From Thermoguttaceae bacterium (GTDB taxonomy: Bacteria; Planctomycetota; Planctomycetia; Pirellulales; Thermoguttaceae): DNA of 64,000 nt. Position numbers and translations under genes: made by a program. The stretch covers positions 124,001 through 188,000 of the forward strand of contig JANXBW010000001.1 of assembly GCA_025060325.1 (NCBI GenBank), read 5' to 3'. The notes beneath the pieces were generated by a model. That model made no database searches. It saw nothing but the letters and a program-made list of their open reading frames with translations, and had not been told where the DNA came from. Positions 1 to 64,000 of the stretch are shown here, piece after piece. Each line of letters begins with the position of its first letter. The first letter of the stretch is position 1.

Positions 1-1169
1 TCGTCAAAAATTGCCTCCGCTAAATCACCCACTTCTTGAAGGTCCTTCCACAAACCGCTTCCATACTCCGCGGAGTTGCCGGCGGCGTTGACTTCAAGAC
101 GGACAACCGGTTCGGACAACTCAAAGAAGAGCTTGACTTGGCTACCGGCCGGTACGTGCAGCACGCCGGGCACCGGAACAGTTACGGGACCGCGCTCCAG
201 ATATGCCGGCGGCTCCACCTGCGCTTGGACGGAGGCCACTACGGCCGGTTCTTTGAGGCGAAGGTACAAATCGTCGACATACCGGTCTCCTGCCCAGAAA
301 GCAACTTCGAGGGTCTCGTGGACATTTGCCAACCGAAAGACAAACCTGCGGAAAGGCCCTCCGGCGATATGCCGGCCCCCTTCACCCAGCATAAGCGACT
401 CGCGACTGGCCCCGGACTGCTCTCTGAAACGGACTTTCACCACCCTCGGCACCAGAGGCATGCCGCGATCCACAGCCACGGTCAGCTCGGCTTCCTCACC
501 TCGCAGGAGGACCTCCTCGCCGCGGTAAAAGCCTTTGATTACCAAGCCGGTGCGAACCGGCCACGGGGTGTCCTCAAAACGGATCCACCGGGCAGCCCAG
601 ACTGTGGCCTCGTCCGCGCTCCAGTAAACAAAACTAGCCACCAACCCCGCAGCAAGGAGTGCCCAGAAGGTATCTCGGATCGGCCGGGTAAACCGGAAAA
701 CTTTCCGCAGCCGCACGTTTGCCGCCATACGATCGGCCTGCTCGGCCGCCGCCAAAAGCAAAAGCTTTCGGTAACTGAGAGGATGAGTTGTTCCGTCAAC
801 AAGCTCGGGAATTCCCTCGGCTGCCGTCACCGCCAGATCGCCAAGCTCCGGGAAAGCCCGCTCCAGGATCAAAGCAAGTTCCGGGTCCCGCAAAGGCCGA
901 CAAAGAACTCGCCCCCATCGCCACCAGAGAAAAATTATCGCGGCCGCCCCACCCACAAGCAGAAGGACTACCCGGATAAAAACCGGAAGCGGAAAAGTAC
1001 GATCAACAGCATAAGCAAGCCAAAAGAAAGAACCACAAACAATGACAGCCCAAGCCAGAAGCTCCACGAAAAGGAGGCTGCGAATCCCCCGCCGCAAACC
1101 CCGCAATTTGTAAACAAGTGTTGGGCATATCCCTGGCACTCGGGCTTTGCCGCCCGAATATGCTGGCAT
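1..1169 (-). CDS. DUF4175-like large membrane protein, N-terminal part (cut by window edge)
   Basis: An open frame runs without a stop from an ATG at 1169 off the left edge, giving the first 389 residues of a longer protein. Two close hydrophobic segments lie at about residues 33-55 and 62-85. A soluble stretch (RDPELALILERAFPEL) follows, then a third hydrophobic segment (LLAAGLVASFVYW) and an extracytoplasmic-looking beta-rich region. GGGGAG stands just upstream of the ATG and supports this start. The architecture and its position downstream of the VWA and BatA genes resemble the DUF4175-type proteins found with such clusters in planctomycetes. The family name is an inference. Function is unknown; a cell-envelope role is likely. 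A long plus-strand frame over the same bases is a shadow. Confidence 0.62.
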   Translation of the reverse strand, partial: MPAYSGGKARVPGICPTLVYKLRGLRRGIRSLLFVELLAWAVIVCGSFFWLAYAVDRTFPLPVFIRVVLLLVGGAAAIIFLWWRWGRVLCRPLRDPELALILERAFPELGDLAVTAAEGIPELVDGTTHPLSYRKLLLLAAAEQADRMAANVRLRKVFRFTRPIRDTFWALLAAGLVASFVYWSADEATVWAARWIRFEDTPWPVRTGLVIKGFYRGEEVLLRGEEAELTVAVDRGMPLVPRVVKVRFREQSGASRESLMLGEGGRHIAGGPFRRFVFRLANVHETLEVAFWAGDRYVDDLYLRLKEPAVVASVQAQVEPPAYLERGPVTVPVPGVLHVPAGSQVKLFFELSEPVVRLEVNAAGNSAEYGSGLWKDLQEVGDLAEAIFD

Positions 1170-1761
1170 TGTCTCCCCGGGAATACCATGAATCACTGTT
1201 TTAACTTGCCTGACTGCTTTCACCAACACTAGGTCCCAATCAACACGGCCCGTTTGGTGACATTTTCAACAAAAACCACTCTAAGGAGCTTAACTAACCG
1301 CATTCTTGGTAAAGTCCCAAAGATCTGGGGCCTTAAGTCACCGGAAGGCTGATCGGGATGTTGTCATCCGACCGCCGTCCAATTTGAACAATCAGCCATT
1401 TTAGCCCAGCTTCGGATCCATATCCCCCGCAATGTCACGCCGCCGTGGTTGTAATTCCGGCGGAGGTTTTTGTCTTCGAAAGTGTCGTCAATAACCGGGT
1501 ATGGGTCAACGCACTCGCGGCTTTTATGACGACCGGAAATGCTTGCTCGAAAAAGTCGACAGCCTGGCAAACCTAGCACCCGAGCTATCCCTCGCCCGGA
1601 ATCGAAATCGCAACCACTGCCCCTACACCAATCGGAAAACTTCCCTTCTTTGGGCCCTTCAAGAATGTCGCCATTTTAGCTTGGCCCGGCTATGATTCCC
1701 CTCAGAGCCCAAATACTGGCCATCCCCTTTTTGCCCCCTTCCCTGCTGGCCAAAAAGGGGT
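1170..1761. other. Intergenic region, no gene seen
   Basis: About 590 bases separate the truncated membrane gene from the end of the VWA gene upstream of it. Short frames exist on both strands but none has a recognisable product. The only clear structure is the inverted repeat at 1724-1760. The gap is large for a cotranscribed set, so the truncated gene may have its own promoter. Confidence 0.5.
1724..1760 (-). terminator. Hairpin directly after the VWA gene stop
   Basis: A perfect 10-bp inverted repeat (CCCCTTTTTG and CAAAAAGGGG) with a 17-base loop begins one base beyond the stop codon of the minus-strand VWA gene. Its position suits a transcription terminator or an mRNA 3-prime stabiliser. 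No T-run follows, so it is not a textbook intrinsic terminator. Confidence 0.45.
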
Positions 1762-4569
1762 TTAGAAAACACTCCCTCGACCAAGTTGACGAAGTAACCA
1801 CTCCGTGGCAAGAAACGCCACCGCAAGGAAAAAAAGCACGCTGTCAACACCAATCGCAAGAACCCGTCTCCCGGCCGACAAACCGGCCGTTTCTTCGCCA
1901 CGTAACCTCCCAGTCAGATATCCCCACAGGTCCCCTAGCGTCGGCTCCACTGGCGGACCAATCACTGTTTCCACCCAGCTGCGGGGGGTAATGAGCCGCG
2001 GGAGGTAACCGGGCGATTGTGGGTCAATCACCTCTTGAACTGTTGAGTAATACCGACCCCCAGTTGCCTCCCCAAGGTAGCGCAACAGCTCTTCGTTGCG
2101 AACCAAGGTACGCTCTTCCAAACTGGCAAGCTCCACGCGAAATCGGCATTCTGCCTCCTCGCCGGTGTGCTCCGGCTCAGAAAGGGTCGCGCGGTACTCT
2201 CCCGGCTGTTGACAAACGAAGCTTCCACGATAGTGCCCTGGTTCACCTGCAACGGGGCTTAGGCGGACTTCTTCCCATAACCCCTCCGGCCCTATCACCC
2301 GGGCACGCAAAGAGTCGCGTTTAATTGGCTCGAACCGTTTGTCCACAGCACGGGCCCTGAGGAAAACCGTTTCCCCGGCGGAATAAGACGATCGATCGGA
2401 CGTTAGGAAAAGCCGCCGTGATCTGCCGGCCAGTTTGCTTCCACTCGCATGGCGAATAAGCTGAAGCCACAACCGTTCGTAATAACGCTCGCTTATAGCG
2501 CGGAGCCGCCACAGCTCGCAACTGCCCAGGTAAAAGACCCGGCCAGCGCCATAGAATTGCTCAGCTAGGTAAATGGGCCGATCTGGCCCTCCACCTGACT
2601 CTGTCAACGAAAGATAAGCAAGTGCGGTGGCTCCGCGCTTAAGCTGCCGAACGTCAACACAGCTGTACACGCCCGGGAAATTGCGCCATGCCTGCTGAGA
2701 AGCCTCTGCGCCCGGCTCAAGCCAAAGGAATGAGGAACCCACCCCCTCCGGGGTGAGATCAATCGGCACGGGCTCGGAGGATGTCAACATCCGGGCGCCC
2801 CCCAAACCGCCCAATCCGGTAAGGCTCACTGGCAGGAGGCGAAGCACCGTCTGACAGCGCGAATCGATTGGCCACCCAGCCACGCTGTCGGCGGCATAAA
2901 CCGCGCCGGCAGCGAAGATGAGCCCGCCTCCCTGCTCGCCCACCCAGCGTTCGATAAGATCCAGGACCTTGGCCAGATCACCGGATGGACCGGCCACCCG
3001 TCGCCAATCCGGATCGATCGCCACAAGACAGTCATATTCGGCCCAGGTCGACTCATCGCGTGGTAACTGCTCAAGGAGACGATCTGCTTCTTGCCAAGCT
3101 CCCGGTGGGGCACTTTGCAAGAAAACATCAACACGCACCCCCGGGTCGCGGAAGAGGACACTTCGCAGAAATTGGAACTCCCGGCTTGGCCCGCCAGATA
3201 GAAGCAGAACCCGAAGCGGCCGATCCACAACCTCGCACACTTCTTCGCGACGATTGTTCTGCGCGATCACATCCCCTGGTTGCGGATCAACTGCGATTCG
3301 CACCCGATACTGCCCGGCCATTGGTAAAGCAACTTCGAACCGGGCTGTGGCCGCCCCCTGACCACTTGCGAATTCGATACTGGTCTGTTGACGAAAAACC
3401 TTGCCAGCAGAAGATGGCGCCACGATTTCAGAGCGATCTGCAGCCGGTAGGTTGGAGTTGGCTGCTACCCCACCTTGAGCACCCACTTGCCCGTCAGCTC
3501 CAACCGATTTTTCTGTACTGCTAGTTGCCTCAGTACCGGGGGAAGCCGGGCGACTTTCTTTTGGCTCAAGCTCAACGACTACATCCACTGTGCCTCGGTA
3601 GGCATCAGCCTCAAGACTTATCAAAATCGGGAAGGGATCCATTGGCCGGACTTGTGCCGGCAGATCCACCTGGGCGATCCGCACATCGCCGGGCGAACTC
3701 GTTGGGCCAAGCCCGATTGTAAACACAGGCACTTTTTTCGTGCGAAGGATCTCCACTGCCGAGCCGACTTCCAACCCCGCGTTTTGCCCCCCATCACTTA
3801 CCACGACGATACCGGCCAGGACCTCCCGCGGATAAAGATTCGCGACGGATGCTAATGCCTCCCCTAACCGGGTTTCGCGCCCCCGCGGCCCAACCCGCCC
3901 AAGCGCCCGTTCGAAATCTGCCGGGGTGAGTGATCCTGAAGCGATCCCTGAAGGCGCAGTCTGTTCCGAGGCACGCTTGCCGAAACGCTGGGCAGGCTGT
4001 GTACCATTCGTATGGTTACCGCCGCCTGAAATGTCACCAAATTGTTGATCATTTCCGACAGGCTCTTCCTGAATTAGCTTTTGCCTCCCCCCCGGGCGCC
4101 CAAGCCAACTGTAAACAAGCTCCGGGGTGGATTCGTCAAACGTGAATACGTCCACCTGATGTTCTTTGGCTAGCTGGGCAAGTAAATCGCTGTGGCGGAG
4201 AAGCCGGATTGCAGCCTCCCAGCGGGAAATTCCCCCTGGGCCAGGATCGGGGGAGGAAATAGTTCCCGGCAGCGACTCCGGCAACAGCATGCTCGCGCTT
4301 GAGTCAACAAGCACAGCAACTTGACTGGGATACTCCCGCTCCCGAAGGAATCGCCACCGCGGCTCTAGGAACCAAAGGACAAGTGCTGCCAGCGCTGCGA
4401 TTCTTAGCGCAACAAGCGTCCACAACCGCCAGGACATGGCCTGCCGATTTTCCCACCAGGTGAGAAGGCCGACCACGCCCAAGAGTAATAGGGCTGGGGG
4501 AACAATCCACAGGATCGAAGCAGGCGCTAGCCGACCCCATTCGAACAGTGCACCCGCTTCCCGAATCAT
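1762..4569 (-). CDS. VWA-domain membrane protein with glutamine-amidotransferase-like domain
   Basis: This 935-residue protein has two N-terminal membrane segments (about 19-37 and 49-67) and a C-terminal one near 910-928. A von Willebrand A domain begins at residue 86, and its metal-binding motif DSSAS (89-93) is intact. A second VWA-like loop (VVVSDGGQNAG) follows. From about residue 449 (RVLLLSGGPSREF) there is a Rossmann-like stretch typical of the glutamine-amidotransferase-like domain in this family. The start overlaps the stop of the upstream BatA-like gene by 4 bp, so the two are translationally coupled. Proteins of this type act in the envelope, often with a MoxR ATPase and DUF58 protein that are not present in this window. 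The exact role is unknown. Confidence 0.75.
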   Translation of the reverse strand: MIREAGALFEWGRLAPASILWIVPPALLLLGVVGLLTWWENRQAMSWRLWTLVALRIAALAALVLWFLEPRWRFLREREYPSQVAVLVDSSASMLLPESLPGTISSPDPGPGGISRWEAAIRLLRHSDLLAQLAKEHQVDVFTFDESTPELVYSWLGRPGGRQKLIQEEPVGNDQQFGDISGGGNHTNGTQPAQRFGKRASEQTAPSGIASGSLTPADFERALGRVGPRGRETRLGEALASVANLYPREVLAGIVVVSDGGQNAGLEVGSAVEILRTKKVPVFTIGLGPTSSPGDVRIAQVDLPAQVRPMDPFPILISLEADAYRGTVDVVVELEPKESRPASPGTEATSSTEKSVGADGQVGAQGGVAANSNLPAADRSEIVAPSSAGKVFRQQTSIEFASGQGAATARFEVALPMAGQYRVRIAVDPQPGDVIAQNNRREEVCEVVDRPLRVLLLSGGPSREFQFLRSVLFRDPGVRVDVFLQSAPPGAWQEADRLLEQLPRDESTWAEYDCLVAIDPDWRRVAGPSGDLAKVLDLIERWVGEQGGGLIFAAGAVYAADSVAGWPIDSRCQTVLRLLPVSLTGLGGLGGARMLTSSEPVPIDLTPEGVGSSFLWLEPGAEASQQAWRNFPGVYSCVDVRQLKRGATALAYLSLTESGGGPDRPIYLAEQFYGAGRVFYLGSCELWRLRAISERYYERLWLQLIRHASGSKLAGRSRRLFLTSDRSSYSAGETVFLRARAVDKRFEPIKRDSLRARVIGPEGLWEEVRLSPVAGEPGHYRGSFVCQQPGEYRATLSEPEHTGEEAECRFRVELASLEERTLVRNEELLRYLGEATGGRYYSTVQEVIDPQSPGYLPRLITPRSWVETVIGPPVEPTLGDLWGYLTGRLRGEETAGLSAGRRVLAIGVDSVLFFLAVAFLATEWLLRQLGRGSVF

Positions 4570-6794
4570 CGGCCTTTCCTCGTCCCACTACGTTGACGAA
4601 TTGTCAAAAAGATAGCCCCGGCTTCCGCAGCTAGCACCAGGAGAACCAGGCTCATCATCGGGGGAACTATATCCACTGCCTGAACCGCGACATCCACTTG
4701 AGTGATACTTTCCGGCTCAATCACCGCCACATCGCAACCCGCAAAAAGCCCGGCAACATCGCGACTTGAGACAAGCCGAAGGTCACTTTCTCGGCAATCG
4801 ACATTGGCCGCAAAGTACCGAAGCACTGTTTGCCCGTCATCTGTCCTCCACTCAAGCGTGCCAAAGCCGGGCATGGGTACCGGAAGCGTCTCTAACCGGT
4901 CTTCCGTCCCTGGACGGGATGTTAACCTTTCGTCCACATCACTTCCAGGCAGCCGATAGCGCACCTCGGCGGGCAATTTCCCAGACGGAAATTCGAACTT
5001 TGCGAGCGACCCAGCAACCGCGGAAGTTACCGGCCGCTCATGCCGAGCCAAATAGCCTGCCAATTCAAGCAACGTTACCACAAAGCTTGGACTAACTCGC
5101 GCCCAATTATTCCAGGAAGGCGCCGCTGTGGTAGCCACAAGTGCTGCCTTACCCCGGCCAAAAGTAAACGTCATCCCAAGTGGCTGACCCTCCTTTAACC
5201 GGAGAAATACTTGGCCGGCTAGCCTTCGGTTTTCGGCTTGAAGCCCGGATCGCTCCAATTCCTCCGCCGGGTCAAAGGCCAGGTACCGACTTACGAAGAT
5301 CGGCTCTACAAGCGGGCCTTTCAGCGCAGCCAATCCTCGCAGACCGGGATGCTCCACAAATTCCACGTTTCCCGTGGACAAAAACACACTTGGCGCAAGT
5401 TCCTTTACACCCCGTAGCCGTACCGGAAAAATGCCCCGTTCTCCCCGACAAAAATCTTCCTCGAACCTGACCAGATCCGTCTGCGGCCCGACAAAATAAA
5501 GAAGCCCTCCCCCGTTTGCGAGGAATTCTCGAAGGCGCTCGGCCAGAAGCGGGTCTGACACTCCGCCACCGAGAAAACAAATAAGATCGAAGCTTTCAAT
5601 CGCTTCTTGCGAGAGCGCCTCCCCAACACTGCGTCGACAAATTATTCCCGTGTTAACACCCCCACCCGGCGACAGTGCAAGCTCGACAAACTGAGCATCT
5701 TCGCTACCGAGCTCAGCCGCCACAAGCAAAACCCTCACGACCTCCTGAACCGGGACTACGAGGTAGCGGCGATTATCCGCCTCCAGTACGTCCGCCGGTA
5801 AGCGGGCCTCGATGCGAAGATCACCGCTATGGGGCGGAATGGCATAAAAATCGTGGTGAGCGCTTGTCCCCGCGGGCAATTCCGGGATGACGATAGGTGG
5901 CAGCGGTTGGCCTTCGCAAAAAACTTCCACTGGGACGTTTCTCAGCGATCGATCGGAAAAGTTCTCGATCGAAAGGCGCAGGGCCAAGGGCACCCCAACG
6001 GCCCGAATACCACCGCTTGGTTCGAGCTTTGTGATAGCTACATTCCCCGATGCATAGGGGGAGGCACACGGAATTAACCGCACCGGACAGCGAGCTTGGC
6101 GCAAGCGCTCGGAAATTTCCCCCCACTGGGATCCCGGCTGCCAATCTATTGCCCGAAAGTCCGAAAAGACCAGAACCGTCACCGTTTCCCGTGCCAAATC
6201 GACTACTTCCACCGCCCGCGCTAGCGCCTGATGGACTGGCACGCTAGCAAAGCTGGCCGGGAAGGCATCAACCATCCCAGCAATACGGGAGAAAGTCTCC
6301 GAGTTGAGCACTTCCCCAGCGAGATCGACTCGAATTTGTTCGCTTACAAGCTGAGAGACTCGGAAGAGGCTTATTCGGGCAGAGCCGTGTCGGCTCACCA
6401 ACTCTTTAATGAATTCGTTTACAGCCGACTTAGCTTGCTGCCAACAGGTCTCCGCCTCCAAGGCGGCACGTCGGCTTTGCATAGAAAGGGTGTCATCCAA
6501 CATGATGACGAAGTGCTCTCTCTGCCCGGTGAGGCTGCCCCACAAGCGGGCTGATTCCGCCCGCGGGCGGGCAAAGGCCAATACGATCCCCGCAATAAGC
6601 GCCATCCGCAAAGCAAGTAATAACCATTCCTGAAGAAGCACACGAATTTTCTGGCGACGTTGACCCTCAAGCAAAAACCGCGTAGCGGGGAAGACAAAGC
6701 GGGGGTATCGCAGCCGGCTCAAAAGATGAATGATCACCGGCAAGAGGATAAGAGGCAATGCCCACAGGAATTCAGGCCGGGCAAATCCAATCAT
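4566..6794 (-). CDS. BatA-domain (N-terminal double-transmembrane) VWA protein
   Basis: The 742-residue product opens with the BatA signature: a membrane segment at 8-27, a short basic loop (RLRYPRFVFPA), then a second membrane segment at about 55-75. A VWA-like domain follows with the metal site as DDTLS (100-104), that is DxTxS-type in place of the usual DxSxS. A second Rossmann-like segment (RVLLVAAELGSEDA) begins near residue 353, and a C-terminal membrane segment lies near 710-735 before a basic tail. The ATGA overlap with the next gene shows an operon. Bat-type proteins are membrane-anchored and linked to envelope stress or protein assembly; the substrate is not known. Confidence 0.75.
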   Translation of the reverse strand: MIGFARPEFLWALPLILLPVIIHLLSRLRYPRFVFPATRFLLEGQRRQKIRVLLQEWLLLALRMALIAGIVLAFARPRAESARLWGSLTGQREHFVIMLDDTLSMQSRRAALEAETCWQQAKSAVNEFIKELVSRHGSARISLFRVSQLVSEQIRVDLAGEVLNSETFSRIAGMVDAFPASFASVPVHQALARAVEVVDLARETVTVLVFSDFRAIDWQPGSQWGEISERLRQARCPVRLIPCASPYASGNVAITKLEPSGGIRAVGVPLALRLSIENFSDRSLRNVPVEVFCEGQPLPPIVIPELPAGTSAHHDFYAIPPHSGDLRIEARLPADVLEADNRRYLVVPVQEVVRVLLVAAELGSEDAQFVELALSPGGGVNTGIICRRSVGEALSQEAIESFDLICFLGGGVSDPLLAERLREFLANGGGLLYFVGPQTDLVRFEEDFCRGERGIFPVRLRGVKELAPSVFLSTGNVEFVEHPGLRGLAALKGPLVEPIFVSRYLAFDPAEELERSGLQAENRRLAGQVFLRLKEGQPLGMTFTFGRGKAALVATTAAPSWNNWARVSPSFVVTLLELAGYLARHERPVTSAVAGSLAKFEFPSGKLPAEVRYRLPGSDVDERLTSRPGTEDRLETLPVPMPGFGTLEWRTDDGQTVLRYFAANVDCRESDLRLVSSRDVAGLFAGCDVAVIEPESITQVDVAVQAVDIVPPMMSLVLLVLAAEAGAIFLTIRQRSGTRKGR

Positions 6795-7012
6795 TGTTCA
6801 TATGTTTACCACCCGCGGGCGCACCAAGCTTGGTTTGCTATTGAAAAACGCGTGACGCCGATTTTGGGCGGTTTACCCTCCGACGAAAACGTATCGCCGG
6901 AACAAATCAAGACTGCCAAACTGCATGCAGAGAAACCTTAAACCCCAAGTACGGACTTTTTGCCTATCGTCTACACCTCCCTGCCTTCCCGATCTGTGTA
7001 CGCCACTTTCCT

Positions 7013-7615
7013 CTATAACACTCCCTTGGTGCTGGGGATACCTTGCTCGCGGGGATCCAACGCAACTGCCTGGCGAATGGCTCGAGCGACTGCCTTAAAA
7101 ACTCCCTCGGCCAAGTGGTGGCTGTTTCGCCCATAATGAACCCAAATGTGGAGGTTGCAGGGGACATGCGTTGCTACGGCATGCCAAAAATCGACGACAA
7201 GTTCGCTCGGGAAGTCCCCGATTTTCTCCGCGGAAAATCTCGGACCGCGGTACACAAAATACGGTCGGCCGCCTAGGTCAACAGCCGCACTGATCAAACA
7301 TTCCTCCATCGGCAGTCGACAATCACCGTAGCGGACCACTCCCTCTTTTTTGCCCAAAGCTTCCCGAAGGGCAAGACCCAAGCAAATTCCCACATCCTCA
7401 ACCGTATGATGGGGATCGACATGGGTGTCCCCTTGGGCCTCCACGGTAAGATCTATTAGCGAATGCCGGGCAAATAGCTCGAGCATGTGCCTAAAGAAAC
7501 CAACGGGTACGCGAATGTCGGCCTGACCGCTCCCGTCGACGTTAATCGCGATCCGTACCAACGTCTCCTTCGTGGTTCGAGTAAGCTGGGCACGGCGCTC
7601 CACTGGTGAAGCCAT
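7013..7615 (-). CDS. hisB: Imidazoleglycerol-phosphate dehydratase
   Basis: HisB converts imidazole-glycerol phosphate to imidazole-acetol phosphate, the step before HisC in histidine biosynthesis. The 200-residue length is normal for the monofunctional enzyme. The metal-binding motifs are visible: DPHHTVEDVG near residue 68 and HHLAEGVFKA near the C-terminus. One oddity is FFRHML, where the family usually has F-x-D-H-M; the adjacent histidine is kept. It is the last gene of the minus-strand hisD-hisC-hisB run, about 140 bp after hisC. It is cytoplasmic. Confidence 0.93.
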   Translation of the reverse strand: MASPVERRAQLTRTTKETLVRIAINVDGSGQADIRVPVGFFRHMLELFARHSLIDLTVEAQGDTHVDPHHTVEDVGICLGLALREALGKKEGVVRYGDCRLPMEECLISAAVDLGGRPYFVYRGPRFSAEKIGDFPSELVVDFWHAVATHVPCNLHIWVHYGRNSHHLAEGVFKAVARAIRQAVALDPREQGIPSTKGVL

Positions 7616-7755
7616 CTGTTGTCATTTCCTGAACAAATGCCGAGAAACGCCGGGGCGATTTTTTTGGGCGTGGTCTACCCTGCTCCGCCCGGATTCGGCC
7701 GCCAATTAGTGCTTGCTTGCGAGGGCTCCGGAACAACTCCGCTTTTTGGAGGCCT

Positions 7756-8892
7756 CTAAACGCCTTCGCGAATAATTTGCTCGATCGAATCGACGCACTG
7801 CTTAATTTGTTCGTCGGTGCCTACCGAGATTCTAAGCCCATCTCCCCACCCGGGGAAATTCATGTATCGCACGAGGATCCCCCGCTGTTTGAGCCTTTCG
7901 TATACAATGCGAGCCGGTAATTCAGGGTGAACATTCCACGTGAAGTTGGCCTGCGAGGGCGGCACATCAAAGCCCAGGTGCCGCATTCGTTGGGTCAAAA
8001 TGGCTCGGGTCGCCAAAATTTTTGCGCGCGTTTCGTCAAACCACCTCCGATCGGAAATCGCAGCAGTGGCACCAGCAATAGCCAAAGCGTCGCAGTTGTA
8101 AGAATCCTTCACTTTGCGCATTTGGTTAATCAAATGAGGCTGGGCCACCACAAACCCAAACCGCAAGCCTGCCAGGGCGTAAGACTTGCTGAGCGAGCGG
8201 ACGACTAATACGTTATCGAACTGCCGCACCAGGTCTAGGCAATTACTGTCCGCAAAGTCCGCGTAAGCTTCGTCAACAATGATTGGACAACGGAGTTGGC
8301 AGGCCCAAGTAGCGATCTCCGCCGGAGGAATCACAGTACCAGAAGGACTATTCGGATTAGCCAAGAAAACCAAACGTAAACGAGCACTCGGTCGACCGAA
8401 GTCCGCTCCTAAGCTCCAGTCCGGCCGAAAGAACACCCGCTCGATTTCCGCCCCTTGAATCTCCGCCAGGGTAGCATAAAGCAAGTACCCAGGATAAGCA
8501 AAACGAATCACCCCGCCGGAGGCAACGAATGTCCGGGTGATAATCGTCAGGATGTCGTCGCTACCATTGCCGCACAGTATCCAATCTGGCGGAAAGCCCA
8601 ACAACTCACCGGCTTTTTCGCGGAATTCGGTCGCAAGCGGGTCGGGGTATCGCTGCAAGCCACGTCGCAGCACTGCCTCAACAGCCTCGGCTACTGCCGG
8701 GGAGGGCGGATACGGGTTTTCATTCGTATTTAGTTTGATAACGTTCCAGTCCCGGGGCTGTTCTCCCGGTACATAACCCTCCATGGCCAGGATTTCCGGC
8801 CGCACGTATTGCTTCCATGCTGGGGCCGTTTGGGCGAGCTCCCCTGCGCACCCTACCACTTCATCAACTTGACCACCGCGATATGGGAGCAC
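7756..8892 (-). CDS. hisC: Histidinol-phosphate aminotransferase
   Basis: This PLP enzyme transfers the amino group from glutamate to imidazole-acetol phosphate. The 378-residue protein shows LNTNENPYPPSP near residue 54, the DEAYADF motif at 207-213, and the PLP lysine at about 236 in SLSKSYALAGLRFG. All are hallmarks of HisC in the fold-type I aminotransferases. It lies 76 bp downstream of hisD and upstream of hisB on the same strand, so it is very likely cotranscribed. A later start near MEGYVPGEQ cannot be excluded but would remove conserved sequence. Confidence 0.93.
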   Translation of the reverse strand: MLPYRGGQVDEVVGCAGELAQTAPAWKQYVRPEILAMEGYVPGEQPRDWNVIKLNTNENPYPPSPAVAEAVEAVLRRGLQRYPDPLATEFREKAGELLGFPPDWILCGNGSDDILTIITRTFVASGGVIRFAYPGYLLYATLAEIQGAEIERVFFRPDWSLGADFGRPSARLRLVFLANPNSPSGTVIPPAEIATWACQLRCPIIVDEAYADFADSNCLDLVRQFDNVLVVRSLSKSYALAGLRFGFVVAQPHLINQMRKVKDSYNCDALAIAGATAAISDRRWFDETRAKILATRAILTQRMRHLGFDVPPSQANFTWNVHPELPARIVYERLKQRGILVRYMNFPGWGDGLRISVGTDEQIKQCVDSIEQIIREGV

Positions 8893-8968
8893 AAGTTACT
8901 CCGTTTCCGATGACTTTACGGCGTCTACGCGGCTGACCAACCTATCCGATTACTTGCCCGCAATGGAA

Positions 8969-10312
8969 CTAGGACCTTGGAAGTCGACAAAGGACACTGT
9001 CGCGATGAGCGGTTAGGCCCTCGCACTCGGCCAAAATCCGCACATCTTCCGCCATTTCTTGCAAACCAGTCTCCTCCAAGTAAATGACACTATGCGAGCG
9101 GAGAAAATCGTTGACAGACAAACCGCTCGAAAATCGCGCGGTGCCACCGGTGGGCAAAACATGAGAAGGTCCGGCAGCATAATCGCCCACTGCTACCGGG
9201 GCGAAATTGCCCAGGAAGACCGCCCCCGCAGTGGGAATACGATCCGCCACGGCCCCTGGGTCAGCCGTGATAATGTGCAAATGCTCAGGGGCAATCTCCC
9301 GCGCCAGGTGGCAAGCTTCTTCTACGCCCGAGACCAAGACGGCCGCTCCGAAATCCTCCAAACTCTGCCGTGCTGCGTCAGCCCGATCTACATTACCTAA
9401 AACGCTATCTAACGAAGCGAGCACCTCTTTGAGAACTTTTTCCTCCCAAGAGATCACAATACTTGCACCAGGAGCGTGCTCCGCCTGAGCGATGAGGTCA
9501 TAGGCGACAAACTCCGGCTCAGCCGAACCATCAACAATTACCACCACTTCGCTCGGGCCGGCCAAGGAGTCGATGGCCACCCGCCCGAACACATACTTCT
9601 TGGCAAGGGCGACAAAAAGGTTCCCCGGTCCGACAATTTTGTCTACTGGAGGAAGCCCCTGGACACCATAGGCCATGGCCGCTACACCGTGCGCCCCGCC
9701 TGCGCGGAGCACCATCTTGACCCCCAACTCCCAACACGTAGCCAAAACGTGGGGATTGTCGGCCCCGTTTGGGGTAGGCGGCGAAGCCACCACTATTTCT
9801 TCCACCCCAGCCACAAGCGCAGGCACGACGGTCATGATGACAGTCGACGGATAAGCTGCACCTCCCCCAGGTACGCAGACGCCAACCCGCTGCAAAGGCC
9901 GGTAACGTTCCTCAAGATAGCCCCCCTGTATCGACACCCGGACGTCTTGATGTCGAATCGCACTTTGAAATTGTTCCACCCTTGCCCTAATTCGGCGGAC
10001 TGCTTCCAAGAACTGCCGGTCCACGCGGGAATGACACTCTTCCATCCGGGCCGGGCTCACGAAGAGCGTCTCAGCGGTCACCGCTGCCCCATCAAGTTTG
10101 CGGATGTACGAGAGGAGCGCCTCCAACCCGTCGCGGGCGATATCCCTGCAAATCCGCTCAACAACCTGCTGGGGCGACAGGTCTTCGCCAAATACCTCCC
10201 GGGTCTTCCGCCGGCTGGCCGGGGTAACTAACTCGCCTTCCGGACTCAAATTGCGACGGATCACCGCGAGTATTTCTGCAAGACCCTGGGAGCGACCATC
10301 AAAAAACCGCAT
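8969..10312 (-). CDS. hisD: Histidinol dehydrogenase
   Basis: HisD performs the last two steps of histidine biosynthesis, oxidising L-histidinol to histidine with NAD. At 447 residues it has the usual length. The signatures are clear: GPGNLFVALAK, AQAEHAPGAS with zinc-binding glutamine and histidine, APEHLHI with the catalytic Glu-His pair, and GPSHVLPTGG. It is first in the local hisD-hisC-hisB order on the minus strand. No leader or attenuator was recognised in the 430-base region upstream. Confidence 0.94.
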   Translation of the reverse strand: MRFFDGRSQGLAEILAVIRRNLSPEGELVTPASRRKTREVFGEDLSPQQVVERICRDIARDGLEALLSYIRKLDGAAVTAETLFVSPARMEECHSRVDRQFLEAVRRIRARVEQFQSAIRHQDVRVSIQGGYLEERYRPLQRVGVCVPGGGAAYPSTVIMTVVPALVAGVEEIVVASPPTPNGADNPHVLATCWELGVKMVLRAGGAHGVAAMAYGVQGLPPVDKIVGPGNLFVALAKKYVFGRVAIDSLAGPSEVVVIVDGSAEPEFVAYDLIAQAEHAPGASIVISWEEKVLKEVLASLDSVLGNVDRADAARQSLEDFGAAVLVSGVEEACHLAREIAPEHLHIITADPGAVADRIPTAGAVFLGNFAPVAVGDYAAGPSHVLPTGGTARFSSGLSVNDFLRSHSVIYLEETGLQEMAEDVRILAECEGLTAHRDSVLCRLPRS

Positions 10313-10745
10313 GGCAAAACCTTCGAAGACCTCTCAGTTAGCCCGGCACTTCTCCCGGCCAAGTCGTTCCCTAGCTAGCCCAAAAACGTAGGCAAAGCCG
10401 CATTGGGTGAGTCCTTTTAGCTGCTACGCCTATAAGCGGTTTTACGCAATCTTACATAAATTGGGCCAGATTGACGAGAAAACCCGGGCCAGAGATGCCG
10501 GAAATGGAGCGGTCTAGGGCCGTATCAATGGTCTTCGGACACCGCGCGGAACAGCTATGGCCGAAGTCAAGATTGGGCTAGAGCGATGAGCTTCGCCCGA
10601 ATCGGAGGTCACCGGCAGCCGAGGGTCGTTCCACCGAATCCAAAGAACTGGCCCCGGGGGGAGCCCTCCCAACTTGTCGCCCCGAAATGCGGCTGCTTCA
10701 AACTTTCGGCCACGCCGGCTTTAGTCAAAGTGGTCCTCAGAGCGC
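10313..10745. other. Intergenic region between xer-type gene and hisD
   Basis: About 430 bases between two minus-strand genes. It presumably holds the promoter of the his genes, but I cannot point to a convincing promoter, riboswitch or histidine-rich leader peptide. Nothing else is recognisable. Confidence 0.4.
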
Positions 10746-11687
10746 TCATGCCCTTGGGTGGAATCGCCGGTGAATCGCTTTCAGCTTTTCCACATCCACG
10801 TGGGTGTAAATCTGGGTGGTGGCGATGCTTGCATGCCCTAACATCTCTTGGACCTGACGAAGGTCAGCTCCGCCGGCCAGCATGTGCGTTGCAAAGCTAT
10901 GGCGGAGCGTGTGGGGGCTTATCTGCGATCGTATGCCGGCACGGAGGGCATACCGTTTAACTAGTTCCCAAACCCGTTCACGACGAAGCCTTTTACCCCG
11001 GTAGGACAGGAAAAACCACGGCGGGGGGGACGGTGCCCGGGCTGCAAGAAGGTGCCGCTCGTGCTCTAAGTACTCCCGGGCTGCTGCCACCGCTCTGTCG
11101 CCAAGTGGTACCATCCGCTCCTTATTTCCTTTCCCCCGACACAAACAAAAACCCTCGTCCAGGTGGACGTCGGCCGCCCGGAGAGTGGCCAATTCCCCCG
11201 CTCGACAGCCGGTGGCGTAAAGGAGTTCTAGCAGGGCCCGATCTCGCCGATACCAAGGATCTCGGGGAGCGGGGGCCGCCAAAAGGCGCTCCACTTGATC
11301 TGGCGTCAGCACTTCCGGAATCCGCTCCCACAGCTTTTGGCTGCCAAGGAGTTCGGCGGCATTGTCCCGCACCACCCCTTCTAGCTGGAGGTACCTATAA
11401 AAAACCCGCACCGAAACGAGGTTTCGGGCGATGGACGCCGGGGAAAGTCCTTGAGTCCGAAGCCAGACGGGGTAGTCGGCCAAGTCCCGGACCGTGAGGG
11501 CCTCAATCGGTCGAGAGTCGAGCCAGGAAAGGAATCGCTGAAGATCCCGGCAGTAAGCGCTGACCGAGTTATCGGCCAAATGGCATTCGGCGCGGAGATA
11601 AGTTCGAAATGCCTCAAGCCACAACTGCTGGGGCGAAGGACGACCGTGTTCCAATTTCTTCCTCGAGCGAGGGTTGATGGGTTTCAT
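10746..11687 (-). CDS. Tyrosine recombinase of the XerC/XerD type
   Basis: This 313-residue protein has an N-terminal SAM-like core-binding domain (about 22-115) and a C-terminal catalytic domain (about 130-305). The catalytic residues are all visible: R162 in TGCRAGEL, a lysine in GKGNKER, H259 and R262 in HTLRHSFATH, H285 in GHASIATT, and the nucleophile Y294. The length and the very regular motifs fit a housekeeping Xer recombinase for chromosome-dimer resolution better than a mobile-element integrase. No attachment site, dif-like site or mobile cargo was recognised nearby. XerC and XerD cannot be told apart here. Confidence 0.88.
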   Translation of the reverse strand: MKPINPRSRKKLEHGRPSPQQLWLEAFRTYLRAECHLADNSVSAYCRDLQRFLSWLDSRPIEALTVRDLADYPVWLRTQGLSPASIARNLVSVRVFYRYLQLEGVVRDNAAELLGSQKLWERIPEVLTPDQVERLLAAPAPRDPWYRRDRALLELLYATGCRAGELATLRAADVHLDEGFCLCRGKGNKERMVPLGDRAVAAAREYLEHERHLLAARAPSPPPWFFLSYRGKRLRRERVWELVKRYALRAGIRSQISPHTLRHSFATHMLAGGADLRQVQEMLGHASIATTQIYTHVDVEKLKAIHRRFHPRA

Positions 11688-12383
11688 TCACGCGGCGCCT
11701 TAAAGCAGGATGCGCTGATCCAGGAAACAAAAGCCGCTCCAACAGCCAGTGAGGATTACCCCCTAAATCGGGATGCTTGTTTCTTGAGTCGGCCATCACG
11801 ACGGATTAACGACTCGGAAGGCACTATCGGCAGTATGGGAAACCCGAGGACGATTTTTCATATGGCGCTCCTACGATTGAACCGCCGGAATCCAAAGCGA
11901 CACATCGGCAGGATAACTGATTGGTGACTATCTCGATCGCTAATGAAAAGTAATTTGCATATATTTGCAGGGCTCAGCCCGGGCAGACCCTGATTATTGG
12001 CTCTCACCACGGGGAGTAGCTCAAAAGCCGAAACTCAGAGAAAAACGCGTTCGATAACCGCAACCCACTTGCTGGCGCCGTTATTCGGGGCCGCCGTTTT
12101 CAGAACCCGTCCGAGGTTTTTGGAAGCGCTTCTTTTTGTCAGTCTTTTCAATAAGCTGGACCGTTGCGGTAGCGACTAAATACCCTTCCCTGCCGCAACC
12201 TGGGGGCCGATCAGCCCTCCCAAGGAAGCGGAGCTAAAACGGCAGGCACGGCGGGCTGCAGAGCCGTCAAAGGAACTCGTTCCGGTTGGCGGCAGAACCC
12301 AGCTGCGTAATCGGAGCGCTCGCCCCTCCCGAGAGAACCCGCCCAGTCACCTCCCATTAGATCCGGAACGCGGGCGGCACCCA
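11688..12383. other. Intergenic region with short inverted repeats, no gene seen
   Basis: About 700 bases lie between the 3-prime end of the hydroxyacid dehydrogenase gene and the start of the recombinase gene. No coding frame is convincing. Between 12189 and 12290 several perfect stems cluster: a 7-bp pair (12189-12195 with 12240-12246) enclosing a GGGGGC/GCCCTC stem, then a 5-bp stem at 12248-12267 and a tight GGAAC-tc-GTTCC hairpin. These may form a 3-prime UTR or terminator structure for the dehydrogenase mRNA, or be chance in GC-rich DNA. Confidence 0.35.
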
Positions 12384-13382
12384 TTACTCAAACACATCCT
12401 CCCCCCAGATTGGTATACCTATCCCCCTAATTGGGAAGCCAAGTCTCTTTTCGGTAAGTAGATTGATAAGAGGCCGGCCTTCCAGGTAACGCCGCAAATT
12501 GGCGCAGAACATTCGGGTTATATCGTCCGCCCGACGAGCGCTCTGCCCGCCTACATGTGGCGTGATGATCACGTTTTCCATTTCCCACAAAGGGCTATCC
12601 AGCGGGAGAGGTTCCGGATCGGTCACGTCCAAAGCCGCCCCAGCGATCCACCCTTTACGGAGGGATTCGACCAAGTCGTCATGCGGGATAAGTCCGCCCC
12701 TCGCTACATTGACAAGAAGCGCTTCCCGGCGGAATTGTCGAAGGACTTCCCGGCAAAACATGCCTTTGGTGTCCTCGTTTAGAGCAAGTGCCAAAACAAC
12801 GATGTCTGATTGAGCCAAGAGATCTCCCAGCCGATCCGCCGGCCATAACTCGGCCACCCAAGGAGGGCGATTCACTGGGAAGAGATCCGTTGCCAAAATC
12901 CGGGTCTTGAACGGATAAAGAAGTTGCGCAAGCCGTCGGCCAACGCCGCCGAAACCAACAATCCCCACTGTGGCTCCGGTCAAATCCCGGGTTGGAAGCC
13001 GCCGAAAGTCCTTCCGCAGCTGTGCTCGGAAAAACTGCGGCAGTCCCCGAAGCCAGCCGGTGATCAGTGCGATTGCATGCTCTGCCACCTGATCGGCCAA
13101 GACTCCAGAAGCACTCGTCAGAATTATCGGTGAATTAATCACCGAGGGCACGAGGACGTGGTCCATTCCCGCGGCCGAAGACTGAATCCATTTCAGCCGC
13201 CCCTTGGCCACTACGCCGTCCCAATCGATTGGCACCTTGGGATGCCCACAGAAGATGTCCGCGTGGAAAATCTCCTCAGCAATCCTTTCTTGGCCGGCGT
13301 CAACAATTTCCGCATCCGGAGCAATCTGCGCAATTTGCTGCCTATGACGTGGCTCATGCGGATAGCAAAGGACAATTCTCAT
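12384..13382 (-). CDS. D-isomer 2-hydroxyacid dehydrogenase family protein
   Basis: This NAD(P)-dependent oxidoreductase interconverts a 2-oxoacid and a D-2-hydroxyacid. Counting from the ATG at 13382 (332 residues), the nucleotide-binding motif GFGGVG is at 143-148. The catalytic triad is R228 (NVARGGL), E257 (DPEPLP) and H276 (TPHVGG). The substrate cannot be read from sequence; glyoxylate/hydroxypyruvate-type or phosphoglycerate-like substrates are common in the family. A TTG start 18 bases upstream is possible, but the ATG gives the normal N-terminus (MRIVLCYP). It is not linked to the distant BMC operon. Confidence 0.85.
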   Translation of the reverse strand: MRIVLCYPHEPRHRQQIAQIAPDAEIVDAGQERIAEEIFHADIFCGHPKVPIDWDGVVAKGRLKWIQSSAAGMDHVLVPSVINSPIILTSASGVLADQVAEHAIALITGWLRGLPQFFRAQLRKDFRRLPTRDLTGATVGIVGFGGVGRRLAQLLYPFKTRILATDLFPVNRPPWVAELWPADRLGDLLAQSDIVVLALALNEDTKGMFCREVLRQFRREALLVNVARGGLIPHDDLVESLRKGWIAGAALDVTDPEPLPLDSPLWEMENVIITPHVGGQSARRADDITRMFCANLRRYLEGRPLINLLTEKRLGFPIRGIGIPIWGEDVFE

Positions 13383-14012
13383 CGCTCGGCAAAGGAACAA
13401 TTGTCTGAAGGCACCGTGACCTCAAAGCTCTTCCGCGTTGACAATACTCCCGGGAGACTGGGCACGCCGGGGCGTCCGGCTTAATCCAGCCCCCGCGGGG
13501 AATCCAGCTGGGCGGCAGACAAAAAAGTGTACCAACCACCCCTTCTTGGGAGAGCTCGCCGCCGAAGGCCACTGGTTTATGACGACTAATCTCCCGAAAG
13601 TAGGCAACAATGTGCAACTCGAAAGCCCATCTGTCGACCCCTGCCAGTTTATCCAAGTCGAAACCCCATTCGCCCAGTTTCTTAAAGATTACCGTTCGAA
13701 GGCCGGCCTTCTGCAGCTTTACCGTTGCGGCGGTTGTCTAGGCGGGAGAGCAACGGACAGTCGCCGAAGCTGGGCGGCATGAAAGCAGCTCTCTCCGCCG
13801 CTTTTCACACTCGCGAATTTCAAATAAGATAGTGATAGAGACGGGTATCGGCGACCTGTGCCTTGAAGCGTCCGGGAAATAGCCCGACCGCTTCTCTTCG
13901 CCGATCCGAAATTGCTCCCTCCTGCGACCCTCCCCGAGCAGGTTTTCGCTCTTGCTTTGCGTGCAGAGTCATCCACCGACCGAAAACGCAATTTTGCGGA
14001 AAGGGCCTTGGC
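13383..14012. other. Intergenic region between divergent genes, with an unassigned open frame
   Basis: This region separates the minus-strand dehydrogenase from the plus-strand DoxX-like gene. A stop-free minus-strand frame from about 13736 to 13354 has protein-like composition (for example GEWGFDLDKLAGVDRW) but no ATG, only a TTG near 13656. It overlaps the start of the dehydrogenase gene. It could be a gene remnant or a chance frame; I do not recognise it. No RNA gene is seen. Confidence 0.3.
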
Positions 14013-15074
14013 GTGTTTACGTGGAACGATCTGGCCTCCGGTTGCCGAGCTACCTACCGGATCGGGCTTCTTGCGGTTATCACCCTCGTCCTGTTGCGGA
14101 TTAGCATTGGATGGCACTTCTTGTATGAAGGGGTTTGGAAGCTGGCTCGCCCGGAATTTACCTCCGAACCTTTTCTTTTGGAAGCAAAGGGGCCTTTTGC
14201 CCCCATCTTTTATGCCATGGTTCCGGATGTGGATGGAAGAATCCGGTTGAAACTGGATCCGAATGGTGCCAAGCATGGAGGCCGCCCCGCGGTGTCCGGC
14301 GATGCTTATCTTGAAGCCTGGAAAGCCTTCAGGGATCGGGCTGAGAGGTACTACGGTTTCTCTGCCGACCAAGCAAAGCAGGCGGATGCCCTCCTTGCCC
14401 AGTATGAGTCCGCTCTTCGCCAATATTTGGCGGAAAACGCGGAAGCGATCCGGGGTTATTTCGTGAGCCTTGAGCACTTCCAAATGAGGCTCAAGGATCG
14501 CTCCAATCGGGCGTACCACGAAAAAGAGAGAATTTGGAAACAACAGCAGCAGCTGCGTGCGGAAGTTCGGCAATGGCTTACCGATTTGGATAATCTGGGG
14601 CGGGATTTCCAGGCGGCTTTGTTAGATATCTTAACACCGGAGCAGCGGGCAAAAGGCCGATTGCGTGGTCCGCTCCACACTGCCGAGGCCTTGCCCTTCT
14701 CCTTGCCTTTTGTGACCACGCGGATGGAGCTTATCAACTTTGCCGTCAGCTGGGGGTTGACGGCTATTGGTCTTTGCTTAATCGCGGGTTTGTTTACGCG
14801 GCTTGCGGCTCTAGGCGGGGCTGCATTTTTGATCTTTGTGCTGATGGTCCAGCCGCCTTGGCCAACTATCTACCCGCCTGCGCCGGAGGTGGTGGGACAC
14901 GCCCTTATTGTGGATAAGAACTTTGTGGAGTTAATAGGGCTCCTAGTGCTTGCAGCTTGCGGTGCCGGACAATGGGCTGGGCTTGATTACATTTTCTATC
15001 AAGGACTTGGAAAGCCCGTCCTTGTAAAATTGGGCTGGATTAAGCCCGGCGAACCTCTTGCCCAAGCTGCCTAG
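14013..15074 (+). CDS. DoxX-like integral membrane protein
   Basis: The protein has a first membrane helix (LAVITLVLLRISIGWHFLYEGVWKL), a long hydrophilic helical insert of about 180 residues, and then further membrane helices (FAVSWGLTAIGLCLIAGLFTRLAAL, GAAFLIFVLMVQPPW, ELIGLLVLAACGAGQW). The RISIGWHFLYEG motif followed by the late GLFTRLAALGGA segment is typical of DoxX/DoxD-related proteins, a family linked to quinone or sulfur redox in the membrane. The insert is planctomycete-like and unusual. I chose the GTG at 14013 (353 residues) because GGAAAGGG precedes it and the sequence upstream looks non-coding. An ATG at 13863 is the alternative. Confidence 0.68.
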   Translation: MFTWNDLASGCRATYRIGLLAVITLVLLRISIGWHFLYEGVWKLARPEFTSEPFLLEAKGPFAPIFYAMVPDVDGRIRLKLDPNGAKHGGRPAVSGDAYLEAWKAFRDRAERYYGFSADQAKQADALLAQYESALRQYLAENAEAIRGYFVSLEHFQMRLKDRSNRAYHEKERIWKQQQQLRAEVRQWLTDLDNLGRDFQAALLDILTPEQRAKGRLRGPLHTAEALPFSLPFVTTRMELINFAVSWGLTAIGLCLIAGLFTRLAALGGAAFLIFVLMVQPPWPTIYPPAPEVVGHALIVDKNFVELIGLLVLAACGAGQWAGLDYIFYQGLGKPVLVKLGWIKPGEPLAQAA

Positions 15075-15279
15075 AAATGCTTGAGAGCCCGGACCGGAAG
15101 GCACTTTCCCAACACATCTGTCTTGCGATCGGTCGGGTTAGGCCGAAAGGCCGGCGAGGTTGCCAAGTTCCGAGCTAGGAGTTGGCATCGTACTGAAGAA
15201 ACAAGAGACGCGATCCACTGACGACGTAAACAAAGTTTCATTCTTGGCTGATACAGTCTGCTGCGCAAGGTGGTTGAAA

Positions 15280-16950
15280 ATGACGGCCGACTTTTCCCGA
15301 CGCGATTTCTTAAAAGGTAGCGCGACAGCGGTCCTGGTCTCCGGAGGGAGCCTCGGGGCCTTCTACTTCGGATACGAAGCCTCGCTAGAAAAACCGGTGC
15401 GGGTGGGAGTATTGGGAACCGGTGATGAGGGGTCCGTTCTTATCGGGGCCATCAACCCGGATTATATCCAGGTGTGCGCGATTGCCGATATACGCCCGTA
15501 TAGCATTCATCGTGCATTTCACGGCGATTGGTATAGCGAGGCGGCGCTAAAAGCTCGGCCTGGCCTTTTAGCTAAGTATGGGTGGAAAACCGAAGAGGAG
15601 GCCCGCCGTCACGTCCGTGTGTACGGGGATTACCGTGAGCTTTTGGAGGCAGAAAAGGGCCGCATTGAAGCGGTCATCATCGCCCTGCCGCTCCATCTCC
15701 ATGCTCCAGCGGCCATCCAGGCCATGCGACTGGGCTACCATGTGTTGACAGAGAAGCTGATGGGCCAAACGGTGGCCCAGTGTAAGGCCATGGCTCGCGT
15801 AGCCCGGGAGACTCGCAAGCATTTGGCTACAGGTCACCAACGGCATTACAACATCCTTTATGCCGAAGCTGTTGACGCAATCCGCCGTGGGCTTTTGGGT
15901 GATATCCACTACATTCGCGCCCAGTGGCACCGAGGTAATTTGCCGGGCAACGATAGTTGGCAGCCGCCTATGCCAGAAGAGGTTAAGCCCGATGACCCCC
16001 TGGCCAAGACTCTCCGGCGGCAGCTGGCCAATTGGCGGGAAAAACTGCGTACCGCACCAGCCAAGGAAGTGGAAACCTGGCGTAAACGGGTGGCCCAGCT
16101 GGAGGCCCAACTTGCCGACAGAGTTCTGCGAGATACTGCAGCCAAGTTCGGTTACGAGGATAAGGTGATCCGCGGGCCGAAGGGAGAAGTTCTGTGGAAT
16201 AGGCCGGCAGCCGAAGAATTGATCCGCTGGCGATTGTGGGATAGGACGGGGGCAGGTCTGATGGCGGAGCTGGGAAGCCACCAGCTTGATGCTGCCAGCA
16301 TCTTTATCGCCGCAGCACATGGAGGACAAAAACAGTATCCGATTCGTGTACTGGCGGCAGCGGCCCGGCCCATTTTCGAGGCCGATCGCGAGGTGGAAAG
16401 TCATGTCCTTTGTGTCATCGACTTCCCTGCCCCTGGTTATGACCCGGAAGATCCTATCGCTAGTCAGAAGCGCATATCCGTTCAGTATGCCTCGATTAAC
16501 GGCAATGGCTTCGGAGGTTATGGGGAGATTGTCTTCGGTACCAAGGGCACACTGATCCTAGAGCGAGAACAGGTTAAGCACCTGCTGCTGGAGGGGGGCG
16601 GTACGGCTGTGGCCGCTGGCCCGGCAGCTGGGCCGGTGCTTGACACCCAAGCTTCTGGACCGCAGCAAATGGCCGTCGCTGGCCCGGGCATGATGGCTGA
16701 AGTCAGCCGGGGTTATCGCGAAGAGTTGGAACACTGGGCCTGGTGCATCCGGCGCAACCCGAATCTGAGTGACCCCGATATTCAGCCTCGTTGCCACCCG
16801 AAGGTGGCCTTGGCCGATGCCGTCATCGCCCTGGTAACGAATATGGCTGCCCGACAAGGAAGGCCCATTACTTTCCGAAAAGAATGGTTCGATCCGGATT
16901 CCGACGAAACTCCCGAGGGGGTGGCCCCGGATCCGTCACTTTACGCCTAA
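15280..16950 (+). CDS. Tat-exported Gfo/Idh/MocA family oxidoreductase (tandem copy 1)
   Basis: This 556-residue protein starts with a Tat signal (SRRDFLKGSATAVLV), then an NAD-binding Rossmann fold with VGVLGTGDEGS and a C-terminal Gfo/Idh/MocA substrate domain (GLMAELGSHQLDAASIF). In the usual EKP motif the proline is leucine (TEKLMG). A charged, coiled-coil-like insert near residues 240-290 (NWREKLRTAP, EVETWRKRVAQLEAQL) is longer than in standard family members. The ATG at 15280 with AAGGTGG upstream is chosen because it places the Tat motif at the N-terminus. The substrate is unknown, probably a sugar or derivative handled outside the cytoplasm. A close paralogue follows 293 bp downstream. 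Confidence 0.85.
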   Translation: MTADFSRRDFLKGSATAVLVSGGSLGAFYFGYEASLEKPVRVGVLGTGDEGSVLIGAINPDYIQVCAIADIRPYSIHRAFHGDWYSEAALKARPGLLAKYGWKTEEEARRHVRVYGDYRELLEAEKGRIEAVIIALPLHLHAPAAIQAMRLGYHVLTEKLMGQTVAQCKAMARVARETRKHLATGHQRHYNILYAEAVDAIRRGLLGDIHYIRAQWHRGNLPGNDSWQPPMPEEVKPDDPLAKTLRRQLANWREKLRTAPAKEVETWRKRVAQLEAQLADRVLRDTAAKFGYEDKVIRGPKGEVLWNRPAAEELIRWRLWDRTGAGLMAELGSHQLDAASIFIAAAHGGQKQYPIRVLAAAARPIFEADREVESHVLCVIDFPAPGYDPEDPIASQKRISVQYASINGNGFGGYGEIVFGTKGTLILEREQVKHLLLEGGGTAVAAGPAAGPVLDTQASGPQQMAVAGPGMMAEVSRGYREELEHWAWCIRRNPNLSDPDIQPRCHPKVALADAVIALVTNMAARQGRPITFRKEWFDPDSDETPEGVAPDPSLYA

Positions 16951-17243
16951 AGTGTTGAAGTCAACAGCGTTACTGACAAGCCCAAAGAGTCAGACAGCAC
17001 AATTCTCAAACCAAGCAGTAGACGATTTTTCAAGTAACGGTGTCAGTTGACCAAGGGGCTTTTTGACGGATTTGCTTAATGGGGTCTGCGGAGTCAATAA
17101 CAAACTTAGGAACCGCAGCTAAACTACGCATGCGTCGACAAGCATTCAAACGAGCCATTTGACGGTGCCGACAAGAATCTTTCCTACCGCGAGATAAGTG
17201 GAGCCATCGGGCTCAAAAGCGTCCTTGCGAGGGCAAGAAACCG

Positions 17244-18974
17244 ATGAATCTGACAGCTGAAAATCGATCCATTGGCGCGGAAAATTTTGCGGCGGCAATT
17301 GCCAGTCCCCTTCTGCGTCGCGATTTCCTTATGGATGGCATTCGCCGGGGCATTCGTTCCGGCAACGGTCAGGGGGCTTTTTACTTTGGCTACGAAGCTT
17401 CCATTGAGAAACCCGTTCGCGTCGGCGTGTTGGGCACCGGCGATGAAGGCTCCGTGCTTATCGGGGCGATTAATCCCGCATTTGTTGAAATAGTTGCAAT
17501 TGCCGACATTCGTCCATACAACATCCATCGGGCTTTTCATGGGGACTGGTATAGCGAGGCGGCACTGGCTGCTCGGCCGGGACTTTTGGCTAAATACGGG
17601 TGGAAGAGCGAGGACGAAGCCCGCCGACATATTCGGGTTTACCGGCATTACGAAGAACTTCTCGAAAACGAACGCCAAATCGAAGGCGTCATTATTGCCC
17701 TGCCCCTCCATCTTCACGCCCCGGCAGCCATTGCCGCCCTCCGCCGTGGTTTGCATGTATTTACCGAAAAATTAATGGGCCATACAGTCGCCCAGTGTAA
17801 GGAGATGGCGCGGGCGGCCCGGCTCGCCCGGCGGCATTTGGCAACTGGTCACCAACGCCACTACAACATCCTGTATGACCATGCCATGGAGCTAATCCGC
17901 CGCGGCGTTCTCGGAAAGTTGCATTACATCCGTGCGCAATGGCATCGAGGAAATCTCCCCGGCAACGACAGCTGGCAACAGCCGATGCCGCGATCCGCCA
18001 AGCCTGATGATGCTCTAGCTGGGACGTTGGAAAGGGAGCTTGCGGCTTGGGAAAAGAAACTCGAGGCACTCAAGAGAGATCCAAAGGCCTCACCTTCGGA
18101 AGTGGAGCTTTGGGAAAAGCGAGTGGCCCAAAAACGAGCACAGTTAGCCGATGCCGAGATAGCCGAATCAGTCAAGAACTGGGGCTATCAAGACGCGGTC
18201 ATCGCCGGCATTTATCGGCGGCCTGCCATTGAGGAACTTATCCGTTGGCGGCTTTGGGATCGCACAAGCGGCGGTTTGATGGCCGAACTGGGAAGCCACC
18301 AGTTGGATGCAGCAAGCCTGTTCATTGCGGCAGCCCATGGCGGGAAAAAACAAAGGCCCTTATCGGTGGCAGCCATAGCAAACCGCCCGATCTTCCCACC
18401 CGATCGCGACGTGGAAAGCCACGTCCACTGCATCTTCGAATTCCCGGCCCCGGGTTATAACCCAGATCACCCCGTCGATCGGCTAAAAAAGATCACCGTG
18501 GCCTATGCCTCAATTAATGGAAACGGCTGGGGCGGCTACGGGGAGACCGTTTTCGGGACCGAGGGAACGCTTATCGTTGAACGCGAGCTTGAGGCCTATC
18601 TTTACCGCACACATGAGGTAGGGTCCAAGATTCGGGTGAGCGGTACGAAGGAGCGACCTCAGCTTGAGCTGTGGCCGGAGGGCGATCCCACCTCGGCGAC
18701 AGTCGGGCAGCACGCCTTGATGACTGTAACTCGGGGGTATACCGAAGAACTAGAGCATTGGGCGTGGTGCATCCGACGGAATCCGGAGGCTTCCGATCCG
18801 GAGATCCGTCCCCGCTGCCATCCCGAAGTTGCTTTGGGAGATGCGGTTATCGCATTGACTGCTAATCTTGCGGCTCGACAAGGTACCCGAATCGACTTCA
18901 AGCCGGAGTGGTTCGATCCCGAGAGCGATGCCACTCCCGAGGGCCGTGCTCCCGATCTTGCCCGGTACGGCTGA
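17244..18974 (+). CDS. Gfo/Idh/MocA family oxidoreductase (tandem copy 2)
   Basis: This 576-residue protein is a clear paralogue of the gene just upstream. It shares long identical blocks such as FYFGYEAS, VGVLGTGDEGSVLIGAINP and AELGSHQLDAAS, the same TEKLMG variant and the same charged insert (ELAAWEKKLEALKRD). The twin-arginine motif is present as LLRRDFLMDG, but the following segment (IRRGIRSGNGQ) is not hydrophobic. Export by Tat is therefore doubtful, or the N-terminus has decayed. The arrangement is a tandem duplication followed by divergence, probably with different substrate or location. Confidence 0.82.
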   Translation: MNLTAENRSIGAENFAAAIASPLLRRDFLMDGIRRGIRSGNGQGAFYFGYEASIEKPVRVGVLGTGDEGSVLIGAINPAFVEIVAIADIRPYNIHRAFHGDWYSEAALAARPGLLAKYGWKSEDEARRHIRVYRHYEELLENERQIEGVIIALPLHLHAPAAIAALRRGLHVFTEKLMGHTVAQCKEMARAARLARRHLATGHQRHYNILYDHAMELIRRGVLGKLHYIRAQWHRGNLPGNDSWQQPMPRSAKPDDALAGTLERELAAWEKKLEALKRDPKASPSEVELWEKRVAQKRAQLADAEIAESVKNWGYQDAVIAGIYRRPAIEELIRWRLWDRTSGGLMAELGSHQLDAASLFIAAAHGGKKQRPLSVAAIANRPIFPPDRDVESHVHCIFEFPAPGYNPDHPVDRLKKITVAYASINGNGWGGYGETVFGTEGTLIVERELEAYLYRTHEVGSKIRVSGTKERPQLELWPEGDPTSATVGQHALMTVTRGYTEELEHWAWCIRRNPEASDPEIRPRCHPEVALGDAVIALTANLAARQGTRIDFKPEWFDPESDATPEGRAPDLARYG

Positions 18975-19222
18975 ACCATGGGTAGCCAGGACCTCACTCT
19001 TTTCTTGGCGCATGGCGGGGGAGAAAAGGGGTTCACGGGGCGTTGTGTTATTTCTCAGATCCTTGCCGGAGGCGGTCGGGACTCCGCTTGCCGTCGCTGG
19101 CGGCTCACTTGTAAGGACTTAACGAGGGCAAAAGACACAAAAGGGCACTCTTGGCTTTCGTGATCGCAAAAGCTACTCGGTATTGTCCTGGGGAGCCTTG
19201 TCCGCGTACTTCGCTCGCCTAA

Positions 19223-19732
19223 GTGCACAGTTCCGAGCGCATCTGGAGGCCGCACCTAGTTTTAGGAAAGGACCGCCGGTTGAATCCGGAAGGAGCAGAC
19301 CGTCTCGAAAGGATCGCGGTTGTCGTGCTCTGCCACGGTGGGAAAGTTCTCGCCCGACGACGCCCACCGAGTGTCCCTTGGGGTAACTTCTGGGAATTTC
19401 CGGGGGGAAGGATCAACCCCGGAGAAAGCCCCGGGGAAGCTGCCTTGCGGGAATGCCGCGAAGAAACTGGGATCTCACTCCCAAATTGCGAGTTTCTCGG
19501 AAAGCTTTTCCAGGATGCCCCTCACGCCAAGCAAGAAGTTTTCTTTTTCGGCGCGGAATACCCCGGAGATCAAACTTTGCAGATTGGAGACTGGGCGCCC
19601 GGTCCGGAGACGCAACATCCGATGGGGGACTACCTTTGGATCCCGCTTGAGCAGATTTCCCTACTCGAATGGCCGCCAGTAAACCGAGAGATGCTCCCCG
19701 CGATTCTGGCGTGGATCAGGAGCCACTCATGA
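19223..19732 (+). CDS. MutT-like NUDIX hydrolase
   Basis: The NUDIX box is complete (GGRINPGESPGEAALRECRE followed by ETGI), so this is a pyrophosphohydrolase of nucleoside diphosphate derivatives. The short length, the IAVVVLCHGGKVLARRR strand and the WEFPGG approach to the box fit the MutT/8-oxo-dGTP diphosphatase group. The real start is uncertain: the first 20 or so residues look non-conserved and a start slightly downstream is likely. It sits about 250 bp after the tandem oxidoreductases on the same strand, with no evident functional link. Confidence 0.8.
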   Translation: MHSSERIWRPHLVLGKDRRLNPEGADRLERIAVVVLCHGGKVLARRRPPSVPWGNFWEFPGGRINPGESPGEAALRECREETGISLPNCEFLGKLFQDAPHAKQEVFFFGAEYPGDQTLQIGDWAPGPETQHPMGDYLWIPLEQISLLEWPPVNREMLPAILAWIRSHS

Positions 19733-20289
19733 GTCGGCTACGGACCGCTCCTTAAACCAAATGCCCTCACGTGACGGTGTCACTCTTCACCCTTTTTGGG
19801 CCAAGCAAGATCGTATCCGGTGGCTACAACGAGCTCCTTTTCGGAATATTAAGCGCACCAGCTTCCCGCCTTGGCCGAGTCTTTTGGGCCGAGAAAAGGG
19901 CCAAGCGCTGTAAGGCGGTTCCGTAAGGTCATCCGGGCAATCAGGTTTTGACTTTTCCCACTCATGGTGGTACGACCAACCCCCGGGGTTCGAGAAATCT
20001 CGTTTCTCCGCGGCTCCTCTCTATCACGAAAGTTTGCTAACCCAATGAAGCGTGGTGGCTTAAAGGGCTCGCTGGTGATTTGGTGCTGGTTTACCATCCT
20101 TGCGGCGGGCAAGTCACAAAAGCTGGCCCGGTACGAGGACCTGCCGTTGGTGTAGGCCCACACCAAGGGGGGAGGGGTTCTCGGATTGGGAAGGGGAGCC
20201 AACAATTCTTGGGTGGAGGTTTACCGGGCGCCACGGTAGAGGGTGGTTCCCTTGGTTAGCCGGCGGAAATTTCCGCAGGGAGGACGGAA
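19733..20289. other. Intergenic region, no gene seen
   Basis: About 560 bases with no recognisable coding frame or RNA gene. A small GAGAAA/TTTCTC hairpin lies near 20000. A good ribosome-binding site (GGGAGGACGGAA) at its right end serves the cyclophilin gene. Confidence 0.4.
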
Positions 20290-21183
20290 ATGCAGGTGGC
20301 ATACCCTTGTCGCAGCGTAACTCTCCTTTCTATCCGAAGTTTTGTGCCAATCACCCTCGCTTCGGCTTTTAGTCTGGGAGTATTAGGATGCTGGGGAGCT
20401 AGCGGGCCGGCTCCTGAATCTGCTCAAGCCACCGGCTCGGTTCGGCAATCTAAACCTGCCACGGAAACACCAGCCAATTCACAAGCTTTGTCGCAGCCTG
20501 AAAGCCCTACTGCAAGTTCCTCGGCGGCGGGCACAACTTTAGCCTCAGCGGAGCTGAGCGGATCGGGGGCAAAGGGGGGATCACTTCCTTCTTTGGCGAG
20601 CCCCGTGGTTTCTAGCACCGCAGGGCGGCCCGGCTCGGGCGGGAATCCGGTTGTCCAAGTTGACACAAATTTCGGCTCTTTCCAGATCGAGCTTGATCGT
20701 CAAAAAGCCCCTATCACCGTGGAAAACTTCCTTGGCTACGTGGAGCGCGGACAATACGACCAGACAATAATTCACCAAGTTTTCCCAAAGGCTGTTATTC
20801 TTGCTGGCGCCTTTCGCGTAAACGGGGATCCAATTCGGGCCGGGCCGCCGATTTTCAACGAAGCTACAAACGGCCTGAAAAATCTCCGCGGCACCGTGGC
20901 GATGTACCGGGAACCAGGTGATCCCCATAGCGCCACAAGCATCTTCTTTATCAATGTCAGGGATAATCCCAACTTTGACTGCTTGGCAGGAGCGGGCCAT
21001 GGCCAGACCGGTCAACTTGCTACCATCCCGGCCGAGGAGTACGGTTATTGCGTCTTTGGACGAGTGATCCAAGGTATGGAGGTGGTCGACAAAATTGCCT
21101 CCGTACCTGTGGAGGATACAGAGCAACGGGAGTGTTCGCCCGTTCAGCAGATCGTGATTCGCAGCATCCGTTGGGTAAAGTAA
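20290..21183 (+). CDS. Cyclophilin-type peptidyl-prolyl isomerase lipoprotein, active site altered
   Basis: The 297-residue protein has a signal peptide ending in a lipobox-like LGVLGC, a Ser/Ala/Pro/Thr-rich linker (about 40-115) and a cyclophilin domain from about residue 118 (VVQVDTNFGSFQIELD). It would be anchored in the membrane facing the periplasm. The fold motifs are present (SATSIFFIN, VFGRVIQGMEVVDKI). However, the catalytic arginine region normally reading FHRV is IHQV here, and the glutamine of SAQFFI is isoleucine. Those residues carry most of the known isomerase activity, so the protein may be a binding module or a weak enzyme. The start is supported by a strong ribosome-binding site. 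Confidence 0.83.
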   Translation: MQVAYPCRSVTLLSIRSFVPITLASAFSLGVLGCWGASGPAPESAQATGSVRQSKPATETPANSQALSQPESPTASSSAAGTTLASAELSGSGAKGGSLPSLASPVVSSTAGRPGSGGNPVVQVDTNFGSFQIELDRQKAPITVENFLGYVERGQYDQTIIHQVFPKAVILAGAFRVNGDPIRAGPPIFNEATNGLKNLRGTVAMYREPGDPHSATSIFFINVRDNPNFDCLAGAGHGQTGQLATIPAEEYGYCVFGRVIQGMEVVDKIASVPVEDTEQRECSPVQQIVIRSIRWVK

Positions 21184-21192
21184 AAGTAGACT

Positions 21193-21479
21193 AGCCGGCG
21201 CGGTTGTAGCACGGGTGCTCCGGGCGGAGTCGGCTGATGGTTCTTGAGGGAACCGTCGCCGCGGAGCACGTTTGTCGCCGCGTTTCGGTGCCTCGCGTCT
21301 ACCACCGCGGTTGCGCTGTAGACGCCTATGGGCGGCACCACCCGAAGGTTTGCTCGGAAAAGTTGCTTTAAGAGAGTGGGGCGAAAGGCAGGCTCCGCGC
21401 GAAATAGGCGGTGGCCGGTAGAAATTAGCGGCCAACTGTAGACGGCCTTTGCACGAGGGCGACAGCTTTAGTTAGGCCG
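21193..21479 (+). ncRNA. Candidate structured RNA or 5-prime leader (unassigned)
   Basis: This gene-free stretch is packed with perfect stems. AGCCG (21193-21197) pairs with CGGCT (21231-21235) around an AGCAC-gg-GTGCT hairpin. An 8-bp stem with one wobble spans 21236-21257. GGTGCC (21287-21292) pairs with GGCACC (21334-21339) and encloses GCGTCTAC (21295-21302) with GTAGACGC (21318-21325). TGGCCG (21412-21417) pairs with CGGCCA (21429-21434), and CGGCCT (21443-21448) with AGGCCG (21474-21479). CTGTAGACG occurs twice (21316, 21436), so the 21296 strand could pair with either copy. I matched it to no known RNA family. It may be a leader of the large gene at 21744, an independent RNA, or the 3-prime end of the cyclophilin mRNA. 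Confidence 0.35.
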
Positions 21480-21743
21480 AAGCGGAACTCCCGACTAAGA
21501 TAGGGGGTTAGAACTTCTAGGGAAGCTGTGCGCTTTCTGGAAGTTGTCGGCCGCGCCTCGGCGTTAGTCTTAAAGAGGGGTGTGATGGGCATTCTGTGCG
21601 ATAGGGGTGTAAACCGGATTCTGAGCGATACCCAGGAATCTCTAGGCCCCTGCCGCTACCGCGTTGGGCTTGGGTTTTCCCACTTGGGGGGAGCGCGGGG
21701 ATTTGTTGCGGATCGTTTGTTTGCGGAGAAGGACTAGGCCGGA
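21480..21743 (+). other. Presumed leader of the secretin-like gene
   Basis: This segment lies between the structured region and the secretin-like gene. It contains a 69-codon frame (GTG at 21528 to 21737) ending 6 bases before the large gene. That frame has no recognisable features and I do not call it a gene, though a short upstream frame could affect translation. Confidence 0.25.
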
Positions 21744-24700
21744 ATGATCACAAAAATCCTTAAGAAGGCGATATTAGGCTTACTTCTGGCTGGGCTTGTG
21801 GCCTTTGGGCGGCCCTTTGCGGGGTTTGGCCAAGAGGCAAGCGGAACGCCTGCTCCCGGAGGCACCTCGTCCGCTCAAGCTTCTGAGTCGCACGCTGCTG
21901 GCCCTCAGGCAGCTCCGAGCGCAAGCGCCCCGTCGCAGCAAGCCCCATCGAGTCCTGGGGAAAGCTCGGTAGCACCGCCGGAAGGGGGGTCAAATCCGCA
22001 AGAACCCAGCGCTCAACCCCCGGAAGCAAACCAGGGATCAGAGAATCCGCCGTCGGCTGTTAGTTCCCAGCCGCCAGGGGGAGGGACCTCAAATCCCTCG
22101 GAAGCCGCTGCCACTCAAACTCCCGCCGGCGGTGCAGAGCAGGCAGCAAGTTCTTCGCAACCGGTGCAGGGGGAATCGCCTCCCAACCCCCCCGCCGCGG
22201 AGGGTGTCCAACCGTCTCCGGGAGAAGTGAAACCGCCCGCTCCGGGCGGGATGGCCTCTCCGACAGAGACAGTTTCACCCCCGGCTCCGGCGCCTGCAGA
22301 GCCGCAAGCTCCCTCCGCCCCAGCGGCCGTGGGCTCTACCTCGCTCGCTCAGCCTCCCGTTCAAACCGAGGAGCCTAAACAGCAGCCGGCAGGCGAAAAG
22401 CCCGCGGAAACTAAGCCCGCTCCCACTGAGCCAAAGCCCGTTGCGTCACAACCTTCTAGCGCCTTTCCACCGCCTTTTGCACTTCCCGGCGCACCTTTTC
22501 CCGGGCCAGGCCCGATGCCCGAAATTCCGGCAGGTCCTGCCGGTAGCACCCAGCCCCCAGCCATGGCGCCGGTAGGTCCCCCCGCTGCGGCCGCGTCCGC
22601 TTCTGCCCGGGCGCAAGGATCCGCAGCACCGGCCGAGGACGAGCGGCGAATTGTCTTTAACTTCAAGTTCCAACCCTGGGGAAAGGTCCTTGAATGGCTT
22701 GCCGAGCAGGCCGGCCTTTCGCTTGTCATGGAAGGTCCTCCCCACGGGACGTTTAATTATTCCGATCGCCGTGCGTACACCGTGGCCGAAGCTATCGACT
22801 TAGTCAACAGTGTGCTGTTGACTAAAGGTTATGTGCTTGTCCGCCGCGGGCAAATGCTTATTCTGGTCAATCTCCAAGATGGTGTGCCCCCGAACCTTGT
22901 GCCTATTGTGCCCGAATCAGAGTTGGACAAGCGTGGCGAGCATGAACTGGTAAGTACCGTCTTTAGCCTCAGCCGGCTTTCTGTGGACGAAGCACAGCAG
23001 GAGATTCGAAGCCTCCTAGGTCCACAAGGGTCCGTGGTCGTCTTGCCCAAGGCCCAGCAGCTCCTGGTGACCGACACGGCTGGGCGCTTGCGAATGATTC
23101 GCGATGTCCTCATGCGTGCCGATAGCCCCGAAGGCGGCATCATCGAGGCACTGCAGATCTTTACCCTGAAGCATATCACCCCGGACGAAGCCATCGCCGT
23201 ATTGCGCCAGCTTCTTGGAATTCCGGCCGACCAGTTCATTACGCCGGATGGTTCGCTGCGGCTGGCTGTGGATACGGTAGGGATGCGGATCTTCGCGGCA
23301 GGAAGATCGCCGCGGGTGAGGCAGGTAGCCGACATCCTCCAAGCCATCGACATTCCCGGCCCTGGTGGTTCATCGCGGGGTGCCGAGGGAACGCTCCAGC
23401 TTGAAGTTTACGAAGTCGCCCCGGCCGATCCCCAGACAGTGCTTCAGGTCATGCAGACATTACTTGCGGGTTCTCCGGGGGTCCGTCTTACTACGGATAG
23501 CAAGACAGGAAATCTGGTTGCTTTAGCGCGACCAAGCGAACATGCCACGATCCGCGCGACATTGGAACAGCTTCGTCAACAAGGCACCCGGCTGGAGGTG
23601 ATTCCTCTACGGCGGCTTGACCCTCAGGTAGCGGCGACGGCGATTACCAAACTCCTTGCCAGCCAGGACGGAAGTTCCGCAGTGAAGGTGGAAGTCGACT
23701 CGTTGTCGCGGCAGCTTCTTGTCCGCGGCACTGAGCGGGACTTGATGCTGGTGCGGAGCTTGTTGGAAAAGATGGGGGAGGGCGCTGGCGGAGGCCAATC
23801 GCCCAGCCAAGCTGGCACTGTCCGCGTGCTGCCAATCTATGGCACGCAAGCCCGGCAAGTAATCGAACGGCTGCAACAAATCTGGCCCACTTTGCGAGGC
23901 AATACGCTTCGGGTTGTGGGTACGCCAAGCTTTATCCAAAGCCGGACTCCCGCCGACAACGTAACCGCGCCGGCCCTTCAGGGTGCCCCGCTACCTGGAC
24001 AAGTTTTAGGGCCCGCCGGTGCCATCCAGCCTTATCCCGGTTGGGGACCGACAAGATCAGCAGAGGAGGAACGGAACTGGCCAGAAGTTGACCTCCGCCA
24101 AGAGGGTCCGCCTCCAGGGGGTCCACCACCCGACAGAGGGCCGAAGCCCGAAGTGGGGCCTGCCGAGCTTCAACCCCAGCCGGTAGTGCCGGGGGAGATC
24201 CAAAGTTGGCCAATTGGACCTCCGATTGAGTTACAAGCTCCCCCACCAGATGCGCCGCTTATGCCTGCTCCGCCGCCTGCAGAGGAACCCACCGCCGGTG
24301 TCAACTGGCGGGGCGAGGGGCGGAGTTTCGAGCTTGTTTGGAGGGCCGATTTGCGCGATTCGGCCTTAGGCGAAGTGCGTAACTCTGGAATTCAGTTCGC
24401 GAGCTTTCAGGGAGCCCCGGCACCCTCTTCACAAGAAGCACCTCCAGTCCAAAGTGGAGGCACTCCGCCCTCAGCTTCTCCCGCAGCGAATGCACCTTCC
24501 GGCCCGGCGGCGTCGGCTCAGGAAGAGAATCAGCCGGCTGCGAACTCCAGCGAGGAATCACGGCCACCGGCGCAACCGGCTCCCACTGCTCCGGTCGTGA
24601 TTGCTCCGGGGCCAAGCGGATTGGTTATTGCCTCAGAAGACCAGGAGGCACTTGACCTGTTGGAAGAGCTAGTGCGAATGATTTCGAGCCAAGTCGGTTC

Positions 24701-25754
24701 CGGGCCCCAGCTGACGATCTTTTATCTGAAACATGCCCGGGCTGACGCCGTTGCCGAAGTTTTGGATCAGGTCTTTGGCGGTGGGACGATGGGCGGGACG
24801 GCAAGTTCCGGCGGCGGGGGAAGTATGGTCCGTGACCTAGCCACCGCAGCCTTCGGAGAGATCGGAGGGGGAATCGTCAGCTCGCTTATCGGTGGTGGGG
24901 GAACAATCACGCCGAGCGGCACCCTGCGTATTACCCCGGATACGCGGCTTAATGCTTTGATCGTTCAGGCCACTCCGACCGACCTGGAGATCATCGAGCA
25001 GCTCCTCCAGGTACTGGACCAGAAAGAAAGCCCGGAGGAAGTCCTCGCGCAACCGAGGCCTCGGGTGGTTCCGGTGCGAAACATGCAAGCATCGGAGGTA
25101 GCCGAAATTGTTCGGCAAGTTTATCAAGACCGTTTAGTATCTTCTAGCGGCCAGCAAATGCGTGGGGGTCCGCCAAATCCTCAAGAATTCATCCAAATGT
25201 TGCAGGCGATACGGGGTGGCCGTGGTGGCTCGACCTCCCGGCGGGGCACTCCCGAGCAAATGCAGCGATTGTCGATTGGCGTTGATAGCAGAACTAACTC
25301 GGTCATTGTGGTAGCACCTGAACCGCTGTTCCAAGAGGTGAAACAGCTTATCGAGGAACTGGATGCAGCGGCGGCCAAGCCACCTCAGGCCACTCAAGTA
25401 GTGGTCGTCAAAAAGGCCAATCCGGAGGCGCTCCAGCAAGCTGTTCGAGCAATGCTTGGGGATTCGGTCACAATCGGCCGGAGCACTCCTGGGGCAACTT
25501 CGTCAACAAGTTCGACCTCAGGAAGCGGCCGGTCTTCCGGCGGCTTTGACCGAAGCCGTTTCTCTGGATCAGGTGGCGGTGGGGGCCCACCGGGGTTTGG
25601 GTTCCCGCCGGGCGGCCCCGGCTTCTTCGGGAGGGGATTCTTCGGCGGCTTTGGTCAGCAAGGCGGAGGGTTCTCGCCCCCGTCGGGATCTAGCTCGTCG
25701 GGTCAGAGTGGCCGAAGCGGCAGAAGTTTCGGCGGTCGGAGTTTCGGAAGATAG
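21744..25754 (+). CDS. Secretin N-domain repeat protein without visible pore domain
   Basis: This 1336-residue protein has a signal peptide (LGLLLAGLVAFGRPFAGFGQ), a Pro/Ala/Ser/Gln-rich low-complexity region to about residue 295, and then an STN/N0-like domain (FNFKFQPWGKVLEWLAEQAG). Several secretin N1/NolW-type repeats follow (KHITPDEAIAVLRQLLG, FYLKHARADAVAEVLDQVF, VRNMQASEVAEIVRQVY). These repeats normally form the periplasmic vestibule of type II/III secretion secretins. The C-terminal beta-barrel secretin domain is not seen. From about 1250 the protein ends in a Ser/Gly/Phe-rich tail (GFFGGFGQQGGG, GRSFGGRSFGR). Such proteins recur in planctomycetes and are uncharacterised; a periplasmic or outer-envelope scaffold is the best inference. 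Confidence 0.78.
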   Translation: MITKILKKAILGLLLAGLVAFGRPFAGFGQEASGTPAPGGTSSAQASESHAAGPQAAPSASAPSQQAPSSPGESSVAPPEGGSNPQEPSAQPPEANQGSENPPSAVSSQPPGGGTSNPSEAAATQTPAGGAEQAASSSQPVQGESPPNPPAAEGVQPSPGEVKPPAPGGMASPTETVSPPAPAPAEPQAPSAPAAVGSTSLAQPPVQTEEPKQQPAGEKPAETKPAPTEPKPVASQPSSAFPPPFALPGAPFPGPGPMPEIPAGPAGSTQPPAMAPVGPPAAAASASARAQGSAAPAEDERRIVFNFKFQPWGKVLEWLAEQAGLSLVMEGPPHGTFNYSDRRAYTVAEAIDLVNSVLLTKGYVLVRRGQMLILVNLQDGVPPNLVPIVPESELDKRGEHELVSTVFSLSRLSVDEAQQEIRSLLGPQGSVVVLPKAQQLLVTDTAGRLRMIRDVLMRADSPEGGIIEALQIFTLKHITPDEAIAVLRQLLGIPADQFITPDGSLRLAVDTVGMRIFAAGRSPRVRQVADILQAIDIPGPGGSSRGAEGTLQLEVYEVAPADPQTVLQVMQTLLAGSPGVRLTTDSKTGNLVALARPSEHATIRATLEQLRQQGTRLEVIPLRRLDPQVAATAITKLLASQDGSSAVKVEVDSLSRQLLVRGTERDLMLVRSLLEKMGEGAGGGQSPSQAGTVRVLPIYGTQARQVIERLQQIWPTLRGNTLRVVGTPSFIQSRTPADNVTAPALQGAPLPGQVLGPAGAIQPYPGWGPTRSAEEERNWPEVDLRQEGPPPGGPPPDRGPKPEVGPAELQPQPVVPGEIQSWPIGPPIELQAPPPDAPLMPAPPPAEEPTAGVNWRGEGRSFELVWRADLRDSALGEVRNSGIQFASFQGAPAPSSQEAPPVQSGGTPPSASPAANAPSGPAASAQEENQPAANSSEESRPPAQPAPTAPVVIAPGPSGLVIASEDQEALDLLEELVRMISSQVGSGPQLTIFYLKHARADAVAEVLDQVFGGGTMGGTASSGGGGSMVRDLATAAFGEIGGGIVSSLIGGGGTITPSGTLRITPDTRLNALIVQATPTDLEIIEQLLQVLDQKESPEEVLAQPRPRVVPVRNMQASEVAEIVRQVYQDRLVSSSGQQMRGGPPNPQEFIQMLQAIRGGRGGSTSRRGTPEQMQRLSIGVDSRTNSVIVVAPEPLFQEVKQLIEELDAAAAKPPQATQVVVVKKANPEALQQAVRAMLGDSVTIGRSTPGATSSTSSTSGSGRSSGGFDRSRFSGSGGGGGPPGFGFPPGGPGFFGRGFFGGFGQQGGGFSPPSGSSSSGQSGRSGRSFGGRSFGR

Positions 25755-26207
25755 TATTCCGGCGGCATAAACCACATTCCCAAAGACCAAAGCTACTATC
25801 TAACCGCCGTTGAAGTAGGACCCGGACCGCAATAGCCCAGTGTTGACTTCGGCCAGCATTCTTTTGCGGAGGCCTCGCACTTAATCTCGGTCTTTCCGAA
25901 TGGTGGGGAGTTACGAACGCCCGCCGGGAGGGCATGTGCGCGGCCAGGCGAGGAGCCTCTTTTTTGCCCCGGGTCACTTAAGCGGTTGCGAGCGCCGGGG
26001 CCCCCCGAAGGCAAGACCTGCAATCTATCCGCCGGGAAATACTTTTCGAGACGCTGGCTTCCAACGATAGCCTTTCTCACCTTGTCCTGGCCTGGACCCA
26101 AGTGAGGCGAAGGCAGCCTGGCACGAGCCCGCATGGAATTCTTGGCGATCTTGAGTTTCCCGTTAACGAAAGCTTTGAGGGTCAGCACCCCCAACCATTA
26201 TGTTGAC
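25755..26207. other. Intergenic region between convergent genes
   Basis: About 450 bases between the secretin-like gene and the convergent NUDIX gene. No coding frame, RNA gene or clear terminator hairpin was recognised. Confidence 0.4.
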
Positions 26208-26822
26208 TCAAGCGCGGCTAAAGAGAGCCTGCAAGCAAATCTGCGACCAAGTTTCGAAAGCAGAAAGATCCGCAAAGAGCTCTTCCACCGGGCAAAATCC
26301 GCCGTGCCAGATGTCAGGTTCTGCTGGGGCAATGGCGGGGCTTGTTAGTTCGAAAAGATGCACCACTCCCAAATGCACGCGGCCTACCTCGGTTTGATCG
26401 TCGTTGATTAAGCCGACACAACGTTCCGTCCACGGAGCCTGGACGATGATCTCTTCAGCGACCTCCCGATGAAGGGCTTGTCGATAAGCCACCTCCGGCG
26501 TCTTCTCCCCCTGATCCCCGGGGTTAATATGGCCCCCGATACCTATGCTTCTTTTGGCATGAAGTCGCCTTTCGCCCTGACCGGTGCCTCGAACGTATTG
26601 GTACACATAGGTTTTGCCGCCTTTGTCCCTAAACACAAAGACGGCATAGGGAATTAGCTGCTTATAAGAGGGGTCATTCTCGGCAAGCCGTCGGGGAATA
26701 AACTGGGCTTTTCCGGGCGAAAGGAAAACTCGCAGATACCGCTCCACATCGGGGCAAAACCCCTGGAAATACCCCACCTGGCAAAAAAGTTCGCGCGATA
26801 CGACCAAGACCTCCTCTTCCAC
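26208..26822 (-). CDS. NUDIX-domain protein, phosphohydrolase-like
   Basis: This 204-residue protein has an N-terminal segment (LVVSRELFCQVGYFQGFCPD) before a NUDIX fold. The box is recognisable but carries a few extra residues: GGHINPGDQGEKTPEVAYR followed by REVAEEI, which retains the glutamates needed for magnesium. KQLIPYAVFVFRD and YQYVRGTGQGERRLHAKRS precede the box. The substrate is unknown, and the N-terminal extension sets it apart from MutT. The start is GTG at 26822, with no better candidate. It lies 61 bp downstream of the minus-strand oxidoreductase gene, so cotranscription is possible. Confidence 0.74.
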   Translation of the reverse strand: MEEEVLVVSRELFCQVGYFQGFCPDVERYLRVFLSPGKAQFIPRRLAENDPSYKQLIPYAVFVFRDKGGKTYVYQYVRGTGQGERRLHAKRSIGIGGHINPGDQGEKTPEVAYRQALHREVAEEIIVQAPWTERCVGLINDDQTEVGRVHLGVVHLFELTSPAIAPAEPDIWHGGFCPVEELFADLSAFETWSQICLQALFSRA

Positions 26823-26883
26823 TGATTAGGATCCTTCCACAAGCTTTAGAGGTCCAATTTTGCTTGCATCATCGACAGGATTT

Positions 26884-28254
26884 TCAGACCGGCTCCTTAA
26901 TTTCCCAAGGCGGACGATAGGTTCGGCGGAAAAGCTCCATCGCCCTGGGATTGTCCACAATATGATCAGTCTGTGGATCGATGATTAGCTTTTCGCCTCC
27001 TAAGCGGTAGCTGATATTGGCGTAGTGGATAAGTAAGCAACTTAGGTGCGCTTCCTCAGGTGGGGCACTGGGCTGGCGGCGAGTACGGATGGCTTCGATG
27101 AAGTTCTGTTTATGTTCCGGGTCGGGGAATCGGCCATACATCTGGGCCGCTACCACCGGCTGCCGGGCCTTGGGTCGATCGAAAACCTGCCAGCCACCGC
27201 CGTGTCGACCTACCAACATTAGTCCCTCGGTACCGTAGATCTCAATCCGGTCCGCAGTCTGTGGCCAATAGGGGAAAAGGTCACTGTTGCGCACTTCCGG
27301 ATCGATTTTTAGAATGTAAGGGGTATAAAGAGTCAGTTCGAATATCATAAGCAACTTATCGAATTCCCAGACAGCTACCTGCGTGTCCGGTGTTTCCGCC
27401 AAGCCTTCGCTTGCCCATCGTCCTCCAACCGAGTAAACGGTCTTCGGGTGACGAACCCCACATAGCCACCGGGCCAAATCGATTTGATGGCTGGCATCGT
27501 TGGCAATATCCCCGCCCGAGTACCGCCAGATATGGTTCCAATAGTTGACAAAGCCTTGATTATATGGGTGCTCCGGAGCAGGTCCATTCCACATGTCCCA
27601 ATCGAACCCCGGAGGCGCCTCGCTGTTAGGGACAACAGGATGATTGGCCCACCACTTTTGGTTAAACACCTTGCACATGTAAATTTGCCCCAGCTTGCCG
27701 GAAGCGATATAGTCCCGAGCGGCCAAGTTGTACGGTGCGGAGCGGTTCTGGGTGCCGTGCTGAACAATGCACCCGTACTTACGAGCCGCTTCGATAATTT
27801 TCTGACCCTCCCAGCAGTTGTGCGTCATCGGCTTTTCCACGTACACATCCTTGCCCGCCTGGCAGGCCCAGATGGTTGTCAACGCATGCCAATGGTCCGG
27901 GGTGGCGCACACGACCGCCGTCACCGATTTGTCATCCAGTGCGCGCCGGAAATCCTGCACGCACCGCGGCTCGCGGCCCTGAAGGGCGGCAATATCTTTG
28001 GCTTTGCCGAATTGACGCGAGTCCACATCGCACAAATAGGCCACCTCGCAGTCTTTTTGCGGGCGCTCCAAAAACCCTTGAGCCAAATTAAACCCACGCC
28101 CTCGAATTCCAACGATCGCCAAGACGATTTTGTCATTTGCCACTGCCCCACGGACGCTGCGAGCATCTTTCAAAATGGTTAGCCCAGCCCCAAAGGCGCT
28201 TGCCTGAAGGGATCGCCTCAAAAAGTCCCGGCGATTTTCTAATTTCATGACCAC
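26884..28254 (-). CDS. Tat-exported Gfo/Idh/MocA family oxidoreductase
   Basis: This 456-residue protein has a Tat signal (NRRDFLRRSLQASAFGAGL), the nucleotide-binding glycine motif (IVGIRGRGFN), the catalytic-lysine motif VEKPMTHN, and the C-terminal domain with GDIANDASHQIDLARWL. This is the common planctomycete secreted oxidoreductase type, acting on sugars or inositol-like compounds with bound NAD(P). The true start is probably the ATG two codons in (MKLENRR), since both lie just after the GGAGGTGTGGTC ribosome-binding region. Its substrate cannot be predicted from context. Confidence 0.87.
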   Translation of the reverse strand: MVMKLENRRDFLRRSLQASAFGAGLTILKDARSVRGAVANDKIVLAIVGIRGRGFNLAQGFLERPQKDCEVAYLCDVDSRQFGKAKDIAALQGREPRCVQDFRRALDDKSVTAVVCATPDHWHALTTIWACQAGKDVYVEKPMTHNCWEGQKIIEAARKYGCIVQHGTQNRSAPYNLAARDYIASGKLGQIYMCKVFNQKWWANHPVVPNSEAPPGFDWDMWNGPAPEHPYNQGFVNYWNHIWRYSGGDIANDASHQIDLARWLCGVRHPKTVYSVGGRWASEGLAETPDTQVAVWEFDKLLMIFELTLYTPYILKIDPEVRNSDLFPYWPQTADRIEIYGTEGLMLVGRHGGGWQVFDRPKARQPVVAAQMYGRFPDPEHKQNFIEAIRTRRQPSAPPEEAHLSCLLIHYANISYRLGGEKLIIDPQTDHIVDNPRAMELFRRTYRPPWEIKEPV

Positions 28255-28997
28255 ACCTCCGAATTCAGTGAGTCAAGGGCGGAAGTGAAGTGGATCAACT
28301 GCGCTATGTGGAGGGTTTAGCGCTGGTGGGAAAGCTTCTGGTAGCTCTGACTTGGCTGGATACGCCCTGCTGCGTGCGTCCCCACCCGGTGCGCTCAATG
28401 CCTGCCGGCGCCCGAACCGGTTGCTCAGCACGCCCGCAGCGAAGCGGGCAATCCTGGGCCGTTGCCTCAAACTCGCTTCCTGGATGCTCCAAGGGCTCTT
28501 GCCAAATTTCGGCCCCAATGCCTCCCAGGTCGATCACATCCGCAGGAAGAGTTCCGTCCACTACATCGCCAACCGCAACCAACCCCCAAAGTTTGACGGC
28601 GAAACTTACAGGCTCCTCCGCGTACTTCCACAGTGACGACCGCCTGTGGCACGCCGCGCTACCTTTTTAAACGATAAACACGACACTTCCTTGTGTGCCC
28701 TGCCTTCCCGAGCCTTAATCCTCGGCCCACCCGGATATACCCAGCGCACAAGACGCGGTGCAGGTTTCTCGGAGGCTTCCCCAGGCGGCCCTCGGGCAGC
28801 ACAAGCTCGACATAGCCTCTTACGCCCGAAGATACCGGAAGCTGTCGCTTGGATTTTACAACCGGGAGAATCCTCCTGCAAACTTCGTCCCAGCGCGGGT
28901 CACGGAGGCTACCTCCGGCCCGGCTATTCATCCCCTGAACCGACCTTTATAATGGGCGAATGGTGAGGCCGAACCACCCGCAGAAAGGGACCGCGCC
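28255..28997. other. Intergenic region upstream of dapF, with an unassigned open frame
   Basis: About 740 bases separate the divergent oxidoreductase and dapF genes. A minus-strand frame (about 28304-28660) is stop-free for nearly 120 codons and reads protein-like (KLWGLVAVGDVVDG, LPADVIDLGGIGAEIW). It has no ATG or ribosome-binding site and I cannot name it. It may be a gene remnant or chance. The right end carries the likely dapF promoter. Confidence 0.3.
28948..28953 (+). promoter_or_regulatory. Candidate -10 box for dapF
   Basis: A perfect TATAAT lies 45 bases before the dapF ATG. The hexamer 17 bases upstream (TATTCA) is a poor match to the -35 consensus, so the call rests on the -10 box, its rarity in this sequence and its position. 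Confidence 0.4.
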
Positions 28998-29849
28998 ATG
29001 AAGTTCACAAAAATGCACGGAGCGGGCAACGACTATGTGGTTGTGAACTGTTTCCACTACGCGCCCCCGGCAGATCCGGCGACTTTAGCCAGGCGGATGT
29101 GCAAACGGCACTTTGGCGTCGGCGCAGATGGGCTTATCCTCATTTGTCCGTCGCAAAAGGCTGACGCGTTGATGCGAATTTTCAACACCGACGGCTCCGA
29201 GGCCGAAATGTGCGGCAACGGAATCCGCTGTGTGGGCAAATATGTGTACGATCACGGTATCTGTCGGAATAACCCGCTGTCTATCGAGACCAAAGCTGGT
29301 ATTAAGAAACTTCAACTTTACTTACGTAACGGCAAGGTGGGCAAGGTGAGGGTCAACATGGGAATCCCGGAGTTGGCCACCTCCGCGATTCCCACGACGC
29401 TGGGGGTAGAGCGCTCAGGGCGAGGGGTAGCGCTTAACACCCCACTTCAAGTAAGTGGTGTCAGCCTCCTTGTAAACTGCGTGTCCATGGGGAATCCCCA
29501 CACGGTCATATTTGTGGACGAACTCCAGGATGACCAGGTCCGGGGACTAGGGCCTGCAATTGAAAATGCGCCCGTGTTCCCTAAGCGAACCAATGTGGAG
29601 TTTGTCAAGGTTATTGCCAAAAACAAAGTTCGCGTCCGAGTTTGGGAGCGGGGTTGCGGGGAGACGCTAGCCTGTGGCACGGGAGCGGCGGCGGTGTGCG
29701 TGGCCGGCTTTCTTACCGGCCGGACTGATCGCAATATCCTCGTGCGGATGCCGGGGGGCGCCCTTAAAGTGGAGTGGAACACCGAAGACGGATGCGTGTA
29801 TCTTACTGGTCGGGCGAAAGAAGTCTTTTGCGGTGAGTGGCCCGACTGA
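28998..29849 (+). CDS. dapF: Diaminopimelate epimerase
   Basis: DapF interconverts LL- and meso-diaminopimelate, needed for lysine and for peptidoglycan cross-links. At 283 residues it has the normal length. The two catalytic cysteines are C72 (EMCGNGIRC) and C226 (LACGTGAAA). The start MKFTKMHGAGNDYVVV is the typical family N-terminus, preceded by AGAAAGGGACC. With murQ and the NagK-like kinase later in the window it implies that this organism makes or handles peptidoglycan. It is cytoplasmic. Confidence 0.95.
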   Translation: MKFTKMHGAGNDYVVVNCFHYAPPADPATLARRMCKRHFGVGADGLILICPSQKADALMRIFNTDGSEAEMCGNGIRCVGKYVYDHGICRNNPLSIETKAGIKKLQLYLRNGKVGKVRVNMGIPELATSAIPTTLGVERSGRGVALNTPLQVSGVSLLVNCVSMGNPHTVIFVDELQDDQVRGLGPAIENAPVFPKRTNVEFVKVIAKNKVRVRVWERGCGETLACGTGAAAVCVAGFLTGRTDRNILVRMPGGALKVEWNTEDGCVYLTGRAKEVFCGEWPD

Positions 29850-29960
29850 GCGAGGCCCTCTGCCGGTGGCGGATTTCTCCGGCTCCTCAGTCGGCCCAAT
29901 GCGAACTTGCTGACGATTCAACCGAGGGGTTCCGGATGGACCTGATCGTTTGAGCAGGGT

Positions 29961-30722
29961 TTGCGATCCCGACAGTGCATGAGGAGCTTCGATCCCGGCT
30001 GGCTGGGTTCCCCGGCAACGTGGATAACCACAACAGTTGCCCGGCTGTGGATGAAAACACTCCACTACCGGGTGGCCTACTATGACCCCAAGGTTGATCC
30101 ATTTCATCCCGCCTGCACAAAGCCTGTCATCTATCTCTTTTGGCACGAATACCTGCTTTGCCCCCTGATCATTCGGGCTGGGAGCCCCATGGTCCTGGTG
30201 GTCAGTCGCCATCGAGATGCGGAGATTCTTGACCGGATCGCTCGCCGGCTTGGCTTCGCCACCGTCCGAGGTTCAACGGGCAGAGGAGGCACAGCGGCCC
30301 TACTGCAGCTGGTTCGGGGAGAAGCCCTGCGCCATCTGGCGATAACACCTGACGGCCCCCGGGGGCCTCGACGCACCATGGCCGGTGGGGCGGTCTACCT
30401 GGCCTCCCGACTCGGGGTTCCTCTGGTACCCCTTGGATTTGGGTACGATCGGCCCTGGCGGGCCCCCACTTGGGACAGGTTTGCTATCCCCAAGCCGGGA
30501 ACAAGGGCTCGCTGCGTGGTGGGACCGGCGGTACACGTTCCACCCGAAGCTGACAGAAAAGTCCTCGAAGAGTATCGAACCCGTGTTGCTTCCATACTCA
30601 ATGATCTGACGACTCTCGCAGAAGAGTGGGCCGCCGGAAAAGCCGAGCCTAGCGACTCTTTCCCAATTCTCTCGCGAGGTGACTTCCGCCGGTTATGGCT
30701 TTCCTGGAATGATGCCAGATGA
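29961..30722 (+). CDS. DUF374 / lysophospholipid acyltransferase-like protein
   Basis: This 253-residue protein has the DUF374 layout: FWHEYLLCPLIIR with the family histidine, SRHRDAEILDRIARRLGF, RGSTGRGGTAALLQLV, and the strongly conserved ITPDGPRGPRR, followed by GVPLVPLGFGYDRPWR. Relatives transfer acyl chains in lipid A or glycerolipid assembly at the inner membrane. It begins 111 bp after dapF on the same strand. Its last codons lie inside a tandem 28-bp duplication, so the 3-prime end has recently changed. Confidence 0.82.
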   Translation: MRSRQCMRSFDPGWLGSPATWITTTVARLWMKTLHYRVAYYDPKVDPFHPACTKPVIYLFWHEYLLCPLIIRAGSPMVLVVSRHRDAEILDRIARRLGFATVRGSTGRGGTAALLQLVRGEALRHLAITPDGPRGPRRTMAGGAVYLASRLGVPLVPLGFGYDRPWRAPTWDRFAIPKPGTRARCVVGPAVHVPPEADRKVLEEYRTRVASILNDLTTLAEEWAAGKAEPSDSFPILSRGDFRRLWLSWNDAR

Positions 30723-30766
30723 CAAACAGAAGAAAGTAGATGCCAGATGACAAACAGAAGAAAGTA
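30711..30766 (+). repeat. Perfect tandem duplication of 28 bp
   Basis: Bases 30711-30738 and 30739-30766 are identical. The unit starts GATGCCAGATGAC and ends AGAAAGTA. The first copy contains the last codons and stop (TGA, 30720-30722) of the acyltransferase gene. Both copies contain ATGCCAGATGAC, a possible start for a short downstream frame. The perfect match suggests a recent slippage or duplication event. Confidence 0.95.
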
Positions 30767-31003
30767 ATTTTGGGGTTAATCGCGGGATCTACAGCTTGTT
30801 GGCCAGCCCGGTCAGAAACCGGCGGCCCATTTTTTCCACCGGGTACTCCCGCCGCGGCCACTGGCCTCTTGGCATGCCCGCGTATGAGCTCCTACCGTCA
30901 CGGGAGGACCTTAAGCCGCCGACCAATTTACCCTGTACCCGCCCCCAAGGGGGACAATGTTGCATGTGAAGAGGGCTGCTCTCCCGGACCCGCCGAAGGG
31001 TGA
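30740..31003 (+). CDS. Possible small protein starting in the duplicated sequence
   Basis: An 87-codon frame starts at the ATG of the second repeat copy. It reads MPDDKQKKVILGLIAGSTAC at the N-terminus, a basic stretch then a short hydrophobic segment as in a signal or anchor; the rest has no recognisable features. The first repeat copy gives the same first nine residues but then meets a stop. Before duplication this frame would have overlapped the acyltransferase stop (ATG close to TGA), as coupled genes do. It may well be non-coding. Confidence 0.2.
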   Translation: MPDDKQKKVILGLIAGSTACWPARSETGGPFFPPGTPAAATGLLACPRMSSYRHGRTLSRRPIYPVPAPKGDNVACEEGCSPGPAEG

Positions 31004-31175
31004 GGAAATTCTTATCCCGTAAAACAGCAAAATCGTTGAGGCTTTAGCAGTCTGATGAGGGGGTTACGGCTGAGGAAGATGTTTTGAAGACCAGATCGAG
31101 CCCGCTACTCGGCAAGACGACCCGCGAGGAAAGTTCGTGCCGGCATCCCCCCTACAAACTAAGACCACCAGAGCT

Positions 31176-32132
31176 TCACCGCGCCGCCCGCTCAAGCTCC
31201 GCCATCACTCGGTCGGTGATAAGCTGAACTAATTTCTCGATTTCATCTGCCGAAAGTTCCGATCGCCCTTCCGCCCCCTGAGGATTGCCGCCGGCAGCGG
31301 AAGCTCCGTCGCCGGACGCAGCCGTTCCCGTCCCGCCCTGGCCACCTGGGGTCCAAGCAAGCGAACAAACATTTGCCCCGCGGTATAAGGGCGGAGGGAA
31401 GGCAAGCGGGGCAACCTTCGACTCCCGCCAGCTCTCCCGGAAAACGTCGTTTGCGCAAAGCTCGCAGTTTTCCAGCTGGAGCCGCGGGTCCGTAAAGCCC
31501 AATTTCTGCTTGAGCTGAAGGAGCGCCCGCTCTTCCGGCTCCGTGAAGTAGGTCACTCGCCCTAAACTCCGGGCAAGAAGTAGCATCCGGCAGTAACTGT
31601 CAAGGACTTCCGTCCACCAATAGGCCCTTTCCAAATCGGCGTCGTAACTTACCGTGCCGTGATTGGCCAAGACGATGATATTCGTTTTGTCGACAAAAGG
31701 CAGAACGGTCTCAGCAAACTCTTGCGTCCCCGGGGTGCGGTACGGAGCAATGGGAACATTGCCGAGAAAAATTTCTACCTCTGGCAGAACACATTGGGGG
31801 ATCGGCTCTCGGGCAATACCAAAGGCAGTAGCATGCGGCGGATGGCAGTGGACAACCGCCCGGACATCCGGCCGAGCCTTCATGATGGCCAAATGAAGAC
31901 GGATTTCGCTCGTCGCCTTTTTGTCGCCCGAAATCTGGTTACCATCTATGTCAACAACACAGAGGTCCTCCGGCTTCATAAACCCTTTGCAGATTTGCGT
32001 AGGAGTGCACAGGACCTCCTTTTCGTTAAGCCGGTAACTGATGTTTCCGTCATTAGCGGCGGCGAATCCTCGTTGATAAATTCGCCGGCCTATCTCACAC
32101 ATTTGCTGCTTGAGTTTAAACAAGTTGACCAT
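31176..32132 (-). CDS. BMC-associated class II aldolase (fuculose/rhamnulose-phosphate type)
   Basis: The catalytic core (1-225) is a zinc class II aldolase. It has GNISYRL, the acid/base glutamate E76 (ATSEIRLH), zinc ligands H95 and H97 (HCHPPHATAF) and H158 (LANHGT). Known relatives split L-fuculose-1-phosphate or L-rhamnulose-1-phosphate into DHAP and lactaldehyde. After a linker rich in Gly and Ala (about 262-290) the protein ends in an amphipathic helix (SADEIEKLVQLITDRVMAEL), the usual encapsulation peptide that directs cargo into microcompartments. It is the last gene of the BMC operon. The C-terminal extension of roughly 100 residues is absent from free FucA. Confidence 0.9.
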   Translation of the reverse strand: MVNLFKLKQQMCEIGRRIYQRGFAAANDGNISYRLNEKEVLCTPTQICKGFMKPEDLCVVDIDGNQISGDKKATSEIRLHLAIMKARPDVRAVVHCHPPHATAFGIAREPIPQCVLPEVEIFLGNVPIAPYRTPGTQEFAETVLPFVDKTNIIVLANHGTVSYDADLERAYWWTEVLDSYCRMLLLARSLGRVTYFTEPEERALLQLKQKLGFTDPRLQLENCELCANDVFRESWRESKVAPLAFPPPLYRGANVCSLAWTPGGQGGTGTAASGDGASAAGGNPQGAEGRSELSADEIEKLVQLITDRVMAELERAAR

Positions 32133-32195
32133 TGGTCAAACCTCCCCACGGGGAAGCGCAATCGCCCCACCCTGGGCGGAAAGCTCGCCGTTGAT

Positions 32196-32534
32196 TTAGC
32201 CGCCTTGTTCCAAGTCCCCTGCTTTCTGAATGCCACCCAAGACCGATTCCAGCGGTTCCACTGTCAACGAATCGAGAATAGCCGCCAGGTAGGCATCAAC
32301 CGGCTTTTCCTCCGGATGGAAAGGTTGAGCAGCTTCCCGACCCTCACTGAAAGCCACAAGAGCACCTACCCCGGCAGCAAGCTCATCGTAAACAACTACA
32401 TCTTCACAATCGCCCATCCGACGGCGCAAAAGATCGTCGAGGGAAAAGGGCACGACAATTTTGTAAGTGGCGCCTGTCATCGTGGCATGCCACCGACTGA
32501 GCACGACTTTGCCGACAACTTGCCCAACTCGCAT
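32196..32534 (-). CDS. BMC-P shell vertex protein (EutN/CcmL family), copy 1
   Basis: This short protein (112 residues from the ATG at 32534) is a pentamer-forming shell protein that caps microcompartment vertices. The N-terminus MRVGQVVGKVVLSRW, the GATYKIVVPF strand and DELAAGVGALVAFSEGREA match the EutN/CcmL fold. It has a longer C-terminal tail (about 30 residues) than the other two copies in this operon. A TTG three codons upstream is possible. It lies between the RpiB-like gene and the aldolase. Confidence 0.9.
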   Translation of the reverse strand: MRVGQVVGKVVLSRWHATMTGATYKIVVPFSLDDLLRRRMGDCEDVVVYDELAAGVGALVAFSEGREAAQPFHPEEKPVDAYLAAILDSLTVEPLESVLGGIQKAGDLEQGG

Positions 32535-32712
32535 CCGAAACAATTTCCGTCAGGATAGCGACGCGGGTTCACTCGGCGGTGACCAACTTCGACACCTATC
32601 GACCTTACTTACCGGCTGTCCAAGACGGTACGCCGATCCCCGATGACGATTCCCGCCTCCTTTTATCGAACGTCAGTTGCCTCCTAAGGCCGCTTCGTTC
32701 CCCTAAATTCAT

Positions 32713-33687
32713 TTACGGTCCGCCGGGAAGGAGCTCCTGCCAGGGCGGCTCCTGCCTGCCCAATCGGACAAATCGGGCAATGAGCTGCACCATCTGCCAG
32801 GAACTTAGCTTACGGAAATCAAGCACAAGCACGTTCGCGCCGATATCGGCAACATGGTCGAGCAATTCGGCCATCGATAACGCCCAAGTTGCGCGGAGGA
32901 CCTTGTGCCTGTTGGCCAAACAGACAGCAAGCGGGAGATGGCGCGTGAGAATCACGCCCGCAGACTTTCCTCCTCCCAAGCGTTCTGCCAGGCGCTGTGA
33001 GGCAGCCACCAGGCAATCGCCCCGAGTGGCCTCGGCCGGGATTCCTTCGCGGCGAAGTGGCTCCACGATCACTGCCGGGTCCAAACGGCGACTAACCACC
33101 TCAATATACAAATGCTCAATCTCTTTGGGGTCACCGGTGGCCCAAAGCCGCTGGTGGCTTGGTTCCTCGGCGAACACCACCCGGATCGAGCGCTCAGCAA
33201 GGGCGTCGCAAACGGCAGGGGAGATCACCGCCTTCGGCGGAACAACTAGCTCTCTGGTACCCGGCAAAAGGGCGGCAATATCGGCCAGGGTGATGACCCT
33301 CTTTCGAAGAATGCAGCGATGGTTCTCCAGCGTTTTTGCCCCGATATCTCTTTCCTGGGCAGGTGGGGTCCCAGTCCGTGCGGCCGCAAGGCTTCCCGAA
33401 GGAGGCTGTGGTGGCGCCGAAGTTGCTAGTCCCCCAGCCACAAGTTTGGCTGGGCCCGGCTGCAACTGAGGGGCTGTCCCCCCACCTGAGCTATCGGAGT
33501 GCACCCCACCCGCTTTCTCAGCGGAAGAACGCTGCAAGCCGCCGTCGCTTGTGCCGGGGGCTGGAGCCGGTCCCTCGGCGGCAATAGGTACCCCTTGTTG
33601 GCGCAAGACCGCCACCACCTGGCGAACGATTTCGTCGACATTAATTGCCGCCTGCCATTCCCGGCTCATAGAGTCGACCATCAGCAC
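32713..33687 (-). CDS. BMC operon protein with encapsulation helix and decayed RpiB-like domain
   Basis: The 324-residue protein begins with an amphipathic helix (about 13-32, INVDEIVRQVVAVLRQQG) that looks like an encapsulation peptide, then a long Pro/Gly/Ala-rich linker. A small domain at about 112-175 (ELVVPPKAVISPAVCDALAE) recalls the N-terminal part of EutQ/EutT-like proteins. The last 125 residues resemble the second half of ribose-5-phosphate isomerase B: LANRHKVLRATWA and ADIGANVLVLD align with the RpiB ANKV..IRAA and NDANVL motifs. The RpiB catalytic cysteine motif (CGTG) is replaced by LTRH. A structural or regulatory lumen protein is likelier than an isomerase. Starts at 33681 or 33669 are also possible. 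Confidence 0.6.
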   Translation of the reverse strand: MLMVDSMSREWQAAINVDEIVRQVVAVLRQQGVPIAAEGPAPAPGTSDGGLQRSSAEKAGGVHSDSSGGGTAPQLQPGPAKLVAGGLATSAPPQPPSGSLAAARTGTPPAQERDIGAKTLENHRCILRKRVITLADIAALLPGTRELVVPPKAVISPAVCDALAERSIRVVFAEEPSHQRLWATGDPKEIEHLYIEVVSRRLDPAVIVEPLRREGIPAEATRGDCLVAASQRLAERLGGGKSAGVILTRHLPLAVCLANRHKVLRATWALSMAELLDHVADIGANVLVLDFRKLSSWQMVQLIARFVRLGRQEPPWQELLPGGP

Positions 33688-33728
33688 TTCTAGTGAAAAT
33701 GCCCCAGACCCTCCTTAGGAGCCCCTTC

Positions 33729-34004
33729 CTACTCAGCCAATGTGGTCTTGTCGCAAATGGCAATCACCGACCATCGCGCAGGGGTCGTATCGCTCCCCAA
33801 AAGTTCCCGAGTTCCCCGGCCATCGCTTGAGATAATAACTAGGCTTCCTCGACCGGCCCCCAGGCCGTCGACAGCGACGATTGGTTCCCCGTCGGGGGTT
33901 CGCCCGTCCGGGCCAAGCGGCTGGACAACAAGAAGCCGCCACCCTTTTAGCGATGGGTGTCGCACCGTCGCCGTGGCATGTCCTACTACCACGCCTACCA
34001 CCAT
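33729..34004 (-). CDS. BMC-P shell vertex protein (EutN/CcmL family), copy 2
   Basis: This 91-residue EutN/CcmL-type protein shows VVGVVVGHATATVRHPSLKG, WRLLVVQPL, PIVAVDGLGAGRGSLVIISSD and a C-terminal VIAICDKTTL strand, all characteristic of the pentameric vertex fold. The ATG at 34004 is preferred over a TTG two codons upstream. The start of the next gene follows after about 41 bp, so they are cotranscribed. Three different BMC-P proteins in one operon probably form vertices with different partners. Confidence 0.93.
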   Translation of the reverse strand: MVVGVVVGHATATVRHPSLKGWRLLVVQPLGPDGRTPDGEPIVAVDGLGAGRGSLVIISSDGRGTRELLGSDTTPARWSVIAICDKTTLAE

Positions 34005-34156
34005 GGTCAAGCTGGCCTATCGTCCCCGCTTCGCTCAGGATAGCACAAAGATTCGTACACAGTCGGATAGTCGCTCTCGGCATTCGGTCTTGAGCGGCTC
34101 GTTTGAGGCTACAAACCCACCCTCCCCCAAGGCTTCTTCTCAGCAAGCGATGACCT

Positions 34157-35596
34157 TTACTTCCCAAGAATCCGTAAGTTGTCTACCATCACGCAATGCC
34201 GAGGCCGGGTAAAGGTAAGGGGTGTCGTCACACCCTCGCCGGTAGGACCAGCGATGGAGAACGACAGGTAACCTTCCCCGCCAATTCCTAGTCCCGCCAA
34301 ACTGGGGCCGTTTTTCACAAACAGCACCGTGTCCATCCGCTTGCCCATGCGGGTAATGTTGTCGATATTTCGCGAGTGAATGATCGCCGTATGCCGGAAG
34401 CCATGCTCGCTGCGGTAAGCGGCTTCGATCGCTTCATCCACATTTCGGCAACGGATGAAGGGAATAAATGGCATCATTTGCTCCACACGCACGAAGGGAT
34501 TGCTTTCGTCCGTTTCCCCGAAGAGGAGCTCGGTTTCCTTGGGCACAGCGCGGCCAACGGCGGCCGCCAACACTGAAGCATCCTGCCCGATGAATTCCCG
34601 CACCGGCACTTCGTGCTTGTCGGCACCCTCCCCCACCGTGGTAATCGCAAGCTGCGTCAGGCGATCGATTTCGCGGCTCGTAAGCCGCACCGCGCCTGCT
34701 TTTTCCATCTCCGCCATCAACTGGTCGAAGATACTCTCCACAGCAAAGACCTGCTTTTCCGCGATGCATAGCAGGTTGTTATCATAGGCTGCCCCGCGGA
34801 TAATCGACCGGGCCGCTCGGGCTAGATCCGCTGTTTCGTCAACAACAACAGGGGGATTGCCAGGGCCAGCAACGATGGCCCGCTTGGCAGTCTGCATCGC
34901 CGCTTTCACTACCCCCGCTCCACCTGTGACGCAAAGCAAGTTGACGTCCGGATGATTAAAGATTTGCCGGGCGGTCTCTAACGTCGGTTCCACGATAATG
35001 GTGATGAGGTTATCGATGCCGACGTCGCGGTAAATCGCCTCGTTATAGCGCCGGACCCCCTCTGCAGCCACGCGCTTTCCGCCCGGATGCGGATTGACAA
35101 CAAGTGTGTTGCCTGCGGCGATCATGTTAATTGCATTGCCAGTCAAGGTCGGCAGCGAGTGAGTAATTGGCGTAATCACACCAATCACCCCAAATGGGGC
35201 ATATTCGATCACCGTCAACCCATGATCGCCGCTAAAGACATCACTCTTTAGAAACTCAATACCGGGAATCCGCTCGCCGCAAACCCGCATCTTTTCAATC
35301 TTGTGGGGAAGGCGACCGATTCGAGTCTCCTCGAATTCCATTCGCCCCAGCTCTTCGGCCTGGTTGATCGCGATCCGTCGGATGTGGTCGAGGATGCGCT
35401 TTCGATCGGCCAGCGTTCGCCTCGAAAGAAGCTCAAAGGCCTCCCGGGCAGCCGCCACTGCGTCGTTGACATCCGTGAAAAGTCCCAGTCGACCTTGATA
35501 ACTCTTCACCCCAGCGTGGACAGCTCGCCCGTCGGCACCCAGACGCTGGAGGACTTCTTCCACAACTGAGCGGATTAATGCTTCCGTTACTTGCAT
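34157..35596 (-). CDS. CoA-acylating aldehyde dehydrogenase (PduP/EutE-like), BMC cargo
   Basis: This enzyme oxidises an aldehyde, here probably lactaldehyde, to the acyl-CoA with NAD. The 479-residue protein has the catalytic cysteine C277 ([12 protein letters not shown]), the glycine-rich NAD site (VTGGAGVV, 224-230) and [18 protein letters not shown] typical of the PduP/EutE branch. The first 20 residues ([17 protein letters not shown]) form an amphipathic encapsulation helix. It sits in the middle of the operon between two BMC-P genes. The aldehyde is toxic, which explains its sequestration inside the shell. Confidence 0.92.
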
Positions 35597-35874
35597 GGTT
35601 TATAGCCCTCACGCGAAAAATGACCCGCTAGCCAACCCCAAGGCCCGCCGTAGTTCCTTTGGGAAAAATATTGCCCACCAAAATTCACATCTCTCTGCGA
35701 ACTGAAAACCACCGGGTAGAAAGCGATCTCCTCGCCCTCACGCGACCACTCTCCGACAGTAGCATCGAGCCGGAATACGCATCACTGGGTGCGATAAAGC
35801 TGCGCTTTCCGTTCTTACGTGACAAACGCCCGATTTCGCCTCGCGGTGCTTCGGCGGCTCTCAGGATCCCAAAT

Positions 35875-36201
35875 CTAGGCCATTTCTCCCGCCGCCTGCT
35901 TACGGTAGACGCAACTATTTTCCACGTAAACCGAGTCGACTATACCAATGATGACAGCATCCACGGGCAAGTTTTTTGTTTCCGGGGTGAGCCGGGCACT
36001 TGACCCCTGGGTCACCAACACAAATTCGCCTTCACCAGCGCCAACCGTGTCAACAGCCACGAGCGTCCTGCCAGTTGTTTTTAAAGTGCGGCGGGTCTCG
36101 GCATCCAACCGGTAAGGCTCAATCAAAAGGAGTTTCCGCCCCTTCATAGAATCCACCTTTTGCGTGGACACCAGCGAGCCGGTCACTTTGGCAATAAACA
36201 T
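35875..36201 (-). CDS. BMC-P shell vertex protein (EutN/CcmL family), copy 3
   Basis: The 108-residue product has the vertex-protein signatures MFIAKVTGSLVSTQKVDSMK, GRKLLLIEPYRLD, LVAVDTVGAGEGEFVLVTQGSSAR and VDAVIIGIVDSV. This is the most canonical of the three copies. Its start lies only 4 bp after the stop of the kinase gene, and its ribosome-binding site (TTGGAGGGC) is inside that gene, so translation is coupled. Confidence 0.94.
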   Translation of the reverse strand: MFIAKVTGSLVSTQKVDSMKGRKLLLIEPYRLDAETRRTLKTTGRTLVAVDTVGAGEGEFVLVTQGSSARLTPETKNLPVDAVIIGIVDSVYVENSCVYRKQAAGEMA

Positions 36202-36205
36202 ACGC

Positions 36206-37390
36206 TCAGCCCTCCAAAAGTTTCTTGGTCAGCCGAGCGACTATCAGTTCCTCATTGGTGGGAATAACCCATATGTGCACCCGGCTCTCCGGCGCGTGAA
36301 TCGGGGCCTCGCCTTTGGCCTGTTGGTTGGCCTGGCGATCAAGCACGAAACCCAGCTCTTCCAAGCCCGAGACTACCATCTCGCGAAAAGCCGGCTGGTT
36401 TTCGCCGATTCCGCCGGTAAACACAAGGACGTCGGCCCCGCCTAGCTCCACTAGGCATGCCCCGAGGTATCGCCTGACTTCCGCGGCAAAAAAGTCAAGG
36501 GCAAGCTTCGCCCGCTGATTGCCCGCCTGGGCTGCTGCCACCAGGTCGCGGATATCACCGCTTACCCCGCTTACGCCCAAAAGCCCGCCCTGCGTCGCCA
36601 TGATCTGGAGGATTTCCTCCAGAGTCTTGCCGGAGCGTTTTAAAACAACGGGCAGGGCGTAAACGTCAAAATCGCCCACGCGGTTATTCTGCGGCAGGCC
36701 GCTTTGCGGGCTCATCCCCATACTCGTAAACACGCTTTTGCCATCCCGAATGGCACAAAGCGAACTTGAACCACCTAAATGGCAGGAGATGATCCGCCTT
36801 GCCTTCGGCCCGACGATCTCCAGTGTCCGCTGAGCGATGTAGCGGTGGCTTGCCCCGTGAAAGCCGTACCGCCTGACACCCCACTGAGTTGCCCACTCGT
36901 AAGGGACACCATAAAGACGGTGGTGCTCCGGAACCGTTTGGTGAAAGTCTGTTTCGAAGGCGGCAACAAGGGGAATCTGCGGGAGTTTTTCCCGAAGGAT
37001 CCGCATCGCCCGGACATATGGCGGATTGTGTGCTGGAGCGACTTCGTTAAGTTCCTCCATGGCCGCCAGCACATTATCATCCACAAGTCTAACACCCGTA
37101 AGCAAACCCGCGTGGACGGCTTTGAAGCCGACGGCGGCCACCTCCCTGGCATCCTTTAGGCACCCGAAGCCAGGCTCCGTTAGGCGGTCAAGGGACCACT
37201 GAAGGGCAACCGCATGATCCGGAACGGCAAGTTGCTCCTCGCGACGATTGCCGTTTACTTCCACAAAGCAGCGGCTCAACGGGCTGCCAATCCGCTCTAC
37301 ACCACCCCGAGCCAACTGCCGCTCGTCCGTCATGTCATAGAGCCGGTACTTAAAGCTTGTTGATCCAAGATTGGCCACCAAGACCTTCAT
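36206..37390 (-). CDS. ackA: Acetate/propionate-family kinase of the BMC operon, variant active site
   Basis: The product (394 residues from the ATG at 37390, preceded by AAGGAG) belongs to the acetate kinase family and should make ATP from an acyl phosphate. Conserved elements include YGFHGASH, CHLGG, NRVGDFD, LVFTGGIGENQ and the late IPTNEEL. Several residues that are nearly invariant in classical AckA differ: FKAVHAG for HRVVHGG, FETDFHQ for FDTAFHQ, and CHLGGSSS for CHLGNGSS. This may tune it to lactyl-phosphate rather than acetyl-phosphate. No encapsulation helix is seen, so it may work outside the shell. An upstream start at 37450 adds 20 unlikely residues. Confidence 0.88.
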   Translation of the reverse strand: MKVLVANLGSTSFKYRLYDMTDERQLARGGVERIGSPLSRCFVEVNGNRREEQLAVPDHAVALQWSLDRLTEPGFGCLKDAREVAAVGFKAVHAGLLTGVRLVDDNVLAAMEELNEVAPAHNPPYVRAMRILREKLPQIPLVAAFETDFHQTVPEHHRLYGVPYEWATQWGVRRYGFHGASHRYIAQRTLEIVGPKARRIISCHLGGSSSLCAIRDGKSVFTSMGMSPQSGLPQNNRVGDFDVYALPVVLKRSGKTLEEILQIMATQGGLLGVSGVSGDIRDLVAAAQAGNQRAKLALDFFAAEVRRYLGACLVELGGADVLVFTGGIGENQPAFREMVVSGLEELGFVLDRQANQQAKGEAPIHAPESRVHIWVIPTNEELIVARLTKKLLEG

Positions 37391-37561
37391 GGCCCACTCC
37401 TTGCCTTCGAAGTTCCCTCCTCCCGATGCGGCCAACAGAGCTTCCGGCACTAAACCCGCAAGAGCGGGTCAACTCCAATGGCCGCAAAAGGACCGGAAAG
37501 CCCTTAGCGGGCATATGCCATCAAGCCCCTGGGGCTGCAGAGCTCGACCACTTTCCCACCA

Positions 37562-37831
37562 CTAGGACAGGTAAGCTGCGATCACGCCTTCGGCCGGCCG
37601 GGGAATAATATGGCTTGCGATGAGTTCCCCCACCTTCGAGGCCGCATTGGCACCGGCCTCAATCGCCGCGCGAACGCTTCCCACATCCCCACGAACAATC
37701 GTAGTCACGAGTCCCCCGCCGATCTGTACACGCTTGACGATCTGCACATTAGCCGCCTTCGCCATGGCGTCGGTCGCCTCGACAAGGGCCACCAGTCCAC
37801 GAGTTTCCAGAAGTCCAATAGCATCTTGCAT
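37562..37831 (-). CDS. BMC-H hexameric shell protein, copy 1
   Basis: This single BMC-domain protein of 89 residues has [25 protein letters not shown] at the front (families start much like this), then [26 protein letters not shown] and a short tail. Hexamers of such proteins tile the flat facets of the shell. The residues facing the pore are GGG here and GSG in copy 2, which suggests different permeability. A clear AAGGGG ribosome-binding site precedes the ATG. It is 283 bp from the other BMC-H gene, an unusually long gap inside an operon. Confidence 0.96.
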
Positions 37832-38114
37832 AGGCAGGTCCCCTTACTCCACTAAGCTGATAACGATCTTTTCACACAACCCAAAGAATTCGTTGACAGC
37901 TTCCCAAAAATTCCTGAGCGAACCCGGCGATTTGCCGCATCGCGCTCCTGAGGCCCGAAGGTACCTCCACGCTTCAAAGCCCTCGCTTGAGGTGATCAAC
38001 GGCCCCGCCGCATACGCCGGTAGTTAATCGGTCGGCAAAACACCAACTAGTGACCCCTTCCCAGATACCGGAACAACAGCAAGACATAAACAAGGGGTCA
38101 TTCCCACGGACGGT

Positions 38115-38417
38115 TTAGTCGCCGCCGGCTTTTCCTGCCGCCTGCGGCAAGACTACGCCCAAATCCTCATGAGGCCGGGGGATCACTTGCACACTGATCA
38201 CTTCCCCAATTCGGCTCGCCGCTGCCGCCCCAGCGTCAACAGCTGCCTTAACCGCAGCCACGTCTCCGGTTACAAAAGCGCTCACCAGCCCGCTGCCGAT
38301 CTTATCCCATCCCAGGAATTGCACATTGGCTGCCTTGAGCATGGCATCCGTGGCCTCAACCAGGGTGACAAAGCCACGCGTTTCAATCATTCCCAGCGCT
38401 TCCATCTGCTTCGGCAT
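38115..38417 (-). CDS. BMC-H hexameric shell protein, copy 2
   Basis: This 100-residue BMC-domain protein ([60 protein letters not shown]) forms hexameric facet tiles. The pore loop reads GSG. A 15-residue Gly/Ala/Val tail ([13 protein letters not shown]) extends beyond the domain. It lies downstream of pduL and upstream of the other BMC-H gene, with GGGAG before its ATG. Confidence 0.96.
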
Positions 38418-38639
38418 AGCTCACGACTCCCGCATTGTTAAGAACGCCCACAATCTGCTACCACCAATCACGACTGCTTACTTCTGTTGACACCTCCGGC
38501 ACATCCGCTTAGCCTGCTCGCACAAAGCTCGCATCCTACGTTAGGAACCCCTCGGAAAGCCCACTGAAGCTTTAGCCAACGCGGCCTAGCTTTTGCCTCG
38601 GGCGACCGCCCTTGGGCCAAAGCTAATTCCAAACCGTGT

Positions 38640-39302
38640 TTATGGCTTGAAAAGCTCGACGAACTCTGCGTGATCCAAATCCGCAGCGTTTCCTTCATCG
38701 GTATCGAGGTGCACTTCCAGCTTCACGCCTTCCGCTACGCGAACGACTACCCCTTCGAAAATCGTGGGACAGGGTGATTTGACACGAAGACACATCCGGT
38801 CGCCATCTTTCACACCGTAATACTTCGCGTCCTCCGGGCTCATGTGGACGTGTCTTTCCGCCCTAATAACTCCTTCCTTCAGGTCAATCACGCCGGCCGG
38901 CCCGACAATGACACAACCCGGTGTTCCTTTCAAATCCCCACTTTGCCTGACCGGGAGGTCGATGCCCAGCGAGATACCGTCGGTAAATGCCAGCTCCACT
39001 TGAGTCTGTTTACGAGGGGGGCCTAAAACGCGCACCGAGGGCAGCATCCGGCGGCGCGGCCCAACGATCATCACCGTTTCTTCAGCCGCATAGAAGCCCT
39101 CCTGATAAAGGGGCTTCATTGGTGTCAACTTATGCCCAGGTCCGAAGAGAGTTTCGACATCCTCCTGGCTAAGATGAACATGGCGGGCAGAAATGCTCAC
39201 CACTAGCTCCGGTTTCCCCGGGGGACCCCCGAGGTGCTTGAGCACGATTTCCCGAACGATTTGTTCGACAAGCTTACGGTCGACGGTGCCAACCCCCATC
39301 AT
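38640..39302 (-). CDS. pduL: PduL-type phosphotransacylase, BMC cargo
   Basis: PduL exchanges CoA for phosphate on an acyl-CoA, regenerating CoA inside the shell. The 220-residue protein has both zinc-site repeats: [12 protein letters not shown] (H41, H43) and [12 protein letters not shown], plus the C-terminal [11 protein letters not shown]. The N-terminal helix at about 6-24 ([20 protein letters not shown]) is a typical encapsulation peptide followed by a short linker. GGAGGAAAGG precedes the ATG. It is the first enzyme gene after the regulator, 60 bp downstream of it. Confidence 0.95.
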
Positions 39303-39362
39303 CCGCCTTTCCTCCGGCCGAAGCTTTCCTGTCCTCAGGGCGGAATAATCGTCACGTCCTGT

Positions 39363-40187
39363 TTAGTTCGTACGACCATCACCCGGTTGGTGCGGCGTAA
39401 GCGCACTTGCCGGCCGGGGCGCCAAAAGCAGCGTCACGCCTGCCGCCTCAATTCTAGTGCGCCATTCCTCAGGTAGACCTTCGTCAGTAACGATGACGTG
39501 AATGTCCTCCAAGGAACAGAGATGGGCGATGCTTTGCTGGCCAAATTTGGAGCTATCCGCCACTACAATCACCTGTCGGCCGGCCCGAAGCATTGCTCGC
39601 TCTGTTTCCACAAGCACCCTGTTGTTGTTGAAGCACCCCTCTTCATTAAGAGCCGCCACGCTGATAATCGTGCGGCGTACACGAACTTTGGCAAGCATCT
39701 CCACGGCAAACGGGCCCATGGAAACGCCCGTACGTGGACAGATGTTCCCACCGACTACAACCAGGTCGCAATTCGGATGGGGAGCAAAGAGGTCGGCAAT
39801 GGGAAGCGAATTGGTTACGATATGGAGCGGCCGCCCAGCCAATAGTCGTGCCACTTCAAATGTGGTAGTTCCCCCGTCCAAAATGAGGCTTTCGCCGTCT
39901 TCAATTAAGCCGGCCACCCTCCGGGCAATAGCCTGCTTTTCCTCGCGGCGGACCGGTTGTCTGGCCTCAAAGTGCGGAAGTGCCGGTGCGCTTCCAATAA
40001 AAAGGACCCCTCCGTGAACCCGCCGCACAAGGCCCAAATCTTCCAACAGTTCCAGGTCGCGGCGGATGGTGGACTCCGAGACGCCGAGTTCGCCGGCAAG
40101 CTCCTGAAGTCCAGCGAATCGGCGACTGCGGACTAGCTCGACCAATTGCGCCCGGCGGTACTCCGCAAGCAATATTTTGCCAGACAT
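39363..40187 (-). CDS. DeoR-family transcriptional regulator of the BMC operon
   Basis: The N-terminus carries the DeoR winged helix-turn-helix (LQELAGELGVSESTIRRDLE, then DLGLVRRVHGG). The effector domain has the sugar-phosphate sensing features of the family (DGGTTTFEVARLL, IVTNSLPIADLF, DLVVVGGNICPRTGVSMG). DeoR proteins usually repress a sugar catabolic operon until a phosphorylated sugar binds, and this one is the first gene of the operon, so autoregulation is expected. I prefer the ATG at 40187 because AAAGGAGG stands 10 bases before it; starts at 40214 (with GGGAG upstream) or 40238 would add up to 17 residues. Confidence 0.9.
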   Translation of the reverse strand: MSGKILLAEYRRAQLVELVRSRRFAGLQELAGELGVSESTIRRDLELLEDLGLVRRVHGGVLFIGSAPALPHFEARQPVRREEKQAIARRVAGLIEDGESLILDGGTTTFEVARLLAGRPLHIVTNSLPIADLFAPHPNCDLVVVGGNICPRTGVSMGPFAVEMLAKVRVRRTIISVAALNEEGCFNNNRVLVETERAMLRAGRQVIVVADSSKFGQQSIAHLCSLEDIHVIVTDEGLPEEWRTRIEAAGVTLLLAPRPASALTPHQPGDGRTN

Positions 40188-40791
40188 TCGGTTGATTTCC
40201 TCCTTTTCTCGCATATTTTCTCCCAGTACTCGACGCAAGTCAAGCGGGATCAGTCAGGAAAAAGAAGGAATTTCGCCGGACGGATTTGCACGTGGATACT
40301 AGAGGAAGCTCTGAACTCGCCAGGAGAAGACTGCCACAACCCGGGCTGGAGCTCAGTCCCATGAGAAGCGGCGTCAGGCGTCCATTTCTTGGTAGAACCC
40401 CGATATATCGCTTGAAAGTTCTGGCACAATTCTCCCTTTTCGCGGCAGAATCTGGTTACTCCCATAGATCAGTTATGAACTGATTTTATCAGGATTCTTT
40501 TTCCTTTCCCCGAACGCATGTCCGACAGGGCGGCCTCACCTGGCTTAAGTTCGGCGACCACTTGGGCCTACCGGCTCGCACGGTCGGCGGCATGCACTCT
40601 CGCTCAGAACTGGGCGGGGATCACGAGACAAGTGATTGGTTTGGCGGTAGAATCGCGAGCTAACCAGATCCAACCAGCCCGATAACAAGCCCACCCGGAC
40701 AAGTTCAAGGTCCCGGTCGAAACCCACCCTACCGATTGTGGACGGTTGTGGCTAAAGTCCTCCGGTTCCAAGCCACCAAGGAGAGCCTGCA
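40188..40791. other. Divergent control region between the BMC operon and the GH5 gene
   Basis: About 600 bases separate the two divergent transcription units. Apart from the palindrome cluster at 40468-40492 and the alternative regulator starts near 40214 and 40238, I see no gene or RNA. A TGATAAAATC sequence on the minus strand overlapping the palindrome could act as a -10 region, which would suit repression by a bound regulator. Confidence 0.4.
40468..40492. promoter_or_regulatory. Candidate operator palindrome upstream of the DeoR/BMC operon
   Basis: A perfect 17-bp palindrome, ATCAGTT-ATG-AACTGAT (40468-40484), is followed after TTT by a third half-site ATCAG (40488-40492), so a second palindrome CTGAT-TTT-ATCAG overlaps the first. 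The cluster is AT-rich relative to its surroundings. It lies about 280 bp upstream of the regulator start and 300 bp before the divergent GH5 gene. It is a plausible DeoR-protein operator; I saw no second copy in the window. Confidence 0.45.
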
Positions 40792-41889
40792 ATGAGAGTT
40801 ACTCGGCGAACGTTCTTGCGGACCACCGGTGCTGCCATTCCGACGATTTTTGTTGCGCGAAACGGCCTGGCGTACAGGCAGGCGGATGTTCCGCCTCCTG
40901 GGCCAGCCGCCGCGGCGCTTGCCCGAAAACTCCCCCGCTGGCGCGGCTTCAATCTGCTGGAAAAGTTCAACGTCGGACGGCACGGCCCGTTTGTAGAGGA
41001 AGATTTCGCGTGGATGAGCGAGTGGGGGTTCGACTTTGTTCGTTTGCCGATGGACTATCGGTGCTGGACTGACCCGGCTGATCCTTACCGCTTGAAGGAA
41101 GAAGTTCTTAAACACATCGATCAAGCTGTCGAGTGGGGCCAAAAGTACAAAATCCACGTGAGCCTCAACTTGCATCGAGCTCCCGGGTACACCGTCGCCC
41201 AACCGCCGGAGAAGCTCAATCTTTGGCGGGATGAGGAAGCCCAGCGGCAATTTGACTTCCAGTGGACTACCTTTGCCAAGCGGTACCAGGGCATTCCCCC
41301 GCAGCAACTCAGCTTCAATTTAGTCAACGAGCCGGCTAACATTTCGCCAAGCGATTACGCCAAAGTCGTACGCCGGGTGGTAACGGCAATCCGTAAGGTC
41401 GATCCGGAACGTTTAATTATCTCCGACGGGCTGCAATGGGGGCGCGATCCGGTGTTCGAGATCGCCGACCTCGGAGTGGCGCAAAGTACCCGGGGATACG
41501 ATCCCATGCCCGTTAGCCACTACATGGCCTCATGGGTCGGCGGTGAACGATGGCCCCGGCCGACTTGGCCGTTGAAGGAAGGCAACCGCGTTTACGACCG
41601 CAATTATCTGGCCGAGGATCGCATTCGACCCTGGAAGGAATTAGAAAAGCGTGGCGTAGGGGTACATGTGGGTGAATTCGGGGCGTTTAACAAAACTCCG
41701 CACGACGTTGTTCTGGCTTGGCTGGGGGACTATCTAAGCCTGTGGAAGGAGGCCGGTTGGGGTTGGGCTATGTGGAATTTCCGCGGGTCGTTTGGGATCC
41801 TCGATAGTGGCCGAGAGGACGTGGTGTACGAGGATTTCCGCGGTCACAAGCTGGATCGCAAGCTTCTGGAGTTGCTTCTTCGCTCTTAG
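40792..41889 (+). CDS. Tat-exported glycoside hydrolase family 5 protein
   Basis: The 365-residue protein has a Tat signal (VTRRTFLRTTGAAIPTIFVA) and a GH5-type (beta/alpha)8 barrel beginning WRGFNLLEKFN. The acid/base glutamate is E180 in FNLVNEP and the nucleophile is E295 in VHVGEFGAF. WGWAMWNFRGSFG near the end is the usual barrel-closing motif. GH5 enzymes cut beta-linked glucans, mannans and related chains. It diverges from the BMC operon, which may mean shared control for plant or algal polysaccharide use. That link is inferred from position only. Confidence 0.88.
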   Translation: MRVTRRTFLRTTGAAIPTIFVARNGLAYRQADVPPPGPAAAALARKLPRWRGFNLLEKFNVGRHGPFVEEDFAWMSEWGFDFVRLPMDYRCWTDPADPYRLKEEVLKHIDQAVEWGQKYKIHVSLNLHRAPGYTVAQPPEKLNLWRDEEAQRQFDFQWTTFAKRYQGIPPQQLSFNLVNEPANISPSDYAKVVRRVVTAIRKVDPERLIISDGLQWGRDPVFEIADLGVAQSTRGYDPMPVSHYMASWVGGERWPRPTWPLKEGNRVYDRNYLAEDRIRPWKELEKRGVGVHVGEFGAFNKTPHDVVLAWLGDYLSLWKEAGWGWAMWNFRGSFGILDSGREDVVYEDFRGHKLDRKLLELLLRS

Positions 41890-42051
41890 CCGTAAAGGCA
41901 ACGTGGACACCGGGCACCGCCGGCATGCAGTGAACCGGCGGATGGCAAATTGACTGGCTGAGCGGCCGTTTACTTTCCGCATCCGGCTTTGCTTTGATTC
42001 ATCGGCGAGGAGCCCCGTTGGCGACGCATGGCACTGGCGAAATCGGCCGGT

Positions 42052-42942
42052 TCACTCAGGGACGTCGACAAGCTCAAGGAGGGGAAGGACGTCTTTCTCA
42101 GGATCCCATCGGGCAAAAAGAAGGTCGCTCACCAGCTGGTGACCAAAAAACGAGCGTTTCTTTGCCGGCGCAAGTGTTCGGTAAAGGAGCCAGTGTTTGC
42201 TCCCCACCTGGACGCGGTAAGCCACGGCTTGGTCCGGGGGAACAATCTGACGGTCCTCGGCCACCGTGAGGACCCGCCACGTAACTGCCTCTCCAGCGCG
42301 CGATCGGAGCAAGTCAAACCAGACCGGGGCGAAAAAAGCTCTGCCCGCAAATCCTCCGGCGATCTGGAACCAGCCGTTGACAATCCCGATTGGCCGGCAG
42401 CTGCAAGCGGCTTTCCATTCGGAAGCAAACACCGGCAGGGCGCGACAAAACGCCCGGCCTTTTGCCCAAATCCATCCTTCGGTATACCGCGGCACACTTC
42501 GCCAGGTGCTTCCCCGAGTTGAGGGAATGAGCGAGCGGTATTGCCACTCCCCATCGCGGGGAGCTGTGACCGCCTCGGCAACAAGAAGCCACCCATCGCG
42601 GGGAGCAAGCAGGAGATGTCGCCACAGTGTGACGCCGGCGGTCCAGCGCTGGGATGCCTCTACGTACTTTACGGAGCGATTACGATGCCGGCAAACCAGT
42701 TCCCACGGGCTAACCGGCTGCAACGACTCGTCATTGAATACTAAATCCGTCGTCCACACTCCAGCCAGGATAACTGTTTTCCCTAAAGTTATCGAAAGCT
42801 CAAAATCCCCGCCACCTGCAACGGCTTGAACTTCCACTTGCGGACCGAGCCCGCTTCCGGCTTCAGACCGCAATGCGGATCGGAAGCGCTCCCGCCTGGT
42901 GTTTAATGCACGCGTGTTTTCGCCGTGTATTTGCAAAGCCAT
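42052..42942 (-). CDS. Hypothetical protein, beta-rich
   Basis: I do not recognise this 296-residue protein. The frame is long and its composition is protein-like, with alternating hydrophobic strands (DFELSITLGKTVILAGVWTT, WLLVAEAVTAPRDG, AVTWRVLTVAEDRQIV) rich in Trp and Arg. This suggests a beta-sandwich. No signal peptide, membrane segment or catalytic motif is obvious. It converges with the GH5 gene. Some strand patterns recall the C-terminal beta domain of heparinase-like proteins, but this is weak. The overlapping plus-strand frames have no family features. Confidence 0.6.
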   Translation of the reverse strand: MALQIHGENTRALNTRRERFRSALRSEAGSGLGPQVEVQAVAGGGDFELSITLGKTVILAGVWTTDLVFNDESLQPVSPWELVCRHRNRSVKYVEASQRWTAGVTLWRHLLLAPRDGWLLVAEAVTAPRDGEWQYRSLIPSTRGSTWRSVPRYTEGWIWAKGRAFCRALPVFASEWKAACSCRPIGIVNGWFQIAGGFAGRAFFAPVWFDLLRSRAGEAVTWRVLTVAEDRQIVPPDQAVAYRVQVGSKHWLLYRTLAPAKKRSFFGHQLVSDLLFARWDPEKDVLPLLELVDVPE

Positions 42943-43408
42943 GCCTTACTGTTTGCCTTTCTCAATCGGGTCATCCCAAAAGGGGTTTCCCGCATACCAC
43001 TATTTCTGAATCACCGTCGGAACTGTTTACTCCAACACCCTAAGGTCGCAGGGAGCCCTGGGAAAAGGCCCTACAAAAGTTGGCGGGAAGTTTCCCGGAC
43101 TGCTGCAGAATTATTGCGGAAGGCCCAGTCCCGACGAAGCAACTGCGGCCGGCTCATTTACCGACCCCCGCCCTCCCCTCCGTGCGGGTTTCCCCTAAGT
43201 CAGGGGATTTGTGCCCACAACTATGAAGCGCCTTACATCAAGATCGATGGGAGCCGACGTAGTTACGCACTACAATTTGTGGTAGGGCAAAGGTCTTCCT
43301 CATAGAAGCGCTAGGTTGCGGCGGGAGAAAGGGGTGGTGCTTCAAGCACCCGACGACTTTGGCCAACTGGAGCACAAACTGACTAGCTCCTCACGACTTA
43401 ACCGGCTT
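42943..43408. other. Intergenic region between divergent genes
   Basis: About 470 bases with no recognised gene, RNA or strong inverted repeat. It should contain promoters for the flanking divergent genes, but no convincing hexamers were identified. Confidence 0.35.
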
Positions 43409-44752
43409 ATGTGCCGCCAAGCGATCCCCGAATCCTTTAGACTGTTACCTCGTTCTGTGTGCCGCCGGGTAAGGCAGATCGAATCACTTTTGGCCTGTGC
43501 CGTTGCCGCATTTTGCCTTGTCGGATGTCTTTCCGGATGCGCCGAACGAAACCCTCCTGGACCTTTGCTACAGGGAACCAGCGGGCCCTTAGCACACCAA
43601 GGGGTCGAGAAACCCTTGCCGACGGGAGGGGTTGGTCCCGCGCGAGTCGGAAAAGAAGCTTCTCCTGAAAGGGGATCCGTCTCCCTTGCTACCCCATCCC
43701 CGGCCACGGATTCCGCCGGCATGCCGCCTACTGCGGGCGACCAAACGCGGGATGAACCCCCAACGGGAAAGCCGCCCCAGGGCAAAAAGCCCGGGCCTTC
43801 GGATCAAACTTCCCCAGCGGAAGCAATCGCATCACCGCCTAGTCAGTCACACGAATTGCCCGGAGCCCAGGCCCCTGTACAACAAACGCCGGCTCAGGGC
43901 GCAAGCGCGCAAGCCCCATCGCTTGAAGCGACGGCTCCCCCCCAGCCACACGACGCGGAGGCGGAGAGCCGACCCTTGGTACCCGAGCGGCTTCCCACTC
44001 CGCTTGTCCCAGCTCCTCAGCGGCTGCAGCAACTTCATCCACACTATCCGGTGTGGATTGACCCTCAAGAACGGGTCCTTATTGCGGTGGGCGAGGTTTG
44101 TCAACAAGACGTACCCCTAGAGTTATTTGCATGTAGCCGAGGGTCGAAAGAACATGAGTCGATTGTGTCGATCGCCTCGCCGGCTTACGTGCTCCACGCC
44201 GGGCTTTTGGCCCTCGGAGCCGAATCGGGGGCGCCAGTGCAATTTCATCCGGAATTTCGGCCGGCTTCCGGCGATCAGATTGAGGTCACGGTGCGCTGGA
44301 AGGATGAGTCCGGAGCAATTCGAGAATGCTTGGCCCAAGACTGGGTCCAAGATATCTCGGCCATTTACCAGATGTTTAACGGCGTTGTTGCTAATCAATT
44401 TGAGGACGAACTCCACCCCCACGACCAATGGGATGCCTGGAAAGCCATGAGCTACCCCTGGGTCTTTGCGGGAAGCCAATTCGTCCGGGATGATCGCACA
44501 GGTAGGGAAATTTATCTGGCCGACGAGGAGGGCGTGTTGATTTGCGTGGCTAACTTTCCGGCAGCTTTGCTCGATATCCCAATTGAAAGCACTAGTGCCA
44601 ATGCTGCCCTACTTTTCCGCTGTTTTGCCGAACGTATCCCGCCGATCGGGACCGAAGTCACCCTGCTTTTCCGACCCGCCCCGAATAGGAACCAACCCCC
44701 TCCGCTCGAAGAGGCTAAAAGCCCTCCCTCGAAACCCTCGGAAAGAGAGTAA
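43409..44752 (+). CDS. YdjY-domain lipoprotein with Pro-rich linker
   Basis: The N-terminus has a hydrophobic signal (LLACAVAAFCLVGCLSGC) with a lipobox cysteine. A linker of about 150 residues rich in Pro, Gly, Ala and Gln follows. The C-terminal part from about HPHYPVWIDPQERVLIAVGE is a YdjY-type domain with the telling LFACSRGSKEHESIVSIASPA and HAGLLALGAESGAPVQF motifs. A second beta-rich part (DISAIYQMFNGVVANQF, YPWVFAGSQFVRDD) completes it. The protein should be anchored facing the periplasm; the molecular function of YdjY domains is not known. The start is uncertain: a TTG at 43316 would add 31 residues. Confidence 0.75.
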   Translation: MCRQAIPESFRLLPRSVCRRVRQIESLLACAVAAFCLVGCLSGCAERNPPGPLLQGTSGPLAHQGVEKPLPTGGVGPARVGKEASPERGSVSLATPSPATDSAGMPPTAGDQTRDEPPTGKPPQGKKPGPSDQTSPAEAIASPPSQSHELPGAQAPVQQTPAQGASAQAPSLEATAPPQPHDAEAESRPLVPERLPTPLVPAPQRLQQLHPHYPVWIDPQERVLIAVGEVCQQDVPLELFACSRGSKEHESIVSIASPAYVLHAGLLALGAESGAPVQFHPEFRPASGDQIEVTVRWKDESGAIRECLAQDWVQDISAIYQMFNGVVANQFEDELHPHDQWDAWKAMSYPWVFAGSQFVRDDRTGREIYLADEEGVLICVANFPAALLDIPIESTSANAALLFRCFAERIPPIGTEVTLLFRPAPNRNQPPPLEEAKSPPSKPSERE

Positions 44753-45032
44753 CAAGTTAGCCAGCGGGACCGGTTGAATCCTCGGTCCGCCCTTTATGTT
44801 GACCAATTATGCGGAACATTCTCCCAGGTCGTCTGTTCTGTCTCCCTGCATAGGGACTTTCAAATGTCAAGTGGGACGGCGAAGCCCGTTCGCAAGTTGG
44901 GACGCCTATGCGCATGCACACTCTTTATTCAGGATCGCATCTTCGTTAACCAAGAATTCTGCAAGCAATACTCCGCTTGCAAGCAAAACCAAACGCAGGG
45001 GCAGCGACTGCCTCAGGTCCCTTTGGTAGTCG

Positions 45033-47105
45033 TCACCACACTTCAACAAGCCGCATGTTCATCGGGGCAACTGGCAACCGAAGGCTTCGGCCGGCTACCT
45101 CGATCGTCTCACCCGTTACCGCATCTCTTGCGCCCGCCACCGCGGCAAGTTCCGGATCGGTCACTTCTACGGCCACAGTTTGAATGGCTTCCTCGGAAAG
45201 ATTGCTAATCACCAGGAGCCAGCGGGTTTTCCCCTCTACTTTGCGCCGATAACCGCTTACCTTGACGCTGGCAACGTTGACTTTTAACCAAGCTTCGTTC
45301 CGCCAGTACGCGTACCACTCGGCTTCGCCAACACGGAAGGCCTCCATCGCTTGCCAAATGGGCGCTATTCGTTCGAGCATCGGGCCGACGCCGAGCGGAC
45401 GCACCCGTACGTCGTGGAGCATGGTCACAGCCATTGCCTTTTCCAAAGTCCAAGCCGGCGGCTTTTCGTAAACAAGGAATTCGCAGGGCACACCGAAATT
45501 TCGGCCCATGAACTCGGCGCGGAAGGTATCCAGGGGGAGTTCTTGCAGCGTTTTTGCCTGCGATAAAGGACCTTGCAAGTGCTCCCCATCCCAATAACTG
45601 TGGACAAAAGCTAAAGTAGCTGGCCCACAGTAACTGCTTTGATGGGCGTTGATCCGTTTCCCGCGGGATTCCAGTGCCCGATAAAGTCGCTCCATAAAGC
45701 GGCGAACCGCCAGAATGGGATAAGTCTCACCTCGAGAGCCATCGGCTGTGCGATAGCCGCAACCGTGCGCTTCGTTAGCACAACCAAATGGTTCGATCGT
45801 GCCATCAAGATAGACCCCGTCAATGTTGTATCGGTCAATCGCTCGGACAATACCCGCAAGCAACTTTTCCGCCCAAGGACTGGCAAGGCACACGATGTAA
45901 TCTCGCTGGGCGGGTTGCCGCCAGTACCCGCCGACTAAACCGCCGCTTGAAGACCGCACTAGCACCCGGTCGGCCTCCTCGGCAAATTCAGGTGCAAGCG
46001 TGGACAACTCGTAGCCAAAGTATAGCCACAGGGCAATATTCCGGCGGTGGCAGGCCTCAACAAGCCCGATCAAATCCGATTCCCGGTCAGTCCGCCAATA
46101 GTTTTGCACAGGCGTCCAGTGCTCGTGAAACACAAGGGTTCGTACACCGAGGCCTGCCGCCTTATCGAGAAGCGATTCTCCTCCGTTTGCCGCCGGTTTC
46201 TCCATTCCGTAATTGGCACCGTGGCAAATGTGCCATGAGTGGAAATCCTTAGGCCACGGCTTGACGGGAGTTGCCTGCAGCATAACGCGAAAACTCGTGG
46301 GGAGCCTCGGCGGTGGGTCGTCAAGGAGGTGAAGTCGCACCAAGGTTAGTTCCTGACCGGGAATGACCTCTAAAACATTCTGCGGATCCTTCGGACGCCA
46401 AGAGCGCGGATCTTCCGCCATTACGGCTAGACCGCCCTCTTCCCAACCGACCCACAGCACCGGTTTAAAAGGCAGACGAAGCCCATCGGCCGGCATCGGA
46501 CCGCTGTTGGCGGCACTTCCCCACCTGCCCGGCCAGTAATGAAAGAGCCGGACAACCTCGGGCCGGAGGGGTATTTCCAACCACAGGCGCCCAAGCTTGG
46601 ACTGCCCTCTTGCCGGAGGCACGAGTTTGATGTCTAAAATACTGAGACCATCGTATTCGACCTGGGCAAAGACGTTGACAACAAGATCCTCACCCTCCCC
46701 CCAGGCCAAGAGCGTGGCCTTTTCCTCCGTAAGTTCCCAGGGGATAACCCCGCCGCGATCGAAAGAAAGTGCCCCCGTCTCGGTTGCACCTTGTAGAGAC
46801 ACAGGTCCCGCAAGCAGGGGGGTATTTGCCACAAAGATTTGCTGCGGGAGGGGTGCCTCCTGCCAGAGAATCTTGCGGCCCCAGACTGACACTGTGACCT
46901 GGGCACCCTCTTGAGTGACATCAACAGGCGTCCATGGCGAGGGAACTTCTGCCCAAGCTAAGGGCAACCCCCCGAAAATACCCGTCACCCATATGCCGAT
47001 CGTGAGCGCGATCCACATTCCAGGCGCGCTTCCCCCCGGCTTTCGGAGATATTTTCTGTAAGCGGCAAGACATTTGACCGTGGTGGCGGGAGCAATCGTT
47101 GACAT
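45033..47105 (-). CDS. Secreted glycoside-hydrolase-like protein (DUF6067/GH123-like)
   Basis: The 690-residue protein has a signal peptide (WIALTIGIWVTGIFGGLPLAWA). An N-terminal beta-sandwich follows, then a TIM-barrel-like region with VRTLVFHEHWTPVQNYWR, LWLYFGYELSTLAPEF and NIDGVYLDGTIEPFGC. The acidic VYLDGT motif and the layout recall planctomycete glycoside-hydrolase-domain proteins of the DUF6067 type, but the catalytic pair is not certain. A C-terminal beta domain (KTRWLLVISNLSEEAIQTVA) follows. It probably acts on extracellular polysaccharide. It is divergent from tgt, with no operon partner. Confidence 0.68.
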   Translation of the reverse strand: MSTIAPATTVKCLAAYRKYLRKPGGSAPGMWIALTIGIWVTGIFGGLPLAWAEVPSPWTPVDVTQEGAQVTVSVWGRKILWQEAPLPQQIFVANTPLLAGPVSLQGATETGALSFDRGGVIPWELTEEKATLLAWGEGEDLVVNVFAQVEYDGLSILDIKLVPPARGQSKLGRLWLEIPLRPEVVRLFHYWPGRWGSAANSGPMPADGLRLPFKPVLWVGWEEGGLAVMAEDPRSWRPKDPQNVLEVIPGQELTLVRLHLLDDPPPRLPTSFRVMLQATPVKPWPKDFHSWHICHGANYGMEKPAANGGESLLDKAAGLGVRTLVFHEHWTPVQNYWRTDRESDLIGLVEACHRRNIALWLYFGYELSTLAPEFAEEADRVLVRSSSGGLVGGYWRQPAQRDYIVCLASPWAEKLLAGIVRAIDRYNIDGVYLDGTIEPFGCANEAHGCGYRTADGSRGETYPILAVRRFMERLYRALESRGKRINAHQSSYCGPATLAFVHSYWDGEHLQGPLSQAKTLQELPLDTFRAEFMGRNFGVPCEFLVYEKPPAWTLEKAMAVTMLHDVRVRPLGVGPMLERIAPIWQAMEAFRVGEAEWYAYWRNEAWLKVNVASVKVSGYRRKVEGKTRWLLVISNLSEEAIQTVAVEVTDPELAAVAGARDAVTGETIEVAGRSLRLPVAPMNMRLVEVW

Positions 47106-47593
47106 AGTCGAGAGTCCTTTCTGACACGCTGCAAGGGATACCCGTTTTCGGTGAAGCTTCCCGGGATTTTTCTGCGTGTCTTACAATATCAGCTAGCGCT
47201 AGACCTAAGACAATTGAAACTAGCCAGTCGATCCGCTAACACTGCCGGGCTTCTGCTCGGACGGCCACTAGCGCCCCCTTGCGGGGTTTGGCTTACCAGC
47301 GGATCCGTTTATCAAGAGCGCGATAGACTCCCGAGCGCTCGTGCCAAGATCGCGGAGAAAATTGAGCGGCATCCGGTGTACACGCAGGCCAGCGTTTTGA
47401 GGCACGGGCCTTCGGAGGGCCAGTTTTGGAAGCAGATCTCCGGACAGGAATCCCCGGTTCGGGAAACAAATCAACCTTCGAGAAAACGTTCAAGAACTTG
47501 GTGGCCGGTCAAGCTGATTTCCGGTCAACCAAAGGTCCCCCCTAGAAATCAAGAAGTCTGGTAGTCCCGCGCCTCCAGAAAGATCTTTCGAGG
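47106..47593. other. Intergenic region upstream of tgt
   Basis: About 490 bases between the divergent GH-like and tgt genes. Frames on both strands look non-coding. A 12-bp perfect palindrome (GAAAGATCTTTC, 47578-47589) lies directly before the tgt start and may affect translation or be chance. No promoter was confidently identified. Confidence 0.35.
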
Positions 47594-48763
47594 ATGAATT
47601 GCGGAGTAACAACTTTTGGTTTCGAGATCATTTCCACGGATCCCCAGACTCATGCACGCCGTGGGCGCATGAGGACGGCCCATGGCGACGTGGATACTCC
47701 CGCCTTTATGCCGGTGGGAAGTCGGGCTGCCATCAAAGGCTGTCTTCCCGAGCTTGTCCGTCGCACCGGCACTCAAATGATTCTGAGCAACACGTATCAC
47801 CTGCTACTTCGCCCAGGGGTAGAGGTGGTGGCAGCCGTGGGCGGTCTTCACCGCTTTATGGGGTGGGACGGACCAATCCTGACCGATAGCGGAGGATTCC
47901 AAGTTTACAGCCTGGGCGATTTGGTTCGGCTTGACGACAAGGGCGTCTGGTTTCGGTCACATATCGACGGTCAGCCGGTGGAGCTAACTCCGGAACGAGT
48001 CATTGAGGTCCAGCGGGTCCTGGGGAGCGACATCGGCATGGTCTTGGACCATGTGGTGCCGCTTCCGGCGGAGATAGCCCAGTTGGCTGAAGCCACCCGC
48101 CGAACCATCGCTTGGGCAAAGCGCTCGGTTGAGGCAACCGCGCCGGGACAGATCGTCTTCGGCATCATCCAAGGTGGCCTGGACAAGCAACTCCGTGAAC
48201 AGTGTCTGCGAGAACTTACGGCGATGGATTTCCCCGGCTACGCCTTGGGGGGATTAAGCGTCGGAGAAACGCCAGAGGAAATGTACCAAGTAGTGGAGGC
48301 TTTCGGCCCACGGATGCCGCCCGAAAAGCCTCGATATCTGATGGGTGTGGGACGGCCCCAGGACATCCTAAGGGCCATTGCCGCTGGGATCGATCTTTTT
48401 GACTGCGTGATCCCAACAAGAAACGGGCGAAACGCCACGGCCTTCACCTGGGCCGGCAAGCTTCGACTTCGGAATGCAAAATACCGTTGCGACCCCCGGC
48501 CAATCGAGGAGGGATGCTTTTGCCCTGCCTGCGCCGATGGGCGTTTTTCCCGGGCATACCTCCGACATCTGTTCCTCGTCGGAGAACTCCTGGGACCGGT
48601 GCTGGTCTCGCTGCACAATGTGTACTACTATCAGAAATTAATGGCAGAATGCCGCCGAGCCATCGATCGGGGGGTGTTTCGTGAATTCGCTCAGGATGCG
48701 ATTGCCCGGTTGGAAAGGCAGATTCAGGAACAACCGGAGACCGGAGGACCATCCCAAGGGTAG
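47594..48763 (+). CDS. tgt: tRNA-guanine transglycosylase (queuine tRNA-ribosyltransferase)
   Basis: Tgt swaps guanine 34 for the queuosine precursor in tRNAs with GUN anticodons. The 389-residue protein has the typical N-terminus (RRGRMRTAHGDVDTPAFMPVG). It also shows the substrate aspartate in LTDSGGFQVYSL (near 97), FGIIQGG, the nucleophile region DCVIPTRNGRNA (near 270), and the zinc site CFCPACADGRFSRAYLRHL. It starts the conserved tgt-yajC-secDF order found in many bacteria and is followed by yajC. Confidence 0.95.
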   Translation: MNCGVTTFGFEIISTDPQTHARRGRMRTAHGDVDTPAFMPVGSRAAIKGCLPELVRRTGTQMILSNTYHLLLRPGVEVVAAVGGLHRFMGWDGPILTDSGGFQVYSLGDLVRLDDKGVWFRSHIDGQPVELTPERVIEVQRVLGSDIGMVLDHVVPLPAEIAQLAEATRRTIAWAKRSVEATAPGQIVFGIIQGGLDKQLREQCLRELTAMDFPGYALGGLSVGETPEEMYQVVEAFGPRMPPEKPRYLMGVGRPQDILRAIAAGIDLFDCVIPTRNGRNATAFTWAGKLRLRNAKYRCDPRPIEEGCFCPACADGRFSRAYLRHLFLVGELLGPVLVSLHNVYYYQKLMAECRRAIDRGVFREFAQDAIARLERQIQEQPETGGPSQG

Positions 48764-48957
48764 GACACGGTCCCCGCTGAGTGCGGCCTAATCTTGCCGG
48801 TCCTCACAACTTACCTTACCATTTCCATTTTGCGGCGCGAGGCTTTCCCAGAACGGAGGCTCGTTTGCGTGACTTGGGCGCCGCTAATGTTGTCGCCGTG
48901 GTGGCGGAGGCCCTAAACCGGCCCTCGCAGTTAAGCTTGTTGAATGAGACCCATGGG

Positions 48958-49356
48958 ATGATCAAACCTGTGGCGGATCTATGCTGGGTAGCCCACTGGG
49001 CGCAGCCGGTGCTAGCTCAGGAGCAGCCACCGGCCGCAGAAGGACCTAGCCTCTTTGGTTTGCTGTGGCCTATTGTGGCGATCATTTTTCTTTTTTGGCT
49101 GCTCCTGATTCGCCCGCAGCAAAAGGAGCGGGCAAAGATTGCCCAAATGTTGGCGAACTTGAAGAAGAACGACCGGGTCATAACGATCGGCGGTATTTAC
49201 GGCGTCGTCACTAATATCCGGCGGGAGGCCGACGAGGTCACCCTCAAAGTCGACGACAGCTCTAATGTTCGGATCAAAGTCAGCTTAGGGGCGATTGCCC
49301 GAGTGCTGGGACAGGAAGGCGAATCGGAAGAGTCTGGCGAAAAGAAAAGCACTTGA
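48958..49356 (+). CDS. yajC: Sec translocon accessory protein YajC
   Basis: YajC associates with SecDF in the inner membrane. The hallmark is the single membrane helix and stop-transfer motif (LLWPIVAIIFLFWLLLIRPQQ), followed by a small cytoplasmic domain (KNDRVITIGGIYGVVTNIRR, VTLKVDDSSNVRIKVS). The N-terminal segment before the helix (WAQPVLAQEQPPAAEG) is a short linker. The frame is open back to 48781, but the ATG at 48958 (132 residues) fits the family length better. It lies between tgt and secDF. Confidence 0.88.
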   Translation: MIKPVADLCWVAHWAQPVLAQEQPPAAEGPSLFGLLWPIVAIIFLFWLLLIRPQQKERAKIAQMLANLKKNDRVITIGGIYGVVTNIRREADEVTLKVDDSSNVRIKVSLGAIARVLGQEGESEESGEKKST

Positions 49357-49859
49357 AATTAAAAGCGATTCACAACCCCGTTGTCGGCCACTGGCCTGAT
49401 TTGACGCGACGCTGGACCCGTACGTCTCCTTCGCGAAGGCTGAGATCCGAGTTTTTCCTCCGACTTGCTTCGGTCCTTGTGCGGGGGCAAGGCTTGCGGC
49501 CGGGTTCAGAATGGCAATCGCGGGACTTGGAAGGCCGAAATGGGTGAGCGGCTCAGACTTACCGGCGGAAAAAGCCGGAGAGTGTACCAAACCTGGGGGC
49601 GCAACACGAGTTTTGCAACGCGCTCACTTTAATTTAGTCGCTTGTTATTAGCGTCCCGGGTTACGCGGCCTTGGTTTAAATGAGGTGGTCGGGGGGAACT
49701 GTATCGGACTTAGCGCTTGGGCAGAAAGTTAATCACTTTTTTCTGCCCTCTAGCCGCTATTTTGAAGCTCCGAAACCCCCGGGCGGGGGCGGTTTCAAAC
49801 GGGTGTTAAAAGGGGGAAGTCGGGATCGACGCTTTACCCCCGATTGGACCGGTTTTTAG
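49357..49859. other. Gap between yajC and secDF
   Basis: About 500 bases (720 if the later secDF start is right) without a recognisable gene. It contains the two strong hairpins near 49719-49796. The length suggests that secDF has its own promoter or a structured leader rather than simple cotranscription with yajC. Confidence 0.4.
49719..49748 (+). terminator. Hairpin between yajC and secDF
   Basis: A perfect 9-bp inverted repeat, GGGCAGAAA and TTTCTGCCC, is separated by 12 bases. A second, GAAACC with GGTTTC around a CCC/GGG core, follows at 49772-49796. They lie in a 500-base gap where the neighbouring genes of this conserved set would normally be close. Either a terminator after yajC or a leader structure for secDF is possible; no T-run follows. 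Confidence 0.35.
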
Positions 49860-50078
49860 TTGCCAAAAAAGTTACCCAGCGGTGCACGGTCTCGGGGCAA
49901 CCAAACGCCTCAGGAGCAGGTGCGACTGCCTGCAAAGGGAGCGGCATACCTCCGCCGATCTGGGGTGAGGTTTGAGGACGCAAGAGTTTTTCGAATGAGA
50001 ATTACATTGCCACTTCTGCAAGTAAGCACCATGTGCCGAAGTCGGGTTTGGATTGCTACTCAAACTCAGGTTAGGGCA

Positions 50079-53000
50079 ATGGATGCCAGCGCTATTGATA
50101 ACCGTACAAAGGCATCATTGTGGGCGAAACGCAACCTCGGTCTTTCAACTCCTACGGCTTTTGTTGCCTTACTTGGGGCAATTTTCGTAGCAGTTGCGGG
50201 TGCGGCCGGGGCTGAGAGCTTCGCTCAGACACAGCTTCCTCTCGCCGTTGCAACTTTAGCGGTCGGCCAGGCACAAACGGGGGAAGGTGACACCCAGGCC
50301 AAGGCACCGGAATCGGCCCCTCAAGCATACCAAGAAAAAACCTCAACCCGGAACGGCGCCGAGCAAACCCCTCCCCCGGATGCCCCGGGCCAAGCCGTGG
50401 CCGCTGGGGGTTCTCCGTCTGCCGCGCCACAAAGCGCAGCCAGCCCGGGCCAGGGGGCGGCTTCGGCCCCCACCCCCGCGGCGGAAACTTCAGCTCCCCC
50501 GTCCCCACAGGGAGCCCAGCAGAGTCCCGAAGCTCAAGCTCCTCAAGCTTCGGGCGAAAGCGAAAGGCCGCAGGCTCCTCCTGCTGGGGAGGCCGGAGCC
50601 CAGCCGCCCCCCTCTAGTGGACCACGCCAGGCCGGCCAGCCCCAAGGACCAAGCGGTCCGACGGAAGGGGAGGCCCTGCGGCACTCGGGTGACTTACGCC
50701 AATCGCCCTGGCTTAAGTTGGTCGTGACAGCTTTGGTCCTAGTACTTGGGCTGGGCTTAGCACGGGTTTTGGCGGTCCAATGGCGAGTGCCGGAGTTCCA
50801 GGGCCGATTTGCGGTGGTGCTGCTTTCGTTCTTCGCCGGTCTTGCGATTGTGGTAATGGGCTGGCCGCCTCGCCGCGGCATCGACTTACGAGGAGGTGTG
50901 ATTCTTGTTTATGAAATCGAAGATCAGCCGGTCCAGACCACGCCAGGAGAAGAGCCCACCCAAGCCGCGGCTGGCGCTGTGGACATGGACAGGCTAATCC
51001 AAGCGATTAGCCGGCGGGTTAACCCCGGCGGGGTGCTGGAGGTAACAATCCGGCCTCTTGGTGACACCCAGATCGAGGTGATCATCCCTGAGGCCGACCG
51101 GGAGGAGGTCGAGAGGCTAAAGCGAAAGATATCGTCCGCTGGGACCCTGGAATTCCGCATTCTGGCTAATAACCGCGATCATCAGCCCCTCATTGAACAG
51201 GCCTTGGCGAAAGAGGACCGAGTTCTCCGCGACGCCGAGGGGCGAATTCTTGCTTGGTGGGTGCCGATTGCCCGCGGGCAGGAAGAGAACTTTCCTTATC
51301 CGGAAATTGCCACTCGCAAGCGGGTGGATCCGCGAACAAGGTACGAATTTACCGAAGTCCTCGTGGTCAAAGATCCCTTTGACGTCACCGGTGCTTATCT
51401 TGTGCACGCGGGGCCGGGATTTGACCGCACCGGGGCACCAGCTGTGTACTTTACTTTTAACTCTGAAGGGGGTATGCGCTTCGGCGGTCTGACCGGCAAC
51501 AACCTGCCGGAAACGGGCCAGGTGGAATTCACTCGCAAACTGGGGATTATCTTAGACGGATATCTCTACTCGGCGCCGGCTATTCGAGACACGATTTTTA
51601 CCCACGGTGAGATCACTGGTCGCTTTACCCGGGAGGAGGTTCAGGACCTTGTTGATATCCTAAATGCCGGAAGTTTGCCGGCGCGGCTATCCGAACAGCC
51701 GGTGAGCGAGCTGGTAATAGGACCTACCCTTGGCCGAGACACCGTGCAACGGGGGATGTGGGCGATGGTGCTCTCGGCCGTCCTCGTATTTGTTTTCATG
51801 ATCGTGTACTATCGTTTTGCCGGGGCAGTAGCTTGCCTGGGACTTATTCAGACGGTCCTTTTGATCCTGGCAATCATGATTTCTATCCGGGCAGCATTCA
51901 CCCTGCCTGGGTTCGCTGGTCTAGTGTTGACGTTAGGTATGGCGGTCGACGCTAACGTGCTCATTTACGAGCGAATCCGAGAAGAGATTAGAAAGGGCGC
52001 CTCGCTGCGGATGGCTATTCGCAACGGTTTTGAGCGGGCCATGTCAGCCATCGTTGACGCCAACCTAACGACTCTGATTACCGCGACCGTCCTTTACGTC
52101 ATTGGCCGCGACCAAATCCGCGGGTTTGCCGTGACTTTGTGGCTCGGCGTGGTGGTCAGCATGTTTGCAATGCTTTACTGCTGCCGGGTGATTATTGAAC
52201 TGGCCGAAAGACAACGGTGGATCACCCGCCTGAGCATGCTCCAGATTATTGGTACGCCGCGGTTTCCGTTTATGCAAAAAGCCCCGATTGCGATAGGGGT
52301 GTCTGCGGCCCTTATTGTTCTGGGACTCATTGCGGTATTTGTTCGGGGCCGGGGACTTCTGGATATCGACTTTACCGGTGGCGTATCGATCGAACTGGAA
52401 TTTGTAGAGCCGCAGGACATCGCTCAGGTGCGGGCGCGACTGAGCTCGGAAGAAGTGGGCCTAATGGACTTGGCCATTAGCGACGTTCGGCGGCTTGATG
52501 ACCCCGTACCCGGACGGCACTTCATCGTCAACACATCTGGTGTCCGGGGGATGAATCCTGATGCGCCTCCGGGAGAGGTATTTGCCGAGGTGCAGCGCCG
52601 GCTCAAACAAGTCTTTGGAAGGCAGCTTGCCCACTATTCGGTAAATTACACCCTTCTTGAAGAGTCCCAAGCTATCTCCACGTGGCGGCCGGCGGGTTTA
52701 CAACCGCAGAGCTTGCAATCGGATCCGAGGACTGGGGACAAACACCTAATTGGCCAGGCCGGGTGGCCACTCATCTTTGCCGGGTTGCTCCCCGGAGCAA
52801 CGCAGACTGCCCAGGAGGCCACGACGACTCAACCGCAAGGGGCATCCACATCTGGCGAAGTGCCAGCCTCTGCCCCGCCTGGCGAAAGCAACCAACCAGC
52901 CCAGCCACTGGCCGGGCAAGTCCAGCCCCCGTCCCCCGGCCCGGAGGCAGCGCCCACAACAAGCCAGGAAGCCAAGACGGAAACACCTGCCCAAGCGGAG

Positions 53001-53891
53001 AAACCGGCACAGCCCTCTGGTCCCAAAACTCGGGCTAAGTTGACTTTTGGTCAGGCAGTCGTTTACGAAACAGTCGACCAATTGGTCACTCAGGCTATCG
53101 AGCAAGAACGGGCCCAGGGGCGAATTGACCGCTTCATTCCCTACCGGATTTCCCCCGTCACCGCAGGGGGCGACGTTGAGGTGGCCTCGACAGAGTGGAA
53201 TATCGAACTCGACTTGGCTGGCCCAGTTGCCAAAGAAGTGCTTGACCTCATCGTTCAGCGGGTCAACGATACGCCTTACTTCCCCTCAATAAATACAGTT
53301 GGGGGAGCCGTGGCATCCGGAACACGAATCGTGGGGATTGCGGCTGTTCTCAGCAGCTTGGTGTTTATCATCGCCTACATTTGGGTACGGTTTCAGCGAG
53401 TCATCTACGGAATAGCGGCTGTGGTGGCTTTGGTGCACGACGTCCTGATAACGCTCGGGGCCATCGCCGCCAGCGCTTTTCTGGCCAATTTGCTGGGATT
53501 CCTGCTTATCAGTGAGTTCAAGATTAGCCTCTCGGTGTTGGCCGCTTTCCTGACGATTATCGGTTACTCGCTCAATGACACCATTGTGGTCTTTGACCGC
53601 ATTCGCGAGGTTAAAGGCCGAGCACCCCGGCTGACGCCCGAAATGGTCGACAGAAGCATCAACGAGACGCTCAGCCGAACGATCCTTACTTCGTTAACGA
53701 CACTTCTTGTGGTAGTGGTGCTTTACATAGGCGGCGGTCCGGCAATACATGCGTTTGCCTATTCGATCTTGGTGGGGATCGTGGTAGGGACGTACAGCTC
53801 GATCTTCATCGCCTCGCCGCTCCTTGTATGGTTCTCTCAGTGGCAGGAGCGCCGCCAAGCCCGGGCACGAATTTCCGCGGTAAGAGCATGA
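50079..53891 (+). CDS. secDF: Fused protein translocase SecDF with long Pro/Ala-rich inserts
   Basis: SecD and SecF, which use the proton gradient to pull secreted proteins across the membrane, are fused here. The SecD half has RRGIDLRGGVILVYEI, the P1 head domain, and the membrane motif GMAVDANVLIYERIREE. The SecF half has LLDIDFTGGVSIELEF and GYSLNDTIVVFDRIRE. Two low-complexity inserts rich in Pro, Ala, Gln and Ser stand out, one (about 130 residues) just before the first SecD helix and one (about 80) in the SecF periplasmic loop. The ATG at 50079 is chosen because a hydrophobic, signal-like segment follows soon after. The frame is open to a TTG at 49860. The stop overlaps murQ by 4 bp. 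Confidence 0.9.
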   Translation: MDASAIDNRTKASLWAKRNLGLSTPTAFVALLGAIFVAVAGAAGAESFAQTQLPLAVATLAVGQAQTGEGDTQAKAPESAPQAYQEKTSTRNGAEQTPPPDAPGQAVAAGGSPSAAPQSAASPGQGAASAPTPAAETSAPPSPQGAQQSPEAQAPQASGESERPQAPPAGEAGAQPPPSSGPRQAGQPQGPSGPTEGEALRHSGDLRQSPWLKLVVTALVLVLGLGLARVLAVQWRVPEFQGRFAVVLLSFFAGLAIVVMGWPPRRGIDLRGGVILVYEIEDQPVQTTPGEEPTQAAAGAVDMDRLIQAISRRVNPGGVLEVTIRPLGDTQIEVIIPEADREEVERLKRKISSAGTLEFRILANNRDHQPLIEQALAKEDRVLRDAEGRILAWWVPIARGQEENFPYPEIATRKRVDPRTRYEFTEVLVVKDPFDVTGAYLVHAGPGFDRTGAPAVYFTFNSEGGMRFGGLTGNNLPETGQVEFTRKLGIILDGYLYSAPAIRDTIFTHGEITGRFTREEVQDLVDILNAGSLPARLSEQPVSELVIGPTLGRDTVQRGMWAMVLSAVLVFVFMIVYYRFAGAVACLGLIQTVLLILAIMISIRAAFTLPGFAGLVLTLGMAVDANVLIYERIREEIRKGASLRMAIRNGFERAMSAIVDANLTTLITATVLYVIGRDQIRGFAVTLWLGVVVSMFAMLYCCRVIIELAERQRWITRLSMLQIIGTPRFPFMQKAPIAIGVSAALIVLGLIAVFVRGRGLLDIDFTGGVSIELEFVEPQDIAQVRARLSSEEVGLMDLAISDVRRLDDPVPGRHFIVNTSGVRGMNPDAPPGEVFAEVQRRLKQVFGRQLAHYSVNYTLLEESQAISTWRPAGLQPQSLQSDPRTGDKHLIGQAGWPLIFAGLLPGATQTAQEATTTQPQGASTSGEVPASAPPGESNQPAQPLAGQVQPPSPGPEAAPTTSQEAKTETPAQAEKPAQPSGPKTRAKLTFGQAVVYETVDQLVTQAIEQERAQGRIDRFIPYRISPVTAGGDVEVASTEWNIELDLAGPVAKEVLDLIVQRVNDTPYFPSINTVGGAVASGTRIVGIAAVLSSLVFIIAYIWVRFQRVIYGIAAVVALVHDVLITLGAIAASAFLANLLGFLLISEFKISLSVLAAFLTIIGYSLNDTIVVFDRIREVKGRAPRLTPEMVDRSINETLSRTILTSLTTLLVVVVLYIGGGPAIHAFAYSILVGIVVGTYSSIFIASPLLVWFSQWQERRQARARISAVRA

Positions 53892-54844
53892 GCGATCTCG
53901 GCCGACTGACCACAGAGACACCCAATCCCGCGTCGGCGCGATTGGACGAACTTTCGCCCATTGAGATTGTCCGCCTAATGAACGCGGAAGATGCCAAGGT
54001 GGCCCCTGCCGTCGGCCGCGAGGCAGAAAAGATCGCCACGGCGATCGAGGTCATCGCTGAGCGATTGCGTGGCGGTGGCCGATTAATTTACTTGGGGGCA
54101 GGCACGTCCGGGCGCCTAGGGGTGATTGATGCCGCCGAGTGCCCTCCGACCTTCAGTACCCCCCCTGAAATGGTCGTGGGTGTAATTGCCGGTGGCCCAC
54201 AGGCGATGTTTCGCTCGGTCGAAGGCGCCGAGGACATCGGACCGGCAGCCGTGGACGATCTGAAACGAATCGGTCTTGGTTCGCGCGATGTCCTTGTGGG
54301 AATTGCCACTAGTGGGCGTACGCCGTATGTTGTTGCCGGACTGCGCTATGCCCGTGAAGTGGGAGCCTTTGCCATCGGACTAACGTGTAACGAAGGCGCG
54401 GACCTTGAAAAGGAGTGCGACTTGGTGATTGCCCCGGTGGTGGGACCAGAGGTGCTGGCCGGTTCCACACGGCTAAAGGCTGGCACCGCTACGAAGATGG
54501 TCCTCAATATGTTGACAACTGGGGCAATGGTCCGCCTGGGGAAGACGTATGGCAATCTTATGGTCGACTTGCGGGCGACCAATTCCAAGCTGATGGACCG
54601 GGCAAGGCGTATCGTTTCGGCAGTTGCTGGAATAAGCCGCCAGGAAGCGGAAGAGCTACTAAGACAGTGCGACGGGGAAGTGAAAACGGCGATCGTTATG
54701 CACCGCTTCAGGATTTCTCCCCACGAGGCTCGCCGCCATCTGGCAACATTTGAGGGTCGACTCCGGCAGGCATTGGAAAACCCGCCGTCCTTGGCCGCCG
54801 AACCGTCCCAGTCCACAACCGCTTCCGCGTCTACAAACCCATAA
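53888..54844 (+). CDS. murQ: N-acetylmuramic acid 6-phosphate etherase
   Basis: MurQ removes the lactyl ether from MurNAc-6-phosphate, giving GlcNAc-6-phosphate and D-lactate. The 318-residue protein shows the SIS-domain LIYLGAGTSGRLGVIDAAECPPTF with catalytic E84, VEGAED with the second glutamate, and GIATSGRTPYVVAGLRYA. Its ATG overlaps the secDF stop (ATGA), which indicates translational coupling to an otherwise unrelated gene. The following kinase gene completes a peptidoglycan recycling pair. It is cytoplasmic. Confidence 0.94.
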   Translation: MSDLGRLTTETPNPASARLDELSPIEIVRLMNAEDAKVAPAVGREAEKIATAIEVIAERLRGGGRLIYLGAGTSGRLGVIDAAECPPTFSTPPEMVVGVIAGGPQAMFRSVEGAEDIGPAAVDDLKRIGLGSRDVLVGIATSGRTPYVVAGLRYAREVGAFAIGLTCNEGADLEKECDLVIAPVVGPEVLAGSTRLKAGTATKMVLNMLTTGAMVRLGKTYGNLMVDLRATNSKLMDRARRIVSAVAGISRQEAEELLRQCDGEVKTAIVMHRFRISPHEARRHLATFEGRLRQALENPPSLAAEPSQSTTASASTNP

Positions 54845-55062
54845 GACTGACCTCTCTGGGTAGATGTGGATCGCGCGTTGGCGGCAGCTTTTGCAGGGTT
54901 GCGGATCCGCGTAAACGGAACCATCTTTAGGGGCAGAATGCGGCGGGCGAAGTGATCAATTCCGCCGGCAGTCGTACCTGGGGAATAGGTTCTGCCTGAT
55001 CTGCGACGATGGACCGCCTGGGCCCGGCTTTCCCCTATGGTTGTGAACCCTCGAAGGAGCCA

Positions 55063-56091
55063 ATGAGTTTTGGTCAGAATAGCACACAGCCTCCATGGGT
55101 GGTGCTTGTAGACGCCGGGGGATCGAAAACGGCTGCCGCCTTGGCTTCTGTCGATAGCGGTCGGGTCACCATCCGGTCTCGCGGCCAATCAGGACCGGGG
55201 AATCCGGTAGCGGCAGGCTGGCAAATTGGTTGCCGCAACTGGGAGGAGGCCATCAAGACGGCAGGGGAAGGGTTGGGACAATTCTCCCAGTGGAGAACCG
55301 ACGTAAGCTACGTTGTCCTGGCGGCAGCTGGGGCGGGCCGTCCCGAAACGGCTAGCGAAGCCCTCAGGTGGTGTGCCCAGCAATTTCCCCGAGCCACTTC
55401 GGCCGTTTTGCCGGACATCGCCGCGGTGTTAGCCGCCGTAAATGCGGATGGAGCTGGGATCGCTTTGGTGGCCGGAACTGGCTCGTTGGCTTGGGGGGTT
55501 AATCGTACCGGCCAAGTCGCCCGCTGTGGCGGTTGGGGCTTTTTTCTGGGAGACGAAGGTGGCGCCGCATGGATTGGCCGCGAAGCCTTAGTTGCCGTGA
55601 CGAAAGCTCGTGACGGGTTGCTGTCTCCCACCTTGTTGACTCATGAGATTCTCCGGACGATAGGTCTTCCATCGCCAAGTGAGCTGGTAAACTGGGTCCA
55701 AAATGCATGGCAGCAACCGCGAACAATTGCTGCCCTGGCGCAAATCGTGGTAAAGTGTGCAAGTGCGGGCGATGAGGTCGCGGCGGAAATCCTAAACCGG
55801 GGATCCGATTATTTGGCTCAACTTGCCGCTTGTGTGGCGCATAAATTGGGGTGGAGGCCGCCGGATCTCTCGGTTGCGCTGGGAGGCGGACTTTTCGTCC
55901 ACGTCCCGGCTTACCGGGAAAAAGTAGTCCAAAAGCTAAACGAAAGGGGCTGGGTTCCAAGCTCCCAACTAGCGGAAGACCCGCTTTTGGGGGCAGCGCG
56001 GATTGCGGAGAACCTCTTGGTAACTTACAAGTGGAGGCACTGGAGTTTTGCGGCGATCTATCGCCCCAACCATAAATCGCCCCAACCATGA
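55063..56091 (+). CDS. BadF/BcrA-type sugar kinase, N-acetylglucosamine kinase-like
   Basis: This 342-residue ASKHA-fold protein starts (from the ATG at 55063) with the phosphate-1 motif VLVDAGGSKTAAALA. It continues with ALVAGTGSLAWGV, a phosphate-2-like loop, then GGWGFFLGDEGGAAWIG and the adenosine motif SVALGGGLF. This pattern fits GlcNAc or MurNAc/GlcNAc kinases of the BadF/BadG family, and the neighbour murQ supports a role in amino-sugar recycling. The frame is open to 55009, but GAAGGAGCC before 55063 supports the later start. The end of the gene contains a 14-bp direct repeat that forms its last codons. Confidence 0.82.
   Translation: MSFGQNSTQPPWVVLVDAGGSKTAAALASVDSGRVTIRSRGQSGPGNPVAAGWQIGCRNWEEAIKTAGEGLGQFSQWRTDVSYVVLAAAGAGRPETASEALRWCAQQFPRATSAVLPDIAAVLAAVNADGAGIALVAGTGSLAWGVNRTGQVARCGGWGFFLGDEGGAAWIGREALVAVTKARDGLLSPTLLTHEILRTIGLPSPSELVNWVQNAWQQPRTIAALAQIVVKCASAGDEVAAEILNRGSDYLAQLAACVAHKLGWRPPDLSVALGGGLFVHVPAYREKVVQKLNERGWVPSSQLAEDPLLGAARIAENLLVTYKWRHWSFAAIYRPNHKSPQP
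56060..56089 (+). repeat. 14-bp direct repeat at the kinase gene end
   Basis: ATCGCCCCAACCAT occurs at 56060-56073 and again at 56076-56089 with a period of 16. Because 16 is not a multiple of three, the copies are read in different frames (YRPNH then SPQP), and the second leads into the stop codon. This looks like a recent slippage event extending the C-terminus. Confidence 0.9.
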
Positions 56092-56534
56092 AAGGAATAA
56101 AGTGGGGACGGGCCGGATTGGTTAAGGGCCAAATGGCAGGAACACACGCCGGCTTAAGTTTGCGACACCCAATCGGCCCGCTGGGCTGCGAGGACAAGCA
56201 CAGCAAGGGCTTCTTGCCGTAGGCGATGATTCGCAGCTCGAATCGTTTGGGAGATTCCCCCGCCGGCAAGATTTAGCCACGAAGGGCAGCGTAAACAAAA
56301 TGGTTCGAGGCACGATCTGGATTTAGCCGGAACCACGAGGGATGAGAAAATCAAACTTCGTGGATTAGTTGCCAACAGTCCCCAGCTATGGAGGAGCGTT
56401 AGGAAACCAGCCGATTTGGCCCGGGCCAATCGCCATCAAGCGTGCGTGATTTGCGCCAGGGTGGAGAAACTGGTAAAGGTAAGACGGGATAAGGTTTACG
56501 TTTGCAACTTCATCAGCTGAAGGAGTCTCTCTTG
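56092..56534. other. Intergenic region, no gene seen
   Basis: About 440 bases between the kinase and aldolase-domain genes on the same strand. No convincing frame, RNA gene or terminator was seen. A purine-rich stretch (CTGAAGGAGTC) before 56535 can serve as the ribosome-binding site of the next gene. Confidence 0.4.
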
Positions 56535-57503
56535 ATGCCTGCCCCTTGGATTACGTATCGACCGGAGTTGAAGGTTCTTGATTGCACCATCCGCGACGGC
56601 GGTTTAGTGAACAATCACCATTTTGACGATGATTTTGTTCGCGCTTTGTATCAGACGTGTGCCGCCGCGGGTATTGATTACATGGAAATCGGCTATCGCA
56701 ATTCCAAGAAAATTTTCGCCCCCGGTAAGCATGGAAAGTGGATGTTTTGCGAAGAAGACGATATTCGCCGGATCATCGGCGACGAGCCACCCGGCGTCAA
56801 GCTTTCCGTGATGATCGACGCCGGCAAATCCGACTGGCGGACAGACATCCCGCCCAAGTCCCAGAGCATCGTGGACATGGTGCGGGTAGCCTTTTATGCG
56901 CATCAGGTCTCCGAAGCCGTGGAAATGATCAAACACGCCGCCGACTGTGGCTACGAGGTTTCTGCTAATTTGATGGCTGTTTCCCGCAACACCGAAACCG
57001 AAATCGACCAGGTGCTTGAGCTTCTCGTGGAAACACCGGCACAAGTGCTCGTAGTTGTGGACAGTTTTGGCTCGCTTTATATGGAGCAAGTGGAGCTGTT
57101 GGTCAAGAAGTATCTGGCTTTTGCCCGGCCCAAAGGTAAAGAGGTAGGCATCCACACTCATAACAATCAACAGCTTGCATTCGCTAACACCATTGAGGCA
57201 ATCATCCACGGAGCTAGCAGACTGGATGCCTCGATGGGTGGCCTGGGACGCGGGGCTGGCAACTGTCCGATGGAACTCCTCCTCGGTTTCCTCCGCAATC
57301 CCAAGTTCAAAATCCGTTACGTTTACGAGTTTTTGGAAAAGTACATCGAACCCCTCCGGCAAAAGTGGGAGTGGGGACCGTATCCGCAATATTACATCAC
57401 TGGGCAGCTGAACCTCCACCCAAGAGCCGCCATCGAGGCTCGCTCGTCGGACCGCAAGAACTGCTATGTTGAGTTTTATGATCGGGTTTCTACAGATATC
57501 TGA
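56535..57503 (+). CDS. HMGL/DRE-TIM-type aldolase-domain protein
   Basis: The 322-residue product has the DRE-TIM metallolyase signatures LDCTIRDGG (near 15-23) and the metal-binding HTHNN (near 206), on a TIM barrel (GIDYMEIGYR, DSFGSLYMEQVE, MGGLGRGAGNC). Characterised relatives include 4-hydroxy-2-oxovalerate aldolase and HMG-CoA lyase. This shorter branch is usually called an aldolase catalytic domain protein and its substrate is not established. The ATG at 56535 with AAGGAG upstream is preferred to one 11 codons earlier. The neighbours do not suggest a pathway. Confidence 0.8.
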   Translation: MPAPWITYRPELKVLDCTIRDGGLVNNHHFDDDFVRALYQTCAAAGIDYMEIGYRNSKKIFAPGKHGKWMFCEEDDIRRIIGDEPPGVKLSVMIDAGKSDWRTDIPPKSQSIVDMVRVAFYAHQVSEAVEMIKHAADCGYEVSANLMAVSRNTETEIDQVLELLVETPAQVLVVVDSFGSLYMEQVELLVKKYLAFARPKGKEVGIHTHNNQQLAFANTIEAIIHGASRLDASMGGLGRGAGNCPMELLLGFLRNPKFKIRYVYEFLEKYIEPLRQKWEWGPYPQYYITGQLNLHPRAAIEARSSDRKNCYVEFYDRVSTDI

Positions 57504-57912
57504 CCCCGGGCGGTACAGGCTGCCAATTTAGGCCGGTTTGGCACGTGCAGTGCACGCGAGGCCTTGGGCCTTTTCACCTTTGAGGGTAAGATTAAAAGAC
57601 CTTCGCCCTCGCCGACTTTACCCAGGGGTTCGACTCCGCTGCGACTATCCTTGCACATTGGTGCCCGGTGAAGCGGTTAGCGGAGGGCTATATTTTGGGG
57701 ACTAGCGGCGACCGGCGGGGAGAAGAGCAGGCTCGGGGGGAGCCAGGTTTCTGGCTTAAATCTGATTTGTTAGGCGGGGCTTAAACCTCCGGTCGCCAGG
57801 CCATGGGGGTCTGGGGGGAAAATTAGTAACGAACCACCTCAGTTCCAGGCCGGGCGGGTTTCACGCGGTAGCCCGCTGCGGTTTGTGTGGAGGGCACAAC
57901 CTCCGCGGAAGT
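57504..57912. other. Intergenic region upstream of the tRNA gene
   Basis: About 410 bases between the aldolase-domain gene and tRNA-Thr. A GGGGTTCGACTCC stretch near 57626 resembles a tRNA T-arm, but no other tRNA arms can be built around it. No gene is seen. Confidence 0.4.
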
Positions 57913-57984
57913 GCCAGCGTAGCTCAATGGCAGAGCACAGCATTCGTAATGCTGCGGTTGTGGGTTCAAGTCCCACCGCTGGCT
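57913..57984 (+). tRNA. tRNA-Thr (anticodon CGU)
   Basis: A complete cloverleaf can be drawn: acceptor GCCAGCG with CGCTGGC, D-stem GCTC/GAGC, anticodon stem CAGCA/TGCTG with loop TTCGTAA, and T-stem GTGGG/CCCAC with loop TTCAAGT. The anticodon CGT reads ACG (threonine). All stems are perfect, the length is 72 and the CCA end is not encoded. It lies 120 bp upstream of the TPR/alpha-CTD gene. Confidence 0.96.
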
Positions 57985-58104
57985 CTCGGAATCCTGCCTT
58001 GTGGATGCACTTCACGCGACTTGCCCTAACATCGTTCACGTTGCTCGTTCCGCGTAGGGAGCTACCCACCCGAAAAGGGGTTTGCGAAAGGAGGCTCGGT
58101 TTCG

Positions 58105-59430
58105 ATGCTGCAAACTGCTCAAGCGATTGATTTTCGGCAAATACTGGTCTTTGGCGGAGTGTTTGGCCCGCGGGAAATTGATCAAATCTGCTGGGGTATC
58201 TCATCCGATCCTCACAATCTTCGGTTCTTCCGCGAGGCAGTTCGACAGCTGGAAGCAAGCGAGGACGAAAGTCCGGCGCTCAATGTTCGGCTCGGGGTAT
58301 CCCTTTATCTTTTGGGCGAATATCGGCGGGCTCTAGAGGTTTTAAAGAAGGGTGATAACGGAGCACTGGCCTGGTTTTATCGGGGCCAGGCTTTGATGGG
58401 TCTTGGGCAATTCCAGGAGGCTGTGGAAGCTTTCGACACGGCAGCGCGTGCCGGGTTTGATCAGGACCGCTGCCATTTGGCGGCCGTTGAGGCCTTACGA
58501 CAGGCCGGCAAACTTGCCGAAGCTCAGGCGCGGCTAGAACTTGTTTCTCCCCAAGGACGGCAATCCGCTGAGTATTTGTACCAGAAGGCATGCAACCTGC
58601 GACACTTGTCTGGGGATCCTGCAGAGATCATCTCGCTCTTGGAACAAGCCGTGGCTGTTGATCCGCATCATCCGGGAGCACTTTTTGGTCTAGCTTTGGA
58701 GTGTGATCGGTACGGCAACGATGAAGAAGCGTTTGAGCTATACGAGCGAGCAGCGTCGCGATTCCCGCCCCATGTCGGTGCTCTTCTTAACTTAGGACTT
58801 ATTTACGAGGACCGCGGGCAACTAGACAAAGCTGTGGAGTGCTACAAACGCGTTTTGGACGCTTATCCCAACAACGAGCGTGCCCGGCTCTTTTTGAAGG
58901 ATGTCGAAGGCGCTCGGGATCAGTATGAGGACGAAGAGATCCGCGGACGTCACGACAAGCTTGAGCAGCTCTTTAGGATCCCAGTGAGCGATTTTGAACT
59001 TTCCGTGCGAGCACGGAATTGCCTGCAGCGGATGGGCATCGTGACCTTGGGGGACTTGTGCCGCTGCACTGAGCAGGAGTTGCTGGCGAGCAAGAACTTT
59101 GGCGAAACCAGCCTCCAAGAAATTAAGGAGATGCTTGCCTCCAAAGGATTGCGATTGGGAATGCTCGCTGGCGAAAAGCGGCCGCCGGCCTGGTTGGACA
59201 TCTCCAGCCTTACGCCCGATCAACAGGCCCTCCTCAATCGCCCGGTGAGCGATTTGAATCTCTCGGTTCGTGCGCGGAAGTGCATGGCTCGCCTGGGCAT
59301 TAACACTTTGGGCGACCTTATCCGTTATAGCGCGGACGAGCTTTTGGAGTGCAAGAATTTTGGTGTGACAAGTCTTAACGAAGTCCGCGATAAGCTAGCA
59401 AGCCTGGGGCTAAAACTCCGCGGAGAATAA
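58105..59430 (+). CDS. TPR protein with two RNA polymerase alpha C-terminal domains
   Basis: The first 280 residues of this 441-residue protein are TPR-like helical repeats (ALAWFYRGQALMGLGQFQEA, GALLNLGLIYEDRGQLDKA). Two copies of the RpoA C-terminal domain follow: CTD1 at about 291-352 and CTD2 at about 380-439. Numbered as in E. coli alpha, the DNA-contact residues R265, C269, G296, S299 and E302 are kept in both copies. N268 is kept only in CTD1 (lysine in CTD2), and K298 is threonine in both. There is no RNA polymerase assembly domain. A role as a DNA-binding or polymerase-associated adaptor is inferred; the family is uncharacterised as far as I know. AAAGGAGG stands 10 bases before the ATG. 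Confidence 0.85.
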   Translation: MLQTAQAIDFRQILVFGGVFGPREIDQICWGISSDPHNLRFFREAVRQLEASEDESPALNVRLGVSLYLLGEYRRALEVLKKGDNGALAWFYRGQALMGLGQFQEAVEAFDTAARAGFDQDRCHLAAVEALRQAGKLAEAQARLELVSPQGRQSAEYLYQKACNLRHLSGDPAEIISLLEQAVAVDPHHPGALFGLALECDRYGNDEEAFELYERAASRFPPHVGALLNLGLIYEDRGQLDKAVECYKRVLDAYPNNERARLFLKDVEGARDQYEDEEIRGRHDKLEQLFRIPVSDFELSVRARNCLQRMGIVTLGDLCRCTEQELLASKNFGETSLQEIKEMLASKGLRLGMLAGEKRPPAWLDISSLTPDQQALLNRPVSDLNLSVRARKCMARLGINTLGDLIRYSADELLECKNFGVTSLNEVRDKLASLGLKLRGE

Positions 59431-59819
59431 GTGATCCTCCGGGGGCACCCGGGCCGGCAATCCCTCGAGCTGAAGACTCCTCAGCCGCCGAGGGCGAGCT
59501 TTGCAGCCCTTGTGGCGACTGTTTGAACTTCAGGTGCGTTACCCGGCCGCTTCAGGAATGGCTGAAAATGTGGAGTCTAGTTCTGGGCCGGGCGCACCTC
59601 CAACACCAAACCCTTATCTGCTTCCCGGAGATGCGCCCGGGTTGTAAGTTTGACTGAGGTAATTGTCACCGCTTAGCACGGGGTAAACTTGCGGGCCACA
59701 GGCCAAGGTTGACGGAAGGCTAAAGTCCACAAGCCCGGCAACCGGCCTGACGCCAAAGCGGTGCTGATGAAAAGCCGAAGGGCACTAGCGTCCCGCCTTT
59801 GCCCGGCCTGTCTTCCCGC
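59431..59819. other. Intergenic region between convergent genes
   Basis: About 390 bases between two convergent genes. Apart from the hairpin at 59462-59494 nothing is recognised. Confidence 0.4.
59462..59494 (+). terminator. Hairpin after the TPR/alpha-CTD gene
   Basis: CCCTCG-a-GCTGA and TCAGC-cgc-CGAGGG form an 11-bp stem with a small bulge and a 7-base loop, starting 32 bases after the stop codon. The position suits a terminator; no T-run follows. Confidence 0.45.
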
Positions 59820-61187
59820 TTAGGCCTCGGGATACTCTCGATCGGTAATAATGCCCGGCATCGGAACCGGATAGGTGCCGTTTTCGCGCAGGCGGACAGG
59901 TGCCGGCGAATCCGGCTTCAGTTGATCAACATAGGCACAAAGCTCGACGGGATGATTGAGAGCCTCCTCGTATGTGACGATTCGGCCCATGTGAGCTGCC
60001 ATCCGCCCCATAGCTGTCACCAAGCTGGCGATTGCGCCCCGTTCCACCTCGTTATATTTCTTGTCCTTAACAATCGCCTCCAGGAGATCGACCCATTCCA
60101 TGACATAAGGGCTAGGCTCGGGCTGCGGGAACGCCCAGATCATCTCCTCCCTGGTGAAGTGATGTCCACGGAAGGTGCGGACACGGCCGGGATAGTGTGC
60201 CGAAGTCGACACAATAGCGGCCCCTTTGGTCCCGTGCACGTAGCTTGCAAATTCATTGTGGCAGCCATTCATGTTCCGGCCGAAGAAGAATAGCTTTGTC
60301 CCATCAGGATAAGTGTATTCCACCGAATAGGTGTCGAAATTCTGGTCGATGCCGGTTTCCCGATAATGCCGGCCGCCAAGCGCATGGGCCTGGACGGGCC
60401 AAGCATCTTTCATCCACGAGCATTCATCGATCTGGTGAATGTAATAGTCACTGAATACACCGCCACTTGCCCAAATAAAGCTGTGGAAACGGCGAATTTG
60501 GAACAGCAGCTCCGACATGCCTTCCGGTTTGCCGCACACAGCTGATACCCCGGCCATCCGATAAGCCCGCATGGCGATAATGTCGCCAATTTCGCCGGAG
60601 CGGATCCGATCATAAAGTTGCATCCGGCCGCGACAATGCCGGACCATTAAGCCCACACCAACCTTGAGGTTCTTTTCGTCTACTTTCTTTGCCAGTTCTA
60701 ACATGCGACGGGTGCTCGGGCCGTCCACAGTGACAGGTTTTTCCATGAATACGTGAATGCCCTTTTCGATCGCATAGGCCAGATGCACCCAGCGGAAAGC
60801 AGGCGGAGTGGCCAAGATCGCCACGTCGCCCGGCCGGAGGCAATCCATGGCCTGCTTGTAGGAATCCAGCCCCACAAAGCGACGTTCTTCCGGTACGTCA
60901 ACATTCTGCGGATATCGCTGCGACAGCTGGGCATAACTGCCGCGAACTCGATCCTCGAAGACATCGGCCATCGCCACCAGCTTAACGGGCACGACCTTGG
61001 CCTCGATTGCATCGGTTACCGCGCCTGTCCCGCGACCACCGCAGCCAATCAGCGCAATCTGGATCGTGTTAGATTCCGCCGCATGAACACGCGGCAAGCT
61101 TGAAGCCAAAGTCGCTGCCGCTGCGATCTTGCCGGAGGTCTTCAGGAAATCCCGACGGGAGTGACCTACATGGTGTTCACGACTCAT
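59820..61187 (-). CDS. Tat-exported Gfo/Idh/MocA family oxidoreductase
   Basis: The 455-residue product (from the ATG at 61187) has a Tat signal (SRRDFLKTSGKIAAAATLASS) ending near VHAAES, the glycine-rich cofactor loop (ALIGCGGRGTG), the catalytic-lysine motif (FMEKPVTVDG) and the C-terminal domain with SGGVFSDYYIHQIDE. It is of the planctomycete exported type. It is only distantly like the tandem pair at 15-19 kb, which has EKL in place of EKP. A start nine codons upstream is possible. Substrate and partner are unknown; neighbours do not help. Confidence 0.87.
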   Translation of the reverse strand: MSREHHVGHSRRDFLKTSGKIAAAATLASSLPRVHAAESNTIQIALIGCGGRGTGAVTDAIEAKVVPVKLVAMADVFEDRVRGSYAQLSQRYPQNVDVPEERRFVGLDSYKQAMDCLRPGDVAILATPPAFRWVHLAYAIEKGIHVFMEKPVTVDGPSTRRMLELAKKVDEKNLKVGVGLMVRHCRGRMQLYDRIRSGEIGDIIAMRAYRMAGVSAVCGKPEGMSELLFQIRRFHSFIWASGGVFSDYYIHQIDECSWMKDAWPVQAHALGGRHYRETGIDQNFDTYSVEYTYPDGTKLFFFGRNMNGCHNEFASYVHGTKGAAIVSTSAHYPGRVRTFRGHHFTREEMIWAFPQPEPSPYVMEWVDLLEAIVKDKKYNEVERGAIASLVTAMGRMAAHMGRIVTYEEALNHPVELCAYVDQLKPDSPAPVRLRENGTYPVPMPGIITDREYPEA

Positions 61188-61925
61188 TGCTGTGCTCCTT
61201 GAAGCTGAAACCATCCTTCACGCAAAAAGTCAACGGCTAACCTTAGTTTTCCTGTGCTAGCTACCTTCACGCAGAGGATTTTTTCCCAACACTTTTCCAG
61301 AAGATACGCGCCAGATGTTTCCAATGCAACAAGTGGGTCTTAATTTTTCGAAGGAGGTAAGCATATACCCATGTCGCGTTCGACCCGCAGACGTCCTGCA
61401 ACCAAGTTCCGTCCGGCGTGTCTGAGACCGTATAGCCCGCCTGGTGAGGGCCAGGAAAAGTGCCGGGGCTACCACGGGAGGTTCACCTTAGGGAGACTTT
61501 TTCCGCCCTGATTCGGAAATGCTTAGCCAACGTTAGGCTCAGTCCGCTTCCGCGCCAATTGCGCTACTAGCTCCTTCCTGCCAGGCCGATCGCGCCGGGA
61601 CTAACTAGTATGCCGTCCAGCTAGTCAACTCTTGGGACTTACCAGTCACTCCTCGGGAGGCGAGTGCGATCGTTGACTTTCCTCGCTTGTCCTTCGAGCC
61701 AAATGTGGCGGCATATCCGCCTGATCGCTCTTCCCCCGAGCGTCGCTGGATTTGTTGTACTCGGATTGCCACGCAAGAGCCCAAAGCAAAACGCTCACCG
61801 GCTTCGCCATGTCACGGGCTTAGTCCTCCTCAGAGCCACGTCGGGACCATTTGGAAAAATTTGATCGCTGAAATTGCTCCGAGCAGCTCCTCGGAAAACC
61901 GTAGAACTTGGATGTGGAGAAGAGT
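61188..61925. other. Intergenic region, no gene seen
   Basis: About 740 bases between two minus-strand genes. Frames of 66-118 codons exist on both strands but lack starts with ribosome-binding sites or any recognisable motif. No RNA gene or strong inverted repeat was noticed. Confidence 0.4.
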
Positions 61926-63374
61926 TTACTTCTGGAGGGCGGTGCGGATTGTTTCAGGCAGGGACAGATATCCGTAGTAGGTTTCCGTTCCTCGCACTAT
62001 GTACACTTTTACGGGGTTTACGCCGTCTGCGGCAACTCGGCGAATCACGTAGTCAACATTGCTCAAGGCCACAGTTTCCCAAATATGCATTCCCACGAGA
62101 ACATCACCGGGCTGAATCCCCTGCTGGGCCGCTGGCCCCCCTACCCGGACCGCGGTCACCAGTAGCCCACCCCGATAACGGCTGCCGAAGCGTTGACGAA
62201 ACTCCGCCTGAGACAGCGGCTCAAGCCTGAGCCCAAGGAGTTCCCAGTACCAATCGCTGGGTTTGCCCCGGCTCTCTTCGGCCGAGCGGAGTTTTAGCTC
62301 AAACGAATGTCGTTCACCGTCTCGCAGGGCGGCGATCCGAACCAGCTCACCTGGGCTACGTTCCAAGATGGAGCGGTGGAAATCCATCGGCCGGCTAATT
62401 GGCGAATCCCCCACCTCGACGATGAGATCCCCGGCCCGAAAGCCGGCTTCGGCCGCCGGGCTTCCCTCTGCAACTTTTTCCACTCGGGCGCCGTCGCTGC
62501 GACCGGTCGGCTCAGGTTCCAAGACGAGCCCAGTCCATATGCGTTCCGAGTAGATCGACACCAAGAGCTGATTAACAACGGCGGCTACCTTGTCCGCCGG
62601 GATGGCAAACCCGATCCCTTGCGCGCCGGCCCGAACGGCCACGTTTAGCCCAATCATTTCCCCCTGACGATTAAGCAGCGGGCCGCCGGAATTTCCCGGA
62701 TTAATGCTGGCGTCCGTCTGGATGAGGTCATCGTAAAACTGGGCATCGGTCACCTGAACGGCTCGGTGCACAGCGCTAATAATGCCCCGCGTTGCGGTGT
62801 GCTGGTAGCCGTAAGCGTTTCCTAAAGCCACGACAGGTTCGCCAGGCAATAGACCCGAAGACGTCCCCCAAGCGATGGGCTGCAAGGGTTCGTCCGGGTC
62901 AATTTTGATAATGGCAATGTCCGTTTCGGCATCGCGGGCAACGCGGCGGGCGATATATTCTTTCCCGTTTGCCAAACTTACCTGGATCTCCTGGACGCCG
63001 TCCACAACATGATGATTGGTGACGATATAGCCGCGGGGATCGATAATGACACCGGTACCCATGCCGGCTATGCGGCGGGCTGACTCGCCCCGAGCCGCGA
63101 TCACAGCCCCCTCAAGCCGTTTCTCACCCCGGATACTGACCACCGCATGCCAGGCACGCTGGAGCGCCCGAACCGAGTCGATCTCCTCAGCCGTGGCCGC
63201 GCATACCAAGGAGAGTACGCCGTTGTTTGAGCCACACCAGGTGGCAAGGATCACCAGACAGGAAAAAAGGAAACCTGACCACTTACCGCGGCCAGCACAA
63301 AGGCGGCTAAAACAATCATTGGAAACCCAACGCGCCGGCGAAGGCAAATTCCTCGGGTGCAATTCTGGCATCAT
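61926..63374 (-). CDS. HtrA/DegP-type serine protease with two PDZ-like domains
   Basis: The protease domain carries the trypsin-like triad: histidine in TNHHVVDG, aspartate in AETDIAIIKID and serine in NPGNSGGP (H161, D191 and S268 counted from an upstream GTG at 63491). Two PDZ-like regions follow (VEKVAEGSPAAEAGFRAGDL and VGGPAAQQGIQPGDVLVG). An N-terminal hydrophobic segment (FLFSCLVILATWC) acts as a signal or anchor, so the enzyme works in the periplasm on damaged or misfolded proteins. The ATG at 63374 (482 residues) is chosen; the GTG would add 39 residues. It stands alone on the minus strand. Confidence 0.9.
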   Translation of the reverse strand: MMPELHPRNLPSPARWVSNDCFSRLCAGRGKWSGFLFSCLVILATWCGSNNGVLSLVCAATAEEIDSVRALQRAWHAVVSIRGEKRLEGAVIAARGESARRIAGMGTGVIIDPRGYIVTNHHVVDGVQEIQVSLANGKEYIARRVARDAETDIAIIKIDPDEPLQPIAWGTSSGLLPGEPVVALGNAYGYQHTATRGIISAVHRAVQVTDAQFYDDLIQTDASINPGNSGGPLLNRQGEMIGLNVAVRAGAQGIGFAIPADKVAAVVNQLLVSIYSERIWTGLVLEPEPTGRSDGARVEKVAEGSPAAEAGFRAGDLIVEVGDSPISRPMDFHRSILERSPGELVRIAALRDGERHSFELKLRSAEESRGKPSDWYWELLGLRLEPLSQAEFRQRFGSRYRGGLLVTAVRVGGPAAQQGIQPGDVLVGMHIWETVALSNVDYVIRRVAADGVNPVKVYIVRGTETYYGYLSLPETIRTALQK

Positions 63375-64000
63375 AGCGCGTGGAGGGCGTTTTCCAGGAT
63401 TCTGTGTGGACACGATCAAATTAGTGATCTTTTCCCCAGGGGCAGGAAATGCGAAAACAACAAATCCTGGGTGCCAGAATCTAATCGTCACCGAGCTAGG
63501 GGGAACTTAATCTCAAAGGAGAGTCCGGAGATTAGCGCCAACCCCCAGTGAAGGGCCTGGCTAGCCCGCGCCCATGTTTGGCAGTCCTGGGCTCTGCGTT
63601 CTGACCGCCGAAAGATCAACGTCGCCGAAAAAGTTGACCACGGCGGAGAACTTTGGGACCAAGACCGGCACCGGAAGAGGCAGGACCCAGAGGTTTCCCC
63701 CGCGGGTGTGCCGCGGAAGAAGATCGACGGGGGCTGAACTAGGCCTTAGTCCCTCGGCTCTCTACTCCTCCGGAGCCCACCTCCTAACTGGCTGTCCATG
63801 TTGCGGGACTGAATCCATGGTGCACGGTAGAGCTCTGCCGGGCAATTATCCCCCCTTTCCCCTCTCCTGGGTAATAACCTTCGCACGGGCACTCTTCCCG
63901 AGGGCTGTTTTCGCATCCCCTGTCGGGGGGGCTTCGGCCTCTTGCCCCCTCTTTTCACAGACAGCATTTAAGGCCACTTCACCGGCAAAAAATTGGAATC
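63375..64000. other. Right-edge region, no gene assigned
   Basis: The last 600 bases hold no frame with recognisable protein features and no complete tRNA. They contain the upstream region of the protease gene. A gene or RNA crossing the window edge cannot be excluded. Confidence 0.35.

Follow-up and report, generated by a model that had tools for sequence, protein, structure and literature searches.

Nearly all of the Planctomycetota genomes examined, though not strictly all of them, encode a protein in which a tetratricopeptide repeat (TPR) array is followed by two C-terminal domains of the RNA polymerase alpha subunit (alpha-CTDs), and in the genomes compared the first of these, CTD1, shows stronger conservation than the alpha-CTD of RpoA itself. 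From its architecture, its spread through the phylum, the conservation of its DNA-contact residues and of positions 259 and 261, and its predicted fold, we propose that the protein is a phylum-wide alpha-CTD pair, carried outside the RNA polymerase subunits, that binds AT-rich minor-groove DNA near promoters while its TPRs hold a partner, a reading to which we assign a probability of roughly 0.5.

The protein (P0001) was found in a 64,000-nucleotide stretch of a Thermoguttaceae bacterium genome (contig JANXBW010000001.1), hereafter called the window. The gene and its parts, with the evidence that defines each, are as follows.

57913 to 57985, + strand: tRNA-Thr(CGT), the closest gene upstream of the TPR/alpha-CTD gene; we claim no functional link
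58087 to 58094, + strand: Shine-Dalgarno-like sequence AAAGGAGG, ten bases 5' of the ATG (direct sequence reading)
58105 to 59430, + strand: TPR - alpha-CTD - alpha-CTD protein P0001, 441 amino acids (ATG-started open reading frame, Pfam, full-length model)
58273 to 58872, + strand: TPR array, residues ~57 to 256 (Pfam, model helices, conservation by region)
58873 to 58977, + strand: junction helices, residues 257 to 291 (alignment, conservation by region)
58978 to 59163, + strand: CTD1, residues 292 to 353 (profile, residue alignment, fold matches)
59164 to 59214, + strand: variable inter-CTD linker (gaps between profile hits, low pLDDT in the models)
59215 to 59400, + strand: CTD2, residues 371 to 432, carrying K268 and T298 in E. 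coli numbering (Pfam, residue alignment, fold)

Profile searches bore out the original prediction of two tandem alpha-CTDs behind a TPR array with no polymerase assembly domain. The Pfam family RNA_pol_A_CTD (PF03118) matched P0001 in two stretches (E value of 2.1e-44, 149.5 bits against a cut-off of 23.8), and TPR_1, TPR_2, TPR_14 and TPR_19 all exceeded their cut-offs, identifying it as a TPR protein. The alpha N-terminal assembly family was not among the best 25 of 42 Pfam hits, and the place of the assembly domain (residues 57 to 256) is occupied by TPR families in Pfam and by helical repeats in the model. Against the rpoA equivalog TIGR02027, P0001 scored 133.6 bits, short of the cut-off of 227.8, and none of the best 25 of 39 NCBIfam models rose above its own cut-off; a separate, full RpoA is present in the same genome (locus L004). 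Solved relatives of the C-terminal part were alpha subunits only (43 sequences each at E values up to 1e-6 and 1e-5). All 24 aligned homologues matched both PF03118 and TPR models, and the architecture recurs through the phylum, which rules out chance or an annotation artefact.

The full-length AlphaFold2 model of P0001, built from 55 homologues, had a mean pLDDT of 92.4 and a pTM of 0.64 and consists of helical repeats followed by two alpha-CTDs; confidence drops at the N-terminus, at residues ~271 to 280 and in the inter-CTD linker. The CTD1 model matched the DNA-bound alpha-CTDs 9zum, 3n97 and 1lb2 with Z scores of 13.3 to 13.6, among them 9zum_E, a Caulobacter alpha-CTD on AT-rich DNA (Z 13.6, rmsd 1.9 over 76 residues), and 3n97, an alpha-CTD with sigma region 4 on UP and −35 DNA (Z 13.3). 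Foldseek on the CTD pair likewise gave alpha-CTDs. For CTD2 the match was 8hvr_K (rmsd 1.3 over 73 residues) with a Z score of 12.3, and as values below ~13 can be common among helical folds, the profile score is the firmer evidence for this domain. A fold search with the whole model returned nothing beyond generic TPR likeness.

Comparison with known proteins places P0001 nearest to, but apart from, the alpha subunit. It resembles E. coli RpoA (PF03118) in the predicted fold of its alpha-CTDs, in their DNA-contact residues and in the acidic 259/261 patch of CTD1, and its two copies equal in number the two alpha-CTDs of the alpha dimer of one polymerase. It differs from E. coli RpoA in having a TPR array and no visible assembly domain, in carrying both CTDs on one chain, in having T298, as planctomycete RpoA does, and R or K at position 267, and in the K or R at 268 of most CTD2s. 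The small stand-alone alpha-CTD of the NCBIfam model PRK07758 ("hypothetical protein") likewise lacks a polymerase body, but the model spans 95 positions without TPRs, and P0001 scored 49.2 bits against its cut-off of 115. The profiles of BREX PglW (NF033442) and of the beta' model NF011498 include an alpha-CTD-like stretch, and CTD2 weakly matches a short part of each; both describe large unrelated proteins, of which P0001 is not a member (30.6 of 990 bits and 32.3 of 1437 bits, respectively). The best natural sequence matches of the TPR part, also among its best by fold, were the TPR superhelices of O-GlcNAc transferase and SPINDLY. P0001 differs from these proteins in lacking the glycosyltransferase part, and low TM scores over the whole model leave a generic repeat likeness only.

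The original prediction had proposed looking for the protein across Planctomycetota, and its presence there was strongly confirmed. A match at an E value of 3.1e-32 or better, where RpoA or other TPR proteins give ~1e-17 or weaker, occurred by hand count in 369 of 392 Planctomycetota genomes, and a match of any strength in 391. All 31 single-contig genomes held a strong match (worst E value of 5e-58), and the 23 genomes without one were all at most 92% complete. Stretches matching PF03118, counted by hand in the 197 genomes at least 95% complete, numbered three or more in 190 genomes, two in 6 and one in 1. Three per genome is usual, with four or five in the window's order, and the places listed are consistent with a single stretch in an RpoA-sized frame plus the pair in the TPR protein. 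Among 60 near relatives a full-length match was missing in six (G482, where it was partial, G483, G495, G502, G509 and G521). When eight weak cases were searched again with PF03118, the alpha-CTD pair of genome G143 proved to be split by contig ends and G120 held a faint stretch, while this search found no pair in G521 (97% complete, 240 contigs), G473 (96%), G495, G502, G031 or G301. Since G521 and G473 are at least 95% complete, the TPR/alpha-CTD protein may not be indispensable.

The CTD1 signature pattern was found in at least 120 stretches of the species-genome collection. All 80 loci listed hold the TPR/alpha-CTD family, with a match of more than 300 residues in 64; the remaining 16 comprise ten truncated at the end of the locus and six shorter frames. 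By title they belong to Planctomycetota groups or to unnamed bacteria; the exceptions are two metagenome-assembled genomes titled Alphaproteobacteria and Proteobacteria (L133 and L150). Both of these draw one pool of Planctomycetota genomes (G531 to G536), whose matches share contig numbers and overlapping coordinates with genomes of the phylum (for example, G533:C7:51504-52847 and G003:C7:51693-52844), so the Proteobacteria titles look wrong and we rejected a spread into that group. Carriage by phages or plasmids was likewise rejected: none of 66 matching plasmid records and none of 17 matching phage records reached 80% query coverage, and the matches listed (15 and 10, respectively) cover 31 to 40% of the query, the annotated ones being RpoA.

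Residues were then compared in E. coli numbering, checked on the K-12 rpoA record, in 54 distinct homologues and 48 planctomycete RpoAs; the homologues come from strong-match genomes, so the counts lean to good copies. The two CTDs of the window align as R302/R389 (265), N305/K392 (268), C306/C393 (269), N331/N418 (294), G333/G420 (296), T335/T422 (298), S336/S423 (299) and E339/E426 (302). The residue list of the original prediction, with R265, C269, G296, S299 and E302 in both domains and N268 in CTD1 only, was thus exact, and among the listed DNA-contact residues the window's CTD1 lacks only K298 (T) and K291 (A). In the E. coli rrnB P1 complex the side chains of R265 and N294 enter the minor groove of the UP element, and K291 and K298 touch phosphates (PMC7822876); R265 has also been described elsewhere as contacting UP elements (PMC3828302).

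CTD1 carries R265, C269, N294, G296, S299 and E302 in all 54 homologues and N268 in 53; at position 291, where E. coli has K, 48 of 54 have A or S. The threonine at 298, noted in the original prediction as a difference from E. coli alpha, is indeed present in both CTDs (54/54 in CTD1, 48/54 in CTD2), yet it is no departure from the local norm, being found in 47 of 48 planctomycete RpoAs; K occupies this position in E. coli and in one cyanobacterial and one mycobacterial-type alpha. We therefore rejected a loss of DNA binding through K298T. Position 267, adjoining N268, is R or K in 54/54 CTD1s and 50/54 CTD2s and in 1 of 48 RpoAs, a gain of charge particular to the TPR/alpha-CTD protein. A basic residue at 293 is no such gain, since the K found in 54/54 CTD1s has its counterpart in an R or K in 47/48 RpoAs. 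Positions 259 and 261, which we take to be the contacts of sigma R596 and R603, are acidic in 53/54 and 54/54 CTD1s (D259 in 49/54, E261 in 54/54), in 50/54 and 18/54 CTD2s and in 41/48 and 34/48 RpoAs; as RpoA too is mostly acidic at both, CTD1 is not alone in having the patch. Of five sigma70-type tails compared from the window's own genome, three (L283, L286 and L287) keep Arg at both of the sigma places touched by the E. coli alpha-CTD.

CTD2 is the more divergent domain and, judging by its residues, is eroded in some lineages. R265 and E302 are kept in all 54 homologues, G296 and S299 in 49 each and C269 in 38, but position 268 is K or R in 48, and the five homologues without G296 (L063, L094, L097, L098 and L099) retain it in CTD1. 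The pair would thus not be two equal DNA binders, and to speak of two equivalent CTDs is too strong.

Conservation was also counted by region. Columns in which at least 90% of 55 sequences share one residue made up 31 of 62 in CTD1 and 18 of 67 in CTD2. The C-terminal half of the TPR array (residues 154 to 256) had 15 of 103 such columns and its less conserved N-terminal half 6 of 97; the junction had 3 of 35, the N-terminus 1 of 56 and the linker none of 21. Within the junction helices D266 is invariant and D276 and E277 are almost so (homologue alignment A1), while the gap between the two CTD profile hits ranges from 23 to 45 residues in 54 homologues, with a median of 28. Pairwise identity, averaged over 16 genomes for which both proteins were read, was 0.72 for CTD1, 0.55 for CTD2 and 0.61 for the RpoA alpha-CTD (0.625 without the window's genome). 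With that genome left out, 79 of 105 pairs had a higher identity in CTD1 than in the RpoA alpha-CTD, and 4 were tied. Identity to the E. coli alpha-CTD was 0.51 for CTD1 and 0.45 for planctomycete RpoA. As far as sequence comparison shows, CTD1 is under strong constraint across the phylum.

In a tree of 63 alpha-CTD sequences, which rests on 60 columns and has few firm forks, CTD1 formed one group (support 97/92), and CTD1 and CTD2 together stood apart from RpoA and the outgroups with weak support (85/89). Because of this grouping and because T298 is common to planctomycete RpoA, we infer that the tail of rpoA was probably captured once and then duplicated in tandem before the lineages sampled here diverged within the phylum.

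In the window's lineage, the RpoA alpha-CTD is losing residues at 268 and 269 (genomes G000, G477, G407 and G167; loci L004, L251, L252 and L253). The window's own RpoA (L004:1438-2472) stands alone among the 48 in its N268G and C269S changes and in having G298 and A299; among 20 further RpoAs of the same family, G477 has S268, G407 has S269 and G167 has A269 with A299, the other 17 being unaltered at positions 268 and 269. Among the RpoAs read, the erosion is confined to this lineage, and CTD1 is intact both in the window and in G167. Phylum-wide, RpoA keeps R265 in 48/48, N268 in 47/48 and C269 in 47/48, so we rejected a general loss of DNA binding by RpoA with the TPR protein as its replacement. 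We also observed a second free-standing alpha-CTD protein in the window's order, of 84 to 151 amino acids with one domain (L003:1351-1731 on contig C10 of the same genome; L271 to L282), which keeps R265, N268, C269, N294, G296, K298 and E302 in 13 of 13 cases, with T299. With RpoA eroded and the two polymerase-free proteins intact, the window's genome has good DNA-contact sets only off RpoA, which suggests a hand-over, local to the window's lineage, from RpoA to polymerase-free alpha-CTDs. Separately, one planctomycete RpoA (L053:133-1752) has an open frame of 539 amino acids where 330 to 350 is usual, either an N-terminal fusion or an overlong frame.

Neighbours were counted in 41 loci with ten seed proteins, in stretches of up to ~10 kb, with Pfam names checked on single members. 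Downstream on the same strand lay tgt in 17 loci, SpoIID in 14, ruvA, yajC and secDF in 11 each, ruvB in 6 and queH in 5. At least one of ruvA, tgt, spoIID, yajC and secDF was downstream in 26 loci, and ruvA, tgt or spoIID started within 400 bp in 25, the frames overlapping in L089. The locus-order layout omits 8 of the 41 loci, whose centre dropped out of the simple gene model. The gene is followed by ruvA-ruvB-queH-spoIID-tgt-yajC-secDF in L094, L097 and L098, by spoIID-tgt-yajC-secDF in L085, L087 and L092 (in L086 tgt is hidden by an opposite frame), and by tgt in L065 to L069 and L071. None of these neighbours was downstream in the other 15 of 41 loci, among them 12 of L070 to L084 and the window, where tgt-yajC-secDF instead lies upstream at 47594 to 53891, 4 kb before the TPR/alpha-CTD gene.

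47594 to 48763, + strand: tgt, queuine tRNA-ribosyltransferase (Pfam E value 3.8e-145)
48781 to 49356, + strand: yajC (Pfam E value 3.8e-25)
49860 to 53891, + strand: secDF, fused (Pfam SecD_SecF_C, E value 2.1e-69)

Between secDF and the gene, Pfam identified a SIS-domain protein, a BadF/BcrA-type ATPase and an HMGL-like protein (53828 to 57503); by eye, the SIS-domain protein is MurQ-like and the ATPase N-acetylglucosamine-kinase-like. The neighbour cluster is not a transcription operon and therefore neither proves nor excludes a role at promoters.

On our preferred reading, CTD1, aided by CTD2, would employ the contact residues of RNA polymerase alpha to grip AT-rich, UP-like DNA in its minor groove, and the TPR array, in place of the alpha N-terminal domain, would hold a protein partner. 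Binding of UP-like DNA by P0001 is likely, because the contact surface of CTD1 is nearly invariant and its model matches DNA-bound alpha-CTDs. At promoters the protein could serve as a detachable alpha-CTD arm, with CTD1 on the DNA beside the −35 region. The acidic 259/261 patch preserved in CTD1 would then touch sigma region 4, and the TPRs would tether RNA polymerase or a regulator; we put the odds that it acts with the polymerase at promoters at about even. Contact with CRP-type activators, as originally proposed, with sigma or with polymerase may occur, as may bridging by the TPRs to a partner and an effect on transcription. Counting against such a promoter arm are the K or R at 268 and the G296 losses in CTD2, the change of K291 to A or S in most CTD1s, and neighbours (tgt, yajC-secDF, ruvAB and spoIID) that are not transcription genes. 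More tentatively, and with rather less than even confidence, the protein might serve the whole phylum as a general transcription factor, lending a further alpha-CTD pair in trans as a TPR-held "external alpha arm" at many promoters, working beside the alpha-CTDs of the polymerase or, in the window's lineage with its eroding RpoA alpha-CTD, partly instead of them.

The conserved DNA-contact face would also suit a nucleoid-type tether, in which the CTDs sit on AT-rich DNA chromosome-wide, the TPRs fix it to a cell structure such as the Sec machinery, and transcription is not the point. We consider this unlikely. In its favour, 11 of 41 loci have yajC and secDF downstream and the window has tgt-yajC-secDF upstream, but neighbourhood need not imply joint function, and a plain tether would need none of the acidic 259/261 residues, the sigma contact of the alpha-CTD, that CTD1 so consistently keeps; this last argument is mild, as RpoA keeps the patch too. 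A repair or recombination factor working with RuvAB and using its CTDs as helix-hairpin-helix DNA grips is very improbable. Its support comes from the neighbours: ruvA follows on the same strand in 11 of 41 loci, and 6 have a ruvB-like gene downstream (both Pfam-named in L094). The order ruvABC-queA-tgt-yajC-secDF is an ancient cluster, so this adjacency may be inherited. No ruvA was seen near the gene in the other 30 loci, and the CTDs, which score so well as alpha-CTDs, hardly register as the generic helix-hairpin-helix family HHH_5 (19.1 bits, cut-off 27).

Finally, P0001 might compete with the alpha-CTDs of RpoA, docking activators or sigma and damping or redirecting activation while itself binding little DNA. 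Alpha-CTDs do act as protein docks in solved complexes among our matches (Spx, 1z3e; CAP, 1lb2), and an acidic residue occupies position 286 in 54/54 CTD1s and position 288 in 52/54, compared with 46/48 and 22/48 RpoAs, within the stretch 285 to 288 that we take to be the CRP contact. A pure dock, however, would need neither near-invariant DNA-contact residues nor an extra basic residue at 267, and we think such a competitor quite improbable.

Our search of open-access papers, covering the openly licensed PMC literature, found no description of the TPR/alpha-CTD protein, which is weak evidence of absence; in the main text of a paper on PVC signature proteins, the terms "TPR" and "tetratricopeptide" do not appear (PMC3444138). 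Transposon essentiality data exist for Planctopirus limnophila (PMC10632474). The significance of the finding lies in a phylum-wide carrier of two alpha-CTDs, of which CTD1 surpasses the RpoA domain in conservation across the genomes compared. The use of alpha-CTDs to recognise promoters is usually seen as a property of the polymerase itself; if our reading is correct, part of promoter recognition would have moved to a separate protein in Planctomycetota.
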